NCBI GenBank assembly: GCA_017514045.1
Contig: JAFWLS010000013.1
Span: 1-64,000 of the forward strand
DNA from: Candidatus Saccharimonadota bacterium
GTDB taxonomy: Bacteria; Patescibacteriota; Saccharimonadia; Saccharimonadales; Saccharimonadaceae
Direction of reading: 5' to 3'
Length of the DNA stretch: 64,000 bases
Shown: positions 1-64,000 of the stretch, in pieces
Layout of the letters: each line of letters begins with the position of its first letter
Numbering within the stretch: position 1 is the stretch's first letter
Made by a program: the position numbers and the translations under genes
Notes under the pieces: model-generated
What the model was told of the DNA's origin: nothing
What the model saw: the letters and a program-made list of their open reading frames with translations, nothing else
The model's database searches: none

Positions 1-1334
1 ACGAAGATGATGAAGATGATGAAGATGAGCCTAAAAAAACAGCAAAAAAAGCCAGTGTAACTGCGAAAAAGGCTGACAAGAAAACTAAAAAGCCAGAGAA
101 AGAATACAGCAATGCCTTCGTGGCCTTTCTAGCTAAACACAAAGTCTGGATTATTGTGGGCGCCGTTGTATTAGTTATCCTTATCTTATTCCTAATCTGG
201 GCATTTACAATCGCTCCACGCGTCAACGTTTCTGTTTCCGTGCGCACTTCGTCGGCCAACTTCTCAGAAAATGTTACCTTTACTAAGAAGCTTGAAAATG
301 AAAACTCATCAAGTGGCTCATTCCATCTTAATGAAGAAAAGATCGAAAAGGACCAGGTGGTCAAATTCACTGCTACAGGGAAGAAAGATTTAGGTGAACA
401 TGCAAGTGGGGACCTAGTTGTCTATACAAATCTGTTTGGTGCCGGTGACGAAGGGCAGACTATTGCTGTGCCAGAGGGAACGGTTTTTTATTATAATTCC
501 ATGCAATACCGTGCGACCTCTAGCGCAACACTTTCATGGGACGGTAATGACACGAGCGTGTGCGAGAATAGAGAGTCTGTACACGGCCTCAAGGAATGGA
601 AAAATATCGGTTGTCTCAAATCTGCTAAAATATCTATCAAGGCGGCCGCTCCAGGTGAAGACTACAATGTTTCTGAAGATCAAGCTTCGGGATGGACGAC
701 GGATGTTGCTGTTAAGGCCTACAATCAGGGCGCAATATCTGGCGGCACATCAAATGTCGTAACTGTAGTGCAACAATCCGACGTCGACTTGGCCCTCGAC
801 AAACTCAAAAGTGAAAGTACATCGGGTGATAAAGACGAGCTATACGGCAAGCTATCTGATACGGCTATGCCAGTCGAAGCAACCTTCAAGATTACCACTT
901 CAGACCCCAAAACGACCCCTGGTGTAGGCGAAGAGGTTAAGGATGGTGTTACGCCACAGGTTTCGACTAAGACCGTAAGCTCTGTCTACACCATTGATCG
1001 AGTCCGTATAGAAGAATTTATTAGAAACAAAGCCAACCTGGATGAAGGAAAACAGCTTTACTCTTATGGGGAGCCTTTCATTGAGTACTTTGCAGAAGGC
1101 AGCGAAGATACTTATACTGGTAAGCTTAAAACTACCTATAAAGTTGGTCCTAAAATTAGCGAAACAGAGATACTCGATAAGATACGTGGTGAAAAAATCG
1201 GTCGCATTGAGCCAATACTCAAAGACGCTTTCTCTGGTATATCCAGTGTCAAGATTGAGAAATCTTACTTCTGGGTCAATAGTATTCCAAGCGACGAAAA
1301 CAAAGTAGAAATCAAGCTAACAATTGAAGAATGA
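1..1334 (+). CDS. Baseplate J-like membrane protein, 5' end outside window
   Basis: The reading frame is open from base 3, so the true start lies upstream and the entry is partial. The visible part begins with an Asp/Glu-rich then Lys-rich tail (bases 3-110), followed by a single membrane segment (IIVGAVVLVILILFLIWAF) and a large domain that would lie outside the membrane. The segments YTNLFGAGDEGQTIAVPEGT, FYYNSMQYRATSSATL and the C-terminal PILKDAFSGISSVKIEKSYFW resemble the membrane-anchored baseplate J/gp47-like proteins common in CPR genomes. This comparison is from memory of the family, not from a search. The gene ends with TGA 22 nt before the ruvX-mltG start, so both may be one transcript. 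There are no phage tail genes nearby, so a phage role is unlikely. Function unknown. Confidence 0.6.
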   Translation, partial: EDDEDDEDEPKKTAKKASVTAKKADKKTKKPEKEYSNAFVAFLAKHKVWIIVGAVVLVILILFLIWAFTIAPRVNVSVSVRTSSANFSENVTFTKKLENENSSSGSFHLNEEKIEKDQVVKFTATGKKDLGEHASGDLVVYTNLFGAGDEGQTIAVPEGTVFYYNSMQYRATSSATLSWDGNDTSVCENRESVHGLKEWKNIGCLKSAKISIKAAAPGEDYNVSEDQASGWTTDVAVKAYNQGAISGGTSNVVTVVQQSDVDLALDKLKSESTSGDKDELYGKLSDTAMPVEATFKITTSDPKTTPGVGEEVKDGVTPQVSTKTVSSVYTIDRVRIEEFIRNKANLDEGKQLYSYGEPFIEYFAEGSEDTYTGKLKTTYKVGPKISETEILDKIRGEKIGRIEPILKDAFSGISSVKIEKSYFWVNSIPSDENKVEIKLTIEE

Positions 1335-1356
1335 TACAATCATAGGAGGTGGAATC

Positions 1357-3033
1357 ATGAAACTTATCGCATTGGATGTAGGCGAAAAGCGCATTGGTGT
1401 GGCGAAAGCCGATACTGGCGTAAAAATAGCCGTACCAGTTGGCATGATTCCTGTTGATGGCAGAGAACTTTCCGCCATTACTAGGCTTTGTACGATCCAG
1501 AATACCGATCATATTATTGTTGGTATGCCACGCAATCTTCAAGGCCGTCTCACCAAACAAAGTGAATATGTAAAGGATTTTGTTAATTCCCTTAAAATTA
1601 CACTTGAGTCTGCTAGACCTAATGGTAAAGACATCAAAGTATTCTTTCAAGACGAGTCGTTGACATCAGTACAAGCTAAGCAGAACTTAAAACTAAGAAA
1701 CGTTAGTAAACAATCTGGCGAAATTGACGCTGAATCGGCTGCGCTCATTCTGCAAGACTTTCTCGAAAACTTGCCTAGACGGCTCGCTGAACTACGAGCT
1801 AGCACGCAGCAAAGAGCCGCTATTCAATCCGCCCAACCAATTTCCGTATCCGCCCCATCAGCTCCCGTTAGTATTTCTACCGAACAGGCAAATGACGACA
1901 AAGATACAGATTTAACAGTGCCCACAGGAGATCGCGTGAAAAACAAGCTATTTGTGCACCTTTTGATAGTGTTCATTGGTGCAATTATCGTTAGCAGTTT
2001 GGGGGCCGTATTGTGGTATAATTCATCACTTTCTCCAGTAATTGCCCCCGACCAATGCACAAGTCTGCTCGAAACTAATAATGCCAATCCTTGTGCTAAT
2101 GCTCAATTTATCGTTGAAGATGGTTCTAGCGTATCCAATATCGCCGACTCGTTAAAAAATGCAGGCCTCATTCGTAGTTCGCTTGCATTCAAAATCTACG
2201 CTAAACTATCTGGTAAAAATGATAGCCTTAAGGCAGGGAATTATAGTTTTGCACCGTCTATGACAGTAGAAAAAATCTACACTATGCTTGTTGACGGCAG
2301 TAATGATGCTTCTGTCTTTAGCTTTACGGCTCTGCCTGGCGAAACGCTAAACAATATCAAAGAACGCCTAGTCGCAGAGGGTTATTCCATGCAAGAGATT
2401 AATGATGCGTTCTACAAAAAATACGACCATCCAGTTCTTGTAGACAAACCGGCTGACGCATCTCTAGAAGGATACCTTTTTGGCGAAACATACGAATTCT
2501 ATAAAACGGATACCGTCGAGGATATTATTAAGCGTATGCTTGATGAGCTATACGCTGTTGTTCAAGAGAATAATCTTCGTGAAAAATTCCTAAACCTAGG
2601 CTACAACCTTCACGAGGGCATTATAATGGCCTCTATAGTTCAAAAAGAGGCAGGCACATTATCGCCGGAAGATCAGAGAAAAGTTGCACAGGTGTTCTGG
2701 AGCCGCTTAGGCTTTGGCTGGAAGCTTGGGAGTGATGTTACGGCTACATATGCCGCCGATCAAATTGACCCAGATCGCACCTTCCTAGATAATAACGCTG
2801 CTATTCTGGATTTGGATTCATGCTACAATACCCGCAAAAATACCGGCCTCCCATGTGGGCCTATCTCCAATCCTGGCGCTCAAGTACTTATCTCTACTGC
2901 CTCACCAGCCGACACCACTTATCTTTATTTCTTGACAGGAGATGACGGATTGATGTATTATAGTAGTACAGAGGCTGAACACCTTCAGAACCGCGACCAG
3001 CATTGTCAGAACCTCTGTAATACTCAATTATGA
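1357..3033 (+). CDS. RuvX (YqgF) - MltG fusion protein
   Basis: One uninterrupted 558-residue frame joins two normally separate proteins. Residues 1-145 are a YqgF/RuvX RNase-H-fold Holliday-junction resolvase with the three acidic motifs DVGEKRIG, DESLTS and DAESAALIL. Residues 146-190 are a Ser/Ala/Pro/Gln linker, about 197-218 a membrane helix, and 235-558 an MltG (YceG) endolytic murein transglycosylase with EGYLFGETYEF, the catalytic Glu in VQKEAG (about E431), and the GLPCGPISNPG and YLYFLTGDDG motifs. The start is ATG 1357, set by AGGAGG at 1344-1349. The expected topology is RuvX in the cytoplasm and MltG outside. ruvX and mltG are neighbours in Firmicutes (yrrK, yrrL), so a fusion could arise by loss of a stop. 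The stop overlaps the next start (ATGA at 3030). Confidence 0.88.
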   Translation: MKLIALDVGEKRIGVAKADTGVKIAVPVGMIPVDGRELSAITRLCTIQNTDHIIVGMPRNLQGRLTKQSEYVKDFVNSLKITLESARPNGKDIKVFFQDESLTSVQAKQNLKLRNVSKQSGEIDAESAALILQDFLENLPRRLAELRASTQQRAAIQSAQPISVSAPSAPVSISTEQANDDKDTDLTVPTGDRVKNKLFVHLLIVFIGAIIVSSLGAVLWYNSSLSPVIAPDQCTSLLETNNANPCANAQFIVEDGSSVSNIADSLKNAGLIRSSLAFKIYAKLSGKNDSLKAGNYSFAPSMTVEKIYTMLVDGSNDASVFSFTALPGETLNNIKERLVAEGYSMQEINDAFYKKYDHPVLVDKPADASLEGYLFGETYEFYKTDTVEDIIKRMLDELYAVVQENNLREKFLNLGYNLHEGIIMASIVQKEAGTLSPEDQRKVAQVFWSRLGFGWKLGSDVTATYAADQIDPDRTFLDNNAAILDLDSCYNTRKNTGLPCGPISNPGAQVLISTASPADTTYLYFLTGDDGLMYYSSTEAEHLQNRDQHCQNLCNTQL

Positions 3034-4094
3034 AAACCAATAAATCTAACAAATATTCGAAAAACCCGTTTTTAAGGGCTATTTCCTACACCTTAGCTGC
3101 AGCGATAATTGTAGCTACGGCTTATTTTGGTTCACAGAATAAAGCCGTAGAGGCAGACGGTGTACCTATCATGATGGCAATTTCCGACAATAATTATTCT
3201 GTATCTGTGGACCAATTATCAGAATTATACATCGTAGCCGAAATAGCTAACAATGTCTCACTCAGTTCTTCCAGTTATCTCAATATGGACTATATTTCTG
3301 CCGTAACTCAATATTCCATCAACCAGACCGCAGCTACCAGGATTGAGAAAACCAATATTGTTGACACCTCCTCGCTGGCTAAGGGTGTAATCGAATATGA
3401 AGTCGCCGAAGGCGAATCTATGGAAGCCATTGCTACTGCTTTTGGCCTTACAACGGACCAAATCCGTTGGTCTAACGGCATGAAAACAACAGATGTTTCT
3501 GCTGGCCAAACTTTATATTTGCCCAGCGTAAGTGGCATTGTGTATACAATTAAGGAGGGTGACTCACTTGACTCTATTGCATCTAAATATGGTTCAGCGG
3601 CTTCCGAAATCGAAGAGAAGAACAATCTTAGCGCTCGTGGTATAATTGCGGGTACGAAAATTGCTTTACCGGGCGGTGTAGTTCCAGAAACTGAACGTCC
3701 AGAATATGTTGCCCCAGCACCGGTTTACACATATGTCCCATCATATAATCTTTATGCTACTAGTTCCAACCCAATGCCATATGGTTGGTGCACATGGTTT
3801 GCATGGCAATGGCGCTACGAACATGGCTCTCCACTTCCTGGTGGCTTAGGTAACGCCCGCTATTGGGCTTCGCAACTTGCTTCCAGAGGCTTTAGTGTTG
3901 GAAATACTCCGGCTTATGGCGCAGTTTTCGTTACTGGAGCAGGTTATTATGGGCACGTTGGAATTGTAACTGCAGTAAATGGTGATGGCACGATTGAAAT
4001 CACCGACATGAACGGCGTTTCTGGTTGGGGACGAGTGGGATCCAAGACTGTATCTCAGTCTGAGTGGGGCAGATATCAATTCGTTTACATGTAA
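3030..4094 (+). CDS. Secreted LysM-LysM-CHAP peptidoglycan hydrolase
   Basis: A 354-residue secreted or membrane-tethered wall enzyme. The N-terminus has a basic stretch then a hydrophobic segment (AISYTLAAAIIVATAYFG) acting as signal peptide or anchor. Two LysM peptidoglycan-binding domains follow, at about 122-166 (YEVAEGESMEAIA) and 170-214 (YTIKEGDSLDSIASKYG). A Pro/Tyr-rich linker leads to a C-terminal CHAP amidase/endopeptidase domain (about 250-354) with the catalytic Cys in YGWCTWFAW (C254), His in GHVGIVTAV (H309) and the following acidic/Asn site in ITDMNG. It overlaps the upstream gene by 4 nt, so it is translationally coupled to the RuvX-MltG fusion. MltG cuts glycan strands and CHAP cuts peptides, so the pair can jointly remodel murein. 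It could also act on a host cell wall, but the sequence does not decide this. Confidence 0.88.
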   Translation: MKTNKSNKYSKNPFLRAISYTLAAAIIVATAYFGSQNKAVEADGVPIMMAISDNNYSVSVDQLSELYIVAEIANNVSLSSSSYLNMDYISAVTQYSINQTAATRIEKTNIVDTSSLAKGVIEYEVAEGESMEAIATAFGLTTDQIRWSNGMKTTDVSAGQTLYLPSVSGIVYTIKEGDSLDSIASKYGSAASEIEEKNNLSARGIIAGTKIALPGGVVPETERPEYVAPAPVYTYVPSYNLYATSSNPMPYGWCTWFAWQWRYEHGSPLPGGLGNARYWASQLASRGFSVGNTPAYGAVFVTGAGYYGHVGIVTAVNGDGTIEITDMNGVSGWGRVGSKTVSQSEWGRYQFVYM

Positions 4095-4124
4095 ACCGTA
4101 TTTGCTTATATATATTATATATGG

Positions 4125-4130
4125 TATAAT
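4125..4130 (+). promoter_or_regulatory. -10 box of obg, leaderless start
   Basis: TATAAT lies 6 nt before the obg ATG and no Shine-Dalgarno site is present. A normal start site about 7 nt after the -10 would place transcription on the A of ATG. Confidence 0.7.
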
Positions 4131-4136
4131 TTAGCC

Positions 4137-5465
4137 ATGTTTGTCGATACTGCGAAAGTAAAATTACAGGCCGGAAAAGGCGGAGATGGGGCCGTTTCTT
4201 TTCGTCACGAGATTTATATTCCAAAAGGTGGTCCTGATGGTGGTGACGGAGGCCACGGTGGATCAATTATTTTTCGCGCCGACAAAGACACTAATACACT
4301 CTTGAACTTCCGTTTTACCCCAGAGCTCAAAGCAGAAGACGGAAAAAACGGATCTGGTACGCGTTCAGCAGGGCGTAGCGGCAAAGACTTAATTATCGAA
4401 GTGCCTATTGGCACGACCGTCAAACGCGACGGTAAAATAATTGCTGATTTAACTAGAGACCAAGAAGAAGCGATCATAGCAAAAGGTGGTGATGGTGGCT
4501 TTGGGAACGCCCATTTTAAATCCAGCACTCGTCAAGCTCCAATAATTGCAGAAGTTGGCGAACCAGGCGAGGCCTTTGAGGCCGAACTTGAGCTCAAACT
4601 CTTGGCTGATGTTGGTCTCGTTGGCCTTCCAAACGCCGGCAAATCTACCTTTTTATCCGTCGTCTCGAATGCCAAGCCAGAAATCGCAGACTATCCTTTC
4701 ACTACGATTACCCCAAATTTAGGAGTCGCTACAATTGATAAAAAAGACTTGCTAATAGCCGATATTCCTGGACTGATTGAAGGAGCATCAGAAGGTAAAG
4801 GCCTAGGGCATGCCTTCTTGCGTCATATTGACCGCACTGCAGTTCTCCTCCACCTCATCGATATATATAATGAAGACGCCGGCAACGCCTATGAAACCGT
4901 TCGTCATGAACTCGAAAAATACTCTGATCTAAAAGACCGACCCGAAATCGTTGCCCTTACTAAATGCGAAGGTCTAGACCAGGATATTATTAACCTTCAA
5001 ATGCAATCTATCCTCAATAGAAATCCGAACGCTAAAATATTTACTATCTCTTCATCCGCGCACCAAGGCCTAGATGAGTTATTACGCGAGTTATTGAGCC
5101 TGTGCTCGGTCTCCAGAACAAACAACAGATCACGTATCTCTGAAGCGTATGGGACAAGCACGGAAACAAAATCCAAATACGAAGAACATAGCATGCCAGT
5201 TATTTCTCTTCCAAATTCATCAGTTAAAACTAGTTGGAAAGTCGAAAAAGTTATCGAAGATGATGTAGAAAAATTTATTGTTACCGGTGAGAAAATTGAA
5301 AAATTTGCTCGTCGAACAAATTACAATAATTATGCGTCTTTGAATAGACTACGAGACATCATAAAAAAACTTGGCATTCGAGCCGAATTGACATCCCAAG
5401 GAGCCCAGCCCGACTCTGTTATATCAATCGCGGGTCATGAATTTACATTAGTAGAAGAGTGGTAA
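4137..5465 (+). CDS. obg: GTPase Obg/CgtA, ribosome assembly
   Basis: A 442-residue Obg-family GTPase of normal length and domain order. The glycine-rich Obg domain (1-158) shows GKGGDGAVSF, GPDGGDGGHGG and GGDGGFGNAHFKS. The G domain has G1 GLPNAGKST (163-171), the switch region YPFTTITPNLG, G3 DIPGLIEGASEGKGLG and G4 TKCE (usually NKxD, so slightly divergent). A C-terminal OCT domain follows (SWKVEKVIEDDVEKFIVTG onward). Obg binds the 50S subunit and couples its maturation to GTP and ppGpp levels. There is no terminator between this gene and the LysM-CHAP gene, but it has its own TATAAT, so it can be transcribed separately. Confidence 0.97.
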   Translation: MFVDTAKVKLQAGKGGDGAVSFRHEIYIPKGGPDGGDGGHGGSIIFRADKDTNTLLNFRFTPELKAEDGKNGSGTRSAGRSGKDLIIEVPIGTTVKRDGKIIADLTRDQEEAIIAKGGDGGFGNAHFKSSTRQAPIIAEVGEPGEAFEAELELKLLADVGLVGLPNAGKSTFLSVVSNAKPEIADYPFTTITPNLGVATIDKKDLLIADIPGLIEGASEGKGLGHAFLRHIDRTAVLLHLIDIYNEDAGNAYETVRHELEKYSDLKDRPEIVALTKCEGLDQDIINLQMQSILNRNPNAKIFTISSSAHQGLDELLRELLSLCSVSRTNNRSRISEAYGTSTETKSKYEEHSMPVISLPNSSVKTSWKVEKVIEDDVEKFIVTGEKIEKFARRTNYNNYASLNRLRDIIKKLGIRAELTSQGAQPDSVISIAGHEFTLVEEW

Positions 5466-5494
5466 TAATTACAACATTTTCTTTTTAAAACCTC

Positions 5495-5523
5495 TTGACA
5501 AAAGCATAAACTTTTTTTAAAAT
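5495..5523 (+). promoter_or_regulatory. Promoter for the intergenic structured RNA
   Basis: TTGACA (5495-5500), exactly 17 nt, then TAAAAT (5518-5523): a near-consensus sigma-70-type promoter. It points into a region with no open reading frame, which supports transcription of a non-coding RNA starting near 5530. Confidence 0.7.
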
Positions 5524-5529
5524 AAACTT

Positions 5530-5690
5530 AAGCTGATACGCTTCACAGGGGTTCCACTGACTAGCTTAGTGGAGTGTGGAGACTACATTAAAACAAAAAC
5601 AGCGGATTAAAACAAACCAATGTGCCCCGGGGTGGGCGCGCATCAGCAGAGAGCCGGCTTCAGAGCCGGCTTTCGAATTCTCTTTGAAGC
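5530..5690 (+). ncRNA. Putative structured non-coding RNA, about 160 nt
   Basis: The interval between obg and uvrB holds no plausible reading frame but has its own TTGACA-N17-TAAAAT promoter and nested pairings. The outer stem is GCTGAT (5532-5537) with ATCAGC (5642-5647), continued by CGC and other pairs and by GGGG/CCCC. A hairpin TTCCACT/AGTGGAG spans 5552-5574. ACATT (5585-5589) pairs with AATGT (5619-5623) around an A-rich loop. A final GC-rich 11-bp hairpin at 5649-5674 with loop TCAG could be the terminator. It is GC-rich in its stems and A-rich in its loops, unlike surrounding spacer DNA. It is not recognisable as tmRNA, SRP RNA or RNase P. A 6S-like regulator is possible but unproven. 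Confidence 0.55.
5649..5674 (+). terminator. GC-rich hairpin ending the putative ncRNA
   Basis: Stem GAGAGCCGGCT with AGCCGGCTTTC, loop TCAG. The 8-bp core AGCCGGCT repeats itself as a palindrome. The following T content is weak (TTTCGAATTC), so termination is uncertain. Confidence 0.45.
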
Positions 5691-5733
5691 GTCTTAACTA
5701 TTCTTCCGGCTTATGCTATACTAAATTCATTCT

Positions 5734-7740
5734 ATGAATTTTCAACTGGTTTCTAAGTATGAACCAACTGGTGATCAGCCCAGTGCTATTAGGCAGCTTA
5801 CTAAGGGCCTTAAAGAAGGTATAAAAGAACAGGTCCTTCTCGGTGTTACGGGTTCTGGCAAGACTTTTACCATGGCTAATCTTATTCAGAATTATGGTAA
5901 ACCCACACTTGTCTTGGCGCACAATAAAACTCTTGCCGCTCAGCTTTATTCAGAATTCCGCGAGTTCTTTCCAAAAAACGAAGTACATTATTTCGTATCT
6001 TATTTTGACTATTATCAGCCAGAAGCCTATATTGCTTCAACGGATACATACATTGAAAAAGATTCTGCTATCAATGAGGAAATTGACCGTCTCCGTCACG
6101 GTGCTACTGAAGCTCTACTTACGCGCGATGATGTAATCATTGTTGCGTCTGTCTCATGTATTTACGGCATTGGCTCCCCGGCCAATTACCGAGAGATGTC
6201 TTTCCCGCTCTGGAAAAAGACTTCTGGCTGGGTTACTACTGGAGATGTTGCGATATCCGATCAGTTGTCATTTATCCGATCGCTTGTCGGGATGCAGTAT
6301 CATCGGAATGATTTAGCTTTTGAGCGTGGTAATTTTCGCGTCATGGGCGACACTGTAGATTTATATCCTGCATCTGGCGAATGGGCATACCGTTTTGAGT
6401 TTGGATTCGATACTCTTGAGGTAGTTAAAATAATCGATCCACTCACCGCAGAGATTAGGGAAAAACCCGATCATGTCCATATTTTTCCAAACACCCACTA
6501 TGCCACTCCAGACTCAGATTTGCAGCGCGCCCTAGTGTCCATTGAAAAAGAATATGAAGAACGCCTGGCTTATTTCGAAAAACACGACAAATACCTAGAA
6601 GCTCAACGCCTCACTCAGCGCATAAAATACGATTTAGAGATGCTTAAAGAGACTGGATTTGTTAAGGGCATTGAAAACTATTCGCGTCACCTCGAAGGCC
6701 GTAAGCCGGGAGAACCACCATCCACACTCCTAGACTTTTTCCCAGAAGATTTCTTATTATTAGTCGACGAGTCTCATATGACATTACCGCAAGTTCGCGG
6801 CATGTTTAATGGAGATCATTCTAGAAAACAGAATTTAGTCGACTATGGCTTTCGCTTACCAAGCGCTTTAGACAACCGCCCACTCACTTTTTCGGAGTTT
6901 TATCGTCATATTTCTCACGCAGTTTATGTCTCAGCTACACCAGGTGATTATGAACTAGCTAACTGCCCCAAACCAGCCGAACAGGTAATTCGCCCAACTG
7001 GCTTACTCGATCCAGAAGTTGAGGTACGTGCTACTGAAGGACAAATTGATAATCTTATAGAAGAAATCGATCGGCGTATTGCCAAACATCAACGCACGCT
7101 TGTTACGACGCTCACTAAACGGATGGCTGAAGATCTTACTGATCATCTTAAAGAGCGGGGCATTAAGACTGCATATATCCATTCAGACATCGACACCTTG
7201 GAGCGAGGAGATATCCTTCGTGATTTACGTGCCGGTGCATATGATGTTCTTGTAGGCATTAATCTCTTACGCGAAGGTCTAGATTTGCCGGAAGTTTCAC
7301 TTGTGGCTATTCTCGACGCCGACAAAGAGGGCTTTCTCCGCTCAGAATCGGCATTAATCCAGACCATCGGACGTGCTGCTCGCCACGTAGAAGGCAAAGT
7401 TATTATGTACGCCGACTTCATTACCGAAAGCATGGAAAAAGCTATTAGCGAGACAGCTCGTCGTCGCGAACTCCAGACGGCTTATAACAAAAAACATCAT
7501 ATTACGCCAAAGACGGTCACAAAAGAAATATCTGCAGGTCTGCGTGCCATCATTCCAGAAAAAGAAGAAAAATCCGAATTTAATATAAAGAAGATTCCGA
7601 AAGAAGAGCTTCCAAGTCTTATTAAACAACTAACCTCCGAAATGAAATTATGTGCTGCAAATCTTGAGTTTGAGCGTGCTGCGCTCCTACGTGATCAAAT
7701 TGCATCTATACAGGATACAATCTCACCAACAAACAATTAA
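5734..7740 (+). CDS. uvrB: Excinuclease ABC subunit B
   Basis: A full-length 668-residue UvrB, the damage-verification helicase of nucleotide excision repair. Walker A is GVTGSGKT (residues 37-44), the beta-hairpin region is [15 protein letters not shown], the Walker B-type box is [10 protein letters not shown], and the helicase motifs [19 protein letters not shown] and QTIGRAARH are present. The C-terminal UVR motif ([20 protein letters not shown]) binds UvrC. A TATACT -10 box at 5717-5722 sits 11 nt before the ATG and there is no Shine-Dalgarno site, so the leader can be at most a few bases. No uvrA or uvrC is adjacent. Confidence 0.98.
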
Positions 7741-7802
7741 CGCGAAAAGCATAAATTAAATCGTTGTCTTTGTCCTTTGCTTATGTTAAAATGAAACTAA
7801 TT

Positions 7803-8072
7803 ATGAGTGAAGAGAGAGTTAACAATATTTTGTCTACACCTTCGGCGAAACCAAACCAATCGTCCATTATGTCTGCACCGCCAGACAAGAAAAGAGCTCA
7901 GCGATTCGCCGCTATTATTATCGCACTAGCCATTAGCCTGGCATTAAATATTGTTCTTGCCGTTGTTTCTCTATCCAAAAACGAGAAAATTAATTCACTT
8001 AAAAAAGACGTTGAAAATAGCGAAGCGCTTCTCAAAGAAGCCAGAGAAAAACTTAACTCACTATCTAATTAA
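7803..8072 (+). CDS. Small single-pass membrane protein with coiled coil
   Basis: An 89-residue protein starting MSEERVNNIL. Upstream in-frame ATG 7791 and an earlier start at 7764 are possible, but a TAAAAT -10 box at 7787-7792 (with TG extension) overlaps them, which favours ATG 7803. There is a polar N-terminus, one membrane helix (FAAIIIALAISLALNIVLAV), then a short charged coiled coil (EKINSLKKDVENSEALLKEA). This arrangement (TM followed by heptad repeats outside) resembles FtsB/FtsL-like septum proteins in shape only; no family is recognised. It lies between uvrB and gatC and does not overlap either. Confidence 0.6.
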   Translation: MSEERVNNILSTPSAKPNQSSIMSAPPDKKRAQRFAAIIIALAISLALNIVLAVVSLSKNEKINSLKKDVENSEALLKEAREKLNSLSN

Positions 8073-8084
8073 GCCAAGAAGTGA

Positions 8085-8090
8085 TATAAT
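8085..8090 (+). promoter_or_regulatory. -10 box of the gatCAB operon
   Basis: Extended -10 TGATATAAT ends 8 nt before the gatC ATG; no Shine-Dalgarno site lies between, so the operon mRNA is probably leaderless. Confidence 0.65.
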
Positions 8091-8098
8091 TTCCCATA

Positions 8099-8386
8099 AT
8101 GGAAGTTACAGAAAAAGATATCAATCATTTGGCAAAACTTAGCAATCTTTCGCTTGAGCTTGCCGAAAAAACAGTCCTCAAACGAGACATTGCTAATATT
8201 TTAAAATATATCAGTAAACTCGACGAGCTTGATACTTCTGGTGTCGAGCCGACATATCAAGTTTTTGAAATGGAAAATATCTGGAGATCTGACGACATCA
8301 AATCTCAGGACGCCGATCGCGAGGCGCTTCTATCTCTCACCAAAGAAGAGAGAGACCACCAAATTAAAGTTCCGAAGGTACTATAA
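8099..8386 (+). CDS. gatC: Asp/Glu-tRNA amidotransferase subunit C
   Basis: A 95-residue GatC, the small scaffold subunit that wraps around GatA and GatB. Recognised from ITEDINHLAKLSNLSL-type N-terminal sequence (here EKDINHLAKLSNLSLE), the central LDELDTSGVEPTYQV block and the C-terminal IKVPKVL. It opens the operon gatC-gatA-(HEPN-like)-gatB, which makes Gln-tRNA(Gln) and/or Asn-tRNA(Asn) from mischarged tRNAs. Only 2 nt separate it from gatA. Confidence 0.93.
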   Translation: MEVTEKDINHLAKLSNLSLELAEKTVLKRDIANILKYISKLDELDTSGVEPTYQVFEMENIWRSDDIKSQDADREALLSLTKEERDHQIKVPKVL

Positions 8387-8388
8387 TT

Positions 8389-9783
8389 ATGAAACTTGCA
8401 AACTCTTCTACTACAGCCGTTTCTCTAGTCGAGGCCTCTCTCAAACGCATTGAAGAGACTAAGGATTGGCATATTTTTACTTTTGTCGATAAAGAATCTG
8501 CTCTCAAAAAAGCTAAGGAAATTGACGCCAAGATCAAAAATGGCGAACCGGTCGGCCGCCTCGCGGGCGTTCCATATGCTCTTAAAGCCAACTTCCTTTC
8601 TAAGAATCGTCCCGCCGACGCTTCGGCCAGAATTCTCACCGAGTTTATCTCACCCATTAACGCAACTGTCGTTGAAAAACTAGACCAAGAAGATGCCATT
8701 TGCGTTGGTTGTGCTAACATGGACGCCTTCGCTCATGGCTCATCCACTGAAAACTCTTATTATGGCCCAACTAAAAACTCCGTCGATAAAACGCGCGTTG
8801 CGGGCGGTTCATCCGGTGGTTCCGCCGTTGCTGTTGCGCTCGACTGTGTTCAATTTGCCACGGGTTCCGATACCGGCGGCTCGATTCGCCAACCAGCCGC
8901 ATTTAACGGCGTCTACGGTATCAAGCCTACTTATGGTGCAACTTCCCGTTATGGTGTAGTTGCGATGGGCTCATCCTTCGACTGTATAGGCTTCATTGCT
9001 AAAACCGCTCCCGATCTCGATCTGTTGATGTCCATCGCCGCCGGCCAAGATCCAAAAGATCAGACCACTCTCCCAGACTTTTACGGCACTAGCGACACGA
9101 AGCTGGGCAAGAAGGCCGTTGGTTATATCAAGGAATTTATGGACTCCTCGGCCCTTGATCCGGAAATTAAATCAGCTCTTGAATCGAAAATCTCAATCCT
9201 CAAAGCCAAAGGTTATAATGTTGTCGAGCTGTCCATGCCTGCACTAGAATACGCGCTTCCGACTTACTATATTATCCAGCCGGCCGAAGTGGCTTCAAAC
9301 TTATCACGTTACGACGGTATTCGCTATGGCTTCCGCACTAAGGAACTTAACTCGTCCGGCAAGAATTCGCTAGACTTGCTTTACGAGGATACGCGCGACG
9401 AAGGCTTTATGCGCGAGAACAAACGCCGTATCATGATTGGCAACTTTGTACTAAGTTCAGGTTTCTATGATGCTTACTTCCTCAAAGCTGCCAAAGCTCG
9501 CACACTCATTATTAATGAATTCAATAAAGCTTTCGAGCAAGTTGACGCTATCCTTAGTCCAGTCTCGCCAAATCCAGCTTTCAAAATTGGAGAAAAGGTT
9601 AATGACCCGGTCTCCATGTATCTTGAGGATGTCATGTCTGTTACTGCCAACCTTGCGGGCCTTCCTGCTGTCGCCTTCCCGACCGGGACAAGCAAAGCCG
9701 GCTTGCCGCTCGGCCTTCAATTAATGGGGCCTCGTCGTTCAGACAAAAACCTAATTAACTTAGCAAAGGAGATCGCCTCATGA
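8389..9783 (+). CDS. gatA: Asp/Glu-tRNA amidotransferase subunit A
   Basis: A 464-residue amidase-signature protein, the glutaminase subunit that releases ammonia from glutamine. The catalytic Ser-cisSer-Lys triad is visible: K66 in ALKANF, cis-Ser S141 in AGGSSGGSAVA and nucleophile S165 in GSDTGGSIRQPA. The spacing matches the family exactly (K+75, +24). It is slightly shorter than typical GatA (about 480-490), mainly at the N-terminus. The stop TGA overlaps the ATG of the next gene (ATGA at 9780), so the inserted membrane gene is translationally coupled to it. Confidence 0.96.
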   Translation: MKLANSSTTAVSLVEASLKRIEETKDWHIFTFVDKESALKKAKEIDAKIKNGEPVGRLAGVPYALKANFLSKNRPADASARILTEFISPINATVVEKLDQEDAICVGCANMDAFAHGSSTENSYYGPTKNSVDKTRVAGGSSGGSAVAVALDCVQFATGSDTGGSIRQPAAFNGVYGIKPTYGATSRYGVVAMGSSFDCIGFIAKTAPDLDLLMSIAAGQDPKDQTTLPDFYGTSDTKLGKKAVGYIKEFMDSSALDPEIKSALESKISILKAKGYNVVELSMPALEYALPTYYIIQPAEVASNLSRYDGIRYGFRTKELNSSGKNSLDLLYEDTRDEGFMRENKRRIMIGNFVLSSGFYDAYFLKAAKARTLIINEFNKAFEQVDAILSPVSPNPAFKIGEKVNDPVSMYLEDVMSVTANLAGLPAVAFPTGTSKAGLPLGLQLMGPRRSDKNLINLAKEIAS

Positions 9784-10205
9784 ACAACGCTTCGTTTTAT
9801 GCGCTATTTGGTTCTATCGCCGTAGTCGGCATTCTGATATTTGTAGCAATTATTCTCACCAGCAAACGTAAATATTCGTTCAACAAGCTTGAATACCAAT
9901 CTGATTTTCTTGCTATAGAGAACTCTCTTATGAAAGAGAACAAGCAGAGTTATAGCATGGCCGTAGTCGAGGGAGACAAACTTCTCGATAAGGCCCTTGT
10001 TGAGATGGGGATGCCGGGCAAAACAATGGGTGAAAGACTAAAAAAATGCGGTCAAAACAAATTCACAAAGACTAATGCTGTTTGGAATGCACACAAACTC
10101 CGCAATCAAATTGCACACGAATCAGGATTTAAATTAGAATATCATCAAGCCAAGCATGCTCTAGATACCTACAAACAAGCGCTGAGAGATTTAGGAGCTA
10201 TTTAA
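9780..10205 (+). CDS. Membrane-anchored HEPN-like protein inside the gat operon
   Basis: A 141-residue protein with one N-terminal membrane helix (YALFGSIAVVGILIFVAIIL) and a cytoplasmic helical domain. The domain contains KLRNQIAHESG, an R-x4-H motif (RNQIAH) like the catalytic/ligand motif of HEPN-superfamily proteins, followed by a helix typical of that fold (EYHQAKHALDTYKQALRDL). It overlaps gatA by 4 nt and lies 1 nt before gatB, so it is co-translated with the amidotransferase. Whether it is an active RNase, a nucleotide-binding HEPN or an unrelated helical bundle cannot be decided from the sequence. The family assignment is tentative. Confidence 0.55.
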   Translation: MNNASFYALFGSIAVVGILIFVAIILTSKRKYSFNKLEYQSDFLAIENSLMKENKQSYSMAVVEGDKLLDKALVEMGMPGKTMGERLKKCGQNKFTKTNAVWNAHKLRNQIAHESGFKLEYHQAKHALDTYKQALRDLGAI

Positions 10206-10206
10206 T

Positions 10207-11637
10207 ATGACCGAACAAAGAAAGTACGACATCACTATCGGCATCGAATGCCACGTTCAACTTAAAACTAAGACCAAGCTATTTTCAGAAGTAGACAATG
10301 ACGCCCGAGGTAAAGAACCAAATTCGTGTGTCTCGCCGATTGATTATGCACTCCCGGGCATGCTACCACGCCTGAACGGCGAAGCGGTCAAGCTTGCCAT
10401 TCGTGCAGGGGCGGCCATGAATGCTAGGATTAATCCAAAATCACGTTTTGACCGCAAACACTACTTCTACCCAGACTCGCCCAAGGGATATCAAATTACC
10501 CAGTTTTATCATCCTATCGTTGGAGAAGGATACATTGAACTGCCATCCGGTAAAAAAATCCGAATCGAACACGCTCACCTAGAAGGAGATGCGGGTAAAC
10601 TAACACATTTCGACACATATTCTCTAGTCGACCTTAACCGAGTCGATACACCACTTCTAGAAATCGTATCAATGCCAGATATTTCTTCACCTGAAGAGGC
10701 TCGCGACTATTGCAAAGAGCTATGGCGCAACATGGTTTATGCTGGTGTTACAAATGGCGATCTATATAATGGCAACATGCGGTTCGACGTCAATATATCT
10801 TTAAAGAAACCTGGAGATAAGAAGCTTGGCACTCGAGCCGAAATTAAAAATCTAAATAGTTTCCGTAGCATTGAGCGTGCAGCGACCTATGAATATGAAC
10901 GACAATCCAAGCTCCTTGATAAAGGCGATAAGGTTGTTCAGGAAACTCGTGGTTGGTCCGACGCGACCGGTGTTACTACCGGCCAGCGTAGCAAAGAAGA
11001 GGCCCAAGACTACCGCTACATGCCAGAACCGGATTTGCCACCACTTAACCTTACAGAAGATTTTATTAAAGCCGAATATGATAAATGCCCGCCGCTCCCA
11101 GCAGACTATCGTGCGCGCTTTTCTGATGTCATCCCAGCCGACACATTAGAGATTTTGCTCGACTACCCGGAACTAGTTAATCGGCTCTCTGAAATCTCAG
11201 ATGCTAAGCAACCCGTAGATTATGTGGCGAATCTGTTCACCTCAGTGCTGTTAGCGGAGGAAAATCAAAGCTTACTAAACGATGCGCTTCCTAGCGCCAA
11301 ACAACTTATTGAGCTATCTGCCATGAAGAACAAGAACGAGCTTTCATCCACATCCGCTAAGGAAGTATTTATTAAGCTCTTTGAGCCAAAGCATTCCGGG
11401 AAGTCCTCGCGCGATTTAGCCAAAGAACTTAATTTGATTCAAGAGAACGATTCTGGAGCCCTCGAAGCCATCGTCGATGAGGTTCTTTCCAAGCCAGAAA
11501 CCGCGAAGGCCCAAGCCGATTATAAAGCTGGGCAAGAGAAGGTTCTCGGATTTCTTGTTGGCCAAGTGATGAAAGAATCTCGTGGCAAAGCTAATCCTTC
11601 TGCTGTCTCTGAAATTTTGAAGAAAAAGCTAAAATAG
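10207..11637 (+). CDS. gatB: Asp/Glu-tRNA amidotransferase subunit B
   Basis: A 476-residue GatB, the kinase and amide-transfer subunit that binds the mischarged tRNA. The N-terminal GatB/GatE catalytic domain shows IGIECHVQLKTKTKLFS, the SRFDRKHYFYPDSPKGYQIT block and LLEIVSMPDISSPEEA. The RSKEEAQDYRYMPEPDLPP motif is intact. The C-terminal YqeY/GatB tail (KANPSAVSEILKKKL) that contacts the tRNA is present. It starts 1 nt after the HEPN-like gene. The complete GatCAB implies that GlnRS and/or AsnRS is missing from this organism. Confidence 0.97.
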   Translation: MTEQRKYDITIGIECHVQLKTKTKLFSEVDNDARGKEPNSCVSPIDYALPGMLPRLNGEAVKLAIRAGAAMNARINPKSRFDRKHYFYPDSPKGYQITQFYHPIVGEGYIELPSGKKIRIEHAHLEGDAGKLTHFDTYSLVDLNRVDTPLLEIVSMPDISSPEEARDYCKELWRNMVYAGVTNGDLYNGNMRFDVNISLKKPGDKKLGTRAEIKNLNSFRSIERAATYEYERQSKLLDKGDKVVQETRGWSDATGVTTGQRSKEEAQDYRYMPEPDLPPLNLTEDFIKAEYDKCPPLPADYRARFSDVIPADTLEILLDYPELVNRLSEISDAKQPVDYVANLFTSVLLAEENQSLLNDALPSAKQLIELSAMKNKNELSSTSAKEVFIKLFEPKHSGKSSRDLAKELNLIQENDSGALEAIVDEVLSKPETAKAQADYKAGQEKVLGFLVGQVMKESRGKANPSAVSEILKKKLK

Positions 11638-11687
11638 ACTTAACAAGTTTCGCGCCGTAGCGTATAATAACCAAAGTAAGGAGTATT

Positions 11688-12875
11688 ATGGCTAAAAAAA
11701 TCAAAGTTTTTTCTGAAATCATTCTAGGTATTGCTTCTATTTTAACACTTGGATTAGCATCGGCGATTTCACCTGCACATGCGTGCGAGGGTGGCCCAAT
11801 AGGAACGAACTGTACTGAAGCTGACACGGAGAGTAAATCCGACGACGAGCTATTAATCGATTCCGATGCCGAAGACGACACCTATGCGGAAGCAGATGCC
11901 AAAATTGAATCCGAGCGCACCGTTGAACACTCGCTCTTCTTAGCGGGGAACGACATTATCTCTAAAGATTATGTAAAGGGCATTCATTTTCTTGCAGGCA
12001 ACCTAGTTGAATATACTGGTTCTGTTGAATATGGCGCATTCGCTGGTTATTCTATTAAAGTCGACGGAGCTGTTAGCAAGGACTTATTTACCGCTGGTAG
12101 CTCTATTGAGCTTGGAGAGGATACCCTTATCGGACGCGACTTGTACGCGGCTGCCCAAACCGTCCTAATTAAAGCCAATCTTGCCGGAAACGCCTTCATT
12201 GGCGCAGAACGTCTCGTCCTAGAAAACGTCACTATTGACGGTGACCTCAATGTCAGCGCAAGTGACATCGTTATCAAAGGCAAGTCTTCTGTTGCTGGTA
12301 CTTTCAAGTACAATGATTCGGCGCGCATTACTGGACTCGACGAGTTGTCGACCGGAGATATCATTACATATACCGCTCCAACCAATGAGGTGTCATTCGG
12401 TACATCGCTGACTGGCCAATTTGTCATTTTGCTTGGACGTCTTCTTGTTACTATAGTTATAGTAGCGATAGCAAGTAAATTTTCGAAACGTCTTTTGGAC
12501 GAATTTTCTGCAAAGAACAGTTGGAAAGATCTCGCTCTAGGCCTCGGTCTCTTGCTAGGAATCCCACTTGCCTGTCTTTTCATCATGATCACGGTCATTG
12601 GGCTGCCTCTCGGTATAATTGGTCTAGTTTGCTATGGCCTGTTTGCCTATCTGTCCACAAGTGTCACGGGGGGAGTTGTCGGCAATCTCGTAGCGACAAA
12701 GCTTTTTAAGAAAGAAGGAATGCACATATTTCTGAAGTATACTATTGGTATCGTACTAATCGAACTCATGGGATTAATACCATATATCGGTTCACTCATT
12801 ACAGGTCTGTCCGTGTGCTTCGGTTTCGGTTATCTCATCCATAAACTTTTCCGTCAGCCTAAGCCAAACAAATAA
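11688..12875 (+). CDS. Bactofilin-like beta-helix protein with C-terminal membrane domain
   Basis: A 395-residue protein. It starts with a signal-peptide-like segment (IILGIASILTLGLASAISPAHA), then a two-Cys acidic linker, then a repetitive stretch (residues about 75-215: VKGIHFLAGNLVEYTGS, VSKDLFTAGSSIELGEDTLI, NVTIDGDLNVSASDIVIKG) typical of the polymer-forming bactofilin-type beta-helix. It ends with four or so hydrophobic helices (from GQFVILLGRLLVTIVIVAI on). A TATAAT at about 11663-11668 and the Shine-Dalgarno AAGGAG 7 nt before the ATG define the start. Proteins of this architecture are annotated as polymer-forming cytoskeletal or DUF8173-type; the role is not established. The next gene starts 5 nt after the stop. 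Confidence 0.65.
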   Translation: MAKKIKVFSEIILGIASILTLGLASAISPAHACEGGPIGTNCTEADTESKSDDELLIDSDAEDDTYAEADAKIESERTVEHSLFLAGNDIISKDYVKGIHFLAGNLVEYTGSVEYGAFAGYSIKVDGAVSKDLFTAGSSIELGEDTLIGRDLYAAAQTVLIKANLAGNAFIGAERLVLENVTIDGDLNVSASDIVIKGKSSVAGTFKYNDSARITGLDELSTGDIITYTAPTNEVSFGTSLTGQFVILLGRLLVTIVIVAIASKFSKRLLDEFSAKNSWKDLALGLGLLLGIPLACLFIMITVIGLPLGIIGLVCYGLFAYLSTSVTGGVVGNLVATKLFKKEGMHIFLKYTIGIVLIELMGLIPYIGSLITGLSVCFGFGYLIHKLFRQPKPNK

Positions 12876-12880
12876 TAGCC

Positions 12881-13591
12881 ATGATACATAGCTCTTGGAA
12901 ACCGTTTCTGGACAACGAATTCAAGAAACCATACTTTCAGGAGCTATCTTCTTTTTTAAAAACAGCCTATTCAGAAAAGACCATCTTCCCATCCCGCGAT
13001 GCAGTATTCCGTGCTTTCTCTACAGACTTAAACGACATTAAAGTTGTTATTTTGGGCCAAGACCCATATCATACACCAGGCGCGGCAATGGGGCTCGCCT
13101 TTTCTGTCCCGGCAACCGAAAAAATCCCGCCTAGCCTTATCAACATCTATAAAGAAATTGATTCCGATCTTGGCCAAATTTATAATGATTTAAAAACTAT
13201 GAACCCATCCCTCAACCTTGATCCGAACAACTACAAACATCGGAATACTAGCGGAGATTTATCAAGCTGGGCCAATCAAGGCGTCTTATTACTTAACAAT
13301 GTTTTGACTGTCGAGGCTCACCAAGCCGGATCTCATCGCGGAAAAGGATGGGAGATGTTTACTGAAGAAGTTATCAGATATTTAAACGAAATACGCCCGC
13401 ATTTGGTTTTCATATTATGGGGGAAAGACGCACGCTCCAAAAAAATACTCATCGATACTTCCAAACACCTAGTTCTCGAATCCGCCCACCCGTCACCTTT
13501 ATCTGCGCATGCTGGATTCTTTGGCTCTCGCCCTTTTTCGAAAGCTAATTATTTCTTGAAACAAAACGGCATGAAAGAAATAACGTGGTAA
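12881..13591 (+). CDS. ung: Uracil-DNA glycosylase (family 1)
   Basis: A 236-residue Ung that removes uracil from DNA by base-flipping. Family-1 motifs are intact: VVILGQDPYHTPGAAMGLAF (water-activating Asp), WANQGVLLLNNVLTVEAHQAGSH, the uracil-binding Asn there, and the Leu-intercalation loop SAHPSPLSAHAGFFGSRPFS. A short insertion (about 20 residues around DLKTMNPSLNLDPNNYKHRN) separates SLINIYKEI from the LSSWANQG block, longer than in E. coli Ung. It follows the bactofilin-like gene closely and is convergent with the deaminase gene on the other strand, only 4 nt apart. Confidence 0.96.
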   Translation: MIHSSWKPFLDNEFKKPYFQELSSFLKTAYSEKTIFPSRDAVFRAFSTDLNDIKVVILGQDPYHTPGAAMGLAFSVPATEKIPPSLINIYKEIDSDLGQIYNDLKTMNPSLNLDPNNYKHRNTSGDLSSWANQGVLLLNNVLTVEAHQAGSHRGKGWEMFTEEVIRYLNEIRPHLVFILWGKDARSKKILIDTSKHLVLESAHPSPLSAHAGFFGSRPFSKANYFLKQNGMKEITW

Positions 13592-13595
13592 AAAG

Positions 13596-14129
13596 TTATA
13601 GCCACCGTTCTAAACGTTCTCGTTCTGGCGTCCCGAGCTCGTATTGATCCAAAATATCGTCTGTATATGTCTTACCATTAGTAATATTGAGTGTTTCCAC
13701 ATCTGGACAAGAAGCAAGCAAGCGTATCACAGCTTCATCGGTATCAATATTTGTCATTGAACGCGCTTTATCTGTTTTATGCGAGTGGACCCTAAGCTCT
13801 TTATAGACAAAACGCTTTATGCCGGCCTGCAAGCAGTATTTTAGGCAGTTCTCACAAGTTGCAATTGTGTTATACAAAGTATATCCCGTCAAATCACGAC
13901 CAGAAAAAAGTACAGCGTTCATTTCCGAATGGATGGAAAAGTAATATTTCATCGGGCGCTCAGATAGAGTCATCTTTGATTCATCCGCTCCCTGTATAGT
14001 GCCATTGTAGCCGAATGAAACCGGCCTGTGACGCTCATCGACTATCACGCACCCATTTTTACTCGAAGGATCCTTTGACTTTTTAGCCACCTCCTCCGCA
14101 ATTCCCATAAAGTATTCATCCCATTTCAT
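13596..14129 (-). CDS. dCMP/cytidine deaminase-family zinc enzyme
   Basis: A 177-residue zinc deaminase, likely deoxycytidylate deaminase (dCMP to dUMP) or a ComEB-like relative. The zinc/proton-shuttle motif is HSEMNAVLF and the second zinc motif is TCENCLKYCLQAG, where the usual PCxxC proline is Thr. MKWDEYFMGIAEEVAKKS at the start is typical of the dCMP deaminase group. An in-frame ATG exists 18 nt earlier, but TATAAT (14136-14141 on this strand) lies between it and ATG 14129, exactly 6 nt from the latter, so 14129 is the start. Its product dUMP would feed thymidylate formation; Tdk and Tmk occur later in the window. Confidence 0.88.
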   Translation of the reverse strand: MKWDEYFMGIAEEVAKKSKDPSSKNGCVIVDERHRPVSFGYNGTIQGADESKMTLSERPMKYYFSIHSEMNAVLFSGRDLTGYTLYNTIATCENCLKYCLQAGIKRFVYKELRVHSHKTDKARSMTNIDTDEAVIRLLASCPDVETLNITNGKTYTDDILDQYELGTPERERLERWL

Positions 14130-14135
14130 AACTGC

Positions 14136-14141
14136 ATTATA
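14136..14141 (-). promoter_or_regulatory. -10 box of the deaminase gene, leaderless start
   Basis: On the minus strand TGTTATAAT (extended -10) ends 6 nt before ATG 14129, with no Shine-Dalgarno site. Confidence 0.65.
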
Positions 14142-14214
14142 ACACATGATAATGCTGCTGCTTGCAGGATTTTGGATTTCAGGTTAATCTGAAAGTAATT
14201 TTAAGGGAGAGAAA

Positions 14215-14295
14215 ATGAAACTTCGCTCACATTTTTATCACAAAATAAACCTTAATTTTCTTGCAGTGGCAATAATATATTTTTCTCTAGTCTAG
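14215..14295 (+). CDS. Possible 26-residue hydrophobic peptide
   Basis: A tiny frame, MKLRSHFYHKINL then a hydrophobic tail (NFLAVAIIYFSLV), preceded by AAGGGAG about 6 nt before its ATG. It sits in the otherwise empty 288-nt gap between the deaminase gene and the first giant membrane-protein gene. The Shine-Dalgarno site and the basic-then-hydrophobic pattern fit a small membrane peptide. The length is also easily reached by chance, and no clear promoter was identified. Confidence 0.2.
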   Translation: MKLRSHFYHKINLNFLAVAIIYFSLV

Positions 14296-14405
14296 TCGAT
14301 GGCCTTGAATGTATAGATAAGTTATCGACAACGATTATACCCAAAGCTTAGAATACTGGCGTTGGCGCTTAGCCTATATACACGAGTAAAATAACAAGTT
14401 TGTGT

Positions 14406-14411
14406 TATAAT
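14406..14411 (+). promoter_or_regulatory. -10 box of the first giant membrane-protein gene
   Basis: Extended -10 TGTTATAAT ends 6 nt before ATG 14418. It overlaps an alternative in-frame ATG at 14400, ruling that one out. Confidence 0.7.
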
Positions 14412-14417
14412 ATAGAC

Positions 14418-17174
14418 ATGTCTGACGAAATTGCCGAAGTGCGTTCTCGCGAGACATTCGTCTCAAACGTTTCGGGCCGTGAAGGGTCATCGCAACACGC
14501 TGCAACCGTAAAAAGTAGCAAGAAACGCTTCAAAATTTTCAGCAAAAAACATGCCCCTTTGCTATTAATCATAGGTATTATTGTTGCTGGAATTGGGCTA
14601 ATTTTTGTGTCGCAATCATTTATGCCTTTTGCGCTAGTCAATCGTTTTATCGAAGAGTTCAATGGCGCCGGCATTTCATCAATCCTGCGCTCGGATAGCA
14701 TTCTTGACGTTCAGCTCTCTAGCACAGGGTCATACTTTGGTTTATCCGACAATCAACGAACTGCGCTAAAAGAATCAAATATTTACCCCGTAGACTTATC
14801 GGCCGAGGGCACGGCGATTACTGCCTTAATATATGAGGAGTCATCTGGAAATTGGCGTGCGGTTGTCCCAAAGTCTGTTGCGAATTCTGGAGGTCTAAAT
14901 TCAAAAATCAGCTCATCGCTCAATAATTCAGATATTAATATCGCGCTACCACCACTCTCGGCCGAAGAAGCACTTAAAACTGCAACCTTTAAGGAAAAAT
15001 ACGCCTCTGCGTCTAAAACTTGGCGCGGCGGTAACTCTGGCTGGTATGATTCTATGGAGGATCTAACCGAAGCGCGTTTAGCTATTAAGCGCACCCGCTT
15101 TAATACTTGGACGACTCTCGCTCTTTCGAGTGCGAATAAGGCCTGGAAAAAACTAGCGGCGGGTAACGCAATGTCTGGCGATGGTGGGGTCTCAGACTAT
15201 GGATCCTATGTCGATACAGATGCAGATGGCGGCGAAGTTAAAACGACCAATTCTGGGACCGTAGATGCAACATCGCTGTCGGGACAAACTACAATCGATG
15301 GAGTAAGGAGCGCACTTAATTCTAAAATTACAAGCGTTGCCAAACTAGCTGCTACTGCAGGATGCGTCGGAGTAGAAATAATGACCGCCATCCAAACATA
15401 TATGTCGGCGCAACAATCCCTTCAATATCTCAATCTTGCCACTGGATATCTCGAAGCCGTTCAACGTACTCAAGTCGGGCAAACTGACGGTACGCCAATG
15501 AACGAATATAATAAAATACTGACCACGCCAGATCCAGAAACAGGCAAGACGCCTATGGAATCAGCTACGTCTCAAGCCATCTTTTCTGGGACCACAGTTG
15601 ATACAGGAGACGAAAGTATCAAAACTGTGAGCTTCGAAAATCTCATGTCTAGTCTAGGCACTTTGACAGGCAATATCAATTTTACGGCCAAGGCCTTTGA
15701 GGCTTGCTCTTATATTAAAATGGGAGTTGCTGCCACAAATTTCGTAACAACTGTACTCAACTTTGTTCCAGTCCTTGGCCAAGCCGTTAAAGCTATACAT
15801 ATAGTTGCAAAACTTGTAGCCCGTATTGCGCTAGGTGTGACAATTAGTGCTGTGTCTAGTTTTATCGTCCCCAAAATTGTCAATCAGGTCTTCAAAAACG
15901 TCGCTCAGAACGTTGCGACCGAGTGGTCCGGCGAGGATTATTTCAATGCTATGTATAGTGGCGCCGGTAAATACTTGGGTGGTAATTATCAAACTGGCGG
16001 CGGCTCAGCTGGATCAGAAGCAGCGGTACTTGCCTATAATCGAGCCAAAGAAGCCGTTATCGCTGAAGAGGCAAGGTTAGACCGTAAGAGTAGAAACCCA
16101 TTCGATCTTACATCTAAGAATACTTTTTTGGGCAGCATTGCCTACAGCCTCATTCCGCTCGCTACCAGCTCAGGAATTGGTAGTACCATTAAAAATATTG
16201 GCAGTCTTTTCACGAGTTCTATGGCAAAAATATTACCGAGTGCTTCTGCAATCGCTGAGACCAGTCTCGTCACTAGTTTTGGCGAGTGTCCCATCATGAA
16301 TAGTGTTGGTGCCGTCTGCGATCCGACTGGAAATCCTTATTATATAGACGATCTTTCGACGATAGATTTAACTCCTGCAGAAATTGAAGCTAAGATAATC
16401 GAGCTTGACCCAAACGCCTTCAAAGGAGAAACTTCGACTGGACAAAAGATCATTAACCCCGAATCTAATCTCGGTAAAACAGCTGCTATCCTCGACCAGC
16501 GCATAGCGACCCTCGGTATTGCCGACGCCACTGCGGCTAATATCTTAGTTCAGCACCCATCTACCGTAGTAGCTAATATCCCACTAGTGGGTGACGTTGC
16601 GCAAATTATTTCCGCCCTTGGAGAAGCTGAGAATATGCCATGGATTTCTGGATCTGCCGGCGTTAATTCCGAAAACAATCCGCTTTGGAATGAAGTTAAA
16701 TATTATCAAAGATATATATCCGACCAGCGTTTACTTGAAGTTAGCGGAATCACACAAAAATCTTCAGTTTCTGCCATGCTCGAAGAATACTATAATCGTA
16801 ATCCACTCGATAATTCTCGAGAGGGTATCATAGCTCGTTTTTCTGGCCTAACAAAAGAACAAGTAATCGCGGTTGAAGATACTATAGAAGCTATGACTTA
16901 TATTGCTGAGTACAACCCATCAAGCCGCACGTTATTCTCCCAAAATGATTCAGCTTATGCTATAATGGACATATGCCAGAGCAATTCTTGCAAAACGCTG
17001 AAAAGTTTTCCGTCGGTAAGAAGAATCCTAAATCGGACGGAGCTGTCAATGAGGCCCGTGCTGCAGAAGGAGGACAGCCGTATAATGAATATTCCGTCGA
17101 ACGGGATACTTTTCGTAACTCTGTTACCGGAAAGAACAACAAGAAAAACGCGAAGGCAAAGCTTGGTGGCCTAA
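14418..17174 (+). CDS. Giant membrane-anchored protein, paralogue A
   Basis: A 918-residue protein of unrecognised family. A charged N-terminus is followed by one strong membrane helix (LLLIIGIIVAGIGLIFVS) and the block FMPFALVNRFIEEFN. A large Ser/Thr/Gly/Ala-rich region follows, with further hydrophobic stretches (FVPVLGQAVKAIHIVAKLVA; VVANIPLVGDVAQIISAL). It is clearly paralogous to the next gene: shared blocks include ASKTWRGGNSGWYDS, NLATGYLEAVQRTQVGQTDG, NPFDLTSKNTFLGSIAYSLI and PLDNSREGIIARFSGLTKE. After the last shared block (IAEYNPSSR) the sequence diverges, and its final 67 residues are read over the start of paralogue B in another frame. That tail may not be native: a frameshift or lost stop near 16945 is possible. 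Secretion-system or surface roles are speculation. Confidence 0.75.
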   Translation: MSDEIAEVRSRETFVSNVSGREGSSQHAATVKSSKKRFKIFSKKHAPLLLIIGIIVAGIGLIFVSQSFMPFALVNRFIEEFNGAGISSILRSDSILDVQLSSTGSYFGLSDNQRTALKESNIYPVDLSAEGTAITALIYEESSGNWRAVVPKSVANSGGLNSKISSSLNNSDINIALPPLSAEEALKTATFKEKYASASKTWRGGNSGWYDSMEDLTEARLAIKRTRFNTWTTLALSSANKAWKKLAAGNAMSGDGGVSDYGSYVDTDADGGEVKTTNSGTVDATSLSGQTTIDGVRSALNSKITSVAKLAATAGCVGVEIMTAIQTYMSAQQSLQYLNLATGYLEAVQRTQVGQTDGTPMNEYNKILTTPDPETGKTPMESATSQAIFSGTTVDTGDESIKTVSFENLMSSLGTLTGNINFTAKAFEACSYIKMGVAATNFVTTVLNFVPVLGQAVKAIHIVAKLVARIALGVTISAVSSFIVPKIVNQVFKNVAQNVATEWSGEDYFNAMYSGAGKYLGGNYQTGGGSAGSEAAVLAYNRAKEAVIAEEARLDRKSRNPFDLTSKNTFLGSIAYSLIPLATSSGIGSTIKNIGSLFTSSMAKILPSASAIAETSLVTSFGECPIMNSVGAVCDPTGNPYYIDDLSTIDLTPAEIEAKIIELDPNAFKGETSTGQKIINPESNLGKTAAILDQRIATLGIADATAANILVQHPSTVVANIPLVGDVAQIISALGEAENMPWISGSAGVNSENNPLWNEVKYYQRYISDQRLLEVSGITQKSSVSAMLEEYYNRNPLDNSREGIIARFSGLTKEQVIAVEDTIEAMTYIAEYNPSSRTLFSQNDSAYAIMDICQSNSCKTLKSFPSVRRILNRTELSMRPVLQKEDSRIMNIPSNGILFVTLLPERTTRKTRRQSLVA
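16961..16966 (+). promoter_or_regulatory. -10 box of the second giant membrane-protein gene
   Basis: TATGCTATAAT (TG-extended -10) lies 6 nt before ATG 16973, inside the coding region of paralogue A. Confidence 0.65.
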
Positions 17175-19747
17175 AGAAAAAAGGCCCATTAATTGTAATC
17201 GGCATATTATTAATCCTAATAGTCGGTTTGATTTTTTTAGCGCAAAGCGTCATGCCTTTCGCTATCGTCAATCGTATGATTGAAGAGTTTAACACTACCG
17301 GGTTTTCTTCCGTCCTCCGCTCTGACAATGTTCTTAGCTACCAAATGTCTAGCTCTGACCCCAACTTTGGACTTACGAAACATCAAAAAGACAGCCTTGC
17401 AGAAAATAAGGTTTTCCCGATTGATACAGGCGGTGGTACAGTACTAGTTTATAAAGCATCGTCGCTAGATACTTGGAATGTTGCACACTCTGATATCCCG
17501 GCGAGCCCGGACATCGGCGATGTCAAAAATAAATTGACATCAACATACGAGGGCTACAACTTTAACAAACTGGTCCCCGTTCCCATTGAGGACGCAATGC
17601 AGGACGGTAATTTTAAGAACCCGTATACGACCGCATCCAAAACCTGGCGAGGCGGTAACTCTGGCTGGTACGACACTCTAAGCTCCCTGAACGAACAAAT
17701 CCGTGGCTATACGCGCAGCCGTTTTTGGTATACAGCTACAGACAAGCTCAGCTCCAGTCTTACCACTAGCGCCAAAGTTCTGGGATATCGTAAATCTCTC
17801 GCAGGGAAAGCATGGACTAGAGTCACTGGCCGTCGCACCCTTAATGAGTTCATCGGCGACACAATGGCCGGAACGCACATTGGCCAGATGCTCGGCATCA
17901 AGACAGTGAACCCAACAAAAGTCGGCAGCGCAACCAAAATCGGGTTAACCACCGCCGCGCTTGTCAACGGTATTTCTAGCTTTGCTAATATTAGCTGCCA
18001 AGCCCTTCAAATGGTTTCAAAAGCCCAGACACTTATTGCGAGCATACAAAACTTGCAATATCTGAATCTTGCCACAGGCATTCTAGAGGCAGTGCAAAGC
18101 ACTCAAGTTGGGTATAGCGACGGCGAACCAATGAGAGAATACATGGAGGGCCTAACCATTAATGACGATTCTGGCAAGAATGGTATGATGTCTGACGGAA
18201 TGTCGGCACTTATGACTGGGTCTACTATAGACGAATCATCTCTGAGTGTCCAGGCGGTTAGCTCCGAAAATGCTATGATGAACATTGACAAATCCCCGTC
18301 CGGGAATGTTGTTATCGACGCTCTAAGGGAAGCGGCTACAGGCATAACAAATATCCTTGCAGCAATCAACACCTGCAACAAAGTCGCCGCGGGTTTAAAT
18401 GTCGTGAGTACTGTTATGTCGATAGCTATAGGCGCAGTTACGGCTGGTATAGGCTCTATAGCCGTAGCTATTTGCCAAAGTCTTGTTTCTGCTGCTATTG
18501 CCCCAGCGCTTGAGGGGGTAGCTAACGCTGTTGTCAAGTGGGTATGGGAGCAATTCGCCTCGACAATCGCCCAAAATGTTGCCGTTGACTGGGTGGGCGA
18601 AGATCTCGGCAACGCACTTTTTTCTGCTGGCGATCTATATATCCAATCGCAGCATCAGATTGGGTCCGGTGTCCCGGCCAGCAAAGAGAATGTAATTGCC
18701 TATCGTCGAGAGCAAAATCGCATTATAGCCGAAGAAGCTGAATACCAACGGAGCGTTCGTTCGCCATTTGATATTAATTCTCAGTATACGTTCTTAGGCA
18801 GCATAGTATATAATCTAGTACCTATTGCCACCACATCTGGCGCAGGCAATATTATTAAAAACATAGGCACACTTTTGTCGGATTCTGTTTCAGCAATTAC
18901 GCCCGCCGCATCCGCGGCAGCGGAAACCAAATTAACATTAGATTTTGGCAACTGTCCGACCCTTGAATCAATCGGCGCTTCCTGTGATAAAATGGGGCGT
19001 CCATTTATCATTTCTGACGAGAGTACACTTAAAGATTATAATCCAAAAGAAGTCGTCGATAAAATTAACGAGGTTGACCCAGGCGTTCTTACGCCGAATG
19101 GCGACGGGACGTATAAGATTCGCAAAGGATCTAACGCGGAAAAATTCTTGACATTCTGCAGCGAACGTCTCTCCAACTGGGGTCAATCAGACGCTCACAT
19201 TATGGAACAACTAGACGATGAAGCTAGAAGAGAGCAGTGGTGGAGAGATATTCCTCTCCTCGGCGACCTTATAGGGTCGTTCGTCGATTTATTTAGCGAC
19301 AGTTCAAAGAATGTGCCATGGATTGTAGGTAAAAAATGCGTTTACTCTTCAGAAAATGCAGAATTTTGGGAAAAAGAGGGCAAATATTATCAAGCATTCT
19401 ACCAAGATCAACGTATCATGGAGAATACTGGCGCTATCAAGGAGAGTTCAGCGAAAATCGCACTGGACAACTATCATGAGGAAAACCCTATTGATAATTC
19501 TCCAGAGGGCATTCTTGCCCGTTATTCCGGCATGACTAAAGAGGATGTGGTTGCCACGATTGAGTTTATCGAGGGGATGAATTATATTGCCAACTACAAT
19601 CCCGAAGAACGCCTCGCTTTTGGCGTAGAAGAGCCAGATGGTACTGTGTATTTCGAAAGAACCGAAGATGATTTCGCGAGGTTCGTCGCCGCTGAACCGA
19701 AGTACATTATTTACGACACACTCCGAAACAAGGCTACTATAGGTTAA
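16973..19747 (+). CDS. Giant membrane-anchored protein, paralogue B
   Basis: A 924-residue protein with the same plan as its upstream neighbour: a polar 60-residue N-terminus, a membrane helix (PLIVIGILLILIVGLIFLA) followed by SVMPFAIVNRMIEEFN, and shared blocks TASKTWRGGNSGWYDT, LNLATGILEAVQSTQVGYSD, RSPFDINSQYTFLGSIVYNL and NPIDNSPEGILARYSGMTKE. An Ala/Gly-rich hydrophobic region (about 18400-18560) could insert in a membrane. Cys pairs (FGNCPTLESIGASC, shared with FGECPIMNSVGAVC of paralogue A) suggest an extracytoplasmic disulfide. It starts within paralogue A and ends 1 nt before the P-type ATPase, so ATPase translation is probably coupled to it. Function unknown. Confidence 0.8.
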   Translation: MPEQFLQNAEKFSVGKKNPKSDGAVNEARAAEGGQPYNEYSVERDTFRNSVTGKNNKKNAKAKLGGLKKKGPLIVIGILLILIVGLIFLAQSVMPFAIVNRMIEEFNTTGFSSVLRSDNVLSYQMSSSDPNFGLTKHQKDSLAENKVFPIDTGGGTVLVYKASSLDTWNVAHSDIPASPDIGDVKNKLTSTYEGYNFNKLVPVPIEDAMQDGNFKNPYTTASKTWRGGNSGWYDTLSSLNEQIRGYTRSRFWYTATDKLSSSLTTSAKVLGYRKSLAGKAWTRVTGRRTLNEFIGDTMAGTHIGQMLGIKTVNPTKVGSATKIGLTTAALVNGISSFANISCQALQMVSKAQTLIASIQNLQYLNLATGILEAVQSTQVGYSDGEPMREYMEGLTINDDSGKNGMMSDGMSALMTGSTIDESSLSVQAVSSENAMMNIDKSPSGNVVIDALREAATGITNILAAINTCNKVAAGLNVVSTVMSIAIGAVTAGIGSIAVAICQSLVSAAIAPALEGVANAVVKWVWEQFASTIAQNVAVDWVGEDLGNALFSAGDLYIQSQHQIGSGVPASKENVIAYRREQNRIIAEEAEYQRSVRSPFDINSQYTFLGSIVYNLVPIATTSGAGNIIKNIGTLLSDSVSAITPAASAAAETKLTLDFGNCPTLESIGASCDKMGRPFIISDESTLKDYNPKEVVDKINEVDPGVLTPNGDGTYKIRKGSNAEKFLTFCSERLSNWGQSDAHIMEQLDDEARREQWWRDIPLLGDLIGSFVDLFSDSSKNVPWIVGKKCVYSSENAEFWEKEGKYYQAFYQDQRIMENTGAIKESSAKIALDNYHEENPIDNSPEGILARYSGMTKEDVVATIEFIEGMNYIANYNPEERLAFGVEEPDGTVYFERTEDDFARFVAAEPKYIIYDTLRNKATIG

Positions 19748-19748
19748 T

Positions 19749-22274
19749 ATGCTTTATTATAATCACTCGGTCAAGGATTCATTGATTGACCAACGCACCG
19801 ATTCAGAAACTGGTTTATCGAACAAAGAAGTAAAAAAAAGACGCGCTAAATACGGCGAAAATTTGCTCAATATTCAGACTACACCGCTCTGGAGAAAACT
19901 ACTAGAGCCCTTTGCTGACCTTTTCATGATTATTCTCGTAATTGCACTGGTTTTATCAATTATCCAGCAATCTTGGACAGAAGTAGCAGTAATTGCACTT
20001 GATATGGCACTAGACGTTGCAGTCTTCTATGTTCAACGCTTTTCAACCGAACGAGTCCTAAATTCTCTAAAAGAAAAAACCATTCAACAGATTACGGTTT
20101 TACGTGAAGGAAAAGAAATTGAGGTAGACGCAAGTGAACTCGTACCTGGCGACATCGTTATTTTACACGAAGGAGACCGTATCCCAGCAGACGGTAGAAT
20201 TGTCAATGAATCCGGACTTCTCACTAACGAATCTATGCTTACCGGTGAATCTGAAGCGATCGCTAAAGATGCGAAGGCTATTTCTGGTAAGAAAAAAATT
20301 TACGAACAGCGCAATATGGTTTTTGCAGGCTCATTTGTAATCACCGGCAGCTCTAGATTCGTAGTAACCGCGACTGGTAACAATACTGAATATGGAAAGA
20401 TTGCTTCTCTCGCATCCGGTGCTTCTGTCACCTCGCCAATCCAAGATAAAATCAACGGCCTAGTCGTTAAGATTGCCGGTATAATTCTAATTGTTGCTGG
20501 AATTGTTTTAGTTGTTCAGTTAGTCGACGGTATTCCGTTCTATAATGCCATCCAATTCACATTGGCCATGATTGTATCCGCCGTACCAGAAGATTTGCCA
20601 ATCGTTACAGCGATTATTCTTGCCATTGGTGCAATTCGCTTAGCGAGAAAAAGTGCTTTGATAAAGGAATTGCGCGCAATTCAAAGTATCGGCATCGTTA
20701 CCACCATAGCTTCAGATAAGACCGGTACCCTCACGGAGAACAAACTATCGCTTCGCGATAGTTGGAATCCAGAAACAAAAAAAACGCTGAAAAACAATGA
20801 GAAGTTTATCACAACTATAGCTCAATCTGCAGTGCCTATTGATTCTGCGACCGATCCACTCGATCTCGCTATTTGGAATTATGTCAAAGCCGAAGCCCCG
20901 TATCTTACTGACTTAAAACCACTCAAGACATATGCGTTCGACCAAGACCTTAAGACTTCTGGTAATCTTTTCGAAGATAAGCGTGGCCACCTGCGTCTCA
21001 TTATTAAGGGCGCTCCTGAAACCGTCCTTGCAAAGTGTACGAGCATGAGCAAAGCAACTATTAAGGCAGCCGAATCCCGATTGGAAGACTTTTCTGGCAA
21101 AGGCTATAAAGTTATCGCTATCGCGTCAGCCAAAATCAATCACGAAATTAACGAACTCAATAAGTTGACAAAGAGTGACGTCTTCAACTTTGAAGGTTTT
21201 ATCGCAATTGCTGATACCGTCCGGATCGGGGTTACCGACGCCATTGAGTCTGCCTCAACCGCAGGGGTCAAGGTTAAAATGGTAACCGGTGACCACGCGC
21301 AAACTGCTTTTGCAATTGGACGAGAACTTGGTTTATGCACCGAATTTTCTGAAGTACTAGATTGCTCTAAGCTTGGAGACCTCCCAGACTCTGATCTTGA
21401 GGACCAAGTACGCAGTGCAACTATCTTTGCCCGAGTTACGCCCGAGGACAAATTCCGGATTTTAAATATAATCAAAAAATCTGAGGTTGTAGCTATGACC
21501 GGCGATGGCGTAAACGATGTCCCGGCGCTTACGAATGCTCATGTGGGTATTGCTATGGGCAGCTCACCAAGTATCGTTCAAGATGCGGGTGATATTGTTC
21601 TTCTTGATAACAATTTTTCTAATATAGTCTCCGCCATGAAAGAAGGCCGCGTTATTATTGCCAATATTCGTCGTATGCTAATCTATCTGCTTTCTACTAA
21701 TGCAGGTGAGGTATTGGCTACACTTGGGGCTCTATTCATTTCTGGATCTCAGTTACTTCTACCGATTCAAATTCTCTGGATTAATATGGTGACAGATTCG
21801 CTTATGGTGGTTCCGATTGGATTAGAGCCTCCAGAACACGAATTCATGTCACAAAAACCAGAAGATAAAGAAGCACCCATTCTCCCCAAGATCTTAATCA
21901 AACGAATGGCAATCATTACACTTACGATGACAGCTGTCGCTCTTGGAACTTACTATATAGCCCTCAATTATTTTTCGCATGACGAGGCAAATACTCTCGC
22001 TTTTACAGCCATGGTCGTCGTTCAGTGGTCGAATGCATTTTGTGTCCGTGGCACATATGAATCTGCCTTTAAACGCTTAAAAGTGAAAAACAATCTTTTC
22101 CTACTGGCCTTCGTCGTGGCTATTGTTCTCCAAATTCTTGTTTTATTCGGACCACTCTCTATTCTTACGAAGACTGTACCGGTCGACACGCTCGCCCTAG
22201 CGATGACAATAGCTATTGCGTTCGCGGTACCAATAATCGTTACAGAACTACACAAAAAACTTTCCAAAAAGTGA
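19749..22274 (+). CDS. P-type cation-transporting ATPase (Ca2+-ATPase-like, type II)
   Basis: An 841-residue P-type ATPase. Motifs in order: N-terminal cation-ATPase domain (SNKEVKKRRAKYGENLL), actuator TGES (LTGESEAIA), M4 PEDLP, phosphorylation loop SDKTGTLTENK, nucleotide-binding domain with KGAPE, hinge VKMVTGDHAQTAFAIG and GDGVNDVPAL. The membrane ion-site residues are SERCA-like in M5 (STNAGEVL) and M6 (WINMVTDSL), which favours Ca2+. However M4 reads PEDLP where Ca2+ pumps have PEGLP, and M6 lacks the usual Gly-Leu-Pro after TD. The substrate (Ca2+, Mn2+ or another cation) is therefore not certain. The gene begins 1 nt after paralogue B with no Shine-Dalgarno site, so it depends on upstream translation. 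Confidence 0.93.
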   Translation: MLYYNHSVKDSLIDQRTDSETGLSNKEVKKRRAKYGENLLNIQTTPLWRKLLEPFADLFMIILVIALVLSIIQQSWTEVAVIALDMALDVAVFYVQRFSTERVLNSLKEKTIQQITVLREGKEIEVDASELVPGDIVILHEGDRIPADGRIVNESGLLTNESMLTGESEAIAKDAKAISGKKKIYEQRNMVFAGSFVITGSSRFVVTATGNNTEYGKIASLASGASVTSPIQDKINGLVVKIAGIILIVAGIVLVVQLVDGIPFYNAIQFTLAMIVSAVPEDLPIVTAIILAIGAIRLARKSALIKELRAIQSIGIVTTIASDKTGTLTENKLSLRDSWNPETKKTLKNNEKFITTIAQSAVPIDSATDPLDLAIWNYVKAEAPYLTDLKPLKTYAFDQDLKTSGNLFEDKRGHLRLIIKGAPETVLAKCTSMSKATIKAAESRLEDFSGKGYKVIAIASAKINHEINELNKLTKSDVFNFEGFIAIADTVRIGVTDAIESASTAGVKVKMVTGDHAQTAFAIGRELGLCTEFSEVLDCSKLGDLPDSDLEDQVRSATIFARVTPEDKFRILNIIKKSEVVAMTGDGVNDVPALTNAHVGIAMGSSPSIVQDAGDIVLLDNNFSNIVSAMKEGRVIIANIRRMLIYLLSTNAGEVLATLGALFISGSQLLLPIQILWINMVTDSLMVVPIGLEPPEHEFMSQKPEDKEAPILPKILIKRMAIITLTMTAVALGTYYIALNYFSHDEANTLAFTAMVVVQWSNAFCVRGTYESAFKRLKVKNNLFLLAFVVAIVLQILVLFGPLSILTKTVPVDTLALAMTIAIAFAVPIIVTELHKKLSKK

Positions 22275-22530
22275 AGGCTTTTGACGAGACAGTTGTAGAT
22301 TTAAGTTTTGCTAAAGTATTATTTGTCAATATAGCACAGGGTACAACCAGAAGTAGCCAGAACAAGTGTGAAATCCTAGCAGAAACGAAACAGATATAGC
22401 GTTGTAGAATGTTCTAAATACGTAAGTAGGGAAAATGTATTTTTTACTGTTGTGATAAATACAACAAATAACAGATGAACAGTGCATATTTATAGATAAA
22501 CACAAACATAAAAAAACTTTATAAAAACCC

Positions 22531-22559
22531 TTGACACGCTATATCTAGTGTCATAGAAT
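22531..22559 (+). promoter_or_regulatory. nrdDG promoter
   Basis: TTGACA (22531-22536), 17 nt, TAGAAT (22554-22559). The spacer is filled by the first NrdR-like box, so a bound repressor would block RNA polymerase. Confidence 0.8.
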
Positions 22560-22583
22560 AATCATAGACGCTAGATGTAGTGT
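22536..22583 (+). promoter_or_regulatory. Tandem NrdR boxes
   Basis: Two 16-bp imperfect palindromes, ACGCTATATCTAGTGT at 22536-22551 and ACGCTAGATGTAGTGT at 22568-22583. They match the published NrdR-box consensus ACACWATATATWGTGT at 14 and 13 of 16 positions. Their starts are 32 bp apart, three helical turns, which is the usual arrangement for NrdR tetramer binding. Box 1 lies between -35 and -10 and box 2 just after the start site. They lie upstream of an RNR operon, and an NrdR homologue is encoded at 45781-46263. Confidence 0.8.
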
Positions 22584-22662
22584 CTAGCACACCCAACAAT
22601 AATTGAAGAAACCATAAATAAACACCTAATTTAGAAGAAAGGTACAAGGAGGTCTATTTTCT

Positions 22663-25035
22663 ATGTTCAAAAAAATTATTAAACGAGACGGAAAGATAGT
22701 CGATTTCAAAATTGAAAAGATTATTGATGCCATGACAAAAGCTGGCGTGGCTACTGGCGAGTTCGATCGTGAGCGCGCTAAGGAATTAGCCGCCGAGTTC
22801 GAAACCACCGCCAAAGAAGTTATTAAGTCGCGCATTCCAACTGTCGAACAAGTCCAAGACGCTGTCGAAAAAGTACTCAAAGATGCTGGATTTAAACGCA
22901 CGGCTCGCGCCTACGCAGATTATCGTGCTCAGCGTAGCGATATTCGTATTGCTAAATCTGACCTTATGAATATTTATCGTACCATCGCCATTGCCGATGC
23001 ATCGGAAGACTCAGACGTTAAACGTGGCAATGCTAACGTCGACGGCAACTCAGCCATGGGCAAAATGCTTCAATTCGGCGCCGAAGGATCTAAAGTCTTT
23101 GCCAAGACCTCCCTTATGAAGGCAGAATACGCCTACGCTCACAATAATGGCGATATCCACGTCCACGATCTGGACTTTTACGCTACAGGTACACTTACAT
23201 GCTGCCAAACCGATCCACTTCGACTCTTTAAGAACGGCTTTAACACTGGCCATGGCCATCTTCGCACGCCACAATCTATTGGTTCCTATGCTGCACTTGC
23301 TGCCATTATCCTCCAAGCAAATCAGAACGAGCAACACGGTGGTCAATCTATTCCAAACTTTGACTATGCTATGGCTCCAGGTGTAGATAAGACCTTTCGC
23401 AAAGCTCTCCGACGCAATATCGAAAAATACAACGCCTTTGTCGATAAAAAGAATCGAGTCGATATCCAAATTGGTGACTATATCGAATTCGGTGACGACG
23501 CTAAGCTTTCCCGCATGAAAGTTCCTAAAGCCGTGATCAAAGCATCTGTCGAAGATACTGAAAGTCAGACAGAGCAGGCGATGGAAGGCTTCATTCACAA
23601 CCTTAATACTATGCACTCTCGTGCTGGCGCTCAAGTTCCATTTACCTCAATTAATTTCGGTACCGACACTTCTCCAGCCGGTCGCCTCGTCTCCAAGATG
23701 CTTCTTGAAGCCACCGATCATGGTTTAGGCAAGGGCGAAACGCCAATCTTCCCGATCTCTATCTTTAAAGTCAAAGAAGGCATCAACTATAATCCAGAAG
23801 ACCCAAACTACGATCTATTCAAACGCAGTATGGAAGTATCTGCCAAGCGCCTATTCCCGAACTTCTGTTTTGTGGATGCCCCGTACAACCTTAAATACTA
23901 CAAACCAGGCGACTATCGCACGGAAATCGCAACTATGGGATGCCGAACCCGTGTTTTCGCCTCCGTATTTCCAGAATCCGACGGTATTGTAACTGGCCGT
24001 GGTAACCTTTCCTTCACGACTGTGAATCTCGTCCGTCTCGGTATCAAGCATGGCATCGCAACTGGCGAACGCGATGAGGCCGACTGGACAGCCTTCTTTG
24101 CTGACCTAGACCACGTTATGGATCTTTGTGAAGGTGAGCTATATGAACGCTTTGAATTCCAGGCTAATCAGCACGTACGTAACTTCCCATTCCTCATGGG
24201 CCAAGGTAACTGGTTTGGCTCAGAAAAGTTATCGCCAAACGACACACTCCGTGACGTTATTAAACATGGTACGCTTTCGATTGGCTTCATTGGCCTCGCC
24301 GAAACGCTCGTTGCTATGACTGGTAAACACCATGGCGAGGACGAAACGGCGCGCGAACTTGGTCTCGACATCATTTCGCATATGCGCGAAAGATGTGATG
24401 AATACTCTAAAAAGCATCACCTTAACTTCTCGCTACTTGCAACTCCAGCCGAAGGCTTGGCTGGTCGCTTCACCAAAATGGATCGCAAAGAATATGGCGA
24501 GCTTGCAGGTGTTACCGACCGCGAATACTACACAAACTCCTTCCACGTTCCTGTATATTACCCAATTTCGGCTTTTGACAAAATCGAGATTGAAGCCCCA
24601 TATCACGAATTATGCAACGCCGGCCACATCTCATACATTGAACTAGACGGCGACCCCACACAGAATATCGAAGCATTCGAGGCCGTCATTCGTAAAATGC
24701 ACGATTGCGGTATCGGATACGGCTCCGTTAATCATCCGGTCGATCGCGATCCAGTGTGTGGATTCTCGGGCATAATATCTGGCCACACATGTCCATCTTG
24801 TGGCCGCGAAGAAGGCGATATGCCATTCGAACGTCTTCGCCGTATTACTGGGTATTTAGTAGGTACGCTTGACCGCTGGAATGACGGGAAAAAAGCCGAA
24901 GAGCACGATCGTGTTAAGCATAACGTCGACTGTGGCTGTGCTCCATCTAATACTGAAGGTGTCTACACCGTCGAAGAAAAGAACGAGCGCGAAGCTGAAA
25001 AGATGAGTGCCGATAAAGCGTTGGGAAAAGAATAA
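22663..25035 (+). CDS. nrdD: Anaerobic (class III) ribonucleoside-triphosphate reductase
   Basis: A 790-residue class III RNR that makes dNTPs using a glycyl radical under anaerobic conditions. It starts with an ATP-cone allosteric domain (residues 1-95: KKIIKRDGKIVDFKIEKI). The core catalytic barrel follows. The C-terminal zinc site has four Cys (VCGFSG and TCPSCGREEG), then the glycyl-radical loop RRITGYLVGTLDRWN with G730 as the radical residue; YLV replaces the more common YLG. The start is set by AAGGAGG 10 nt upstream. Control by the NrdR-like boxes is expected. The activase nrdG follows 1 nt after the stop. No aerobic RNR is in the window. Confidence 0.96.
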   Translation: MFKKIIKRDGKIVDFKIEKIIDAMTKAGVATGEFDRERAKELAAEFETTAKEVIKSRIPTVEQVQDAVEKVLKDAGFKRTARAYADYRAQRSDIRIAKSDLMNIYRTIAIADASEDSDVKRGNANVDGNSAMGKMLQFGAEGSKVFAKTSLMKAEYAYAHNNGDIHVHDLDFYATGTLTCCQTDPLRLFKNGFNTGHGHLRTPQSIGSYAALAAIILQANQNEQHGGQSIPNFDYAMAPGVDKTFRKALRRNIEKYNAFVDKKNRVDIQIGDYIEFGDDAKLSRMKVPKAVIKASVEDTESQTEQAMEGFIHNLNTMHSRAGAQVPFTSINFGTDTSPAGRLVSKMLLEATDHGLGKGETPIFPISIFKVKEGINYNPEDPNYDLFKRSMEVSAKRLFPNFCFVDAPYNLKYYKPGDYRTEIATMGCRTRVFASVFPESDGIVTGRGNLSFTTVNLVRLGIKHGIATGERDEADWTAFFADLDHVMDLCEGELYERFEFQANQHVRNFPFLMGQGNWFGSEKLSPNDTLRDVIKHGTLSIGFIGLAETLVAMTGKHHGEDETARELGLDIISHMRERCDEYSKKHHLNFSLLATPAEGLAGRFTKMDRKEYGELAGVTDREYYTNSFHVPVYYPISAFDKIEIEAPYHELCNAGHISYIELDGDPTQNIEAFEAVIRKMHDCGIGYGSVNHPVDRDPVCGFSGIISGHTCPSCGREEGDMPFERLRRITGYLVGTLDRWNDGKKAEEHDRVKHNVDCGCAPSNTEGVYTVEEKNEREAEKMSADKALGKE

Positions 25036-25036
25036 T

Positions 25037-25528
25037 ATGAAAATTCGATTGAGCGGACCTCTAGAACATGATTCAATCGTTAACGGGTACGGCCTCCGGG
25101 CCGTACTCTGGACGCAAGGATGTTTGACACACTGTAAAGGTTGTCAGAATCCTGAGACATGGGATCTAGAAGGTGGGTTTGAAGTAGATACGGAAGAAAT
25201 AAAGGAACGTCTACGGGGTTTTAAGGGTCAAGCTGGTATCACATTCTGCGGCGGCGAACCGTTTCTCCAACCGGAAGCATGTAGAGAAATTGCTGATTTT
25301 TGCCACGAAGAGCTAGGATGGAATGTCTGGAGCTTTTCAGGATACACATATGAACAGATTCAAGCAAAAGGCGGCAAACAACTTGAATTCTTGAAGAGCC
25401 TCGACGCTCTCATTGATGGGCCATTCATTCTAGAACAACGTGATTTGTCGCTAAAGTTTCGTGGAAGTCGTAACCAGCGCCTTCTCCATCTAGAATTAGG
25501 AACTGGTAAAATTTGCAAAATAGAATAA
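25037..25528 (+). CDS. nrdG: Anaerobic RNR-activating radical SAM protein
   Basis: A 163-residue radical SAM activase. It carries the CX3CX2C iron-sulfur motif in GCLTHCKGCQNPETW (C29, C33, C36), the SAM-binding ITFCGGEPFLQP motif and SFSGYTYEQI, and generates the glycyl radical on NrdD. The N-terminal SIVNGYGLRAVLWTQGC block is diagnostic. A longer frame begins 30 nt earlier, inside nrdD, but ATG 25037 directly after the nrdD stop gives the family's normal N-terminus. It is co-transcribed with nrdD. Confidence 0.96.
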   Translation: MKIRLSGPLEHDSIVNGYGLRAVLWTQGCLTHCKGCQNPETWDLEGGFEVDTEEIKERLRGFKGQAGITFCGGEPFLQPEACREIADFCHEELGWNVWSFSGYTYEQIQAKGGKQLEFLKSLDALIDGPFILEQRDLSLKFRGSRNQRLLHLELGTGKICKIE

Positions 25529-25544
25529 AATATTGCGCTCATGT

Positions 25545-25573
25545 TTGACACCCTCCGCACATAGTGGTAGAAT
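25545..25573 (+). promoter_or_regulatory. Promoter of the secreted Pro/Ser-rich protein gene
   Basis: TTGACA (25545-25550), 17 nt, TAGAAT (25568-25573). A 7-bp inverted repeat ATTTCCT/AGGAAAT follows at 25581-25600, and a strong AAGGAGGA Shine-Dalgarno site lies before the start codon. These are conventional signals, unlike the leaderless genes around it. Confidence 0.75.
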
Positions 25574-25635
25574 AGCAGTAATTTCCTGATGGGAGGAAAT
25601 GGATCATTACTATTTGTAGAAGGAGGAATTAATCC

Positions 25636-26244
25636 ATGAAACGCGTCCTGTCCGTATTCCTTGTCATGACCCTCTGTATGGGCCTGTTCGCCACCGCCGC
25701 GTTTGCTGATGACGTCAATACCAACACGACCGTGAATGTTAACGTCACCTATAACAACGCGTCCGCTCCCAGTGCCCCCAGTGCTCCCAGTGCCCCCAGC
25801 AGCCCCAGTTCTTCCAGCTCGAGCAGTTCGAGCGGATATACTGTGAGGCAGAAAAGAAACGCTCTCCGGCTGCTCTTTATTGATATCAAGAAAGAGCTTA
25901 ATCGTGAACTGGAGAATACCAGCGGGACCATCGTTGAGTTCAAAGATGGTGAGCTCGATCGCTCCGGACGTCGCATCGCGAAAGTTACTGCGAAGAGCGA
26001 CGAGAACGAAATGGTTACCTGCTATCTTATAGCCCTGCCCAAAGGCAGAATTCGGCTGCAGGATAACGGCAGATTCACCAAGGACACCTACGTTGAGGTA
26101 TTCTTCTCCTGGAACTATAACAGGAACCTTAACGTGGACAGCTATGATCCCAGTTGGTACATCACTGATCGCGATCAGACTGCCCAGGAAGCCATCGTTC
26201 AGTTCGCCGAGAAGCTGCTCGCAGGCGAAATCGTACGCCCCTAA
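25636..26244 (+). CDS. Secreted protein with Ser/Pro-rich linker, probably acquired
   Basis: A 202-residue protein with a classical signal peptide (MKRVLSVFLVMTLCMGLF then ATAAFA, cleavage likely before DDVN). A low-complexity linker of (A/S)PS repeats and a run of Ser (bases 25761-25836) follows, then a basic-charged globular domain (KRNALRLLFIDIKKELNREL; EVFFSWNYNRNLNVDSYDPS). No domain family is recognised. Its codon use differs from its neighbours: CTG, AAG, CAG, GCC and CCC are preferred and GC at third positions is visibly higher. The Firmicutes-style signal peptide, strong Shine-Dalgarno site, own promoter and own terminator all make recent transfer likely. The role is unknown; it would be secreted or stay at the surface. 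Confidence 0.8.
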   Translation: MKRVLSVFLVMTLCMGLFATAAFADDVNTNTTVNVNVTYNNASAPSAPSAPSAPSSPSSSSSSSSSGYTVRQKRNALRLLFIDIKKELNRELENTSGTIVEFKDGELDRSGRRIAKVTAKSDENEMVTCYLIALPKGRIRLQDNGRFTKDTYVEVFFSWNYNRNLNVDSYDPSWYITDRDQTAQEAIVQFAEKLLAGEIVRP

Positions 26245-26265
26245 CGTCCCATTTCCTCCCGACTT

Positions 26266-26290
26266 GCCTCCCCACAAGGGGAGGCATTTT
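26266..26290 (+). terminator. Rho-independent terminator of the secreted-protein gene
   Basis: Perfect 8-bp stem GCCTCCCC/GGGGAGGC, loop ACAA, then ATTTTC. Confidence 0.8.
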
Positions 26291-26304
26291 CATGCAAATT
26301 ATGA

Positions 26305-26310
26305 TATAAT
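26305..26310 (+). promoter_or_regulatory. -10 box of trmD-recG, leaderless start
   Basis: TGATATAAT extended -10, 7 nt before the trmD ATG (26318). A second TATAAT at 26312-26317 abuts the ATG and is too close to serve it. Confidence 0.65.
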
Positions 26311-26317
26311 ATATAAT

Positions 26318-26989
26318 ATGCCAAAAATCAAATTCACTATCATCACCCTGTTTCGCGAAGCAATAGAGCCTTATCTTAGCTCTTCCATGATGTGGAAGGC
26401 CACAGACAAGGGAATTGTTGAATTTGATTATGTTAACCTCCGTGATTTTGGACTTGGTCCGCACAAATCTGTCGATGACACTCCTTACGGTGGAGGGGAT
26501 GGCATGTTACTTCGTTGTGAACCTGTTTTTGCCGCAATAGAGTCAGTAAAGGCTAAAGACCCAACCGCCAAAGTCATTATTCCTACGCCTGTTGGCAGAA
26601 CATGGGACCAAAGCTTTGCGCGTGAACTGTCAAATACTAGTAAAGAAGAGCCAAGGCATTACATTATATTCTGTCCCCATTATGAAGGATACGACGAGCG
26701 TATTCTTTCACTCGTAGATTATAAAATTAGTCTTGGGCGTTATGTCCTAACCGGCGGAGAATTACCAGCACTTATTATCATAGATTCAATAACGCGTCTA
26801 TTGCCGGGCGTTTTAGGCGGAGAACAAAGCGCCGAAATTGAATCTTTTTCTGACGGAGATAACCTAGAATACCCACAATACACAAAACCCGCTGATTTTT
26901 GCGGTCTCAAAGTCCCTGACATATTACTATCGGGCAACCATGGCGCAATCGCCAAATGGCGCGAGGAACACTCCGGCCATGTCATTTAA
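26318..26989 (+). CDS. trmD: tRNA (guanine37-N1)-methyltransferase
   Basis: A 223-residue SPOUT-class methyltransferase that methylates G37 next to the anticodon and prevents +1 frameshifting. Diagnostic blocks are the N-terminal FTIITLFREAIEPYL, DDTPYGGGDGMLL, the trefoil-knot SAM site CPHYEGYDERI, and SLGRYVLTGGELPALIIID. The last helix region LLSGNHGAIAKWR is intact. The length is close to normal (about 230-250). Longer upstream frames exist, but ATG 26318 matches the family N-terminus and the -10 position. It overlaps recG by 11 nt. Confidence 0.97.
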   Translation: MPKIKFTIITLFREAIEPYLSSSMMWKATDKGIVEFDYVNLRDFGLGPHKSVDDTPYGGGDGMLLRCEPVFAAIESVKAKDPTAKVIIPTPVGRTWDQSFARELSNTSKEEPRHYIIFCPHYEGYDERILSLVDYKISLGRYVLTGGELPALIIIDSITRLLPGVLGGEQSAEIESFSDGDNLEYPQYTKPADFCGLKVPDILLSGNHGAIAKWREEHSGHVI

Positions 26990-29036
26990 TTTGACGGACT
27001 CCATATCATCTATTCGTGGTGTCGGCCCCAAAACTGAACAAATTCTAAATAAAGCCGGAATAAGAACCGTGCGCGATCTGCTTTACTATCTACCGCGTAC
27101 TTATGAGAACTACACAGAGACGACCAAACTTTCAGAAATCCAACCAGGCAAAGTAGTAATTCGCGGTAAGATATCGGATCTAAAAACCTCACACACACAT
27201 CGTCGAAACCTTACTATTACAGAAGGTGTTATTCGTGACAACACGGATGCTATTCGTGTGGTTTGGTTTAATCAACCATACAGAGCTAGGCAATTCGACG
27301 AGAAAAAAGAGTACTATTTTATTGGAAACTATGATTTTAATCGAGGTCGATATCAGTTAACTTCTCCCAAGGCAGAATTAGCCCAAGATGTCGATAGAAA
27401 AAATGGTCAAAGCAGTACTTTTCGCCCGGTTTACCCAGCACGTGGCTCGTTCAAGCCGGAAGGGTTTCACAAAATCATGGAGACCATGCGACCAGGCTTC
27501 GCGTTTATCCCTGATTTATTACCAGAATATGGTTTAGCAAAACCTGGCGCACGCGCCGACGCGCTTTTTAAGGCCCATTTTGCAGAGAATGATGACGAAG
27601 TAAAATCTGCTCGTGAATACTTGGCCTACGAAGAGCTTTTCGAGCTAATTCTGGCTAGCAAACTCAACAAACAAGAGAACCAAAAGCTGCACGCTAAAGT
27701 CATACCGTTCGTTCCTGAAGACATCAAAAAGTTAGTAGAACATCTCAGATTCAAACTCACAAATGCGCAGCGATTATCGACATTTGAAATTTTAAAAGAT
27801 TTAGAGAAGCCAGTGCCTATGAATCGCTTACTCCAAGGGGACGTTGGCTCTGGTAAGACGGTCGTAGCGGCCATTTCCGCTTATTCGACTATCCGTGCTA
27901 AGCATCAAGTTGCACTTCTGGCTCCTACAGCCATATTGGCGTCGCAGCATGCTGAATCGTTAAAAGAACTATTAGAGCCATTTGGCATTAGGGTGGCGCT
28001 TCTTATTGGTTCTACGAAGTGCAAACCGGCCATTAAAGAGCAAATCGCATCTGGCGCGGTTGATTTAATAGTTGGTACACATGCGCTTCTCACGGATGAT
28101 ACTGAATTTAGTTCACTTGCTCTTGCAATCATAGACGAGCAACACCGTTTCGGTGTTGATCAACGCCAGAAATTGCTAGAGAAAACAGTAAAGACCACAG
28201 GGTTCGCCCCGCATCTTCTCATGATGACAGCAACTCCTATACCGCGATCTCTGCAATTGGCGGTTTTTGGCGATCTTGATGTATCGATCCTTAATGAATT
28301 ACCGGCCGGTCGCCAGCCGATTACCACGAAAATAATCTCAGAACTAAACTTTGTCGATACTCTCTACCCAACCGTTCGATCTTATCTCGAGAAGAAACAA
28401 CAGATATATTGGATTTGTAAAAAAATAGAAGAAGGTGGACCGTCTGAAGCGGTGTCTGTAAAAAAACAGGCAAAAAAACTAGAGAATGTATTTAAGAACG
28501 CTAGGATAGCCTTTATCCATGGGCGTATGAAGAATGACGAGAAAGACTCTATAATGGAACAATTCGCTGCGGGCAAAATTGACATTCTCGTTTCTACGAC
28601 CGTCGTAGAAGTAGGTGTTAATGTTCCGAATGCTAACCTTATGGTGATAATGGACGCAGATAATTATGGCCTCGCTCAACTTCACCAACTTCGCGGTCGC
28701 GTAGGTCGTGGCCAGGAAGCAGCTGAGTGTTACTTAGTTACAAATAACAATGAGCCATCTCGTCGGCTGAAAATCTTAGAAAAATCAAACGACGGTTTCT
28801 ATTTAGCAGAGGCCGATCTAAAGCTACGCGGGCCTGGTGAGATTTATGGATCACTTCAACACGGAGCGCTTAATCTTCAGTTCGCCTCTCTTTCTGATTC
28901 GCAGCTCATCGCAATGGCTTCAAAATACGCTAGCGAGTTCGCGAATACGTGTGCAAAGAATCCCAGAGCGCTCGATGATTATCCAGAACTCACTACATGT
29001 ATAAAACGTTATCAGCAACTCACAACTCTAAACTAA
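26979..29036 (+). CDS. recG: ATP-dependent DNA helicase RecG
   Basis: A 685-residue RecG that reverses stalled replication forks and processes Holliday junctions. It starts with a helix-hairpin-type wedge entry (ISSIRGVGPKTEQILNKAGI), then the OB-fold wedge domain (GKVVIRGKISDLKT), then helicase domains with Walker A LLQGDVGSGKTVVA, the DEQH box IIDEQHRFGVDQRQ, MMTATPIPRSL, STTVVEVGVNVPNA and QLRGRVGRG. A C-terminal motif (YLAEADLKLRGPGEIYGSLQ) completes it. ATG 26979 inside the end of trmD is the best start (MSFNLTDSIS). It makes an operon with trmD. Confidence 0.97.
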   Translation: MSFNLTDSISSIRGVGPKTEQILNKAGIRTVRDLLYYLPRTYENYTETTKLSEIQPGKVVIRGKISDLKTSHTHRRNLTITEGVIRDNTDAIRVVWFNQPYRARQFDEKKEYYFIGNYDFNRGRYQLTSPKAELAQDVDRKNGQSSTFRPVYPARGSFKPEGFHKIMETMRPGFAFIPDLLPEYGLAKPGARADALFKAHFAENDDEVKSAREYLAYEELFELILASKLNKQENQKLHAKVIPFVPEDIKKLVEHLRFKLTNAQRLSTFEILKDLEKPVPMNRLLQGDVGSGKTVVAAISAYSTIRAKHQVALLAPTAILASQHAESLKELLEPFGIRVALLIGSTKCKPAIKEQIASGAVDLIVGTHALLTDDTEFSSLALAIIDEQHRFGVDQRQKLLEKTVKTTGFAPHLLMMTATPIPRSLQLAVFGDLDVSILNELPAGRQPITTKIISELNFVDTLYPTVRSYLEKKQQIYWICKKIEEGGPSEAVSVKKQAKKLENVFKNARIAFIHGRMKNDEKDSIMEQFAAGKIDILVSTTVVEVGVNVPNANLMVIMDADNYGLAQLHQLRGRVGRGQEAAECYLVTNNNEPSRRLKILEKSNDGFYLAEADLKLRGPGEIYGSLQHGALNLQFASLSDSQLIAMASKYASEFANTCAKNPRALDDYPELTTCIKRYQQLTTLN

Positions 29037-29056
29037 AATGAAGGAATAATATCACT

Positions 29057-29533
29057 ATGCGCATAATATCCGGTAAATATAAAAACAAAGAACTTAAAAG
29101 TCCGAATATCATTGCCACGCATCCGATGGGCGAAAGAGAACGGATCGCAATCTTCAACATGCTGGGCGACATTACTAGCAAAAATGTTCTCGATATATTT
29201 GCTGGCACTGGAGCATTGGGGCTCGAAGCTCTATCTCGCGGTGCAGCTAAGGCAGTTTTTGTTGAGAACAATAGTAAAACTTTGTTAGCGCTCAGAGAGA
29301 ATGCGTCCGATATAGAGAATACGAAGATTATAAAGGCGAACGCATACAAATACATACCAAATGAAAAATTTGACATCATTTTTGTTGATCCTCCATACGA
29401 TCAATTCGATCCAACGATATTGCAACATAAAAAACATTTAAAAAAAGGGGGCATTATGGTTGTTTCGTCGCCGTCGCCATTATCTTTAAACTCTCGGAAA
29501 TATGCCAATTGTTATATAACCTTGCTTAAATAA
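29057..29533 (+). CDS. rsmD: 16S rRNA (guanine966-N2)-methyltransferase
   Basis: A 158-residue RsmD-family SAM methyltransferase. It opens MRIISGKYKNKEL, contains ATHPMGERERIAIFNMLG (the usual RPTxxRVREALFNIL block), SAM site VLDIFAGTGALGLEALSRG, VEN for the ribose, and the catalytic FVDPPYDQF. It is shorter than E. coli RsmD (198) with a compact C-terminus. The Shine-Dalgarno-like AAGGAA lies 11 nt before the ATG and 20 nt after the recG stop, so it may be the last gene of trmD-recG-rsmD. Confidence 0.92.
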   Translation: MRIISGKYKNKELKSPNIIATHPMGERERIAIFNMLGDITSKNVLDIFAGTGALGLEALSRGAAKAVFVENNSKTLLALRENASDIENTKIIKANAYKYIPNEKFDIIFVDPPYDQFDPTILQHKKHLKKGGIMVVSSPSPLSLNSRKYANCYITLLK

Positions 29534-29543
29534 CTTGATTGTG

Positions 29544-29549
29544 TTATAA
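29544..29549 (+). promoter_or_regulatory. -10 box of the LPSTG-protein gene
   Basis: Extended -10 TGTTATAAT; here a leader of about 36 nt and a TAGGAG Shine-Dalgarno site precede the ATG, unlike the leaderless genes. Confidence 0.6.
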
Positions 29550-29592
29550 TTAGCCAAAGAAATTTCGGTGGGCCAATAATTAGGAGTAAATT

Positions 29593-30054
29593 ATGTACGG
29601 TCAAACCGGAGACCAAGATAACAAGCAAAAGAAAAAGATCATCATTACAGCCCTTGTCATGGGTATTATTATCATTGTTTTGATAGGTGTGCTTATCAAC
29701 GCCATCACTAGCAAGAATAGGAACAAGGTCGCAACCAATCCAGAAACAACTGCCGTAATCCGCGAGGATGAAAGGAACGATTCTACAAATAAAATCGAAG
29801 AGAACAAAAAAGAAGAGGAAGAAAATCCAGAAGACTCTAAGCTGGAACCAGTTGCGAATGATAATAAGGGAGAAGAAATTGTCACCCCAAGCTCCAATAC
29901 TAAACAAGAGTCGACAACGACTACTGTTGCAACCGCAACTTCAGCATCTAATACAAACTTACCTTCAACCGGCCCTGCAAGTGCGTTTGGACTTGCACTT
30001 CTAGCTGGGTCTGCCACTACTTACGCCTTTTCTCGTAAGAAAAAAGTAGCTTAA
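29593..30054 (+). CDS. Membrane protein with C-terminal LPSTG-like sorting signal
   Basis: A 153-residue protein. An N-terminal membrane helix (IIITALVMGIIIIVLIGVLI) is followed by a Glu/Lys/Asn-rich and then Thr/Ser-rich stalk. The C-terminus reads NLPSTGPAS, then a hydrophobic segment (AFGLALLAGSATTYAF), then SRKKK. That order (LPxTG, hydrophobic helix, basic tail) is the sortase cell-wall sorting signal of Gram-positive bacteria. No sortase gene is in this window, so anchoring is only inferred. The stalk-like composition suggests a surface spacer rather than an enzyme. Confidence 0.65.
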   Translation: MYGQTGDQDNKQKKKIIITALVMGIIIIVLIGVLINAITSKNRNKVATNPETTAVIREDERNDSTNKIEENKKEEEENPEDSKLEPVANDNKGEEIVTPSSNTKQESTTTTVATATSASNTNLPSTGPASAFGLALLAGSATTYAFSRKKKVA

Positions 30055-30096
30055 ATTAGCCGATCCATCCAGCTTTACACTGACTTATTTTTCAAG

Positions 30097-30102
30097 TATA
30101 AT
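30097..30102 (+). promoter_or_regulatory. -10 box of the UPF0104-type gene, leaderless start
   Basis: TATAAT ends 6 nt before ATG 30109, no Shine-Dalgarno site. Confidence 0.65.
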
Positions 30103-30108
30103 CTTCTT

Positions 30109-31212
30109 ATGGCTTCAAAACCTGAAGATAAAACTGCGGACAAAACAAGCTTTTTTAAGAAAAAACGCGTTAAGCAAATAGCAATCGCCGCCTTTGTGGT
30201 ATTCAACATCTTGATTATCTATTGGACAGCGTCCAAAGAGTTATCCCGCGAAAAAACAGAAAACCTGGAAGGCCCTACTTTTACTTGGTGGCTTCTACTT
30301 CTAGCCGTGATTGCGTTTGTCGGAGCGTTGGCTGCCGATATTTATAAATACTATATTCTTATTTACCACTTCACCAAAAGAAAAGACCTGAAACTAGCCG
30401 CACAGACCGTCTTTCTTGGACGTTATTATGACAATATCACTCCATCTGCTGTAGGCGGTCAACCGTTCCAAATTCTTCACATGCATAAACACGGTCATGT
30501 CGATAACGAACATGCTGCGATGATTCCTGTGATTGCATTTGTATCGCTTCAGACGGCATTCGTTCTGCTCTGCTTCTTGACCATCATTTTCGGGTCTAGT
30601 CTAGTCCTTTCCGACGTAACCTATGCCGCAAGCTTTATTGGCATACTTCTTATTGCCTTCGCTCCGGGGACCATCCTATTTTTTGCGCTCAAGCCTAAGG
30701 TTGCGAAGAGAATAGCCTCTGTAATCTTAAAATTTCTTCACGCGATACATATCGTCCGTAATGTCGAAAAGACAGAAGAAAAGACCCTTGGCGAAATTGA
30801 AAAATATGCTCTTACTGTTAAGCAATTCATTAAAAACAAGAAACTTCTCGTAAAAGTCATGAGCCTATCGTTCGCTTACCAATTCCTTCTATATAGTATA
30901 CCGTTTCTCGTAGTTAGCGCTTTTGGAGGTAATGTTGGATATCTACCAGCCACAATGACAGCCTTAACTATTCAGGCCGCAATTACTTTTGTTCCAACCC
31001 CAGGCAACGCGGGAGCAGCTGAGGGTTCATTTTATCTTGTCTTCGCCCATCTAGAATCTGGCAATACATTTTGGGCCATGCTGACTTGGCGCTTCTTTAC
31101 ATACTACGCTTTTATCGCTCTTGGGGGTCTTACCTATTTGGAAATGGCTTGGCGGAAAAAGAAACATACCCTCAGTATCGAACGCTCCGGCGACTCGACA
31201 AAACAAGAATAA
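30109..31212 (+). CDS. UPF0104 / lysylphosphatidylglycerol-synthase-type membrane protein
   Basis: A 367-residue polytopic membrane protein of the UPF0104 (YbhN, AglD, MprF-flippase-like) family, with about eight hydrophobic helices. Family blocks are LGRYYDNITPSAVGGQPFQILHM-like sequence (ITPSAVGGQPF is diagnostic) and, near the end, FVPTPGNAGAAEGSF. Members are membrane flippases or transferase partners acting on lipids or glycolipids; the substrate cannot be read from sequence. No soluble MprF synthase domain is fused. It has its own leaderless promoter and is followed by tRNA-Leu. Confidence 0.8.
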   Translation: MASKPEDKTADKTSFFKKKRVKQIAIAAFVVFNILIIYWTASKELSREKTENLEGPTFTWWLLLLAVIAFVGALAADIYKYYILIYHFTKRKDLKLAAQTVFLGRYYDNITPSAVGGQPFQILHMHKHGHVDNEHAAMIPVIAFVSLQTAFVLLCFLTIIFGSSLVLSDVTYAASFIGILLIAFAPGTILFFALKPKVAKRIASVILKFLHAIHIVRNVEKTEEKTLGEIEKYALTVKQFIKNKKLLVKVMSLSFAYQFLLYSIPFLVVSAFGGNVGYLPATMTALTIQAAITFVPTPGNAGAAEGSFYLVFAHLESGNTFWAMLTWRFFTYYAFIALGGLTYLEMAWRKKKHTLSIERSGDSTKQE

Positions 31213-31232
31213 TCGTATATAATACCTATCAT

Positions 31233-31317
31233 GCCCGTGTGGTGGAATTGGTAGACACGCTAGCCTTAGGAGCTAGTGCCGTACGGCTTGCTGGTTCGAC
31301 TCCAGTCGCGGGCACCA
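31233..31317 (+). tRNA. tRNA-Leu (anticodon UAG)
   Basis: An 85-nt class II tRNA. The acceptor pairs GCCCGTG with CGCGGGC, the D arm has GGAATTGGTAGAC, and the anticodon stem CTAGC/GCTAG encloses CTTAGGA with anticodon TAG at 31267-31269. A variable arm (TGCCGTACGGC) and a T arm with GGTTCGACTCC follow. The 3' CCA is encoded at 31315-31317. Confidence 0.97.
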
Positions 31318-31327
31318 CATTATTCTA

Positions 31328-31349
31328 GCGCGTAGAAACGCGCCTTTTT
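31328..31349 (+). terminator. Terminator after tRNA-Leu
   Basis: Stem GCGCGT/ACGCGC, loop AGAA, then CTTTTT. Confidence 0.85.
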
Positions 31350-31369
31350 AATAGAAGTTTTTAAGGATA

Positions 31370-31398
31370 TTTACATTCCTTGACTTATCTGCTACAAT
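31370..31398 (+). promoter_or_regulatory. secE-nusG promoter
   Basis: TTTACA (31370-31375), 17 nt, TACAAT (31393-31398) with a TGC extension before the -10. Confidence 0.65.
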
Positions 31399-31407
31399 AC
31401 ACTTGAC

Positions 31408-31430
31408 AGTTTCGTTAAGAAACTTTTTTT
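31408..31430 (+). terminator. Terminator-like hairpin in the secE-nusG leader
   Basis: Stem AGTTTC/GAAACT, loop GTTAA, followed by a run of six T. It lies about 4 nt after the predicted start site and 20 nt before secE, so it would act as an early attenuator or transcript-stability element. The stem is A/T-rich and only 6 bp. Confidence 0.45.
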
Positions 31431-31451
31431 ATAGCAACAAGAAAGGAATTT

Positions 31452-31832
31452 ATGGCGCACGTCACTCGCATCAAGGCTCATGATCCTGCGAAACCTCACG
31501 AGGGCAAAGACAAACCCGAAAATCCAAAACCAGTGAAGGTTGAAGAATCAAAAAAGCCTGTTAAATCCATAAAACCTAAAAAAGAAAAAAGAATTAAAGA
31601 GAAAAAGGCGAAAGACCACACCAAGAAACCATTCATATTATTCAGGCCATTCATCGCCTTCGGTCATTATTTACGTAATTCCTGGCGCGAGCTTCGCCAA
31701 GTACGCTGGCCAAATCGTAAAGTTACTTGGAAAATGGTACTAGCAGTATTTGTCTATACCGCATTGTTTGTCAGCTTCCTAGTCGTGGTCGATTTATTAT
31801 TTGATTGGATTTTTAATTTAATACTAAAGTAA
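31452..31832 (+). CDS. secE: Preprotein translocase subunit SecE
   Basis: A 126-residue SecE, the small essential subunit that clamps SecY. The first 60 residues are a Lys/Pro/Glu-rich extension unrelated to the core. The core has the amphipathic block YLRNSWRELRQVRWPNRKVT and one membrane helix (MVLAVFVYTALFVSFLVVVD), as in single-TM SecE proteins. It is preceded by AAAGGAA and followed 18 nt later by nusG. Gene order secE-nusG-rplK is the widely conserved one. Confidence 0.94.
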   Translation: MAHVTRIKAHDPAKPHEGKDKPENPKPVKVEESKKPVKSIKPKKEKRIKEKKAKDHTKKPFILFRPFIAFGHYLRNSWRELRQVRWPNRKVTWKMVLAVFVYTALFVSFLVVVDLLFDWIFNLILK

Positions 31833-31850
31833 AAGGAGAGATATTATAAT

Positions 31851-32396
31851 ATGGCAGTAAACCGCTATGATGACACCCGCGCCTGGTACGCAATTAGTAC
31901 CTACGGTGGGTATGAGGACAAAGTCGCAGATTCTATTCGTCAACGTGCAAACTCTGTTGATTTCGCCGACAAGATCTTTGACGCAATTGTTCCAAAAGAG
32001 AAACAAATTGAAATTAAGAACGGCAAACGTAAGGTTGTCGATAAGAAGATTTTCCAAGGGTATGTCCTTGTCGAAATGAAGCTCTCCGACGAGACTTGGT
32101 ACATTATTCGCAACACACCTGGTGTAACAGGCTTCATTGGCACAGGTACTCAGCCAACCCCTGTTTCCGAAAAAGAGATTACCAAGATTAAGAAGCGCAT
32201 GGGCGTAGAAGATCCGAAGTACTCGGTTAATTACGAGATTGGCGAAGTCGTTTCTGTCACAGACGGTCCATTTAAGGGCTTCGAAGGTACCATTTCTGAA
32301 ATCGATGCTGATAAGGGCAAGCTCAAGGTCATGGTTTCTATGTTTGGCCGCGAAACGCCGGTTGAACTTGACGCCCTTCAAGTTGCAAAAATCTAA
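31851..32396 (+). CDS. nusG: Transcription termination/antitermination factor NusG
   Basis: A 181-residue NusG. The NGN domain ([47 protein letters not shown]) binds RNA polymerase. The C-terminal KOW domain ([20 protein letters not shown]) binds Rho or S10. Length and domain order are normal. A Shine-Dalgarno AAGGAGA lies before the ATG. It is in one transcript with secE; rplK downstream has its own promoter. Confidence 0.97.
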
Positions 32397-32405
32397 AACA
32401 TTTGG

Positions 32406-32411
32406 TATAAT
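32406..32411 (+). promoter_or_regulatory. -10 box of rplK
   Basis: TGGTATAAT extended -10. The leader then carries AGAG/CTCT and an AAAGGAG Shine-Dalgarno site before ATG 32450. Confidence 0.6.
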
Positions 32412-32449
32412 ATTAGAGTTACGCGCTCTATAAAGGAGTATAAATAATT

Positions 32450-32878
32450 ATGGCAAACAAACAAGTTATCGGGAATCTGAAGCTCAGAATCCCTGGTGGT
32501 AGAGCCACCGCTGGACCTCCAGTCGGTTCAACCCTTGGTCAATGGGGCCTAAACATGATGGATTTCATCAATCCTTTCAACGAAGCAACCAAAGACTATA
32601 TGGGTAAGAATGTCATTGTCCATATAAAGGTTTACGAAGATCGCACGTTCGATTGGGTATGCCTTGGTCAACCAGTAGACGATCTCATCCGTGAGACGAT
32701 CAAGCTCGAAAAAGGCTCTGGCCGCCCTAATACCGAAAAAGTCGGCAAAATCACTCGCGCACAACTCGAAGAAATCGCCAACAAGAAGATGAAGCAGATG
32801 AATGCTATCGATCTTGATGGTGCCGTTAAAGTTGTTGCTGGCACTGCCCGCTCGATGGGCGTCGAAGTCGTCGACTAA
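32450..32878 (+). CDS. rplK: 50S ribosomal protein L11
   Basis: A 142-residue L11 of standard length. The N-terminal domain has KLRIPGGRATAGPPVGSTLG, and the rRNA-binding C-terminal domain has the GTARSMGVEV ending; it forms the GTPase-associated centre with 23S rRNA. In most bacteria rplA follows at once in the same operon. Here a terminator and the minus-strand cdsA gene separate L11 from L1 by about 1 kb, so the classic rplKA unit is split. Confidence 0.98.
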   Translation: MANKQVIGNLKLRIPGGRATAGPPVGSTLGQWGLNMMDFINPFNEATKDYMGKNVIVHIKVYEDRTFDWVCLGQPVDDLIRETIKLEKGSGRPNTEKVGKITRAQLEEIANKKMKQMNAIDLDGAVKVVAGTARSMGVEVVD

Positions 32879-32892
32879 AATATACGTACGAT

Positions 32893-32921
32893 AAAATAGC
32901 TCCTAATTAGGAGCTATTTTT
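32893..32921 (+). terminator. Terminator after rplK
   Basis: Palindrome AAAATAGCTCCTAA/TTAGGAGCTATTTT followed by T; usable from both strands. A second GC-rich hairpin, CCCCGCC/GGCGGGG, lies just after it (about 32929-32948), nearer the end of the converging cdsA gene. Confidence 0.85.
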
Positions 32922-32954
32922 ATGCAAATCCCCGCCATATCGGCGGGGGTTTAA

Positions 32955-33650
32955 TTAGGGGGCGAGAAAAAAGAGAACGGCTAATACAAGCGAAAGTGAA
33001 TCTAACCTATCATAAAACCCACCGTGTCCGTTACGGCCGCCGAGAAAACCTTCAACTAAGTTAAAGATGGCTATGTCATGACGGATAATATTGTCGTTTG
33101 AGTCCTTTACGTTACTCCAGCGCTTAAATAAGCTTTCTAGAATATCACCAGTGAAAGCAACTGGCACCATCCATAAATACACGAATTGCCTTCCGGTCCA
33201 GAAGTAGACGACGATTAAACCAATCAAAATACCGAGTATACTGCCTTCCCAGGTTTTATTTGGTGAAATTCTGAGGAAGGGACGGGACTTGATTAGACGC
33301 CCACCGAGCAGATTTCCAAAGAAATAAGCCCCTACGTCGGTAGATACAGAAGCGACCACAGCAGTGCCGAGCAAGTTTGTCTTTATGGCAGAGACGGAGA
33401 CAATGGCGATTACAAGTGACGAAAGCAAGAGCAGAGACAAAAGGTGATAGCTAACCTCATTACGCAAATAGCCGTATGAGTAAGAAATCATGCATGCAAA
33501 TTCGCAGATTGCGACCATAAACCCTAATGCCAGAATTATTTTGAAGATTATCCCGTCAAACAGATAATATGCAGGCACCAACACAAGCAATATCGGTATC
33601 GAAACCCAGAATCTAGTCTTTAAGCCTTCAGATTTCAAAAACTTTTCCAT
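32955..33650 (-). CDS. cdsA: Phosphatidate cytidylyltransferase
   Basis: A 231-residue polytopic membrane enzyme that makes CDP-diacylglycerol from phosphatidate and CTP, the branch point of phospholipid synthesis. Recognised from SPNKTWEGSILG and the CDS signature: FTGDILESLFKRWSNVKD, then HGGFYDRLDS. Between the KD and HGG elements there are 25 residues where the family signature allows about 7, an 18-residue insertion. The start is ATG 33650, set by AGGAGGG (33658-33664 on this strand); an upstream in-frame start would cover this Shine-Dalgarno site. It stands alone on the minus strand between rplK and rplA. Confidence 0.9.
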   Translation of the reverse strand: MEKFLKSEGLKTRFWVSIPILLVLVPAYYLFDGIIFKIILALGFMVAICEFACMISYSYGYLRNEVSYHLLSLLLLSSLVIAIVSVSAIKTNLLGTAVVASVSTDVGAYFFGNLLGGRLIKSRPFLRISPNKTWEGSILGILIGLIVVYFWTGRQFVYLWMVPVAFTGDILESLFKRWSNVKDSNDNIIRHDIAIFNLVEGFLGGRNGHGGFYDRLDSLSLVLAVLFFLAP

Positions 33651-33749
33651 CTCTCGACCCTCCTTTTTAAAATACAAGCCCCCTTCTATTCTGCTATTAT
33701 AACATCTATTGGATATATTATCAAATACGGCTATAAAAGAAGATATGAC

Positions 33750-33778
33750 TTGCCAAAATAAGCAATATTTGCTATAAT
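33750..33778 (+). promoter_or_regulatory. rplA promoter
   Basis: TTGCCA (33750-33755), 17 nt, TATAAT (33773-33778) with TGC extension. The leader of about 60 nt contains GGGT/ACCC and ends with AAAGGAA before ATG 33844. An L1 autoregulatory site could lie here but is not demonstrable. Confidence 0.7.
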
Positions 33779-33843
33779 AAACGCACTATAAAAATTCACG
33801 TTGGGAGGGGTAAATACCCGTTAATACCACAGAAAGGAATCTA

Positions 33844-34773
33844 ATGGCTAAAAAAGCCGATCTTAAAGACGAAAAAACCGTCGAAACAGTAGTGCAAGAA
33901 GCCCCAAAAGAGGAAGCTCCTGCTGAAGAAGAAAAATTCGCTAAATCTGGAAAAAAGTCCAAGAAGCACATCGAAGAGGTTAAGGCCGAAGAAGAGCGCC
34001 AAGCGCGAAAAGAAGAACGCGCTAAAGAGGAAGCCGAGACTGAGAAGAAACCAAAAGGTGCTAAGCCAATCACCAGACCTCTCATCGAGCGTCGCGGCAA
34101 GAATTATCGCAAAGTTAGCGAGAAAATCGAAAAGGGCAAAATCTATTCCCTCTCCGAAGCAATGAAACTTGCTATTGAGACCAATCCGGTTAAATTTGAC
34201 GCCACTGTCGAGGCTCATGTCCGTCTTGGAGTTGATCCTCGTCAAGCCGACCAAAATATCCGCACCACGGTAGTGCTCCCAAATGGGAACGGCAAAACAG
34301 TCCGCGTCGCCGTATTTGCACCTTTAGACGAAGCCAAGAAAGCTAAAGAAGCCGGCGCAGATATCGCCGAAGATGTTGAATTCTTAAAGCGTCTCGACAA
34401 GGGTGAAATCGATTTTGATATCTTAATTTCCACTCCCGCCTACATGCCTAAACTTGGTAAGTACGCTCGTATGCTTGGTCCAAAAGGTCTCATGCCGAAT
34501 CCTAAGGCAGGTACTGTTACCATGGACATCGAAAAGGCCGTTAAAGAAGCCAAAGCAGGAAAAGTTGAATATCGCGTTGATAAGCAATCGATCATCCATA
34601 TTGGTCTAGGCAAAGTTTCATTTGGCGCTGACAAACTTCTTGAGAATGCTAATGTCTTCTTTGACTCTCTCAAGGCCCAGAAGCCAGCCTCTCTAAAAGG
34701 AAACTACGTCAAGTCTGTATATATCACTACAACTATGGGCCCATCCATTGCCGTAGAGAATCTCTACAGCTAA
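33844..34773 (+). CDS. rplA: 50S ribosomal protein L1 with long charged N-terminal extension
   Basis: A 309-residue protein; the C-terminal 230 residues are a normal L1 ([60 protein letters not shown]; the [16 protein letters not shown] ending). About 77 residues rich in Lys, Glu and Ala precede it and are not part of usual L1 proteins. The Shine-Dalgarno AAAGGAA supports the upstream ATG, so the extension seems to be translated. L1 forms the mobile stalk at the E site and usually represses its own mRNA. Here it is a single-gene transcript with its own promoter and terminator. Confidence 0.95.
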
Positions 34774-34786
34774 AATTAGACATAAC

Positions 34787-34816
34787 AAAAATCCCCTGGT
34801 GAACGGGGGATTTTTT
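34787..34816 (+). terminator. Terminator after rplA
   Basis: Stem AAAAATCCCC/GGGGATTTTT, loop of 9 nt, followed by T. It overlaps what would be an in-frame ATG (34799) of the next gene, which speaks against that start. Confidence 0.85.
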
Positions 34817-34819
34817 ATA

Positions 34820-34825
34820 TATAAT
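34820..34825 (+). promoter_or_regulatory. -10 box of the HNH nuclease gene, leaderless GTG start
   Basis: TATAAT ends 6 nt before GTG 34832 and directly follows the rplA terminator. Confidence 0.65.
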
Positions 34826-34831
34826 AAAACC

Positions 34832-35602
34832 GTGTCTAGGAGAAAAAAACTAAGCTATAAAGCGCGTCGCACTTTGAGCGTCTTGATAGCGCTTCTAATA
34901 GTGGGCGGAGTGATTTATTTACACCCTGATTCCTACGAGACGATACAGACCGTCGTCGACAATCCAAAGTCTGGGACCATTGAACCACTCGGAGTATCCG
35001 CTACTAATAATGGCGTCAAGGCTGCCGATATTCTAGAACGGCTCCCAGTCAAAGGGCGAGCTCCCAAAACTGGTTATTCTCGTGACCAGTTCTACGATAC
35101 ATGGCCATCTATAAGCGGCTGTTCGCTGAGACAGCTCATTATTAAACGAGAGATGGGCGATACTGCTGTCGTCTCAAATGATGATAATTGTTCGGTTTTA
35201 TCCGGAGAATACGATGAACCCTACACGGGTTCGCATATGATTTTTTACCAAAAATCTGACTTTACATTAGGTGTTCAAATTGATCACGTTGTTGCCTTAT
35301 CGGATGCTTGGCAAAAAGGAGCACAGAGTATCTCGACCGAAGAACGTTATAATTTAGCCACCGATCCGCTAAACCTCATCGCCGTGGACTCTAAAAGCAA
35401 TCAAAACAAAGCAGATGGCGATGCTGCTACTTGGCTTCCACCTAATAAATCATTTCGCTGCGCATATGTCGCCCGTCAAGTATCGGTCAAATATAAATAT
35501 CATTTGTGGGTTACTAAAGCCGAAAAAGAAGCAATTGCAAATATTTTAAAACGCTGTCCCAACGAACCAGCAGTTGGAATTTCGGATCTAAATAATATAT
35601 AA
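34832..35602 (+). CDS. Secreted or membrane-anchored HNH nuclease (DUF1524/GmrSD-C type)
   Basis: A 256-residue protein. A basic start (SRRKKLSYKARRTL) leads to one hydrophobic segment (SVLIALLIVGGVIYLHP), so the catalytic domain faces outward. The domain has YDTWPSISGCSLRQLIIKRE, the His-Asp pair of the nuclease in QIDHVVALSDAWQKGA, and LATDPLNLIAVDSKSNQNKA with DAATWLPP. These are the blocks of secreted DUF1524-type HNH nucleases found widely in Actinobacteria. Several Cys may form disulfides. GTG 34832 is chosen because it lies 6 nt after TATAAT; the upstream ATG sits in a terminator. A role in DNA scavenging would suit an organism that relies on salvage, but this is inference. Confidence 0.85.
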   Translation: MSRRKKLSYKARRTLSVLIALLIVGGVIYLHPDSYETIQTVVDNPKSGTIEPLGVSATNNGVKAADILERLPVKGRAPKTGYSRDQFYDTWPSISGCSLRQLIIKREMGDTAVVSNDDNCSVLSGEYDEPYTGSHMIFYQKSDFTLGVQIDHVVALSDAWQKGAQSISTEERYNLATDPLNLIAVDSKSNQNKADGDAATWLPPNKSFRCAYVARQVSVKYKYHLWVTKAEKEAIANILKRCPNEPAVGISDLNNI

Positions 35603-35603
35603 T
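35598..35603 (+). promoter_or_regulatory. -10 box of smpB, leaderless start
   Basis: TATAAT ends 6 nt before ATG 35610. It spans the last codon and stop of the HNH gene. Confidence 0.65.
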
Positions 35604-35609
35604 ATAGAT

Positions 35610-36029
35610 ATGCCGAATAAGAAAAAAAATGCAAACACTACTACGGTTAATCGCCGTGCTCATTTTGATTATGCACTCGGCGAAGAATTAACTGTCGGCA
35701 TGTCTCTTACGGGTCCCATGGTTCGCTTGATTCGCGACCACCATGTCCAACTAAAAGGATCTTTTGTCACGATTAGGAACGATGAACTATGGCTAAATAA
35801 CCTTACGCTTGGAGCAGAGGTTGCGCCTAACATTCGCCTTCTTGCTACCAAGAAACAAATAATGGGTTTGGAACGCGAAAAAGTCTCCGGTTCTACGATT
35901 GTGCCAGTGAAGCTTCTCGGCGGTGGAAGACATATTAAGCTAGTCATTGCGCTTGGTAAGGGCAAGAAGAAATACGATAAACGTGAGACTATTAAGAAAA
36001 GGGATTTCGATCGTGGCAGATACAACTAA
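35610..36029 (+). CDS. smpB: SsrA-binding protein SmpB
   Basis: A 139-residue SmpB that brings tmRNA to stalled ribosomes. Blocks are NRRAHFDYALGEELTVGMSL (usual form NRKARHDYFIEETFEAGIVL), SFVTIRNDELWLNNL, and the C-terminal basic tail KGKKKYDKRETIKKRDFDRG, which enters the empty mRNA channel. The basal length is slightly short of E. coli SmpB (160). The tmRNA gene itself is not in this window. It overlaps the exonuclease III gene by 17 nt. Confidence 0.96.
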   Translation: MPNKKKNANTTTVNRRAHFDYALGEELTVGMSLTGPMVRLIRDHHVQLKGSFVTIRNDELWLNNLTLGAEVAPNIRLLATKKQIMGLEREKVSGSTIVPVKLLGGGRHIKLVIALGKGKKKYDKRETIKKRDFDRGRYN

Positions 36030-36816
36030 GATTTTTTCATGGAATGTAAATGGTCTTCGTGCCGTGTTGAGGAAGGGAGCTTTGCAAAATTTTTTAAAAG
36101 AATATTGCCCGGATATACTCTGCCTTCAAGAAATCAAATGTAATCCCGACCAACTCGATCTGTTTGAGATGGATGCGCTTAAAGAATATACTATTTTCTG
36201 GAATCCAGCCAAAAAACCAGGGTACTCTGGTACGGCCATCTTAGTACGCGGCGATAAAGAATCTGCTAAGCGTCATAAACTAAATAGTAACCTGGGGGTG
36301 AGCGAACTGGCTAGCAATGAGGGGCGCGTATTAACACTCGAATTTTCAGGCTATTATCTAGTTAATGTTTATACACCAAACTCCAAACGCGACCTATCTC
36401 GGCTTAAACTCCGCCATGACGAATGGGATCCGGAGTTTAAAGAATATTTAAAAGAATTGGAAAAAGCAAAACCAGTAATTACCTGTGGAGACTATAATTG
36501 CGCTCATGAAGAAATTGACTTAGCTCGCCCTAAGCAAAATCACAGAAATGCTGGCTTTACCGACGAAGAAAGACAGGGCGTTACAAACCTCTTAACTGCA
36601 GGCTTCACAGATACATTTCGGTTCCTTCACCCAAATACAGAACGATACACTTGGTGGTCGCACTGGGGAAAAGCCAGAGAGAATAATATCGGGTGGCGTA
36701 TTGATTATTTCTTTATTTCTGAAGCTATGAAAAAATCACTTAAAGACGCAGAAATCTATGAATCTGTAACTGGGTCAGATCACTGCCCCATATCGATTAG
36801 CATGGAGACCAAATAA
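36013..36816 (+). CDS. xth: Exodeoxyribonuclease III
   Basis: A 267-residue AP endonuclease/3' exonuclease of the ExoIII/APE1 group. Active-site blocks: FSWNVNGLRA (Asn), CLQEIKC (metal-binding Glu), YTPNSKRDLSRLKLR (Tyr), TCGDYNCAHEEIDL (Asp-Asn), and the end SDHCPISI (Asp-His). It acts after uracil-DNA glycosylase in base excision repair, and ung is at 12881. GTG 36013 is chosen; it starts within smpB and gives the family's usual N-terminus directly before KIFSWNVNG. Confidence 0.96.
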   Translation: MADTTKIFSWNVNGLRAVLRKGALQNFLKEYCPDILCLQEIKCNPDQLDLFEMDALKEYTIFWNPAKKPGYSGTAILVRGDKESAKRHKLNSNLGVSELASNEGRVLTLEFSGYYLVNVYTPNSKRDLSRLKLRHDEWDPEFKEYLKELEKAKPVITCGDYNCAHEEIDLARPKQNHRNAGFTDEERQGVTNLLTAGFTDTFRFLHPNTERYTWWSHWGKARENNIGWRIDYFFISEAMKKSLKDAEIYESVTGSDHCPISISMETK

Positions 36817-37616
36817 TGCCCACAGCAGCGCAGTATTGGCAAAAAGATGTCGATAACTCTAGTTATAAAGATCTAGCCTGGAATTTTCCAGAGCAGAAAC
36901 AAGGCATTATAAAGATAATTGGCGGGAACTCTTCAAGTTTCGCCGCCGAAGTGAAAACTGCAGAATACATTAATAGAACATTCCCATTTGTTAAATCTGT
37001 CGAGAACGTGTTCCCGGACGCGCTTAAAGCTAAATTTCCGCCTATGGACAATCTCAAGTTTTACGAATCTACGGACTCAGGATCTTTCTCTAATACCCCT
37101 GAATTCCGCCGTGCTCTAGATAATGTAGACGCTGGGATCATTTTGGGAGATCTTTCGAAAAATTCTATTACCGCTATAGCGATTTCCGATTTGATAAGGG
37201 TTAGCGATGATATCCCACTGGTTCTCACTCGAGATACTGTTGATTTGGTCGCCAGCACGGCGAACGATTTTATTAATCGCGGAAAAATCACATTTGTAGC
37301 CTCAATGGCCAGTTTGCAAAAACTACTAAGGTCTCTTTATTATCCGCGCCCAATTATGTTGTCTCAGCCAATCTTTCCTGTTGTTGAGACATTGCATAAA
37401 TTTACAATAAGCTACCCGGTTTCGATCATGACATTTCACGAAGGCAAAATTATCTGTGCGTATAACGGTAAAGTCTCGACGATAGATATCGATAAAACCA
37501 GATACACACCACTTTCTCTGTGGTCCGGAGAAGTTGCGGCTCGTCTTGCCGTCTTTGCTATGTTTAATACGAATAGACTACTCGAATCGATGCTTGCGGC
37601 CATTACTTATAAATGA
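36816..37616 (+). CDS. Uncharacterised protein, possibly degenerate kinase fold (YjeF C-terminal-like)
   Basis: A 266-residue soluble protein. Several stretches follow the order seen in ADP-dependent NAD(P)H-hydrate dehydratases (YjeF C-terminal, ribokinase fold): KIIGGNSSSFAAEVKTAEYI near the N-terminus, ENVFPDALKAKF, AGIILGDLSKNS, DIPLVLTRDTVDLV and a late WSGEVAARLAVFAMFN where an active enzyme has GGTGDxLAG. The catalytic GTGD motif is missing, so if the relation is real the protein is likely inactive or has changed function. This match is by eye and weak. It overlaps the exonuclease III stop by 1 nt (TAATG), so it is co-translated with it. Confidence 0.4.
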   Translation: MPTAAQYWQKDVDNSSYKDLAWNFPEQKQGIIKIIGGNSSSFAAEVKTAEYINRTFPFVKSVENVFPDALKAKFPPMDNLKFYESTDSGSFSNTPEFRRALDNVDAGIILGDLSKNSITAIAISDLIRVSDDIPLVLTRDTVDLVASTANDFINRGKITFVASMASLQKLLRSLYYPRPIMLSQPIFPVVETLHKFTISYPVSIMTFHEGKIICAYNGKVSTIDIDKTRYTPLSLWSGEVAARLAVFAMFNTNRLLESMLAAITYK

Positions 37617-37622
37617 TAAAAT
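37617..37622 (+). promoter_or_regulatory. -10 box of metK
   Basis: TGATAAAAT extended -10, immediately after the previous stop codon. The start would be near 37629-37632, just before the aptamer. Confidence 0.5.
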
Positions 37623-37632
37623 GATAAAGTTA

Positions 37633-37719
37633 ATATCAAGAAGAGGCGAGAGAACGGCTCGTCGACCCTCTACCAACCTAGCATTAAGGTGGTAAATCCG
37701 ACCAAGAAAGGAAAGATAT
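37633..37719 (+). promoter_or_regulatory. SAM-I-type (S-box) riboswitch of metK
   Basis: The order of S-box conserved elements is present: TATCAAGA, then P2 AGAGG/CCTCT enclosing CGAG-AGAACGG-CTCG (the kink-turn and GG motif), CCAACC, a short P3 loop, AAGGTGGTAAATCC, a P4 formed by TCC/GGA, and AAAGAT. P1 can form from ATATC (37633-37637) and GATAT (37715-37719). The 3' strand of P1 contains the A and U of the metK ATG (37718), and the Shine-Dalgarno AAGGAAAG lies in the P4/P1 junction. No terminator hairpin follows, so SAM binding should block translation directly. Confidence 0.8.
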
Positions 37720-38686
37720 GTTCTACAGAACCGCTGAGAGCGTTTCGCCTAAACATCCAGACAAATTATGTGACCAAATTAGTGATGCTATTTTGGACGC
37801 TTATTTATCGCAAGACCCCAATGCGCGCGTCGCCGCGGAGACTTGTGGCGGACATGGCGTTGTTTTTATCACCGGAGAAATAACTAGTACAGCTGAAGAT
37901 ATAGATATCGACGGTATTGTCAGAAGAATTACTGGCGATCCTAACATTGAAATCCACACCAAGATTGTTAAGCAGTCGCCGGAAATTGCCCAAGGGGTAG
38001 ATGTTGGCGGTGCCGGCGACCAGGGTATTATGATTGGCTACGCTACAGATGAAACTCCAGAAATGCTTCCACTAGAGGTCGTACTCGCCCGTAGGCTTAA
38101 CCAATTCATCTATGCTCATTTCCCATACGATGGTAAAACACAGGTGACTATAAATCCAGAAGGCAAAGTTGATTCTATCGTCGCGTCCTTCCAAAACGCG
38201 TCTAAAGACGAACTTAAAAAGCTTGTCCGTGAATTTATTACAAAATACGGGTTAAATCCAGAAGCTAAACTACATATGAATCCGGCCGGTGACTGGAACC
38301 AGGGCGGTTTCGAAGCTGATACTGGCCTCACTGGGCGCAAACTCATTGTCGATAATTATGGCCCGCGTATTCCAATTGGTGGTGGTTGTTTCTCCGGTAA
38401 AGATGCGACTAAAGTAGACCGTTCAGCGGCCTATATGGCTCGACGTGTCGCTGTCGACTATCTCCGAAACAGAAATGCTCACGAAGTGTTTGTTCGCCTT
38501 GCCTATGCAATTGGCCTAGCTGAGCCGCTAGAAAAGACCGTGATCGTCGACGGCAAACCAGAAGAAATTGAAGGTTACGATCTAACGCCAGCCGGCATCA
38601 TAAAGTACCTAGATTTGCGTCGCCCAATTTATGAACCGACCGCTCGCTACGGTCACTTCGGCGAAGGTTTTGATTGGGACAAATGA
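37718..38686 (+). CDS. metK: S-adenosylmethionine synthetase, compact form
   Basis: A 322-residue MetK that makes SAM from methionine and ATP. Blocks: ESVSPKHPDKLCDQISDAIL (family SEGHPDK), GEITSTA, KQSPEIAQGVD, GAGDQGIMIGYATDETPEML, HMNPAGDWNQGGFEADTGLT, and the P-loop-like GGGCFSGKDATKVDRSAAYM (usually GGGAFSGKD). It ends RYGHFGEGFDWDK. At 322 residues it lacks about 60 residues compared with E. coli (384): several surface loops and the last helix are shortened while all catalytic blocks stay. It is preceded by a SAM-I-type riboswitch, giving end-product control. Confidence 0.96.
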   Translation: MFYRTAESVSPKHPDKLCDQISDAILDAYLSQDPNARVAAETCGGHGVVFITGEITSTAEDIDIDGIVRRITGDPNIEIHTKIVKQSPEIAQGVDVGGAGDQGIMIGYATDETPEMLPLEVVLARRLNQFIYAHFPYDGKTQVTINPEGKVDSIVASFQNASKDELKKLVREFITKYGLNPEAKLHMNPAGDWNQGGFEADTGLTGRKLIVDNYGPRIPIGGGCFSGKDATKVDRSAAYMARRVAVDYLRNRNAHEVFVRLAYAIGLAEPLEKTVIVDGKPEEIEGYDLTPAGIIKYLDLRRPIYEPTARYGHFGEGFDWDK

Positions 38687-38795
38687 ACCCACTGGAAGCA
38701 CCACCGACCGTTTTAGAATGATTTGCACTGCCGCATCAGTTAGTAGCAAATACTTCATTTTAGTTCTATCAGGTAACATCTACCCAACTGAATAC

Positions 38796-38824
38796 TTGCC
38801 TAAACACCATAAATAATATATAAT
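38796..38824 (+). promoter_or_regulatory. rpsJ promoter
   Basis: TTGCCT (38796-38801), 17 nt, TATAAT (38819-38824). The leader of about 65 nt contains CTCCG (38852-38856)/CGGAG (38879-38883) and an AAAGGAAA Shine-Dalgarno site. Confidence 0.7.
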
Positions 38825-38897
38825 ATACATGTCGAAATAATAATTATCCATCTCCGAGAACTCCATTCTTCGAGGTTACGGAGAACGAAAGGAAAAC

Positions 38898-39227
38898 ATG
38901 GCTGAAAAAGCTCAAAAAGACACCGGTCTCAAGATCCGTATTCGCCTAAAAGCCTATGACCATCGCGTCATCGACCAGAGCGCTAAGCAGATTGTTGACA
39001 CCGCCATCCGTACAGGCGCTACCGTCAGCGGCCCAGTACCTCTACCAACCAAACGCTCTACCTTCACGGTCGTGAAATCCCCGCACGTCTATAAGACTGG
39101 TGGCGAAGCATTCGAGATGAAGGTTCACAAGCGTCTCATTGATATCTCTAACGCCACACCTAAGACTATCGAGAGCCTACAGAATCTCGCTCTTCCTGCT
39201 GGCGTCGACGCCGAAATCCGCATGTAA
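38898..39227 (+). CDS. rpsJ: 30S ribosomal protein S10
   Basis: A 109-residue S10 with the usual motifs ([52 protein letters not shown]). S10 sits in the 30S head and is also NusE, the partner of NusB and NusG in antitermination. Normally it begins the S10 operon (rplC, rplD and so on). Here it is flanked by its own promoter and a strong terminator, so it is a single-gene transcript. A stem in the leader might regulate it, which the sequence alone cannot show. Confidence 0.98.
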
Positions 39228-39259
39228 CCTTGTCACAGGGGCAGAATAAGCATAAAACA

Positions 39260-39290
39260 AATAGGACCTTGTAAAAAAGGTCCTATTTTC
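39260..39290 (+). terminator. Terminator after rpsJ
   Basis: 11-bp stem AATAGGACCTT/AAGGTCCTATT, loop of 6, then TTTCC. Confidence 0.88.
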
Positions 39291-39291
39291 C

Positions 39292-39297
39292 TATAAT
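39292..39297 (+). promoter_or_regulatory. -10 box of the envelope operon, leaderless start
   Basis: TATAAT starts 2 nt after the rpsJ terminator and ends 6 nt before ATG 39304. Confidence 0.65.
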
Positions 39298-39303
39298 AGA
39301 GAT

Positions 39304-40575
39304 ATGACAAAAATAATGCGTCTCAAGAAACGCTTTTATTTTATCGTAGCGGGATACTTCCGTTTCTTTGCCAAGTTCGCCTTAAAGAGATGGAACCCGC
39401 GCATTATTGCTATTACCGGGTCCGCTGGTAAAACTACGATGCTTCACATGGTAGAGTATGAATTAGGCAAAGACGCGCACTACTCTCATGACGCTAACTC
39501 AGCATTCGGTGTCAGCTTCGATCTCCTAGGCCTTAAAGGAGTTCGCGGGAGTAAACTGCGCTGGATCTGGCTATTTATTGCCGCGCCTATTCGCGCGATA
39601 TATTTCAGACACAAAGAGACGTTCTACGTAGTCGAAATAGACGCCGAGCGTCCACGCGAAGCGCGTTTTCTCGCCGAATGGCTAAAACCAGAAATTACGC
39701 TATGGATCTCTCTCGGCCGGTCGCACGCCATTCAGTTCGAACAAGAAGTCAAAGACGGCAAGTTTGAAACCCTAGAATTAGCTATTATGGACGAATTTGC
39801 TAAATTGCCGGAGAACACTGAATGCCTTGTATTTATAGACGGCGATAATCCACTTATGAAGCAAGCCACGAAAAATATCAGGGCTCGCGTCAATGAATAT
39901 CACAAATCCGAAATAGTTAAATACTCTGTTTATCCGACGCGCACTGAGTTCGGTACTACATCTACGACTTTTCGTTTTAACTCTCCTCAGCCAAGAGACC
40001 TATCGATTCAACTTCTCATGCTTCGTGATTTAATGAAATATCTAAAGATCCCTCTAAAAACCGATTTCTCGGGCATGCCTCTTCCTCCAGGTCGCAGCTC
40101 TTTCTTCTATGGTAAAAACGGCGTCAAGCTTATTGATAGCTCCTATAATGCGCATATTATCTCTATGCAGAGCATCTTAGAGATGGCTAAAAGCATGCAC
40201 GCAAGCCACAAGTGGCTAGTAATCGGCGACATTGTAGACGAAGGCTCTATCGAAGCGGAAGAACACGAGAAACTTGCTGACCTTATTGCGTCTGTTAAAC
40301 CAGAAGAGATTATTTTGATTGGTCGCCGCACCAAGAAATATACAGCGCCACGCCTTAAAGAGCTTGGCTTCTCTCCGAAAACTACGTTGGATCCCAAAAA
40401 AGCGCTTGCCTACATAGAAAAGAACACCAATGGCACCGAGACTATAGTTTTTAAGGGCTCACAATACCTGGAATGGATTATTGAAAAAATGCTAGATGAC
40501 CCAGAGGATATTGATAAGCTTTGCCGCCGTGAATCCTCGGCTGTTAAACGACGCAAGAATAGGGGGTTAGAATAA
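39304..40575 (+). CDS. Mur ligase family protein (MurF-like)
   Basis: A 423-residue Mur-type ATP-dependent ligase. An N-terminal basic/hydrophobic segment (KKRFYFIVAGYFRFFAKFAL) replaces the usual UDP-binding domain. The central ATPase has P-loop ITGSAGKTTMLHMVEYEL, and a C-terminal domain has WLVIGDIVDEGS and VFKGSQYLEWIIEKML, close to the MurF ending. A canonical MurF binds UDP-MurNAc through its first domain; here that domain is missing or very reduced, so the substrate may differ from the classical one. It opens an operon of five envelope genes that overlap or nearly touch. Confidence 0.8.
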   Translation: MTKIMRLKKRFYFIVAGYFRFFAKFALKRWNPRIIAITGSAGKTTMLHMVEYELGKDAHYSHDANSAFGVSFDLLGLKGVRGSKLRWIWLFIAAPIRAIYFRHKETFYVVEIDAERPREARFLAEWLKPEITLWISLGRSHAIQFEQEVKDGKFETLELAIMDEFAKLPENTECLVFIDGDNPLMKQATKNIRARVNEYHKSEIVKYSVYPTRTEFGTTSTTFRFNSPQPRDLSIQLLMLRDLMKYLKIPLKTDFSGMPLPPGRSSFFYGKNGVKLIDSSYNAHIISMQSILEMAKSMHASHKWLVIGDIVDEGSIEAEEHEKLADLIASVKPEEIILIGRRTKKYTAPRLKELGFSPKTTLDPKKALAYIEKNTNGTETIVFKGSQYLEWIIEKMLDDPEDIDKLCRRESSAVKRRKNRGLE

Positions 40576-41258
40576 TGCCTAAACCTAGCAATAAAACGCT
40601 CTATATTATTCATGGTTGGGCCTACTCAGTCGAACCATGGACCAAAACGATCGAACTCCTAGAGCAAAACGACGTTAAAGTTAAAATGCTCAACGTCCCA
40701 GGGTTAACTTCGCCATCTAAGCGCGTTTGGACTATTCAAGATTATGCTGACTGGGCGGACAAAAACATTCCTGATGGATCCGTCGCTCTGGGCCACAGCA
40801 ATGGAGGACGTATTCTGCTTAATCTATGTGCCAAAAAACCCAACAAATTAAAGAAACTGATTCTACTTGATTCCGCGGGCGTTTATGAGACATCTAAAAA
40901 AAGAAGTATCCTAAGAGCAATAGCTAAACTTGGCGCTCCGCTCAAAAGAATTCCAATCGTCTCGAAAGTTTTTCATAAACTCACCGGCAGTATGGACTAT
41001 CATCGCGCTCCGGAAAATATGAAAAAGACTCTCGCAAATATGCTTGAATCAGATAAGTCGCTTGTTTTGGCCAAAGTTACCACGCCGACAGCTATCCTGT
41101 GGGGCGAGAACGATACAGTCACGCCCCCTCGCCAGGCTCATATTCTGAAACGTAAACTTGTAGATTCTACTTTAAGTATGCATGAAGGGTGGACGCATGC
41201 ACCATATATATCTGACCCTTCTGGACTCGCTAAAGCGATTATGAAGGAACTCAAATGA
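40575..41258 (+). CDS. Alpha/beta hydrolase
   Basis: A 227-residue alpha/beta-hydrolase-fold enzyme. It has the oxyanion block YIIHGWAYSVEPW, the nucleophile elbow GHSNGG, the acid in WGENDTVTP and the catalytic His in WTHAPYISDP. The substrate cannot be told. It starts inside the stop of the Mur-ligase gene (TAATG) and overlaps the next gene by 4 nt, so it belongs to the wall operon. An esterase or thioesterase acting on a precursor or lipid is plausible but unproven. Confidence 0.88.
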   Translation: MPKPSNKTLYIIHGWAYSVEPWTKTIELLEQNDVKVKMLNVPGLTSPSKRVWTIQDYADWADKNIPDGSVALGHSNGGRILLNLCAKKPNKLKKLILLDSAGVYETSKKRSILRAIAKLGAPLKRIPIVSKVFHKLTGSMDYHRAPENMKKTLANMLESDKSLVLAKVTTPTAILWGENDTVTPPRQAHILKRKLVDSTLSMHEGWTHAPYISDPSGLAKAIMKELK

Positions 41259-42412
41259 TTTTTCTCGGCCTAGCATCAAATTATACAGCACGTCGTACTT
41301 GGCACCACGCATTCGCGCTTGGCAATAAAAAAGATTACGACTCGCTAGAGCAGGAACTATCGAGAAGGTACAATGCCAACATAGACCAACTGTCCCTTGC
41401 CTTTTCGGGTCGGTCGGCTATATATCTAGCGCTGGAAAGCTTCATTGAATCTGGCAAAATGAACAAGGGTGACCACGTAGCTATCAACAGTTTTACGTGT
41501 CACGCTGTTTTAGAGGCAATTGAGCGTGCTGGTTTAGAACCGGTATACGTTGATCTTGAGAAGACTATTAGCGGACAAATCCTGCCAAATTACTCAGCTG
41601 ATGCCCTCGAAGAAATAGCAAAAAAAGATAAGAAGCTAAAATGCTTCATTTTACAAAATACCTTTGGCTTTGCGGTCGACATCCGTCGCTTCGAAAAAGT
41701 AAAGAAAAACAATAACCTACTTCTACTAGAAGATCTAGCGCACTGCACTGGACGGAAATACCCAGACGGTAGAGAAATCGGCACTGTAGGAGAAGCCACC
41801 TGTCTTTCATTTGGTAAAGGCAAAAGTATTGACACAATCATTGGCGGAGCAGTCGTCTTACGTGATTCGAGTCTTAAATTGCCCGAAGAGTTCGACAAGA
41901 ATACATTAAGGCACAGGAAAGGCGGCGATGTGCCTCGTGCGAGTTGGTATCCGGTTTTCGGAGCCATAGCTAGAGGGCTCGCACATGTCTATCTAGATAA
42001 GCCTTGGCTAGGATTACTCTTAAAGCTTCGCTGGATTGAGCGATCGGCCGACACTAAGCTTCTCGTCGACACTTCAATTGCATATTGGCAAGCTAGGCTA
42101 GCTCTAGAACAATTCAATAGCCTCAAGAATACGGCCCTACGTGAATTCTTCTTGGTGGACAATCGAGACGCCTGTCTTAAAGAGTTAAGGCGGCATGGCT
42201 ACCGATTAGAAGAATCTTGGTACGAAGTACCGGTCGCTCCAGAGCGTTATTACAAATCTGTACATTTTCCGGAAAAACAGAACCCTAACGCTGTTTTCTT
42301 CGCTCAGCACGTAATCAATTTGCCAACATGGTATCATTCGAATCGCAAAAAGAAACAAGTTGCAAAGGCGAAGAAAATTATCAAATTGCACGAGCTAAAA
42401 GGAGGGAGATAA
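41255..42412 (+). CDS. DegT/DnrJ/EryC1-type PLP aminotransferase-like protein
   Basis: A 385-residue fold-type I PLP enzyme resembling DegT/DnrJ/EryC1 sugar aminotransferases. Seen: the N-terminal LALESFIESGKMNKGDHVAI block, the cofactor Asp region LLLLEDLAHCTGRKYPDG, and the presumed PLP Lys in CLSFGKGKSIDTIIGGAVVL. Relatives transfer amino groups to nucleotide-linked sugars for glycans or lipids. Its placement between a Mur-like ligase and FemAB-like proteins suggests work on a cell-envelope sugar or peptide. Translation is coupled to both neighbours (4-nt overlap upstream, TAATG downstream). Confidence 0.8.
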   Translation: MIFLGLASNYTARRTWHHAFALGNKKDYDSLEQELSRRYNANIDQLSLAFSGRSAIYLALESFIESGKMNKGDHVAINSFTCHAVLEAIERAGLEPVYVDLEKTISGQILPNYSADALEEIAKKDKKLKCFILQNTFGFAVDIRRFEKVKKNNNLLLLEDLAHCTGRKYPDGREIGTVGEATCLSFGKGKSIDTIIGGAVVLRDSSLKLPEEFDKNTLRHRKGGDVPRASWYPVFGAIARGLAHVYLDKPWLGLLLKLRWIERSADTKLLVDTSIAYWQARLALEQFNSLKNTALREFFLVDNRDACLKELRRHGYRLEESWYEVPVAPERYYKSVHFPEKQNPNAVFFAQHVINLPTWYHSNRKKKQVAKAKKIIKLHELKGGR

Positions 42413-43416
42413 TGAACGAATCATGGACCAAAATATACCAAGCTTTTCCTGAAGCGAATTTTCTTCAAAGTCCACTTTGGGCTGAGGCAAATCGTTTAAT
42501 GGGCCACAAACTTGTGGTTCGTACATTTGACAACAAGGCTATGTATCTAGGTATCGTCAAAGATGCTAGACGTGGGCGTTATTTAGAGATTCCTGGCGGC
42601 CCACTTGTCAACTGGTCTGATCGAAAAACCCTGAAAATAGTTTTCGAATCAATCATAGAAGAAGCAAGAAAAGAAAAATGCGTTTTCGTACGCTTTAGGC
42701 CACAAATATACAATACGCCCGAGAACGAAAAGCTCGTAATGAAACTCAAGACCGAAATCAAAGGACTTGATCTTCGCTCCGCACCAATGCATCTACACGC
42801 ACAGAATACCATCATCCTAGATCTAAAGAAAACAGAAGAAGAGCTATTAATGTCGATGCGTCGCCAGACGCGTTATGAAGTTCGTCGTAGTGACAAACTA
42901 GAGCTAAAAGTTATAGAAGATACAAGCGAAGAAGCCTTCAAAGAGTTCCATTCTGTTCAAGCTGAAACTGCTAAGAGACAAAACTTTATTCCACCATCCG
43001 AAAAAGAGCTATTCGCTGAACGCGATGCATTCTCACCTGATCGCCTAAAATTGTACAAGGTATTAGACGCAAACGAGAAACCTGTGGCTTATGGATTAGT
43101 TCTAATTTATGGTAAAGAAGCGGAGTATTTCGAAGCAGCTTCTACTGACCTCAACCGCAAGCTGCCAGGAGCCTATGCCTTGCTTTGGCGCGCAATCAAG
43201 GATCTAAAAGCAATGAATATTGAACGTTTTAACCTTTGGGGCATTGCACCACCAGGCGTTGAGCATCATCGCTATTCTGGTGTGACGACCTTCAAGACTG
43301 GATTTGGCGGTGAAATAGTCGAGTTTATCCCGGCCAAAGATATCATAATTAATAAACTAAAATATAAATTCGATGAAATCGTCGAAACAGCCCGTAAGAA
43401 AAAAAGGAATTTGTAG
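42412..43416 (+). CDS. FemAB/FemX-type peptidyltransferase-like protein 1
   Basis: A 334-residue protein with the twin-GNAT FemAB fold. Seen: the N-terminal FLQSPLWAEANRLMG (FemX proteins have xFLQSxxWxxxK), RGRYLEIPGGPLVNW, and the C-terminal NLWGIAPPGVEHHRYSGVTTFKTGFGG. In Gram-positive bacteria FemX/FemA/FemB add amino acids from aminoacyl-tRNA to the Lys of lipid II and so build the peptide bridge. ATG 42412 overlaps the aminotransferase stop. The Gly/Pro-rich substrate loop and the GNAT-like core are retained. It is followed immediately by a paralogue. Confidence 0.88.
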   Translation: MNESWTKIYQAFPEANFLQSPLWAEANRLMGHKLVVRTFDNKAMYLGIVKDARRGRYLEIPGGPLVNWSDRKTLKIVFESIIEEARKEKCVFVRFRPQIYNTPENEKLVMKLKTEIKGLDLRSAPMHLHAQNTIILDLKKTEEELLMSMRRQTRYEVRRSDKLELKVIEDTSEEAFKEFHSVQAETAKRQNFIPPSEKELFAERDAFSPDRLKLYKVLDANEKPVAYGLVLIYGKEAEYFEAASTDLNRKLPGAYALLWRAIKDLKAMNIERFNLWGIAPPGVEHHRYSGVTTFKTGFGGEIVEFIPAKDIIINKLKYKFDEIVETARKKKRNL

Positions 43417-44442
43417 ATGAAAATTGCAATCATTGAAGCTGAAAATCGTGAGCTATGGGACGAGTTTGTTACTAGTCATAAGGAATCAAATTTTCTTCAA
43501 AGCTGGGATTTCTATGAGTTCCATGCATCGCGCGGCAATCAAATTACTAGACGCATCGCTATTAACGAAAAAGGTAATATTATTGGTGCCTATGCTGGTG
43601 TTGTAGAGACCGCCAAACGCGGACGACATCTTGCAATTGCGGGTGGCCCAATCATCGATTGGCACTGTCAAGAATTGGTAGATAAGATATTCGAAGATAT
43701 TAAGAATGAAGGAAAGCGCCTAAAATGCGTTTTTGTTCGCTTACGCCCTCAGTTGGAACTTAGTGAAAAGTCTCTCAAACTCATGAAAGAACACGGCTTT
43801 ATTAAGGCTCCTATGTACCTTTCTGTAGAATATGCGGGCATTCTTAATTTGGAGAAAACCGAGTCCGAGATACTCGCCGGTGCATCGCAAGGATTCCGCC
43901 GTAAACTTCGCAAAGCCGAAAAGAACGATATAGAGATAGAAGTCTCAAACGACCCTAAAGTCATGAAAGATTTCTGCGAATTAGAAGCCAAACACGCGGA
44001 ACGCCAAGGATATGTGCCGTTTTCTAAGAGCTTCTTGACTAAGCAATTCGAAGCATTTGCAAAGAATAATGAAGTTCTCATGTACACAGCCAAAAAAGAT
44101 GGCGAAATATTAGCAATGAATTTCATGATCTTTTATGGTCCAGAGGCGAGCTATCACTACGGCGTGTCAAGTGATTTAGGGACTAAGTATTCCGGTGCGC
44201 CACTCATGCACCTTAAAGCTATGGAAGAAGCTAGAAGAAGAGGGATTAAACGATATAACCTCTGGGGCATTGTCGGTCAAGATGAGACTAGCCACCGTTT
44301 TTATGGCGTCAGCGAATTTAAACGCTCTTTCGGTTGTGAAGAACTAAAATATACCCCGGCACATGATTTCGTCATCAATAAGGCAAAATATAAACTCACA
44401 AAACTCATTGAGACAGCTCGTAAGCGCCATCGTCACGTTTAA
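43417..44442 (+). CDS. FemAB/FemX-type peptidyltransferase-like protein 2
   Basis: A 341-residue paralogue of the gene before it, with no space between them (stop 43414-43416, ATG 43417). Seen: SNFLQSWDFYEFHASRGN, RGRHLAIAGGPIIDW, RKLRKAEKNDIEIEV, and NLWGIVGQDETSHRFYGVSE with the FKRSFGCEE end. The two copies share their plan but differ at many positions, so each may add a different residue, as FemA and FemB do. It ends the envelope operon; no terminator is clear after it. Confidence 0.88.
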   Translation: MKIAIIEAENRELWDEFVTSHKESNFLQSWDFYEFHASRGNQITRRIAINEKGNIIGAYAGVVETAKRGRHLAIAGGPIIDWHCQELVDKIFEDIKNEGKRLKCVFVRLRPQLELSEKSLKLMKEHGFIKAPMYLSVEYAGILNLEKTESEILAGASQGFRRKLRKAEKNDIEIEVSNDPKVMKDFCELEAKHAERQGYVPFSKSFLTKQFEAFAKNNEVLMYTAKKDGEILAMNFMIFYGPEASYHYGVSSDLGTKYSGAPLMHLKAMEEARRRGIKRYNLWGIVGQDETSHRFYGVSEFKRSFGCEELKYTPAHDFVINKAKYKLTKLIETARKRHRHV

Positions 44443-44487
44443 TACCGTTAATTGTGCTAGGCTTATCTGTTTTTGATAACTATACTC

Positions 44488-44517
44488 TTGATAATTGCTA
44501 TCAGAGTGTGATAGAAT
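44488..44517 (+). promoter_or_regulatory. ftsZ promoter with overlapping palindrome
   Basis: TTGATA (44488-44493), 18 nt, TAGAAT (44512-44517). An inverted repeat CTATCA/TGATAG (44498-44514, spacer 5) fills the spacer and overlaps the -10, a possible repressor site. A GCGAGG Shine-Dalgarno site precedes ATG 44548. Confidence 0.6.
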
Positions 44518-44547
44518 AGACTAAAGATTATAAAGCGAGGAACTATC

Positions 44548-45756
44548 ATGCCCGAAATCAAACCATCTGAAGTCGAAAGCACCGCAAGTATCAAAGTCAT
44601 TGGCGTGGGTGGCGCCGGTGGTTCCGCAATTGACCGTATGAAAGAAGTCGGTCTTACGGGGGTTGAACTTGTTGCTATTAACACCGATGCGCAAGCATTG
44701 CATCATTCTAACGCTGATACCAAAGTTCATATTGGTCGCGGCCTAGGCGCTGGCGGTGACCCAGAAAAAGGTCGCGAGGCTGCCGAGGAAAGCCGCGAAC
44801 TGATAGGCAAGGCTTTGGACGGTGCAGACATGGCATTTATTACTCTTGGCGCGGGTGGCGGAACTGGTTCGGGCGCTGGTCCAATCGTGGCCGAAGAGGC
44901 AAAAGCGCGCGATATTCTGACAGTCGGTGTAGCTACTAAGCCATTTACTTTCGAAGGCGCAAAGAGACGCGATAACGCCGAAGCGGCTATCGCAAATCTC
45001 GCTAAAAACGTGGACGCTCTCATTACAATTCCAAACGATAGATTACTTCAGACGATCGATCCTCGCACTCCTCTTCTTGAGACATTTAAAATTGCAGATG
45101 ATGTACTACGCCAAGGCGTCCAGGGCATTTCAGAGCTCATTACCGAACACTCGCTAATCAACCTAGACTTCGCAGACGTTAAAGCAATCATGAAGAACGC
45201 TGGATCTGCACTGATGGGTATCGGACGAGCTTCCGGAGAAAACCGCGCAACTGTTGCTGCAAATCAGGCTATTGAGTCTCCGCTTATCGAAGTCAAGATC
45301 GAAGGCGCAAAAGGCGTACTCTTTAGTGTGGCTGGCGGTTACGATATGTCTATGTCCGAGATTCAAGAAGCGGCAGAAGTAATTACTGCAGCTGTTTCTC
45401 CCGATGCCAACATTATCTTTGGCGCATCTATTCGCCCAGAACTTCAAGATGAGATTGTCATTACTGTAGTCGCGACAGGTTTTGATAGCGAGTACTACCG
45501 CGAACTCGAAGCTAGAAAAGAAGCCGAGCGCCGCGAGAAAGAAGAGGCCGAGGCAGCTGAAAGACAGCTTCAAGAAGCTGAACGTCTAAAGAAAGAACAA
45601 GAAGCGGAAATCGCTACAGAGCCATCTACCCCCAATCCGGAGTCTGCAGACTTCACAGCAAACAATAAAAACAATATCTGGGATTCAATTGAAAAAACGG
45701 AACCAGAAGAAGACCTCGATATCCCACCCAGCCTCAGAAGCCGCCTCAAGCGTTAA
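44548..45756 (+). CDS. ftsZ: Cell division protein FtsZ
   Basis: A 402-residue tubulin-like GTPase that forms the Z ring. The GTP motif is ITLGAGGGTGSGAGPIVAE, the N-terminal VIGVGGAGGSAIDRM matches, and NTDAQAL and the T7 loop NLDFADVKAIMKNAG are intact. A Glu/Ala/Arg/Lys-rich coiled linker follows (about 330-355) and the C-terminal tail DLDIPPSLRSRLKR replaces the usual IPxFLR peptide that binds FtsA/ZipA. FtsA is not in the window. The next gene (nrdR-like) is 24 nt downstream in the same direction, probably in the same transcript. Confidence 0.98.
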   Translation: MPEIKPSEVESTASIKVIGVGGAGGSAIDRMKEVGLTGVELVAINTDAQALHHSNADTKVHIGRGLGAGGDPEKGREAAEESRELIGKALDGADMAFITLGAGGGTGSGAGPIVAEEAKARDILTVGVATKPFTFEGAKRRDNAEAAIANLAKNVDALITIPNDRLLQTIDPRTPLLETFKIADDVLRQGVQGISELITEHSLINLDFADVKAIMKNAGSALMGIGRASGENRATVAANQAIESPLIEVKIEGAKGVLFSVAGGYDMSMSEIQEAAEVITAAVSPDANIIFGASIRPELQDEIVITVVATGFDSEYYRELEARKEAERREKEEAEAAERQLQEAERLKKEQEAEIATEPSTPNPESADFTANNKNNIWDSIEKTEPEEDLDIPPSLRSRLKR

Positions 45757-45780
45757 TATAAAAGGAAAAGGGAAGGCATC

Positions 45781-46263
45781 ATGAATCACAAATTCAAAAT
45801 TGGCGATTCGAAAGTACTAGAGAGTCGTGAGGCCCTTGACGGCACAATGATACGTCGTCGTCGAGTGACTTCTGATGGCAAATATCGCTTCACTACTTAC
45901 GAGCGCATCGAAATGCCAAGCCTTATGGTAAAAAAACGCAGCGGCGAGCGTGAAGCATTTGATCGTGACAAACTCGTAACTTCAATCCGTCGAAGTGTTG
46001 GCAAATTTCTCAACAGCGAGCTTGAAGTAGAAGAAGTAGTAGAGAAAGCTATGGATATTCTCTATGGCTATGGTACAGAAATGGTGACCAGCGAACAGAT
46101 CGGCGAAGCGGTTTTGGAAGTATTATCTGAGATGAACGAAGTCGCATACGTACGTTACTCTTCAGTATTTCGTAAATTTAAGACATTGGACGAGTTTGAA
46201 GAAATAATTCGAAAACAACGCGAAAAAGCAGCTAGTCGCAAGAAGGGATCTTCATGCGCATAG
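45781..46263 (+). CDS. NrdR-like ATP-cone repressor lacking the zinc-ribbon cysteines
   Basis: A 160-residue protein whose second half is a standard NrdR ATP-cone (LMVKKRSGEREAFDRDKLVT; EQIGEAVLEVLSEMNEVAYV; RYSSVFRKFKTLDEFEE). The first 45 residues align with the NrdR zinc ribbon: DSKVLESREALDGTMIRRRR and RFTTYER are kept, but none of the four zinc-binding Cys remains. The family begins MxCPxC and has RRCxxCxxRFTTYER; here there is MNHKFKIG and RRVTSDGKYRFTTYER. The only Cys is at the C-terminus. It is the only NrdR homologue in the window and NrdR-like boxes precede nrdDG, so it is the best candidate regulator. Whether it still binds DNA is open. It overlaps the next gene by 10 nt. Confidence 0.85.
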   Translation: MNHKFKIGDSKVLESREALDGTMIRRRRVTSDGKYRFTTYERIEMPSLMVKKRSGEREAFDRDKLVTSIRRSVGKFLNSELEVEEVVEKAMDILYGYGTEMVTSEQIGEAVLEVLSEMNEVAYVRYSSVFRKFKTLDEFEEIIRKQREKAASRKKGSSCA

Positions 46264-46517
46264 TAGCCATCTACAAGGAATTCTCAGACCACGCTAGAGA
46301 AATGGAAGAATGGATAGATCAATTCGAACGCCGCAGCGGTAGAACAATCGAGCGTCTTGATCCGGAAAGCATCGACGGCGAATCGTTCTGTGCGCCACGC
46401 GACATAGTCCAATATCCTACAATAGCCGTCGCAGGTGATGACGGCAAGACGTACGAAATGTGGTCTGGTTCGCCTCTTCCGGTTATTGATGAAGTAATGG
46501 GCTATATTACTCGCTAA
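46254..46517 (+). CDS. Small thioredoxin-fold-like protein without CxxC
   Basis: An 87-residue protein. Its plan (MRIVAIYKEFSDHAREMEEW; DIVQYPTIAVAGDDGKTYEM; MWSGSPLPVIDEVMGY) fits a thioredoxin/glutaredoxin fold: beta-alpha, then a cis-Pro-like QYPT, then the ending strands and helix. The usual CxxC is absent; a lone Cys is in ESFCAPRD. It is therefore not an ordinary redox enzyme. It overlaps the nrdR-like gene by 10 nt, so the two are coupled, which hints at a link with ribonucleotide reduction. The fold assignment is by eye. Confidence 0.55.
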   Translation: MRIVAIYKEFSDHAREMEEWIDQFERRSGRTIERLDPESIDGESFCAPRDIVQYPTIAVAGDDGKTYEMWSGSPLPVIDEVMGYITR

Positions 46518-46533
46518 AACACGATAATTATAG

Positions 46534-46539
46534 TATAAT
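46534..46539 (+). promoter_or_regulatory. -10 box of ileS, leaderless start
   Basis: TATAAT ends 8 nt before ATG 46548, no Shine-Dalgarno site. Confidence 0.55.
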
Positions 46540-46547
46540 ATATAGAT

Positions 46548-49415
46548 ATGAAGTATACAGCCGGAAAGCGCCGACGCGCTCTTGAATATGAGAAAGCCAT
46601 CTCAGAGTGGTGGAAAAAGAATCATATTTTTGAAGAGTCGATTAGCAGTCGCGACACTAAAGACTCTTACGTATTTTATGATGGACCGCCATTCATTACA
46701 GGCATGCCACATCATGGAACATTACTAAGCTCGATTATCAAAGACGCTGTCCCGAGATACTGGACTATGCAAGGTAAGCGAGTGGAACGCAGATGGGGTT
46801 GGGACTGTCATGGGTTGCCGGCCGAAAATTTTGTAGAAAAACAACTAGGTATTACCGATCGCCGCGAGATAGGAACCACTATTTCGCTGGAAAACTATAT
46901 CATAAAAGCTCGCGAATCAATGGTCGCCAACTCAGAAACCTGGCGCGCTACTATCGATCGTATTGGAAGATGGGTGGATTTTGACAATGCGTACCGCACC
47001 ATGAATAAAGATTTCATGGAAAGTGTTTGGTGGGCATTTAAAACACTTTACGACAAGGGGTTCATTTATGAGGGCCGCAAAGTATTAATGTATGACGCTA
47101 AATTTGCCACACCTGTCAGCAAAGCAGAAGTGACTATGGACAATGATGCTTATCAAATTGTTACAGACCCATCGGCCTATGTTAAATTTCGCATTAAGGG
47201 CGAGGACCGTTTTCTTATAGCCTGGACCACTACGCCATGGACTCTGCCAGCCAACAAGATGCTAGCTATTTCACCCAAGCTCAAATATGGCCTTTATCAA
47301 GGCCAATACATCATGGCGACAAAACTCGCCGATAAGCTATTCCCAGACGAGAAACCAGCTGAAACTTTCACTGGCAAGGAGCTCGCAGGGCTTGAATATG
47401 AAGATTTGCTTAACAGCTCCAAAACACACTGCGTTTATGAGGCAGATTTTGTTAGCGACGCGGATGGAACTGGTATTGTACATATTGCACCAGCCTATGG
47501 TGAAGACGATTATAGCTTGTATCTAGCACATGAGAATGAGGCTGAATTCGAAGATGTTCTGGATGAAAATGGATATTATCTACCCGAAATAGCTAAGAGA
47601 CTTCATGAGCTGGGCGTTCGAGACACAGACGAACATGGCATTCAAATCTGGGATGGCAACAAATTTATTGCGAAGGTTCTCGAAGAAAAAGGGATTATCT
47701 ACAGAATTGAATATATCAAACACGAATATCCATTCAACCCGCGCAGTAAGTCTCGAATTATTTATCGAGCATTTCCAAGTTGGTTCTTCGACGTTCAGAA
47801 TTTAAAGGCCGATCTAATCAAACATAATGAATCAATTAACTGGTTCCCGGAACACTTCAAAGAAGGACGTTTCCGCAAAAATATTGAAGCTGCTCCAGAC
47901 TGGAATCTCTCGCGTGATCGTTTCTGGGCCACAGCTATGCCAGTATGGAAGGGTGATAAGGGCACCGTTAAGGTAATAGGTAGCTACGCCGAGCTAAAAG
48001 ATCTGTCAGGTGTCGAGCTCGAAGATTATCACCGTCCTTGGATCGACGCCGTTGAGTTCGATATAGACGGGGAGCACTTCAAGAGAGTAGATAAGGTATT
48101 GGACTGCTGGTTTGAATCGGGATCGATGCCGTTCGCACAATTGCACTATCCGTTTGAGAATAAAGAAAAGTTTGAAAAGAACTATCCAGCCGATTTCATC
48201 GTTGAATATGTTGGCCAAGTTAGAGCATGGTTTTACTATGTTCACGTCGTTAACACGGCACTCTTTGGCAAAAATGCTTATAAAAACGTCATTGTCACTG
48301 GCACATTAGCTGGTAACGATGGTCGCAAAATGAGCAAATCTTTGGGTAACTTCACGGATCCAAACGAACTAATGGACAAATTCTCAGCCGACTCACTTCG
48401 TTTCTTGCTACTATCCAGCCCAGTAGCAGCAGGCGAAGACTTTGCGCTGCTCGACAAAGACGTATCAGATGTGGCCCGCAAACTATCAATGGTTTGGAAT
48501 GTTTACGACTTTTTCACGACTTATGCGGAAGTAGATGGATTTGATTCAGAGAAGCATTGGGAGCCAAAAGACGCAAGTATCGAATCGCTAGAAAATCCAT
48601 TCGATCGTTGGATTATATCTCGCCTGCACGAACTAAAAGCTGAGATAATATCCGGCATGGAGGGTTACAATTTACCAAAGGCACTGGCGGGAGTATTGCC
48701 ATTTCTAGATGACCTCTCGAACTGGTTCGTTCGCCGTTCCCGTCGTCGTTTTTGGAAATCCGAAGACGATACTGATAAAAATGAAGCATATTGGACGCTC
48801 TATACCGTTCTTGTCAAATTCGCTACCATGATGGCGCCGTTTACACCGTTTCTTGCCGAGGAACTATATCAGAATATGACTGGTTCTGGAACTTCTGTAC
48901 ATCTCTTAAACTATCCCTCTAATATTACTACGGACCGAACCGCGCTAGATCTTATGCGTCGCACTCGCGAAACCATCGCTGAAGGCCTGATGTTACGTAT
49001 GCAAAAATCTGACACAGAAGACCAAATCAAAATTCGTCAACCGCTGTCTAGCTTTACTTATGCTGGCGATAAACTTCCAGAGTTCTATGAACAGATTATC
49101 AAGGAAGAGCTCAATGTCAAAACAGTAAAGAATGGCAACACGACTACGTTAGACAAGACTCTAACCAAAGAGCTAAAAGACGAGGGTTTTGTACGAGAAT
49201 TGATACGCGTAGTGCAATCTGCGCGTAAGAAAGCTGGCCTCCAGGTCGACGATCGCATCAAACTCTCGACTACTCTTTCAATTCCAAAGCAATTCGAGCA
49301 AATTCTCACTGCCGAGACACTAGCTGTTTCGCTTTCTGATGACGAAAACTATAGTTATGACGAAATCGTTGAGGTGAACGGGAACAAGGGCACAATCAGT
49401 CTCGAAAAAGCCTAG
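46548..49415 (+). CDS. ileS: Isoleucyl-tRNA synthetase
   Basis: A 955-residue class I synthetase. The HIGH-type motif is PFITGMPHHGTLLSS, then GWDCHGLPAENFVEKQLGI; the CP1 editing domain has AWTTTPWTLPANKML; the KMSKS loop is GRKMSKSLGN. ERRWGWDCHGLP and the whole layout are closer to the eukaryote/archaea-like IleRS (type 2) than to the E. coli type, which is common in CPR bacteria. Type 2 enzymes are generally less sensitive to mupirocin; whether that holds here is inference. There is no C-terminal zinc-binding Cys cluster. It is followed by a strong terminator. Confidence 0.97.
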   Translation: MKYTAGKRRRALEYEKAISEWWKKNHIFEESISSRDTKDSYVFYDGPPFITGMPHHGTLLSSIIKDAVPRYWTMQGKRVERRWGWDCHGLPAENFVEKQLGITDRREIGTTISLENYIIKARESMVANSETWRATIDRIGRWVDFDNAYRTMNKDFMESVWWAFKTLYDKGFIYEGRKVLMYDAKFATPVSKAEVTMDNDAYQIVTDPSAYVKFRIKGEDRFLIAWTTTPWTLPANKMLAISPKLKYGLYQGQYIMATKLADKLFPDEKPAETFTGKELAGLEYEDLLNSSKTHCVYEADFVSDADGTGIVHIAPAYGEDDYSLYLAHENEAEFEDVLDENGYYLPEIAKRLHELGVRDTDEHGIQIWDGNKFIAKVLEEKGIIYRIEYIKHEYPFNPRSKSRIIYRAFPSWFFDVQNLKADLIKHNESINWFPEHFKEGRFRKNIEAAPDWNLSRDRFWATAMPVWKGDKGTVKVIGSYAELKDLSGVELEDYHRPWIDAVEFDIDGEHFKRVDKVLDCWFESGSMPFAQLHYPFENKEKFEKNYPADFIVEYVGQVRAWFYYVHVVNTALFGKNAYKNVIVTGTLAGNDGRKMSKSLGNFTDPNELMDKFSADSLRFLLLSSPVAAGEDFALLDKDVSDVARKLSMVWNVYDFFTTYAEVDGFDSEKHWEPKDASIESLENPFDRWIISRLHELKAEIISGMEGYNLPKALAGVLPFLDDLSNWFVRRSRRRFWKSEDDTDKNEAYWTLYTVLVKFATMMAPFTPFLAEELYQNMTGSGTSVHLLNYPSNITTDRTALDLMRRTRETIAEGLMLRMQKSDTEDQIKIRQPLSSFTYAGDKLPEFYEQIIKEELNVKTVKNGNTTTLDKTLTKELKDEGFVRELIRVVQSARKKAGLQVDDRIKLSTTLSIPKQFEQILTAETLAVSLSDDENYSYDEIVEVNGNKGTISLEKA

Positions 49416-49416
49416 T

Positions 49417-49445
49417 AAAATCCCCTCCGCCAGGAGGGGATTTTT
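49417..49445 (+). terminator. Bidirectional terminator between ileS and the WG-repeat-like gene
   Basis: 12-bp stem AAAATCCCCTCC/GGAGGGGATTTT, loop GCCA, T tract on the plus side and A tract on the other, so it serves both converging genes. Confidence 0.9.
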
Positions 49446-49456
49446 GATTCATGAGT

Positions 49457-51088
49457 TTATTTCTTTGCGGAGGCGAAGAACTTTATGCCTTTATAAGTAT
49501 AATAATCATATCCGCCCTCTTCATTCTTAACAGTGAAATAGTTAGCGTAAAAATCGTAAACATTGACTCCGGAAATAATCATTCTGTGGTCTATAGGTGC
49601 TGTAGCATCAACAACATCATAATTATTCGATTCGCGCTTCAAAGACCATATTTCGTGATCTACTGCCACACTACGGTTATAGGCCTCCGAATAATCAAAA
49701 CCAGTTATAGGAGCGCCCTTATCATCTAAAATCGCACGTTTATTATCTTTATCATACACAACGTAACTATGGTCGTATGAATAGAATCTGCGATAGGTAA
49801 GGTCGTTCACTCGATTACCGGTAGCGTCTATTAGATAATAATTTTCACCGTCTTCAGAGACGCTAGCTAAATGGTTTTTATCGAAGAGTGAACGAATGTC
49901 GGCATAATTTCCAAAAGCAAATGAACCGTCAAGTTTATAAAACCCATACTTTCCTTCATCCTTGATAGCATATAGATCATTGTATTGCAGCAGACCACTG
50001 ACTAGACCAGCATTTTTGCTAAACGTCCTAACTATTTCTCCACGATAATATACATCCACAGCATTATCTTCATTGATGACAGCGTAATTAGCCAGATCCT
50101 TGAGAGCTAAATCAGAACTTAGTGTTTTTACTACTTCATAGTTCTCATTAAGAAGTGACAGTTCGTCATAATCGTCGAATCCTACAACGTTGTTAGAATT
50201 GCGAATCATTCCGTAATTCGTGTTGCCATTCAGGTCAAAGAGACGACCATCGTGAATGACTTTGTAGGATTCGCTGTTATCATATTCGTCGAGAAGAATG
50301 GTAGAGCGATCTTCGGAAACCGAATCAAACGAAAAGCGCTTCCCTTCGAAAGCAGATAACTGTTTCCCGGAGCGATTATCAAAAACTAGATTCCAACCGT
50401 TGTAGTAAATAAGACCAAAATCATCCTTGCTACTAAAATGCATTGTTTGGTCTTCAACGGCTTTAACTTCCGCCATTAAAACTCCAGCATAACTAAATAT
50501 ATAATAGGTATCACCAGTTTTTACTGCGCCGAATGTTGCAGTATTGCTAGGATAATCCAAGTCTAAATCATCTCCACTTAAGAGAATCTTGCCATTACCG
50601 AGCATTAAAAGTTGCGTGCCGTTATTATCGTTTACGACATATAAACCAGCTCCGTAATCCTTTATGCTTGAAATCTGCCCATAGTCAAGCATGGTTTTCC
50701 CCATGTCGTTAATCAAAGCATATTCACTTCCTTTGCGAACATATGCATATCCACCAACGAAAGAAGATTTATCGTTGTATTCCTCATCGGTTAATCGTTT
50801 ACCTTCACTATTCCAAAGAGTGTATTTACCATCATTATAAATAAAGAAGGCATTTGTATAGACAGGGCTAGATTTAGGATCACGCGGATCGGGTGTCTTA
50901 CGAAAGACAATTATAGCAACCACAATAAGTATAAGCGCTAATACTCCGCCAAGAATTCCAAAGAGTAAACTCTTGTGAGAAGATTTATCTTCCTTGACCT
51001 TTTTCTCTTTGAGATCGGGTTTACTAGGTGTCGTCTTTTGTGTTTGAGTTTTGGTTTTATCCTCCTCGGGTTTTTTCTTATCTACCAT
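49457..51088 (-). CDS. Membrane-anchored WG-repeat-like protein
   Basis: A 543-residue protein. A Lys/Pro/Thr-rich N-terminus is followed by one membrane helix (LLFGILGGVLALILIVVAII) and a long extracytoplasmic domain. The domain repeats a motif of about 40-50 residues such as YNDGKYTLWNSEGKRLTDEE, KDEGKYGFYKLDGSFAFGNY and YDKDNKRAILDDKGAPITGF, with G-[KD]-x-[GY] turns, typical of WG/beta-propeller-like repeats. The start is ATG 51088; a TACAAT -10 box (51111-51116 on this strand) and a GTGGAG Shine-Dalgarno site lie ahead of it, ruling out the longer frame. It probably serves as a surface or periplasm-like scaffold; function unknown. Confidence 0.7.
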   Translation of the reverse strand: MVDKKKPEEDKTKTQTQKTTPSKPDLKEKKVKEDKSSHKSLLFGILGGVLALILIVVAIIVFRKTPDPRDPKSSPVYTNAFFIYNDGKYTLWNSEGKRLTDEEYNDKSSFVGGYAYVRKGSEYALINDMGKTMLDYGQISSIKDYGAGLYVVNDNNGTQLLMLGNGKILLSGDDLDLDYPSNTATFGAVKTGDTYYIFSYAGVLMAEVKAVEDQTMHFSSKDDFGLIYYNGWNLVFDNRSGKQLSAFEGKRFSFDSVSEDRSTILLDEYDNSESYKVIHDGRLFDLNGNTNYGMIRNSNNVVGFDDYDELSLLNENYEVVKTLSSDLALKDLANYAVINEDNAVDVYYRGEIVRTFSKNAGLVSGLLQYNDLYAIKDEGKYGFYKLDGSFAFGNYADIRSLFDKNHLASVSEDGENYYLIDATGNRVNDLTYRRFYSYDHSYVVYDKDNKRAILDDKGAPITGFDYSEAYNRSVAVDHEIWSLKRESNNYDVVDATAPIDHRMIISGVNVYDFYANYFTVKNEEGGYDYYTYKGIKFFASAKK

Positions 51089-51189
51089 ATAAACTCCACT
51101 TATTTTCTTCATTGTATCACAAAACTTACGCACGATAAATGCACGAACCTTTCTCATCTTGACTATATACAAACAACTTATATAATATA

Positions 51190-51195
51190 TATAAT
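51190..51195 (+). promoter_or_regulatory. -10 box of the ABC exporter operon, leaderless start
   Basis: TATAAT ends 5 nt before ATG 51201. The gap from the divergent gene is A/T-rich and carries several TATAAT-like copies. Confidence 0.55.
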
Positions 51196-51200
51196 ATATT

Positions 51201-52946
51201 ATGCTTAAACTGTTCCGTTATCTGAGACCATATTGGTGGCAATGCTTGATTGCGATTATTGCAATGGGCGCAGAAACATATCTTTCGCTCCAACTTCCTG
51301 CCCTCATGGCGAATATCGTTAATGACGGCATTACAGTCGGCAACGAGCACTATATACTTATTACGGGTCTTAAAATGCTCGGTTTTGCCGCCGCGGCGAG
51401 CATCTTTGCACTAATCACGCACTATTATTCGGCTAAGGTAGGATCCGGATTCACTCGTGATTTAAGATCTGACTTCTATAAAAAGGTCCTAAGTTTTTCA
51501 ATCACAGAGATTGATAGCTTCTCTACTGCCTCACTAATTACGCGAACGACTAACGATATTGACCAGGTATCAAACGCCACTATGATGATGCTGACCATGA
51601 TGATGCGCGCCCCGATGATGGGGATCGGTGCTATCATCCAAGCTTTTCGAACGGCGCCAGATATAACCTGGACTATCGCGCTAGGTATCGGCATCATCGT
51701 TTTCTTCACCATTGCAATCATGGCTGCCGTTGTTCCAAAGTTTAAACTACTGCAGAAATTGATCGATCGTCTAGTTCTAATTACAAGAGAGAATCTCACT
51801 GGGCTTCGTATTGTTCGTGCCTTCAATAAAGAAACCTACGAGGCGGAAAAGTTTAACAGAACCAATAAAGAAATCACAAAAACAGCAATCTTTGTCGATA
51901 AATTAATGGCCCTACAAAACCCACTCACTAACCTCGTATTTGATGGTATCACGCTGCTAATTGTCTGGCTTTCGCTCAATCATTTAGAGACCGATATTAC
52001 ATATCTTGGTGACATGATGGCTTTCGTCCAATATGCTTCACAGGTTATGATTGCATTCCTGATTCTTACCATGCTGTTTGTTGTTTTGCCAAGAGCAAAC
52101 GTCTCGGCGGGTCGTATAAACGAAGTTTTTCAGAAGAAAAACAAAATCTCCTGGAAAGTAAAAACCGAAGGAGTACCGGACAATGTTCCGTCTGTAGAGT
52201 TCAAGAATGTCAGTTTTCTCTATCCTGGCGCCGAAGAAAACGTACTTTCGGACATCTCATTCGAAGCAAAAGCTGGGGAGACTACAGCATTTGTTGGCTC
52301 AACTGGCTCCGGAAAGTCGACGCTGATTTCGCTAGTTCCGCGCTTTTATGAAGTAACGTCAGGAGAAGTTATTGTCGATGGATTAAATGTCAAGGAATAT
52401 GCGCCGGAAGATCTAATGAAGCGAATTGGCTATGTTCCTCAAAAAGGCGTTCTTTTCTCGGGCACCGTAAGAAATAATATTTCCTTTGGAGCACCGACCA
52501 TTAAGCCGGAGGATGTTCGCGCAAGTGCCAAGGTTTCACAGAGTTATGACTTTATCGAAAAACTTGAAAGAAAATTCGATAGCCATATCGCCCAAGGCGG
52601 CTCCAACGTATCTGGCGGCCAAAAGCAGCGTTTGTCCATTGCACGTGCAATAGCTAAAAAACCAGAGATTTTTATCTTCGACAACAGTTTCTCTGCACTT
52701 GATATGAAAACAGATAAAAGATTAAGAGAGGCAATCAAACCAGAGACAAAGAGTAGTGTCGTTCTAATTGTGGCTCAACGCATTAATACAATTAAGGATG
52801 CAGACCAGATTATTGTCCTAGAACAGGGAAAAATCGCCGGTAAGGGCACTCACTACGAATTGCTTAAAAACTGCTCCGTCTACCGCGATATCGTAAAAAG
52901 CCAGTTTTCTGAAGCAGAGTTCGCAAAGGAGATGAACCATGCCTAA
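51201..52946 (+). CDS. ABC exporter half-transporter with degenerate ATPase site
   Basis: A 581-residue type I (MsbA/LmrCD-like) half-transporter: six membrane helices, then an ATPase domain. Walker A is GSTGSGKST (366-374), the signature is VSGGQKQR, and the Q-loop is intact. The Walker B region reads IFIFDNSFSALD: Asn stands in place of the catalytic Glu. The H-loop is VAQRI instead of AHRL. It therefore forms a degenerate catalytic site and most likely pairs with the next gene as a heterodimer. The genes overlap by 8 nt. Substrates of such exporters are drugs, lipids or peptides; none can be inferred here. Confidence 0.93.
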   Translation: MLKLFRYLRPYWWQCLIAIIAMGAETYLSLQLPALMANIVNDGITVGNEHYILITGLKMLGFAAAASIFALITHYYSAKVGSGFTRDLRSDFYKKVLSFSITEIDSFSTASLITRTTNDIDQVSNATMMMLTMMMRAPMMGIGAIIQAFRTAPDITWTIALGIGIIVFFTIAIMAAVVPKFKLLQKLIDRLVLITRENLTGLRIVRAFNKETYEAEKFNRTNKEITKTAIFVDKLMALQNPLTNLVFDGITLLIVWLSLNHLETDITYLGDMMAFVQYASQVMIAFLILTMLFVVLPRANVSAGRINEVFQKKNKISWKVKTEGVPDNVPSVEFKNVSFLYPGAEENVLSDISFEAKAGETTAFVGSTGSGKSTLISLVPRFYEVTSGEVIVDGLNVKEYAPEDLMKRIGYVPQKGVLFSGTVRNNISFGAPTIKPEDVRASAKVSQSYDFIEKLERKFDSHIAQGGSNVSGGQKQRLSIARAIAKKPEIFIFDNSFSALDMKTDKRLREAIKPETKSSVVLIVAQRINTIKDADQIIVLEQGKIAGKGTHYELLKNCSVYRDIVKSQFSEAEFAKEMNHA

Positions 52947-54720
52947 AATGACTACAGAAAAACCTAAAGACGCAAAAAAATCCTTTGCCGCCTTTTTGAA
53001 ATCACTAAAACATTTTCGTGCAAGCATTGTCATCGCCGCACTATTCACGATTGCCGCTAGTGTATTGAGATTGCTCAGCCCCAAAATTTTAGGAGATATG
53101 ACAAATTCGGCGGTGGAATCGCTATCCACTAGTGGTGCAATCGATTTTAATCGCATCAAAGATCTAGGAATAGAACTAATCATTATTTACGGGATTGTGT
53201 CTATTCTTGGCTATTTCGAGCATTTCATATTGTCTCGGGCTGTAGCTCGCTATACTGAAAAACTACGTGCAGACATTATAAGCAAGATTTCAAGACTACC
53301 GGTTTCATATTTTGACGACCATAAGTTTGGTGATACTATTAGTATCCTCAGCAATGATACCGATAGACTTTGGGATTCTTTAATAGATGGTCTTGCACAA
53401 ATTCTTACCAATCTCACGACTATCATAGGCTCACTTGTCATGATGTTTATTATTTCTCCACTTCTTGCCGTCACCGCGCTCTTAGTAATTCCAATCTCGA
53501 CCTTCTTCGTTGGTAAGGTCGCCAGAAAGGCTCAAAAATTTTTTGTTTCGCAGAGGAAAGTACTTGGAGAACTTAATTCGCATATAGAAGAAGATTATTC
53601 TGGACATCTAATTATTAAATCAAACTCGCATGAACCAGCTTCGATCGCTGAGTTCGAAAAAACTAACAATAGATTATACAACGATACCTGGAAATCACGT
53701 TTTTTCTCATCGCTTGCCTTTCCGATTGTTCACCTATTCACAAATTTAGGCTATGTAATAGTATGCATGTTTGGTGGTAGCCTGGTTCTGAATGGTAAAC
53801 TTCTTATCGGCAGCATTCAGGCCTTCTTCCAATATTTATCTAGGTTCAATCAACCGCTTTCAAACCTTTCAGAAATTGTTGCCATCTTCCAACAGACCCT
53901 AGCAGCTGCCGAACGAGTATTTAATTTCCTGGCTGAACCCGAAGAAACACCCGACCCAATTCCCGATAAGCAAATTAAAGAGGTCCGTGGAGCGGTAGAG
54001 TTTCACGATGTTTCCTTCTCGTATGACAAGAAAAAACCAATTATTAAGCACTTCTCAGCGTCTATTAAACCAGGTGATCAAGTTGCAATTGTTGGCCCCA
54101 CTGGCGCAGGAAAAACCACGATTATTAACCTCTTAATGCGTTTCTATGACCCAGACTCGGGCTATATTACTATCGATGGTGTTCCGACTACCGAAATGAA
54201 GCGAAGTAGTGTTCGTGAACTCTTTGGAATGGTCCTGCAAGACACTTGGCTGTTCTCTGGAACAATCAAAGAAAACCTAAGTTACGGCAAAACCAATGCG
54301 TCGCTTTCTGAAATCAAACGGGCTGCCTCCGCGGCTAGCATTGATCACCTTATCGAATCAATGAAAGACGGATACAATGCAGAAATCAATGAGGATTCAG
54401 ATAATATCTCGGCTGGCGAAAAGCAGCTTCTTACCATTACTCGTGCATTAGTCGAAAATCCACCGATGATGATTCTTGATGAGGCTACGTCAAATGTCGA
54501 TACTCGTGCCGAGGCCAAAATCCAAGAAGCCTTTGAGAAGCTGACAAAAGGGCGTACATCGTTTGTAATTGCACACCGTTTGTCAACTATTCGCAATGCA
54601 GACCTCATTATTGTCATGAAAGATGGCAGCATCGTCGAAACAGGCAACCACGACGAACTATTGAATAAAAACGGCTTCTATGCCGAACTTTATAACTCAC
54701 AATTTGCCGACACAGAATAG
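52939..54720 (+). CDS. ABC exporter half-transporter with canonical ATPase site
   Basis: A 593-residue partner of the upstream half-transporter. Walker A is GPTGAGKTT, the signature is ISAGEKQLLTITRAL, Walker B is MILDEATSNVD with the catalytic Glu, and the H-loop is IAHRLSTIRNADLI. Together with the preceding subunit it makes one active and one degenerate ATP site, the pattern of LmrCD/BmrCD/TM287-288. The TM domain retains the NDTDRLWDSL intracellular loop. It ends 21 nt before tdk. Confidence 0.94.
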   Translation: MPKMTTEKPKDAKKSFAAFLKSLKHFRASIVIAALFTIAASVLRLLSPKILGDMTNSAVESLSTSGAIDFNRIKDLGIELIIIYGIVSILGYFEHFILSRAVARYTEKLRADIISKISRLPVSYFDDHKFGDTISILSNDTDRLWDSLIDGLAQILTNLTTIIGSLVMMFIISPLLAVTALLVIPISTFFVGKVARKAQKFFVSQRKVLGELNSHIEEDYSGHLIIKSNSHEPASIAEFEKTNNRLYNDTWKSRFFSSLAFPIVHLFTNLGYVIVCMFGGSLVLNGKLLIGSIQAFFQYLSRFNQPLSNLSEIVAIFQQTLAAAERVFNFLAEPEETPDPIPDKQIKEVRGAVEFHDVSFSYDKKKPIIKHFSASIKPGDQVAIVGPTGAGKTTIINLLMRFYDPDSGYITIDGVPTTEMKRSSVRELFGMVLQDTWLFSGTIKENLSYGKTNASLSEIKRAASAASIDHLIESMKDGYNAEINEDSDNISAGEKQLLTITRALVENPPMMILDEATSNVDTRAEAKIQEAFEKLTKGRTSFVIAHRLSTIRNADLIIVMKDGSIVETGNHDELLNKNGFYAELYNSQFADTE

Positions 54721-54729
54721 AAACTATGA

Positions 54730-54735
54730 TATTAT
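54730..54735 (+). promoter_or_regulatory. -10 box of tdk-tmk, leaderless start
   Basis: TGATATTAT extended -10 ends 6 nt before ATG 54742. Confidence 0.5.
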
Positions 54736-54741
54736 AGAGCC

Positions 54742-55332
54742 ATGGCAAAACTATACTTTCGCTATGGCGCAATGGGGTGCGGCAAAACGATGCAGCTTCT
54801 TCAAGTAGCATTTAACTATGAAGAACGCGGGCACCAAGTTTGTGTCATGAAACCTAAGACCGATACAAAAAATGGGCAGAAACTACTCACAAGGATTGGC
54901 CCAGAACGAGAGACCGATTTATGCTTCGATAAAAAAATCGATATATTTAAGGAAGTTGCCGAAAATTATGCAGGGGTAGCTTGCGTTCTAATAGACGAAG
55001 CTCAGTTCTTAACGAAGGAGCAAGTAGATCAACTACTTCAAATTACTATTCAATTAGATATCCCAGTCATGGCTTACGGGCTGAGACTTAATTTCCGTCA
55101 AGAAGATGGAGGGTTCGAGGGCGCAACCCGATTGCTCCAGCTAGCTCATGACATTGAGGAACTCAAGACTATTTGTGAATGCGGACACAAAGCTACCATG
55201 AATTGCCGATTTCTTAATGACAAGCTGGTAACGACTGGCCCAGACATACTTATTGATGATGGTAAAACTAAAATTGAATACCGCGCACTCTGCCCCACAT
55301 GTTTTTATAAATACTTAAGAGGAGAACAATAA
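54742..55332 (+). CDS. tdk: Thymidine kinase
   Basis: A 196-residue type II thymidine kinase. The P-loop is YGAMGCGKT (usual form GxMxSGKT, with Cys here), the Walker B-type block is CVLIDEAQFLT, and the lid GLRLNFRQEDGGFEGATRLL binds thymidine. Two CxxC pairs (CECGHKA and CPTCFYK) form the structural zinc site. It phosphorylates salvaged thymidine to dTMP, and the tmk gene follows at once. Salvage of thymidine fits a parasite-like lifestyle. Confidence 0.96.
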   Translation: MAKLYFRYGAMGCGKTMQLLQVAFNYEERGHQVCVMKPKTDTKNGQKLLTRIGPERETDLCFDKKIDIFKEVAENYAGVACVLIDEAQFLTKEQVDQLLQITIQLDIPVMAYGLRLNFRQEDGGFEGATRLLQLAHDIEELKTICECGHKATMNCRFLNDKLVTTGPDILIDDGKTKIEYRALCPTCFYKYLRGEQ

Positions 55333-55947
55333 ATGTTGATTTTCATAGAAGGACAAGACGCCACGGGAAAAGACACTCAAGCTGAGATGCTCAAAGATTA
55401 TTTTGAATCTAAGGGAAAAGCAGTTGTTCATTACAGCGAATCTGGCACAGCATCATCGGATCCCTTTGCCTCCACAATCGCCAATCTCACCTATCAAAAA
55501 GATTACGGAATTGATAAAAAAACACGCGTATTGCTCTATCTAGTCAATCGTTACGAACAATGGAAACGTTTTGCTGAACCAGCGCTAAAGGAAGGAAAAA
55601 CCGTTATCATTACACGCTCCTGGTTCTCGACATTAGTTTATGAAGGATACGGGACGGGTGTTTCGCGTACGTATATTGCGCGTATACATAAAGATCTTTT
55701 ACCACCGAGTTACTTCGATCCAGATAAATACGTAATATTCACTCTTTCGGATGAAGAGAGGCAGAAACGGCTTATAGCACAGGGTAAGCGCAGCGAGGAA
55801 TTTTTCAAGAGCAAAGATGCAGAATTTCAAGCTCGGCTCAACCGTGCTTATATTGAGATTGGGAAGAAATACGATGTCCCGACACTAGATGCGTCAGGAA
55901 CACCAGAAGAAGTTTTTGAAAAGCTCAAAAAACTCTTCCAAATTTAA
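55333..55947 (+). CDS. tmk: Thymidylate kinase, divergent
   Basis: A 204-residue dTMP kinase, next to tdk with no space (stop 55330-55332, ATG 55333), so dT is taken to dTDP by one operon. The P-loop is EGQDATGKDTQAEML: Asp replaces the Ser/Thr after GK that normally coordinates Mg2+. The DRY motif is ITRSWFSTLVYEGYG (Thr for Asp). The lid region (QGKRSEEFFKSKDAEFQARL) is typical. Despite these changes the fold is clear. Activity would have to be tested. Confidence 0.88.
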   Translation: MLIFIEGQDATGKDTQAEMLKDYFESKGKAVVHYSESGTASSDPFASTIANLTYQKDYGIDKKTRVLLYLVNRYEQWKRFAEPALKEGKTVIITRSWFSTLVYEGYGTGVSRTYIARIHKDLLPPSYFDPDKYVIFTLSDEERQKRLIAQGKRSEEFFKSKDAEFQARLNRAYIEIGKKYDVPTLDASGTPEEVFEKLKKLFQI

Positions 55948-55958
55948 CATAACCGTCA

Positions 55959-55964
55959 TATAAT
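55959..55964 (+). promoter_or_regulatory. -10 box upstream of the FAD oxidoreductase
   Basis: TATAAT ends exactly 6 nt before ATG 55971, which opens a 10-codon frame rather than the oxidoreductase. Confidence 0.55.
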
Positions 55965-55970
55965 AGACAC

Positions 55971-56003
55971 ATGTTAATAGTTGGTGGGTATTGTTGTGAA
56001 TAA
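55971..56003 (+). CDS. Possible 10-codon leader ORF (MLIVGGYCCE)
   Basis: An ATG placed at the leaderless position opens MLIVGGYCCE and ends TAA at 56001-56003, overlapping the likely GTG start of the oxidoreductase (55996) by 8 nt. It could be a leader peptide with coupled re-initiation, or a relic of a frameshifted original start. Confidence 0.3.
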   Translation: MLIVGGYCCE

Positions 56004-57582
56004 GATCGCGATCTATTTAAACCGTCATCTTACGGGGAATGTTTTTGACAAAGAACAAATACTTGATGCGTATTCCACTGATCGATCGCTTCTCAAGATC
56101 AAGCCACGACTGGTCGCCATCCCAGAGAACACTGCAGATATACGTAAAATAGTTAGATTCGTATCACAACTTGCTGAAAAAAAATATAATCTTCCAATTG
56201 CTGTGCGCGGATCAGGTCTATCTAAGACTGGGTCGGATCTATCTTCTGGGATAGTTATTTCGACAGAGAAACTAAATCACGTTAAAGAACTAGACCCTCA
56301 TGATCGATTAGCGCACGTTCAGGCAGGTATCACAATCGGCAAGCTAAATGCCGTACTCGCACCTCATGGCCTCACATTACCAGTAGCCGCCGACCCAAAC
56401 GAAACAGTAGGTAGCCTAATTGCGAATGCGCCGCGCGATGATTATTCTAAGCTTTATGGAGGCATTTCAAATTATGTAAATCGCATCGAGGTTGTTTTAT
56501 CAAACGGCGAGCTAATTCAGACAGCACCGCTTAGTTTAAGCAAATTGGCCGATCGTAAGCGCGAGCGCTCATTTGAAGGAGAAATATATACCAAACTTGA
56601 CGAGCTTTTGGCGAAAAATGAAGGTGTTTTAGAGGGCCTTTCTAGCTCTGAGCGATTTGGATATCCGGCTCTAAAGCATGTCCGTTCAGGCAACGGACGC
56701 AGTTTCGATTTATCGCCAATCTTTTTCGGATCAGAAGGCAATCTAGGCATCATTACCGAAGCGATACTGCGGCTTGAAGTTCTGCCACCACGGCCACATC
56801 GTATGTTGGTAAGTTTCCCGTCGATAGAAACCGCACGCGAATTTATGTCATTCGCTAAAAAGTTACAGCCCTTGTCTATCAATTTGTACGATGCACGCAT
56901 TTTTGAACAAGCGGAAGATTCTGGGAAAAGGCCGGATATTCTGCCTAAAAAGCTAGATAAAGGCTATATCGTAATTGTTTCATTTAATGATAAATTGAGA
57001 AAAATCCGACGCAAAATCAAGAAGTGCCAGAGCTTCCTCCCAAAAACAACCAGAACAGTCGCTGAGACGCTTAAAAACACTACTGACTTTGACGTCATTA
57101 AGAATAGCTTAATATTATACCTAAACGATTCTACTAAAGGCGAACATCCGAATGTCCTACATGATTTCTACGTGCCGGGTAATCGTCTGGCAGAATTCAC
57201 AGAGCAATTACAAAACCTAGAAAAAGAACATAAAAAATCCTTTGAATTATATGGTTGCTATACAACCGGCATCTATTCTCTTCGTCCAGAATTCGACTTA
57301 AGCAAAATCGAAGAACGACGCACCGCAATCATGCTGATGCGAGATTTCAACGAACTATTGAAGGAATATGATGGGGCTTTTGCTGGTGGTCTTCCAGAAG
57401 GAAAACTCAAGTCGCTTATTTTATATCCTGAATTAGAAGCGAGTGAAAAGAAGCTATTTAAGGACGTCAAAAAAATATTCGACAACTCTAAAGTATTCGC
57501 GCCAGAGACTAAAACAGATTACGATACGAAATCTACCGTAAGACATCTACGCGCAGAACCCAACCAAAACATAGAGTCCTAG
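55996..57582 (+). CDS. FAD-binding oxidoreductase (GlcD/PCMH-type)
   Basis: About 528 residues. The PCMH FAD-binding domain shows PRLVAIPENTADIRKIVRFV, PIAVRGSGLSKTGSDLSSGI, ALPVAADPNETVGSLIANAP-type sequence (TLPVAADPNETVGSLIANAP), and FGSEGNLGIITEAILRL. A C-terminal FAD-oxidase domain (ELYGCYTTGIYSLRPEF) ends it. These are lactate/glycolate-oxidase-like dehydrogenases; the substrate is not defined. No iron-sulfur partner is adjacent. The start is uncertain among TTG 55981, GTG 55984 and GTG 55996; the last overlaps a short upstream frame. Confidence 0.85.
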   Translation: MNKIAIYLNRHLTGNVFDKEQILDAYSTDRSLLKIKPRLVAIPENTADIRKIVRFVSQLAEKKYNLPIAVRGSGLSKTGSDLSSGIVISTEKLNHVKELDPHDRLAHVQAGITIGKLNAVLAPHGLTLPVAADPNETVGSLIANAPRDDYSKLYGGISNYVNRIEVVLSNGELIQTAPLSLSKLADRKRERSFEGEIYTKLDELLAKNEGVLEGLSSSERFGYPALKHVRSGNGRSFDLSPIFFGSEGNLGIITEAILRLEVLPPRPHRMLVSFPSIETAREFMSFAKKLQPLSINLYDARIFEQAEDSGKRPDILPKKLDKGYIVIVSFNDKLRKIRRKIKKCQSFLPKTTRTVAETLKNTTDFDVIKNSLILYLNDSTKGEHPNVLHDFYVPGNRLAEFTEQLQNLEKEHKKSFELYGCYTTGIYSLRPEFDLSKIEERRTAIMLMRDFNELLKEYDGAFAGGLPEGKLKSLILYPELEASEKKLFKDVKKIFDNSKVFAPETKTDYDTKSTVRHLRAEPNQNIES

Positions 57583-57602
57583 GTTAATCTGTAATTTTGT
57601 GG

Positions 57603-57608
57603 TATAAT
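57603..57608 (+). promoter_or_regulatory. -10 box of tig, leaderless start
   Basis: TGGTATAAT (TG-extended) ends 7 nt before ATG 57616. Confidence 0.65.
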
Positions 57609-57615
57609 TTTTGGC

Positions 57616-58893
57616 ATGAAAGTCAAATCGAAGAAATTATCTGATACCCGTGTAGAAATCACGGTTACACTAGACAAAAACGATCTAAAATCAGCTCATG
57701 ACAAAGCAGTCGAGCGATTAGTCAAAGAAGTCAAACTCGAAGGTTTTCGTAAGGGCAAAGCCCCTAAAGATCTCGCCGAGAAAGTACTAGACCCTAATGC
57801 TGTCTCCCAAGAAGCATTAGACATCGCCGTACGAACAACTGTACCAGCAGCATTCAGCGAAGCAGAAAAAGCACCACTTGTTGTACCGAAAGTGAACGTA
57901 ACGAAATATGTGCCAGATGAATCCGTCGAATATACAGCAACCGCCGATATCTTGCCTGAAATTAAACTTGGCGATTATAAGAATCTTAAAGCCAAAAAAC
58001 AAGATGTCAAGGTCGCCAAGAAAGATATAGACGAGATAGTTGAGAATATTCGTAAGGCATATGCGGAAAAGAAAGTTGCCAAAAAGAAAGCAGAGCTCGG
58101 CGATGAAGTAATCATAGACTTTACGGGGAAGAAAGATGGCGAGTCATTTCAAGGAGGCAGTGCAAAAGATTACCATCTATCTTTAGGCTCACATAATTTC
58201 ATTCCAGGTTTTGAAGAAGGTATTGTCGGTCATGAATCTGGAGATAAGTTCGACTTACCACTTACTTTCCCGAAGGATTACCACGAAAAATCGCTCGCTG
58301 GTCAAAAAACAGTATTTGAAGTTCTCTTAAAACAAGTAAATACTGTAGAATTACCAGCACTAGATGAGAAATTCGCTAAAAAATGCGGCCCATTCAAGAA
58401 TATGGATGAGCTCCGCGCTGATATCGAAAAGAATCTTCGCGCGCAAAACGAGCATCGAGCAAACGAGAAATTTAAAGACGATCTTGTCGAAGCTCTAGTA
58501 AAATCGTCCAAAGTATCTGCACCAGAAATTTTAATCGACGATCAATTACGTCTGATTAAACTTGACATTGAGCGTAATGCATCTACTACCGGTGAGACGC
58601 TCGAGGATTATCTCAAAGCCAACAAGATGACGAAAGAAGATTGGGATAAGCAGGCTCATGACGTTGCCGAAAAACGAGTCAAAGCCTCGCTAGTGCTACA
58701 AATCCTCGCCCAACAAGCTAAAATTACTGTGTCTGACGAGGAAGTACTTGCCAAGGTAGCAGAGCTTCGTGATGTTTATAAAAAATCTCCAGAAGCATTG
58801 AAAAATCTCAAAGACCCACGCGTCAAAACGGATATCAAGAACCGCATGATTATCGAAAAAACGCTTGATTATCTCGTAAACGCTAATAAATAA
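57616..58893 (+). CDS. tig: Trigger factor
   Basis: A 425-residue ribosome-bound chaperone of normal length. The ribosome-binding domain carries the GFRKGKAPKDLAEK signature (GFRxGxxP); the central FKBP-type PPIase domain has GDEVIIDFTGKKDGESFQGG and HNFIPGFEEGIVGHESGDKF; the C-terminal chaperone domain ends RMIIEKTLDYLVNANK. It protects new chains at the ribosome exit. It has its own leaderless promoter; clpP and clpX, usual neighbours, are not in this window. Confidence 0.97.
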   Translation: MKVKSKKLSDTRVEITVTLDKNDLKSAHDKAVERLVKEVKLEGFRKGKAPKDLAEKVLDPNAVSQEALDIAVRTTVPAAFSEAEKAPLVVPKVNVTKYVPDESVEYTATADILPEIKLGDYKNLKAKKQDVKVAKKDIDEIVENIRKAYAEKKVAKKKAELGDEVIIDFTGKKDGESFQGGSAKDYHLSLGSHNFIPGFEEGIVGHESGDKFDLPLTFPKDYHEKSLAGQKTVFEVLLKQVNTVELPALDEKFAKKCGPFKNMDELRADIEKNLRAQNEHRANEKFKDDLVEALVKSSKVSAPEILIDDQLRLIKLDIERNASTTGETLEDYLKANKMTKEDWDKQAHDVAEKRVKASLVLQILAQQAKITVSDEEVLAKVAELRDVYKKSPEALKNLKDPRVKTDIKNRMIIEKTLDYLVNANK

Positions 58894-58898
58894 AAAGC

Positions 58899-58927
58899 TT
58901 TACCTTTTTCCGAACATCATATATAAT
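58899..58927 (+). promoter_or_regulatory. Promoter of the surface-protein unit, copy 1
   Basis: TTTACC (58899-58904), 17 nt, TATAAT (58922-58927), embedded in AAAAAGCTTTACCTTTTT. The same 18-nt box and spacing recur at 63841. Confidence 0.65.
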
Positions 58928-58937
58928 GAACATATAT

Positions 58938-59582
58938 ATGATGGGACAAAATAGTTTTTCTAACGCAGTTGGTGTTGCTGCCAGTGAGCAAAAACCTATT
59001 GACTTTGCGCCAGTCGATCAGGCGAGCTCATTCAACAAACCAAACACCAAAAAAATAAAACCAAAAACGATCATTCTTATTCTTATAGCTATGCTTATTG
59101 GTGCCGGTGTTACGACTGTTATATTTTTATTATTTATAAATCGCACGGTTGAAGAACCCAGTATATCGGACGTAATTGAGACTGAATCTCCAGAGAACGA
59201 CGGCACCAAAACTGCCGAACAAGTCATTGAAGAATTTAACAATGCGATTAGTAACGCAACAGACGAGAGCGACAAACTTGATCTCATGCTTAACGAAGTA
59301 GACTATTACATACTAGAAGACGACTATGATTCAGCTCTCGCTGCGCTCGGAAAAATAACCATCGACACCCTAACTAGTAGCAACAAGCAAAATGTTTACA
59401 ATCGTTATAGCACAGTATACGAAGGAAAAGGCGACAGCGAACAAGCGGCACATTATAAACAGCTCGCAGAACAAGCCTTTAACCAAGCATATCAAGGGCA
59501 ACAAGATGTAGAGATAGAGATAGAAAGCTCTGAAGGAGGTCAAGCAGAAGACGAATCGTCGAATAGCGGAGAGGAGGAATAG
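58938..59582 (+). CDS. Membrane protein of the surface-protein unit
   Basis: A 214-residue protein starting MMGQNSFSN. A polar N-terminus of about 45 residues and one membrane helix (IILILIAMLIGAGVTTVIFLLF) are followed by an acidic extracytoplasmic helical domain with TPR-like pairs (LDLMLNEVDYYILEDDYDSA; NVYNRYSTVYEGKGDSEQAA) and an acidic Glu/Ser tail. The homologous start at 63878 (MMGQN) and the position of TATAAT favour ATG 58938 or 58941 over 58926. It is 4 nt before the 1413-residue gene, so the pair is one unit. It may chaperone or anchor the large partner; this is inference. Confidence 0.65.
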   Translation: MMGQNSFSNAVGVAASEQKPIDFAPVDQASSFNKPNTKKIKPKTIILILIAMLIGAGVTTVIFLLFINRTVEEPSISDVIETESPENDGTKTAEQVIEEFNNAISNATDESDKLDLMLNEVDYYILEDDYDSALAALGKITIDTLTSSNKQNVYNRYSTVYEGKGDSEQAAHYKQLAEQAFNQAYQGQQDVEIEIESSEGGQAEDESSNSGEEE

Positions 59583-59586
59583 CTAT

Positions 59587-62500
59587 ATGGCAACAGTAAC
59601 TGACTATAACATAGAACAGCCATCCAGAGGCTTTGCCGTCTCGTTATTAGTGATTGTGATATTTGCATTTTCTATCGTCGCCAATCTGCTCATCGCAAGC
59701 AAAACTGCATACGGTGGAGGTGGGGCGAATGCAGGGATTGTAGATATACAACCCGTTAAGCCATGCCCGTCAGGACAAAACTGCTCAGGGAGTTCATCCC
59801 ATGTTGCCCCATACTGGGTGTATTTCAGAATTAAAAACAACAAGAAAACCTCCTTTAATGTTGCCGGAGAAACCGTATCTGGTTGCAATGGTGCCGGAGG
59901 GTTCTACTTCGAATTTAACGAATCCCTTTCTGGCGCACAATCTAGCGTAATGAATGCGCAAACATCAAGAATGTACTACATCGACCATCGAGCCAAAAAG
60001 ACCGTACCGACCAACAAATACAACGCTAACGATCTAGAACCAATCTACCTCACCTTCCACTCAGACGGCAAAGATTATTCAAGCAAAGGAGAAGTCAATA
60101 TCTGCAGTCTCACTTCGCCAAGGAAAACAATAAATAAATATAACGCCCAAAGCGGGTATAAAATACAGACGCTCAATGTCGGAGATTCAAGACTAAAAGA
60201 TAAGTGTAACTATAATCGAGACTGGGGAACTGGCTTTAAAGATTCGAGTAGAAATGGCGAACAAATCTGCAAAGGTGGATCACTCTGTATATGGTACAAC
60301 ATAGAAAGCGATATCGTATCCTATATCGTCGACCAATGGAATAATATGATAAAGGATAATGAGAACGCCGGAGACCTACGCGGTAAAAAAATCTGGGACA
60401 CGCAGACAAATGGTGACCCAGGAAACGTAGTGAACGTTGTCTGGTTCTGCGGCGGAGTGGGGAGTGGTAACTACACCGGCACAACCACAGGAAAAATTGG
60501 TGACAAGAGTGCATCCGTAACGACATCTGGCACCAAGAGTTTGTCATACGACGGTACTAAAACCGACGGTAAATACACCATCAACTTTGAACACTTGCTA
60601 AAACGCACCGATAACGCCAACAGCTCCATCCCAACCCAAACAGTCAAAATCATCACATCGACAACCAATCTCAGCACCAACAAGACAACCACCAAAACCG
60701 AAGAGATAAATATAGCATTAGAAAAGAAAGGCACTACTGGTAAAGATTCCGTTACGACGAAGAGGAGCGAGAGCCTAACGCTTTCGCCTGGGCAAAAGGT
60801 TAAGGTTTGTCAGACTATGCAGTACTACAGCTTTGTCGACTATAGCTTTGAGAGCGGAAATTTCCTAACCAACTCCAGCAATTTAAAGAAAACCACCGTC
60901 TGCGTCACCGTCACCCAGCCTATTTATCTTGAACCAGGTTCAGCCTCGTATGTCACTAATAGCGTTAACAATAACAACAACTCTCCCGTCACGACAGGCG
61001 GTAATAATACCATACAAGGTCTTGCCGGGTCTAAAGGCGGTAATAAAACCTACTCCTATACCTTCACACACAAACTCAAACTACAAGGAAAAACCGGTTA
61101 TTCTTACGGCATTCAATACTATATTGTACAAACCAAAGACGGAACAAATGAGACCATTCCAGATAGTGGCACGCAATCAAGTCCCAAAACACTTTCGGTA
61201 AACAGCGCGGATGGTCATTATGTTCAGGCATTCACGAGCAGAGGCTCATGGGACCCAATTGCTCCGGGCGAACAAACCCCCACCATCTGTCAGACTATCT
61301 ACTTTAAGCCCAAACAGATATCTGCTGGCAGCAGCTATACAATTACAAAAGACACCTGGCAATCATCCACTGTTTGTACTAATGTCAAACGCAGTGCACC
61401 CAAAAAGATTTCTGCTTCAGCCACGTCCGACGTAACGGTCAATGGGGTTAAGAACCCATCTGGTACTCAAATCTCAGTGGATCCATATAGTATCACATTC
61501 GCATTCAAACTAACCACCCCAAACAGTCGTGCGTTAACCACTAATTATTCTATCCAGCGGTTAATTTACAACACTGGAGGAACAAAGAATTGGAATGATG
61601 CAACTACCGTTAAAGGCCCAACCTCTATCTCGGCCCCGGCCAATGTCACGGACTCGTTCAAGAAGGCTACCGAAGACGGTCAAGCGCTAACCGTCTGCGA
61701 ACGTATTGTTCTAGATCCATATCAATACTACATCGAATACAAAGGCGATGGGAAGACGGAAGATGGACTCACGTCGTTAAGTGGTAGTAAAGCTTTCGCA
61801 GAAAGGTGTGTAGACTTAGGGCGTCCACAAAAGCAAAAGTACAATGACGGAGAAGCTATCATCTATTCATCGTCTGAAGGCAGACTCGACAATAGTGTCT
61901 ACGACGCTACTCAGGGGGCATATATTCTCAAGAACAATAACACTATCATCTATACCCATAAGCTCTGGCGTAAGGCAGAAAAACACACCATAAGTGGCAA
62001 AAACGCCACCAGTCCAGCAGAAGACGTCAATGTCGAATATCGTCTCGATGATCCAAATGCATCATACAATTCCACCTCTATCCGCCAAGGAACTGGAACA
62101 GCTAATGGCCTACCAAGCATCACAGTACCTACCAACTCAGAATCGCAGAAACGAACAACGACTAGTAATCGGAATTCCTCACTTCTAAACGCCAACACCG
62201 TTATAGACGAAAGCAAATTGTTAGTAGGGCAAAAAAAGACGTTTTGCCAATCCATATTCTTCGTCTCTAAACAGTACACGCTAAGAGGCGAATACTATTC
62301 GCTTAATGGGCAACTCTGGAGTAACACGATGCTAGGCGTAGAGAGGCCTGTCTCTAAGAACGTTGTCGGCAAATCATCACCTGGCTGCGTTAGTGTCATC
62401 CGTCCATACAACTTCAAAGTTACGGAAATTTCTGTAAATAGCTCCCCAGAGACCGTAACTGGAGAAGGCGAAGTCGACGTCAGTTTTACAATCGACGTTG

Positions 62501-63828
62501 CTAAGAATGACGGCGCTGGTGACTACAAGATTACCGACATTCCAAACGCCAAGATTCAAGTCATCAAAATTACGTTGACTCAGCCACTGAGCCCAGGTGA
62601 TTCCACCGCCGGCGGAATTGCTACTGATCCATGCCAACACTTCACGAGTCGCCTTGGGGCAAAAGCTAGATGCGAATTCGATAGCCCAGCCGACACTAAG
62701 ACTATTAGTCCGGGTTCACCTAATAGCAGTAGCAGCGTTAGCTATTACAATAGCAACGGATATGCTTCGGTCTACACTGCTCACCCTAGTATAAACGAAG
62801 TACCTACTACTTATAAGGTGTGCTATGCTATAGCAATCAATCCGGCCAGTAGTGGCAGCAAAGGCTATGGTTTAAGTGCAGGAGACTTCGATACGGGTAG
62901 ATGGGTCATCAGTAACGCTGCTTGTATAAACATCGGCAAACGTCCAACCGTACAAGTTTGGGGTGGATCCGTCTTCTCATCTGGAGGTATCCATACTGCA
63001 TCATCTCGAGCAAAAGTAAACAACGAATCACAGAATCGCGTCTTTGGTTCATGGGCTGACTACATGATTATCGCAAATGGTGCTAATAAGAATATGGCAT
63101 CTGGAGCTACTCTTATCTCTGGTATGCTTAACGCTACTACTTGTAAATATTCTCCACTCACTATCGCTAATTCCAAATGTAATGCGGACACAAAGGAGCT
63201 TGGAAGGGCCGCTATTGAATCTGCCCAATCCCTAGAAAGAGGCGTCTACGAGTACTATCTCAAAAACAGTAAAGACAAATATCTCGACCTCAAAACGATC
63301 GGACTCGAAGGCGGATCGCACATTGTAGACAGAAATACGCTAAACGATGCTTCTGGCACTTATCCAATCCTCATCTACAACAATGATGGCGCTCATTCAA
63401 ACCTCTACATTAAAGAAGATATTAACGTTGGTTTCTCTGGACGTTCTTATAACGACATCAATATACCACAAGTCATCATATACTCTCCTGGTAACATCTA
63501 TATAGCCCCACAAGTGACCCGCATCGATGCTTGGATAATTGCAGGGGGAGAGATCCGAACTTGCGCCGAAGCAAATGGTACGGTAATTCGCACCCAACAA
63601 GGTCGCGTCGATGAATGCGATAAAAAACTTACTATCACAGGGCCAATCTATGCAAAGAAGATTCTCCTCGATCGTATCGCTAACGGTGATGTCAGCAAGA
63701 ACACCACTGCTGAACCAGCCGAACTTATCGATCTCAACCCGGCCATTTACTTGTTCGGCTATAACGAATCTACCAACAATGCGCAGCCTTCTGTAACCTA
63801 CATGCATAAATTACCGGTAAGATATTAA
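59587..63828 (+). CDS. Giant repeat-built surface protein
   Basis: A 1413-residue protein. A short N-terminus is followed by one membrane segment (FAVSLLVIVIFAFSIVANLLIA) and a very long Ser/Thr/Asn/Gly-rich extracytoplasmic region. At least five related modules of about 140-200 residues are visible, each with a G-x-x-x-x-[VI]-C block and a second Cys after about 40 residues: KVKVCQTMQYYSF (about residue 400), TPTICQTIYFKPKQ (560), LTVCERIVLDPYQYY (700), KKTFCQSIFFVSKQ (880) and TYKVCYAIAINP (1073). Partner Cys appear in TTVCVTV, STVCTNV, AERCVDL, PGCVSVI and AACINIG. A separate C-terminal domain (from about 1150: GSWADYMIIANGANKN; IIYSPGNIYIAPQVTRIDAW) differs. An AGGAGG site precedes the ATG. 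It probably acts as adhesin or outer scaffold. Confidence 0.72.
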   Translation: MATVTDYNIEQPSRGFAVSLLVIVIFAFSIVANLLIASKTAYGGGGANAGIVDIQPVKPCPSGQNCSGSSSHVAPYWVYFRIKNNKKTSFNVAGETVSGCNGAGGFYFEFNESLSGAQSSVMNAQTSRMYYIDHRAKKTVPTNKYNANDLEPIYLTFHSDGKDYSSKGEVNICSLTSPRKTINKYNAQSGYKIQTLNVGDSRLKDKCNYNRDWGTGFKDSSRNGEQICKGGSLCIWYNIESDIVSYIVDQWNNMIKDNENAGDLRGKKIWDTQTNGDPGNVVNVVWFCGGVGSGNYTGTTTGKIGDKSASVTTSGTKSLSYDGTKTDGKYTINFEHLLKRTDNANSSIPTQTVKIITSTTNLSTNKTTTKTEEINIALEKKGTTGKDSVTTKRSESLTLSPGQKVKVCQTMQYYSFVDYSFESGNFLTNSSNLKKTTVCVTVTQPIYLEPGSASYVTNSVNNNNNSPVTTGGNNTIQGLAGSKGGNKTYSYTFTHKLKLQGKTGYSYGIQYYIVQTKDGTNETIPDSGTQSSPKTLSVNSADGHYVQAFTSRGSWDPIAPGEQTPTICQTIYFKPKQISAGSSYTITKDTWQSSTVCTNVKRSAPKKISASATSDVTVNGVKNPSGTQISVDPYSITFAFKLTTPNSRALTTNYSIQRLIYNTGGTKNWNDATTVKGPTSISAPANVTDSFKKATEDGQALTVCERIVLDPYQYYIEYKGDGKTEDGLTSLSGSKAFAERCVDLGRPQKQKYNDGEAIIYSSSEGRLDNSVYDATQGAYILKNNNTIIYTHKLWRKAEKHTISGKNATSPAEDVNVEYRLDDPNASYNSTSIRQGTGTANGLPSITVPTNSESQKRTTTSNRNSSLLNANTVIDESKLLVGQKKTFCQSIFFVSKQYTLRGEYYSLNGQLWSNTMLGVERPVSKNVVGKSSPGCVSVIRPYNFKVTEISVNSSPETVTGEGEVDVSFTIDVAKNDGAGDYKITDIPNAKIQVIKITLTQPLSPGDSTAGGIATDPCQHFTSRLGAKARCEFDSPADTKTISPGSPNSSSSVSYYNSNGYASVYTAHPSINEVPTTYKVCYAIAINPASSGSKGYGLSAGDFDTGRWVISNAACINIGKRPTVQVWGGSVFSSGGIHTASSRAKVNNESQNRVFGSWADYMIIANGANKNMASGATLISGMLNATTCKYSPLTIANSKCNADTKELGRAAIESAQSLERGVYEYYLKNSKDKYLDLKTIGLEGGSHIVDRNTLNDASGTYPILIYNNDGAHSNLYIKEDINVGFSGRSYNDINIPQVIIYSPGNIYIAPQVTRIDAWIIAGGEIRTCAEANGTVIRTQQGRVDECDKKLTITGPIYAKKILLDRIANGDVSKNTTAEPAELIDLNPAIYLFGYNESTNNAQPSVTYMHKLPVRY

Positions 63829-63840
63829 TAACAAAAAAGC

Positions 63841-63869
63841 TTTACCTTTTTATTTATTAAATATATAAT
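63841..63869 (+). promoter_or_regulatory. Promoter of the surface-protein unit, copy 2
   Basis: TTTACC (63841-63846), 17 nt, TATAAT (63864-63869), in the same AAAAAAGCTTTACCTTTTT box as copy 1. Confidence 0.65.
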
Positions 63870-63877
63870 GGAAACAT

Positions 63878-64000
63878 ATGATGGGACAAAACAATATTTC
63901 TGACACAACCAACTCAATAGCCAATGGGCAAGGATTAACAAACCCAACGCCTATTGATCGGCCCAGTGCGTCACGGTTAAAATTCCCACTAAAAGGTGTT
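63878..64000 (+). CDS. Second copy of the unit's membrane protein, 3' end outside window
   Basis: The frame opens MMGQNNISDTTNSIANGQ and runs to the window end without a stop. The start, the promoter and the first residues repeat the 58938 gene (MMGQNSFSN), so a tandem array of such units appears to begin here. Only 41 codons are visible. Confidence 0.6.
   Translation, partial: MMGQNNISDTTNSIANGQGLTNPTPIDRPSASRLKFPLKGV

Follow-up and report, generated by a model that had tools for sequence, protein, structure and literature searches.

The NrdR encoded at positions 45781-46263 of the window (the whole stretch of 64,000 nucleotides that was analysed) has none of the four zinc-binding cysteines of the zinc ribbon, and all four were lost once, in an old event, in an ancestor within one family of the Saccharibacteria, a large group of very small bacteria living as symbionts. 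On the comparative sequence evidence below, this protein is most likely a zinc-independent NrdR orthologue, whose ribbon would have turned into a zinc-independent beta-sheet and which would still read paired NrdR boxes as the repressor of ribonucleotide reductase (RNR) genes.

The window nrdR and its DNA-binding head

The features of the gene and the protein were located as follows.
45781..46263, + strand: nrdR, cysteine-less variant, 160 aa (ORF translation, Pfam and TIGR profiles, PDB sequence matches)
45781..45912, + strand: residues 1-44, which form the DNA-binding head; zinc ligands absent, E-S-R, RRRR and RFTTYER present (alignment to solved NrdRs and relatives)
45799..45804, + strand: I7-G8, near-invariant among cysteine-less heads and variable among zinc-type heads (head alignment)
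45874..45879, + strand: D32-G33, the [DE]-G found in place of the second CxxC knuckle in 141/141 (head alignment)
45925..46185, + strand: ATP-cone (PF03477)

The window protein scored 40.7 bits with the NrdR N-terminal domain PF22811 (cut-off 27.2), 54.7 bits with the ATP-cone PF03477 (cut-off 25.8) and 114.5 bits (E 4e-33) with the equivalog TIGR00244, the last being below the cut-off of 124.65. Its sequence matches in the PDB were NrdRs exclusively (7p37, 9fzf and 9fxk). The zinc ligands of E. coli NrdR are given as Cys3, 6, 31 and 34 in PMC12176259, and the residues aligned with them are N2, F5, T30 and G33, respectively; the two-CxxC feature is thus absent, and the sole cysteine, C159, lies at the C-terminus outside the zinc positions. 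The preliminary description, according to which all four ligands are replaced with the ATP-cone, RRRR and RFTTYER kept, was confirmed by this alignment and by the PF03477 score. Its statement that the length is unchanged was slightly off, with the N-terminus 1 residue shorter and the second knuckle 1 residue shorter in 97/141 cysteine-less NrdRs. R16, R25, R27 and R36 correspond to R17, R26, R28 and R37, four DNA-recognition residues of E. coli NrdR (PMC12176259), and E14 sits at the position of D15. Glutamate at the D15 position is also present in 34/40 sampled zinc-type heads.

Across the 141 cysteine-less heads aligned, V-x-E-x-R, RRRR and RFTTYE were essentially invariant; the E-S-R, RRRR and RFTTYE motifs are those through which NrdRs of known structure contact DNA. 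Before strand 1, I was found in 139/141 and G in 137/141, and [DE]-G occupied the second CxxC site throughout; all these positions were variable in zinc-type heads. The I-G before strand 1 and the D-G turn probably now hold the fold of the head without zinc. The window head differed from that of locus L063 by 3 non-synonymous and 23 synonymous changes and from that of L064 by 1 and 21, respectively, given as raw numbers with no ratio because dS was close to saturation. Conservation of the head together with the synonymous excess is the pattern to be expected of a working DNA-binding domain.

It is unlikely that the head still binds zinc or another metal weakly through non-cysteine ligands such as the conserved aspartates, in which case the ribbon would be degenerate and not metal-free. 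In favour of this alternative, position 9 is D in 130/141 and position 32 is acidic (D or E) in 141/141, and Haloferax TFE-alpha with one cysteine retained weak zinc binding (PMC5861453); however, there is no conserved set of four possible ligands, the histidines are variable and D9 is common in zinc-type heads too.

In the first AlphaFold model, for which every sequence in the alignment was cysteine-less, the head was not resolved, and this was counted against a zinc-free fold. The second one, for which five zinc-type homologues from viral contigs were added to the alignment, gave head strands at 10-17, 23-30 and 36-42 with a head pLDDT of about 70-87; since it borrows from zinc-type sequences, it indicates compatibility with a three-stranded head, not proof. 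Its best fold matches were NrdRs over nearly the whole length, with a TM of about 0.5-0.6, as would be expected if the two NrdR domains are hinged.

No second NrdR was found by NrdR profile searches of the genome to which the window belongs (98.6% complete, with 845 kb on 24 contigs), including the second canonical NrdR for which the preliminary description had proposed a search. The PF03477 search recovered only two ATP-cone proteins in this genome, NrdD and the window NrdR.

Two further observations were made in the vicinity of nrdR. An 87-aa ORF (46254-46517), located between nrdR and the isoleucyl-tRNA synthetase gene, shares 10 bp with the end of nrdR and may be translationally coupled to it. 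Upstream of ftsZ, two adjacent ORFs (42328-44442; 362 and 341 aa), named FemAB-like from sequence reading, are apparently tandem duplicates.

Spread and origin of the cysteine loss

A total of 181 distinct NrdRs were compared, of which 141 were without any CxxC, 40 had both and none had one. The 141 cysteine-less NrdRs came from about 39 genera of one Saccharibacteria family, for which at least one NrdR was read in most genera, and the 40 zinc-type NrdRs from the same family and the wider phylum. The variant is therefore no oddity of a single genome, as which it had been introduced. In the window genus, an NrdR match was obtained in 91/99 genomes and the TIGR00244 cut-off was passed by 5, so that annotation based on this cut-off would miss most NrdRs of the genus. 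The zinc cysteines were absent in 30/30 genus loci retrieved. Public genomes, of which nearly all were labelled Saccharibacteria and one Candidatus Nanosyncoccus, yielded 80 loci, again without the zinc cysteines. Neither of the two observations named in the preliminary description as refuting it was made, since the genome has no second NrdR and close relatives have no cysteine at the zinc positions.

An error in sequencing or assembly, or a pseudogene in decay, might be suspected on the grounds that the genome is a 24-contig draft and that the relatives are mostly metagenome assemblies. This explanation was ruled out with near certainty by the relatives and the substitution pattern, as the trait is common to the 80 loci from independent assemblies, the named Nanosyncoccus genome included, and synonymous changes predominate in an open frame.

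For the tree, the DNA-binding head was left out and the ATP-cone part alone was used. The cysteine-less NrdRs formed one clade (SH-aLRT 98), corresponding to one change, which branches from within the zinc-type NrdRs of their family and by which their descent from NrdR is established; the inner branching was poorly resolved because of the few columns.

In other Patescibacteria families, the listed NrdR matches cover the profile from position 1, 2 or 3 onwards, which agrees with the presence of a zinc ribbon. The NrdRs read as sequence there, namely those at the loci that the motif could parse, had four cysteines each. An extension of the cysteine loss to other families of the phylum was rejected on these two grounds. 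Ribosomal protein S14, taken as a probe of zinc thrift, was recovered in copies without the zinc motif in both groups alike.

Paired NrdR boxes and the genes that follow them

The features upstream of and including nrdD in the window were as follows.
22531..22559, + strand: promoter-like element of nrdD, TTGACA (22531-22536), 17 bp, TAGAAT (22554-22559) (sequence reading)
22536..22551, + strand: NrdR box 1, ACGCTATATCTAGTGT, covering the last -35 base and most of the -35/-10 spacer (pattern match)
22568..22583, + strand: NrdR box 2, ACGCTAGATGTAGTGT, 16 bp past box 1 (pattern match)
22663..25035, + strand: nrdD, the presumed target, encoding a class III ribonucleotide reductase of 790 aa that has an ATP-cone (ORF and profile)
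25007..25528, + strand: nrdG-like activase ORF after nrdD, start codon uncertain (ORF reading; named from position and cysteine motif)

The candidate boxes noticed before nrdDG in the preliminary description stood up to shuffling, with 2 box matches observed in the 64-kb window against 0.14 expected. The pair (22536-22583) ends 79 bp before the nrdD start and is the only 0-mismatch spacer-16 pair of the genome; its spacer falls within the range of 14-17 bp at which pairs were bound by all four NrdRs tested in PMC12051234.

In the window genus, a pair was detected in 26/29 nrdD upstream regions with a score of 17-20 out of 20 (shuffle maxima 14-16), and in 30/30 genus loci when a looser window around the nrdD match start was used; the genus consensus, in outline ACRCTAWATATAGYGT, is the classical NrdR box. 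Family-wide, a spacer-16 pair was present in 54/151 genomes and the reversed control pattern in one genome. By hand-combined counts, the pair occurred in about 49/119 cysteine-less versus 4/26 zinc-type genomes, all these family counts being lower bounds because spacer-16 patterns miss pairs spaced by 14, 15 or 17 bp. The genes beside the pairs in the cysteine-less genomes read were mostly nrdA-like or nrdD, and one genus had nrdH-like glutaredoxins there. For genus g10, two genomes (L163 and L164, pair at 1501-1548 of each locus) were noted in which the pair precedes a glutaredoxin/NrdH-like gene, itself located after serS. In two cysteine-less genera (L148 from G134 and L150 from G137, also at 1501-1548), an NrdR-box-like pair lies directly before pyrG, encoding CTP synthase, a hint that the nucleotide regulon may be wider than RNR.

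One member of the family (G153, 98% complete) has apparently lost NrdR, with nrdD present and NrdR undetected. Its nrdD upstream region (L356, G153:C15:148500-149700) had no pair and scored 12/20, under the 95th percentile of the shuffles, and 15 other nrdD upstream regions from genomes with NrdR of either type scored 16-20. Another genome with NrdR undetected (G057, 90% complete) still has a box pair, which was counted against zinc-free DNA binding, and therefore G153 is a suggestive natural control only.

The NrdD match ended at residue 725-729, before the glycyl radical motif, in 32/59 genomes of the genus (in one of the 32, G018, the match was split over two contigs). A separate ORF with the glycyl radical motif was found in 31/32 of these genomes versus 9/27 with full-length NrdD (Fisher p 1e-7 from a hand count, indicative only, since congeners are related), and such a gene was also found in a second genus, g11. 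In the genome of the window, a full NrdD occurs together with the stand-alone protein (147 aa, G000:C21:2093-2533, that is L307:2093-2533). The latter ends in the NrdD glycyl-radical motif FERLRRITGYLVGTLERWNDGKRAEE, and its residues 84-116 are matched by the last part of the NRDD model. The stand-alone protein and the short NrdD are candidates for a split class III ribonucleotide reductase, or the former for an NrdD spare part. A similar case is YfiD, which serves pyruvate formate-lyase as a spare part; YfiD equivalents for other glycyl radical enzymes have been suggested, not demonstrated (PMC8683613).

Upstream of the stand-alone gene of this genome (contig 21), an NrdR box pair scored 20/20 with a spacer of 17, and pairs were present upstream of 13/13 stand-alone genes examined (17-20/20), with one box mostly within a TTGACA/TATAAT-like promoter. 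These boxes are independent support for a working NrdR regulon. We lean towards a metal-free fold with I-G/D-G and unchanged DNA specificity that arose once and that, in some genera, governs a split class III RNR.

The preliminary description had left two choices, namely DNA binding without zinc, or a new role with the boxes read by another protein. Zinc-free DNA binding is favoured because the contacts are invariant, synonymous changes are in excess and the boxes are kept where the sole NrdR is cysteine-less. A variant that has given up DNA binding for another role, with an unrelated protein at the boxes, would agree with the loss of all known zinc ligands and with the zinc region of Streptomyces NrdR being described as crucial to DNA binding in PMC4898720, which, like the report there that E. 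coli NrdR is helped by added zinc, was counted against zinc-free binding. It is nevertheless very improbable, as the constraint on the head is strong precisely at the DNA contacts, the genome has no further NrdR-like or free ATP-cone protein and the clade keeps the boxes throughout.

Proposed action and comparison with known systems

For the favoured zinc-independent repressor, one ancestral event stripped away all four ligands, and I-G and D-G would have taken over the holding of the fold. Paired heads would dock on the 16-bp boxes via RRRR, E14/R16 and R36, and the oligomer state would be set by the ATP-cone, as in other NrdRs. With dATP plus ATP, the two boxes three helix turns apart would be bound and RNA polymerase kept from the promoter of nrdD; when ATP is the only nucleotide present, NrdR would let go of the boxes. 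If this is true, the metal thought to hold the NrdR head together would probably be dispensable for the grip on DNA. A natural zinc-free NrdR with unchanged operator sites would offer a clean system for the role of zinc in small DNA-binding ribbons, and the I-G/D-G signature suggests replacement residues testable in E. coli NrdR.

NrdR is portrayed as a zinc-ribbon protein in the available portions of the NrdR literature. A description of a cysteine-less NrdR was not found in those portions, which were openly licensed only and are weak evidence of absence; NrdR together with Patescibacteria, or among the ten best matches for Saccharibacteria or TM7, was likewise not found in openly licensed literature.

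Compared with the NrdRs of E. coli and Streptomyces coelicolor, as presented in PMC12176259 and PMC9110341, the window NrdR shares the ATP-cone, RRRR, RFTT(Y/F)E and the DNA-contact arginines, and RNR genes are likewise preceded by two 16-bp boxes at a distance of about three helix turns. It differs from them in having no zinc cysteines, a new fixed I-G and [DE]-G, a glutamate for D15, which is usual in zinc-type relatives, and a score below the TIGR00244 cut-off. As the two CxxC motifs of the classical protein are absent, it is regarded as a variant of NrdR, descended from NrdR and most likely working alike. The zinc-type NrdRs of the same family, the nearest relatives of the cysteine-less clade in the tree, also have paired boxes before nrdD, and ftsZ adjoins nrdR both in the window and in L156, the only zinc-type locus whose neighbourhood was read for this gene, but these NrdRs retain both CxxC motifs. 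In TFE-alpha of Haloferax volcanii (PMC5861453), a transcription-factor zinc ribbon has likewise lost most of its ligands in one lineage and is still used; however, TFE-alpha is an unrelated protein working with RNA polymerase, in which one cysteine is kept and weak zinc binding was measured.

Follow-up and report, generated by a model that had tools for sequence, protein, structure and literature searches.

The analysed stretch, called the window below, comprised bases 1–64000 of a 102 kb contig from an 845 kb genome in 24 contigs. At its 3′ end, and continuing on the contig, the gene order is tig–A1–B–A2–rpsL–rpsG. The left flank (57616–58893, plus strand, from the ORF list) was assigned from its sequence as tig, the gene for trigger factor; of 60 genus genomes searched, 58 had an orthologue. 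Among named tig sequences, the closest came from uncultured ruminant-gut Saccharibacteria (85 % identity, water buffalo rumen; 81 %, jejunum and ileum of sheep), the tig of Ca. Nanosyncoccus alces was 66 % identical, and same-genus genomes spanned 57–85 %. From these identities we infer a Nanosyncoccus-like genome, and the genus is named on that footing.

Directly 3′ of the tig stop codon lies an 18-nt box (58892–58909, plus strand, like all features described here up to A2) containing a −35 hexamer, TTTACC (58899–58904), which is followed after 17 nt by a −10 hexamer, TATAAT (58922–58927), 10 nt 5′ of the near-leaderless A1 start. A1 (58938–59582, 214 codons) encodes a protein with a disordered N-terminal tail beginning MMGQNSFSN, one transmembrane (TM) helix and a predicted outward TPR-like domain; an alternative longer frame from 58926 would begin inside the −10 region. 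B (59587–63828, 1413 aa) is predicted to be secreted, with an N-terminal hydrophobic segment from residue 17, and its conserved C-terminal region (residues 1061–1413; 62767–63825) ends in LPVRY. Since B is preceded by a strong ribosome-binding site (GGAGAGGAGG) and starts 4 nt 3′ of the A1 stop, the two genes are probably carried on one transcript. A second copy of the box (63834–63851; TTTACC at 63841–63846) is found 5 nt 3′ of the B stop, with its TATAAT (63864–63869) 8 nt 5′ of A2. A2, an intact 183-aa paralogue of A1, occupies 63878–64000 of the window and stops beyond it, at contig position 64429; rpsL follows outside the window, from 64557.

The original prediction, of an 18-nt box, a 17-nt spacer to TATAAT and an MMGQN start (58938 and 63878) repeated 4.94 kb apart around a single-pass membrane protein and a 1413-residue repeat protein, was borne out in most parts. 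A1 has a single TM helix, and the two copies of the box (AAAAAGCTTTACCTTTTT) are exact and lie 4942 nt apart. The 17-nt spacer holds if counted from TTTACC inside the box; from the box end it is 12 nt in both copies. The length of B stands, and the word repeat fits it poorly: a blastp self-comparison of B showed no off-diagonal match at E≤50, and only five loose Cys-containing motifs were seen.

Allowing up to three mismatches, only these two boxes were found in the window (shuffled sequences gave a mean of 0.25, and 5 of 100 reached two), and four, two of them exact, in the whole genome. A1 and A2 are identical at only 79 of 183 residues and equal at 12 of 27 fourfold-degenerate sites of their shared codons, while the box is preserved at 18 of 18 positions, so its identity goes beyond chance. 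The element TTTACCTTTTT-N12-TATAAT also stands upstream of the orthologous post-tig A gene in three sister genomes (G254, G262 and G300), as in both copies here; G179 has the version TTTACCATTTT, and the versions in G152 and G167 have diverged. Exact TTTACCTTTTT-N(10–14)-TATAAT gave 11 matches in 9 of 174 genus genomes (reversed control, 4). All five matches in this genome (G000), G254, G262 and G300 sit at the post-tig A gene and nowhere else in these genomes; the other six, from five other genomes, lie before a 498-aa gene (two), before two other genes singly, and before no clear gene (two). Judged from these sequences, the box is not simply duplicated DNA but a putative A-specific promoter kept across sister species. 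The predicted duplication of a gene together with its promoter was upheld, one gene having truly been copied along with its promoter. A reading of the box as a weak terminator of the upstream gene, the copies being identical through duplication only, is suggested by its place directly after a stop codon at both sites and by its ability to form a six-pair hairpin. This reading was rejected as highly improbable because the hairpin is nearly unstable (−0.5 kcal mol−1 alone); what is conserved across species, moreover, is TTTACC, a T-run and the −10 at fixed spacing and not the 5′ arm of the hairpin. Near-leaderless starts are ordinary in this DNA, TATAAT being found 3–14 nt before the start in 11 of the 50 window ORFs of at least 150 codons.

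By codon position 1, 2 and 3, A1 and A2 are identical at 98, 117 and 74 of 183 codons, as expected for two coding genes; this pattern and the intact frame argue that A2 is no relic. The original prediction would have fallen with a second copy that was a short relic lacking a large partner gene: the large partner is indeed missing and the copy is whole. A second unit of anchor plus giant protein past the window end was rejected, A2 being followed by rpsL and a whole-genome search giving no match to a second B at E≤1; the pairing of a membrane protein with a giant surface-type protein was supported by A1 and B. No further clear A paralogue was found in this genome; seven more matches to the A profile (E 2.8e-6 to 0.04) span little beyond the TM part and were not counted as A.

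An expandable array of such units, varying by recombination or phase switching, was also envisaged. Some support comes from relatives and from the duplication of A with its promoter. The order A–B–A–B was read in L107 (4154–12616, immediately followed by three pseudopilin genes) and in L224, a relative of the same genus (8439 onward), and nearly so in L225, in which the first small gene was unmatched by the A profile; two B genes occurred in 4 of 40 relative loci. Never more than two B units were seen, however, and such an array would hold at least two giant genes or silent cassettes, of which this genome offers one B. B has no further copy here with which it could recombine, and phase variation finds no long switchable tract, the longest homopolymer in the region being 7 A and the tandem repeats all short. 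The array is hence an improbable account of this locus (A1–B–A2, one giant) and survives in a limited, two-unit form in a few relatives. In the loci L091, L108 and L110, pilM is preceded by two B-type genes in close proximity, which a small gene may or may not separate.

Among the tig-locus relatives read, A–B was found in G152, G262 and G167, and A, another small gene and then B in G179 and G300; in G254 the contig ends inside a long gene after A, and B is unconfirmed there. A on both sides of B was seen in this genome only. In a 15-row tree, A1 and A2 fall inside a seven-row tig-locus clade (support 100/99), with G167 just outside, separate from the A genes of pseudopilin loci; the tree leaves the branching order of A1 and A2, as sisters or not, unsettled. 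An HMM of A that was iterated three times came to match major pilins, with which A has the TM helix in common. Raw match numbers were therefore not used, and genes in gene strings were labelled A only where length, single TM helix, position or the 15-row tree agreed. Labelled in this manner, three A-type genes lie inside the pseudopilin cluster of the sister clade, as A–A–A–psp1–psp3 in G152, G254 and G300 (L211:6845–8492; L213:8357–10066; L215:7836–9528), and G262 (L217) has A–A–A–B–A–psp1–psp3. The corresponding spot in this genome is a gap of ∼140 nt (L249:7017–7156) without A. In G134, G158, G220 and G227, A adjoins rpsL–rpsG and the pseudopilin genes come just after, which suggests that the tig–rpsL site of A–B is a remnant of a once joined pseudopilin neighbourhood.

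The structure model of A shows one TM helix at residues 42–67 and a helical domain at 93–192 (pLDDT mostly ∼98). Its best structural match had Z 14.0, with TPR/PCI folds throughout the matches, a value within the loose-matching range, since the TPR fold is an unspecific one and high scores come easily to helical repeats. Pfam TPR_2 and TPR_16 each matched 5 of 28 A members, A1 itself remaining below the Pfam cut-offs. A is predicted to have a tail at its N terminus, a single TM helix and a TPR-like domain that faces outward.

The C-terminal part of B (the last ∼340 residues) was found in 97 of 151 family genomes, representing 42 of 61 genera, and usually within a large frame. An alignment of 25 such regions contained 13 invariant columns. 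B is 42 % identical to its counterpart in the sister species, tig and rpsL being 85 % and 99 % identical in the same comparison. Such rapid divergence would be expected of a protein in contact with the host, although it can also have other causes. The N terminus was scored by simple custom patterns, without a signal-peptide predictor, on 58 complete B proteins, a count that leaves out frames running off the end of a contig or stretch, those below 450 codons and three loci repeating contigs already sampled. All 58 had a hydrophobic N terminus, followed in 50 by a small-x-A motif, and none of the 58 had the class III prepilin pattern. In two relatives (L094:7965–10262 and L105:7802–10102), a VWA-like match with a DxSxS-type motif, under the Pfam cut-off, lies just after the signal of B.

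Residues 1061–1413 of B were modelled with moderate confidence (mean pLDDT 71, pTM 0.75). Residues 59–336 of the model resemble the β-solenoids of DUF3494 proteins and of ComZ. Foldseek placed the DUF3494 ice-binding solenoids and ComZ at the top with weak values (E 0.0055 and 0.0075–0.025). In VIA-align, which gave a second look at the Foldseek rows only, DUF3494 proteins reached Z 11.4 and ComZ Z 9.6 (186 aligned residues, rmsd 4.1), and the next row of another kind had only Z 5.1. A profile of the 25 C-terminal regions matched no PDB sequence at E≤1, and no sequence match linked B to ComZ, PilY1 or any Pfam or NCBIfam family. In 18 B proteins there was no match at E≤0.1 to PF05567, the C-terminal PilY1/PilC β-propeller domain, or to PF11999, the DUF3494 family profile. 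A PHROGs search found nothing. Literature searches did not turn up the B family, which may nevertheless be listed under a locus tag in published supplements.

Forty relative B loci from 39 genomes, chosen by score and variety and not at random, were read for their neighbourhood. pilM lay at most three genes downstream of B in 24 of them and pseudopilins in four others, and 12 had no type IV pilus (T4P) gene near B. Of the 41 B genes whose upstream gene could be read, 30 had a small one-TM protein encoded directly upstream on the same strand; among other ORFs of the same loci, 144 of 565 were small single-TM proteins. The reference PilM scored above the curated cut-offs of PF11104 and TIGR01175. 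pilN and pilO were called by position and resemblance, and the pilN, pilO and pseudopilin labels rest mostly on gene order, profile matches being weak or absent. This genome has pilM, pilB, pilT, pilC, pilD and a pseudopilin cluster; they lie on other contigs, which carry neither A nor B there, so that A–B is not beside T4P genes here. The T4P contig encodes a PilM that exceeds the cut-off, an MshEN-bearing ATPase and a second T2SSE ATPase (labelled pilB and pilT from their size and position), as well as PilC and a prepilin peptidase. The larger result is a pair that is widespread, lacks a family model and, in the loci read, usually has T4P genes as neighbours.

Several known systems resemble B in part. 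PilY1, which is mentioned in PMC12206443, is a T4P tip adhesin, a large Sec-secreted non-pilin encoded with T4P genes. B shares with it the Sec-type N terminus without a prepilin pattern, the size and the T4P neighbourhood, as well as the VWA-like match in two relatives, under the Pfam cut-off; it differs in having no β-propeller family match and another C-terminal domain. The DUF3494 ice-binding proteins have the same type of β-solenoid by structure comparison, but they have no Pfam match in the 18 B proteins, and ice binding is not expected of a gut bacterium. ComZ, the T4P tip pilin of Thermus thermophilus, shares both a β-solenoid of the ice-binding-protein kind and the T4P link. It is described as a large β-solenoid with FfIBP as its nearest fold, its gene lies beside minor pilins, and a place at the pilus tip is argued for it (PMC6561018). 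ComZ is pilin-like, of ∼500 residues and with an inserted solenoid, whereas B has a Sec-type N terminus, mostly 600–1800 residues and a solenoid at the very C terminus; the two have no detectable sequence match. As to a pilin-like fold around the solenoid, the 58 B proteins show no prepilin pattern, but ComZ itself is reported to have been missed by PilFind (PMC6561018). PilX1 and PilX2 of Nanosynbacter lyticus TM7x are saccharibacterial and T4P-linked, carry extra C-terminal domains and have no predicted PilD site, features that B shares when compared by description only. They are presented as minor pilins of the lollipop type whose extra domain is jelly-roll-like or a propeller; deletion of pilX2 is reported to lower host binding, and PilX2 is proposed as a tip-type protein for one of the two pili of TM7x (PMC12206443). 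B is far larger than either.

We slightly favour the view that A–B is a T4P-linked accessory pair of Saccharibacteria, in which the partner gene has here been duplicated with its promoter to give A1–B–A2. B would be a Sec-secreted giant with a variable N-terminal part reaching outward and a conserved C-terminal β-solenoid that docks it to the pilus or pilus base. A would be anchored by its single helix, leaving a short tail in the cytoplasm and, outside the membrane, a TPR-like domain that may bind B (or the pilus machinery) while assembly takes place. A single near-leaderless transcript would probably serve both A1 and B, whereas A2 would be expressed from a copy of this A-specific promoter of its own and might thereby provide more, or more varied, partner for each B.

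Another account would make A–B a general cell-surface or wall-associated pair, a structural coat or wall-synthesis regulator that is merely near T4P genes, with A resembling the activators LpoA and LpoP. These lipoproteins also carry TPR-like domains outside the membrane, and the helical domain of A matches both, among many others; the position of A–B between tig and rpsL, away from the T4P genes, and the 12 loci without T4P neighbours of B fit this account as well. We consider it unlikely, as B stands repeatedly right before pilM–pilN–pilO or pseudopilins, A-type genes lie inside pseudopilin clusters and the solenoid of B resembles that of ComZ.

For the favoured T4P-linked pair, host contact would be the most economical role, since T4P are reported to serve host binding in a cultured member of the lineage (PMC12206443); the gene order of the relatives and the fold make it plausible. 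The question touched is how episymbiotic Saccharibacteria recognise and hold host bacteria, and a family without a Pfam or NCBIfam model that is this widely distributed and encoded mostly against pilM or pseudopilins is a concrete, removable candidate for the host grip. More tentatively, and with well under even credence, B may be the missing T4P tip adhesin of most Saccharibacteria in the family: a secreted giant replacing PilY1, seated on the pilus by its ComZ-like solenoid and escorted by dedicated membrane TPR partners (A), with an outer part that evolves fast to fit the host bacterium and A–B units that double and move as cassettes.

Two minor observations concern genes outside the pair. 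The TTTACCTTTTT...TATAAT promoter precedes the 498-aa gene (MAKKLSG...) in the genus members L250 and L258. On the minus strand of the window, 49457–51172 encodes a large one-TM protein with a charged N-terminal tail that matches the A profile only around the TM helix, and a similar-looking gene lies near the A locus of G254 (L214:11235–12869).
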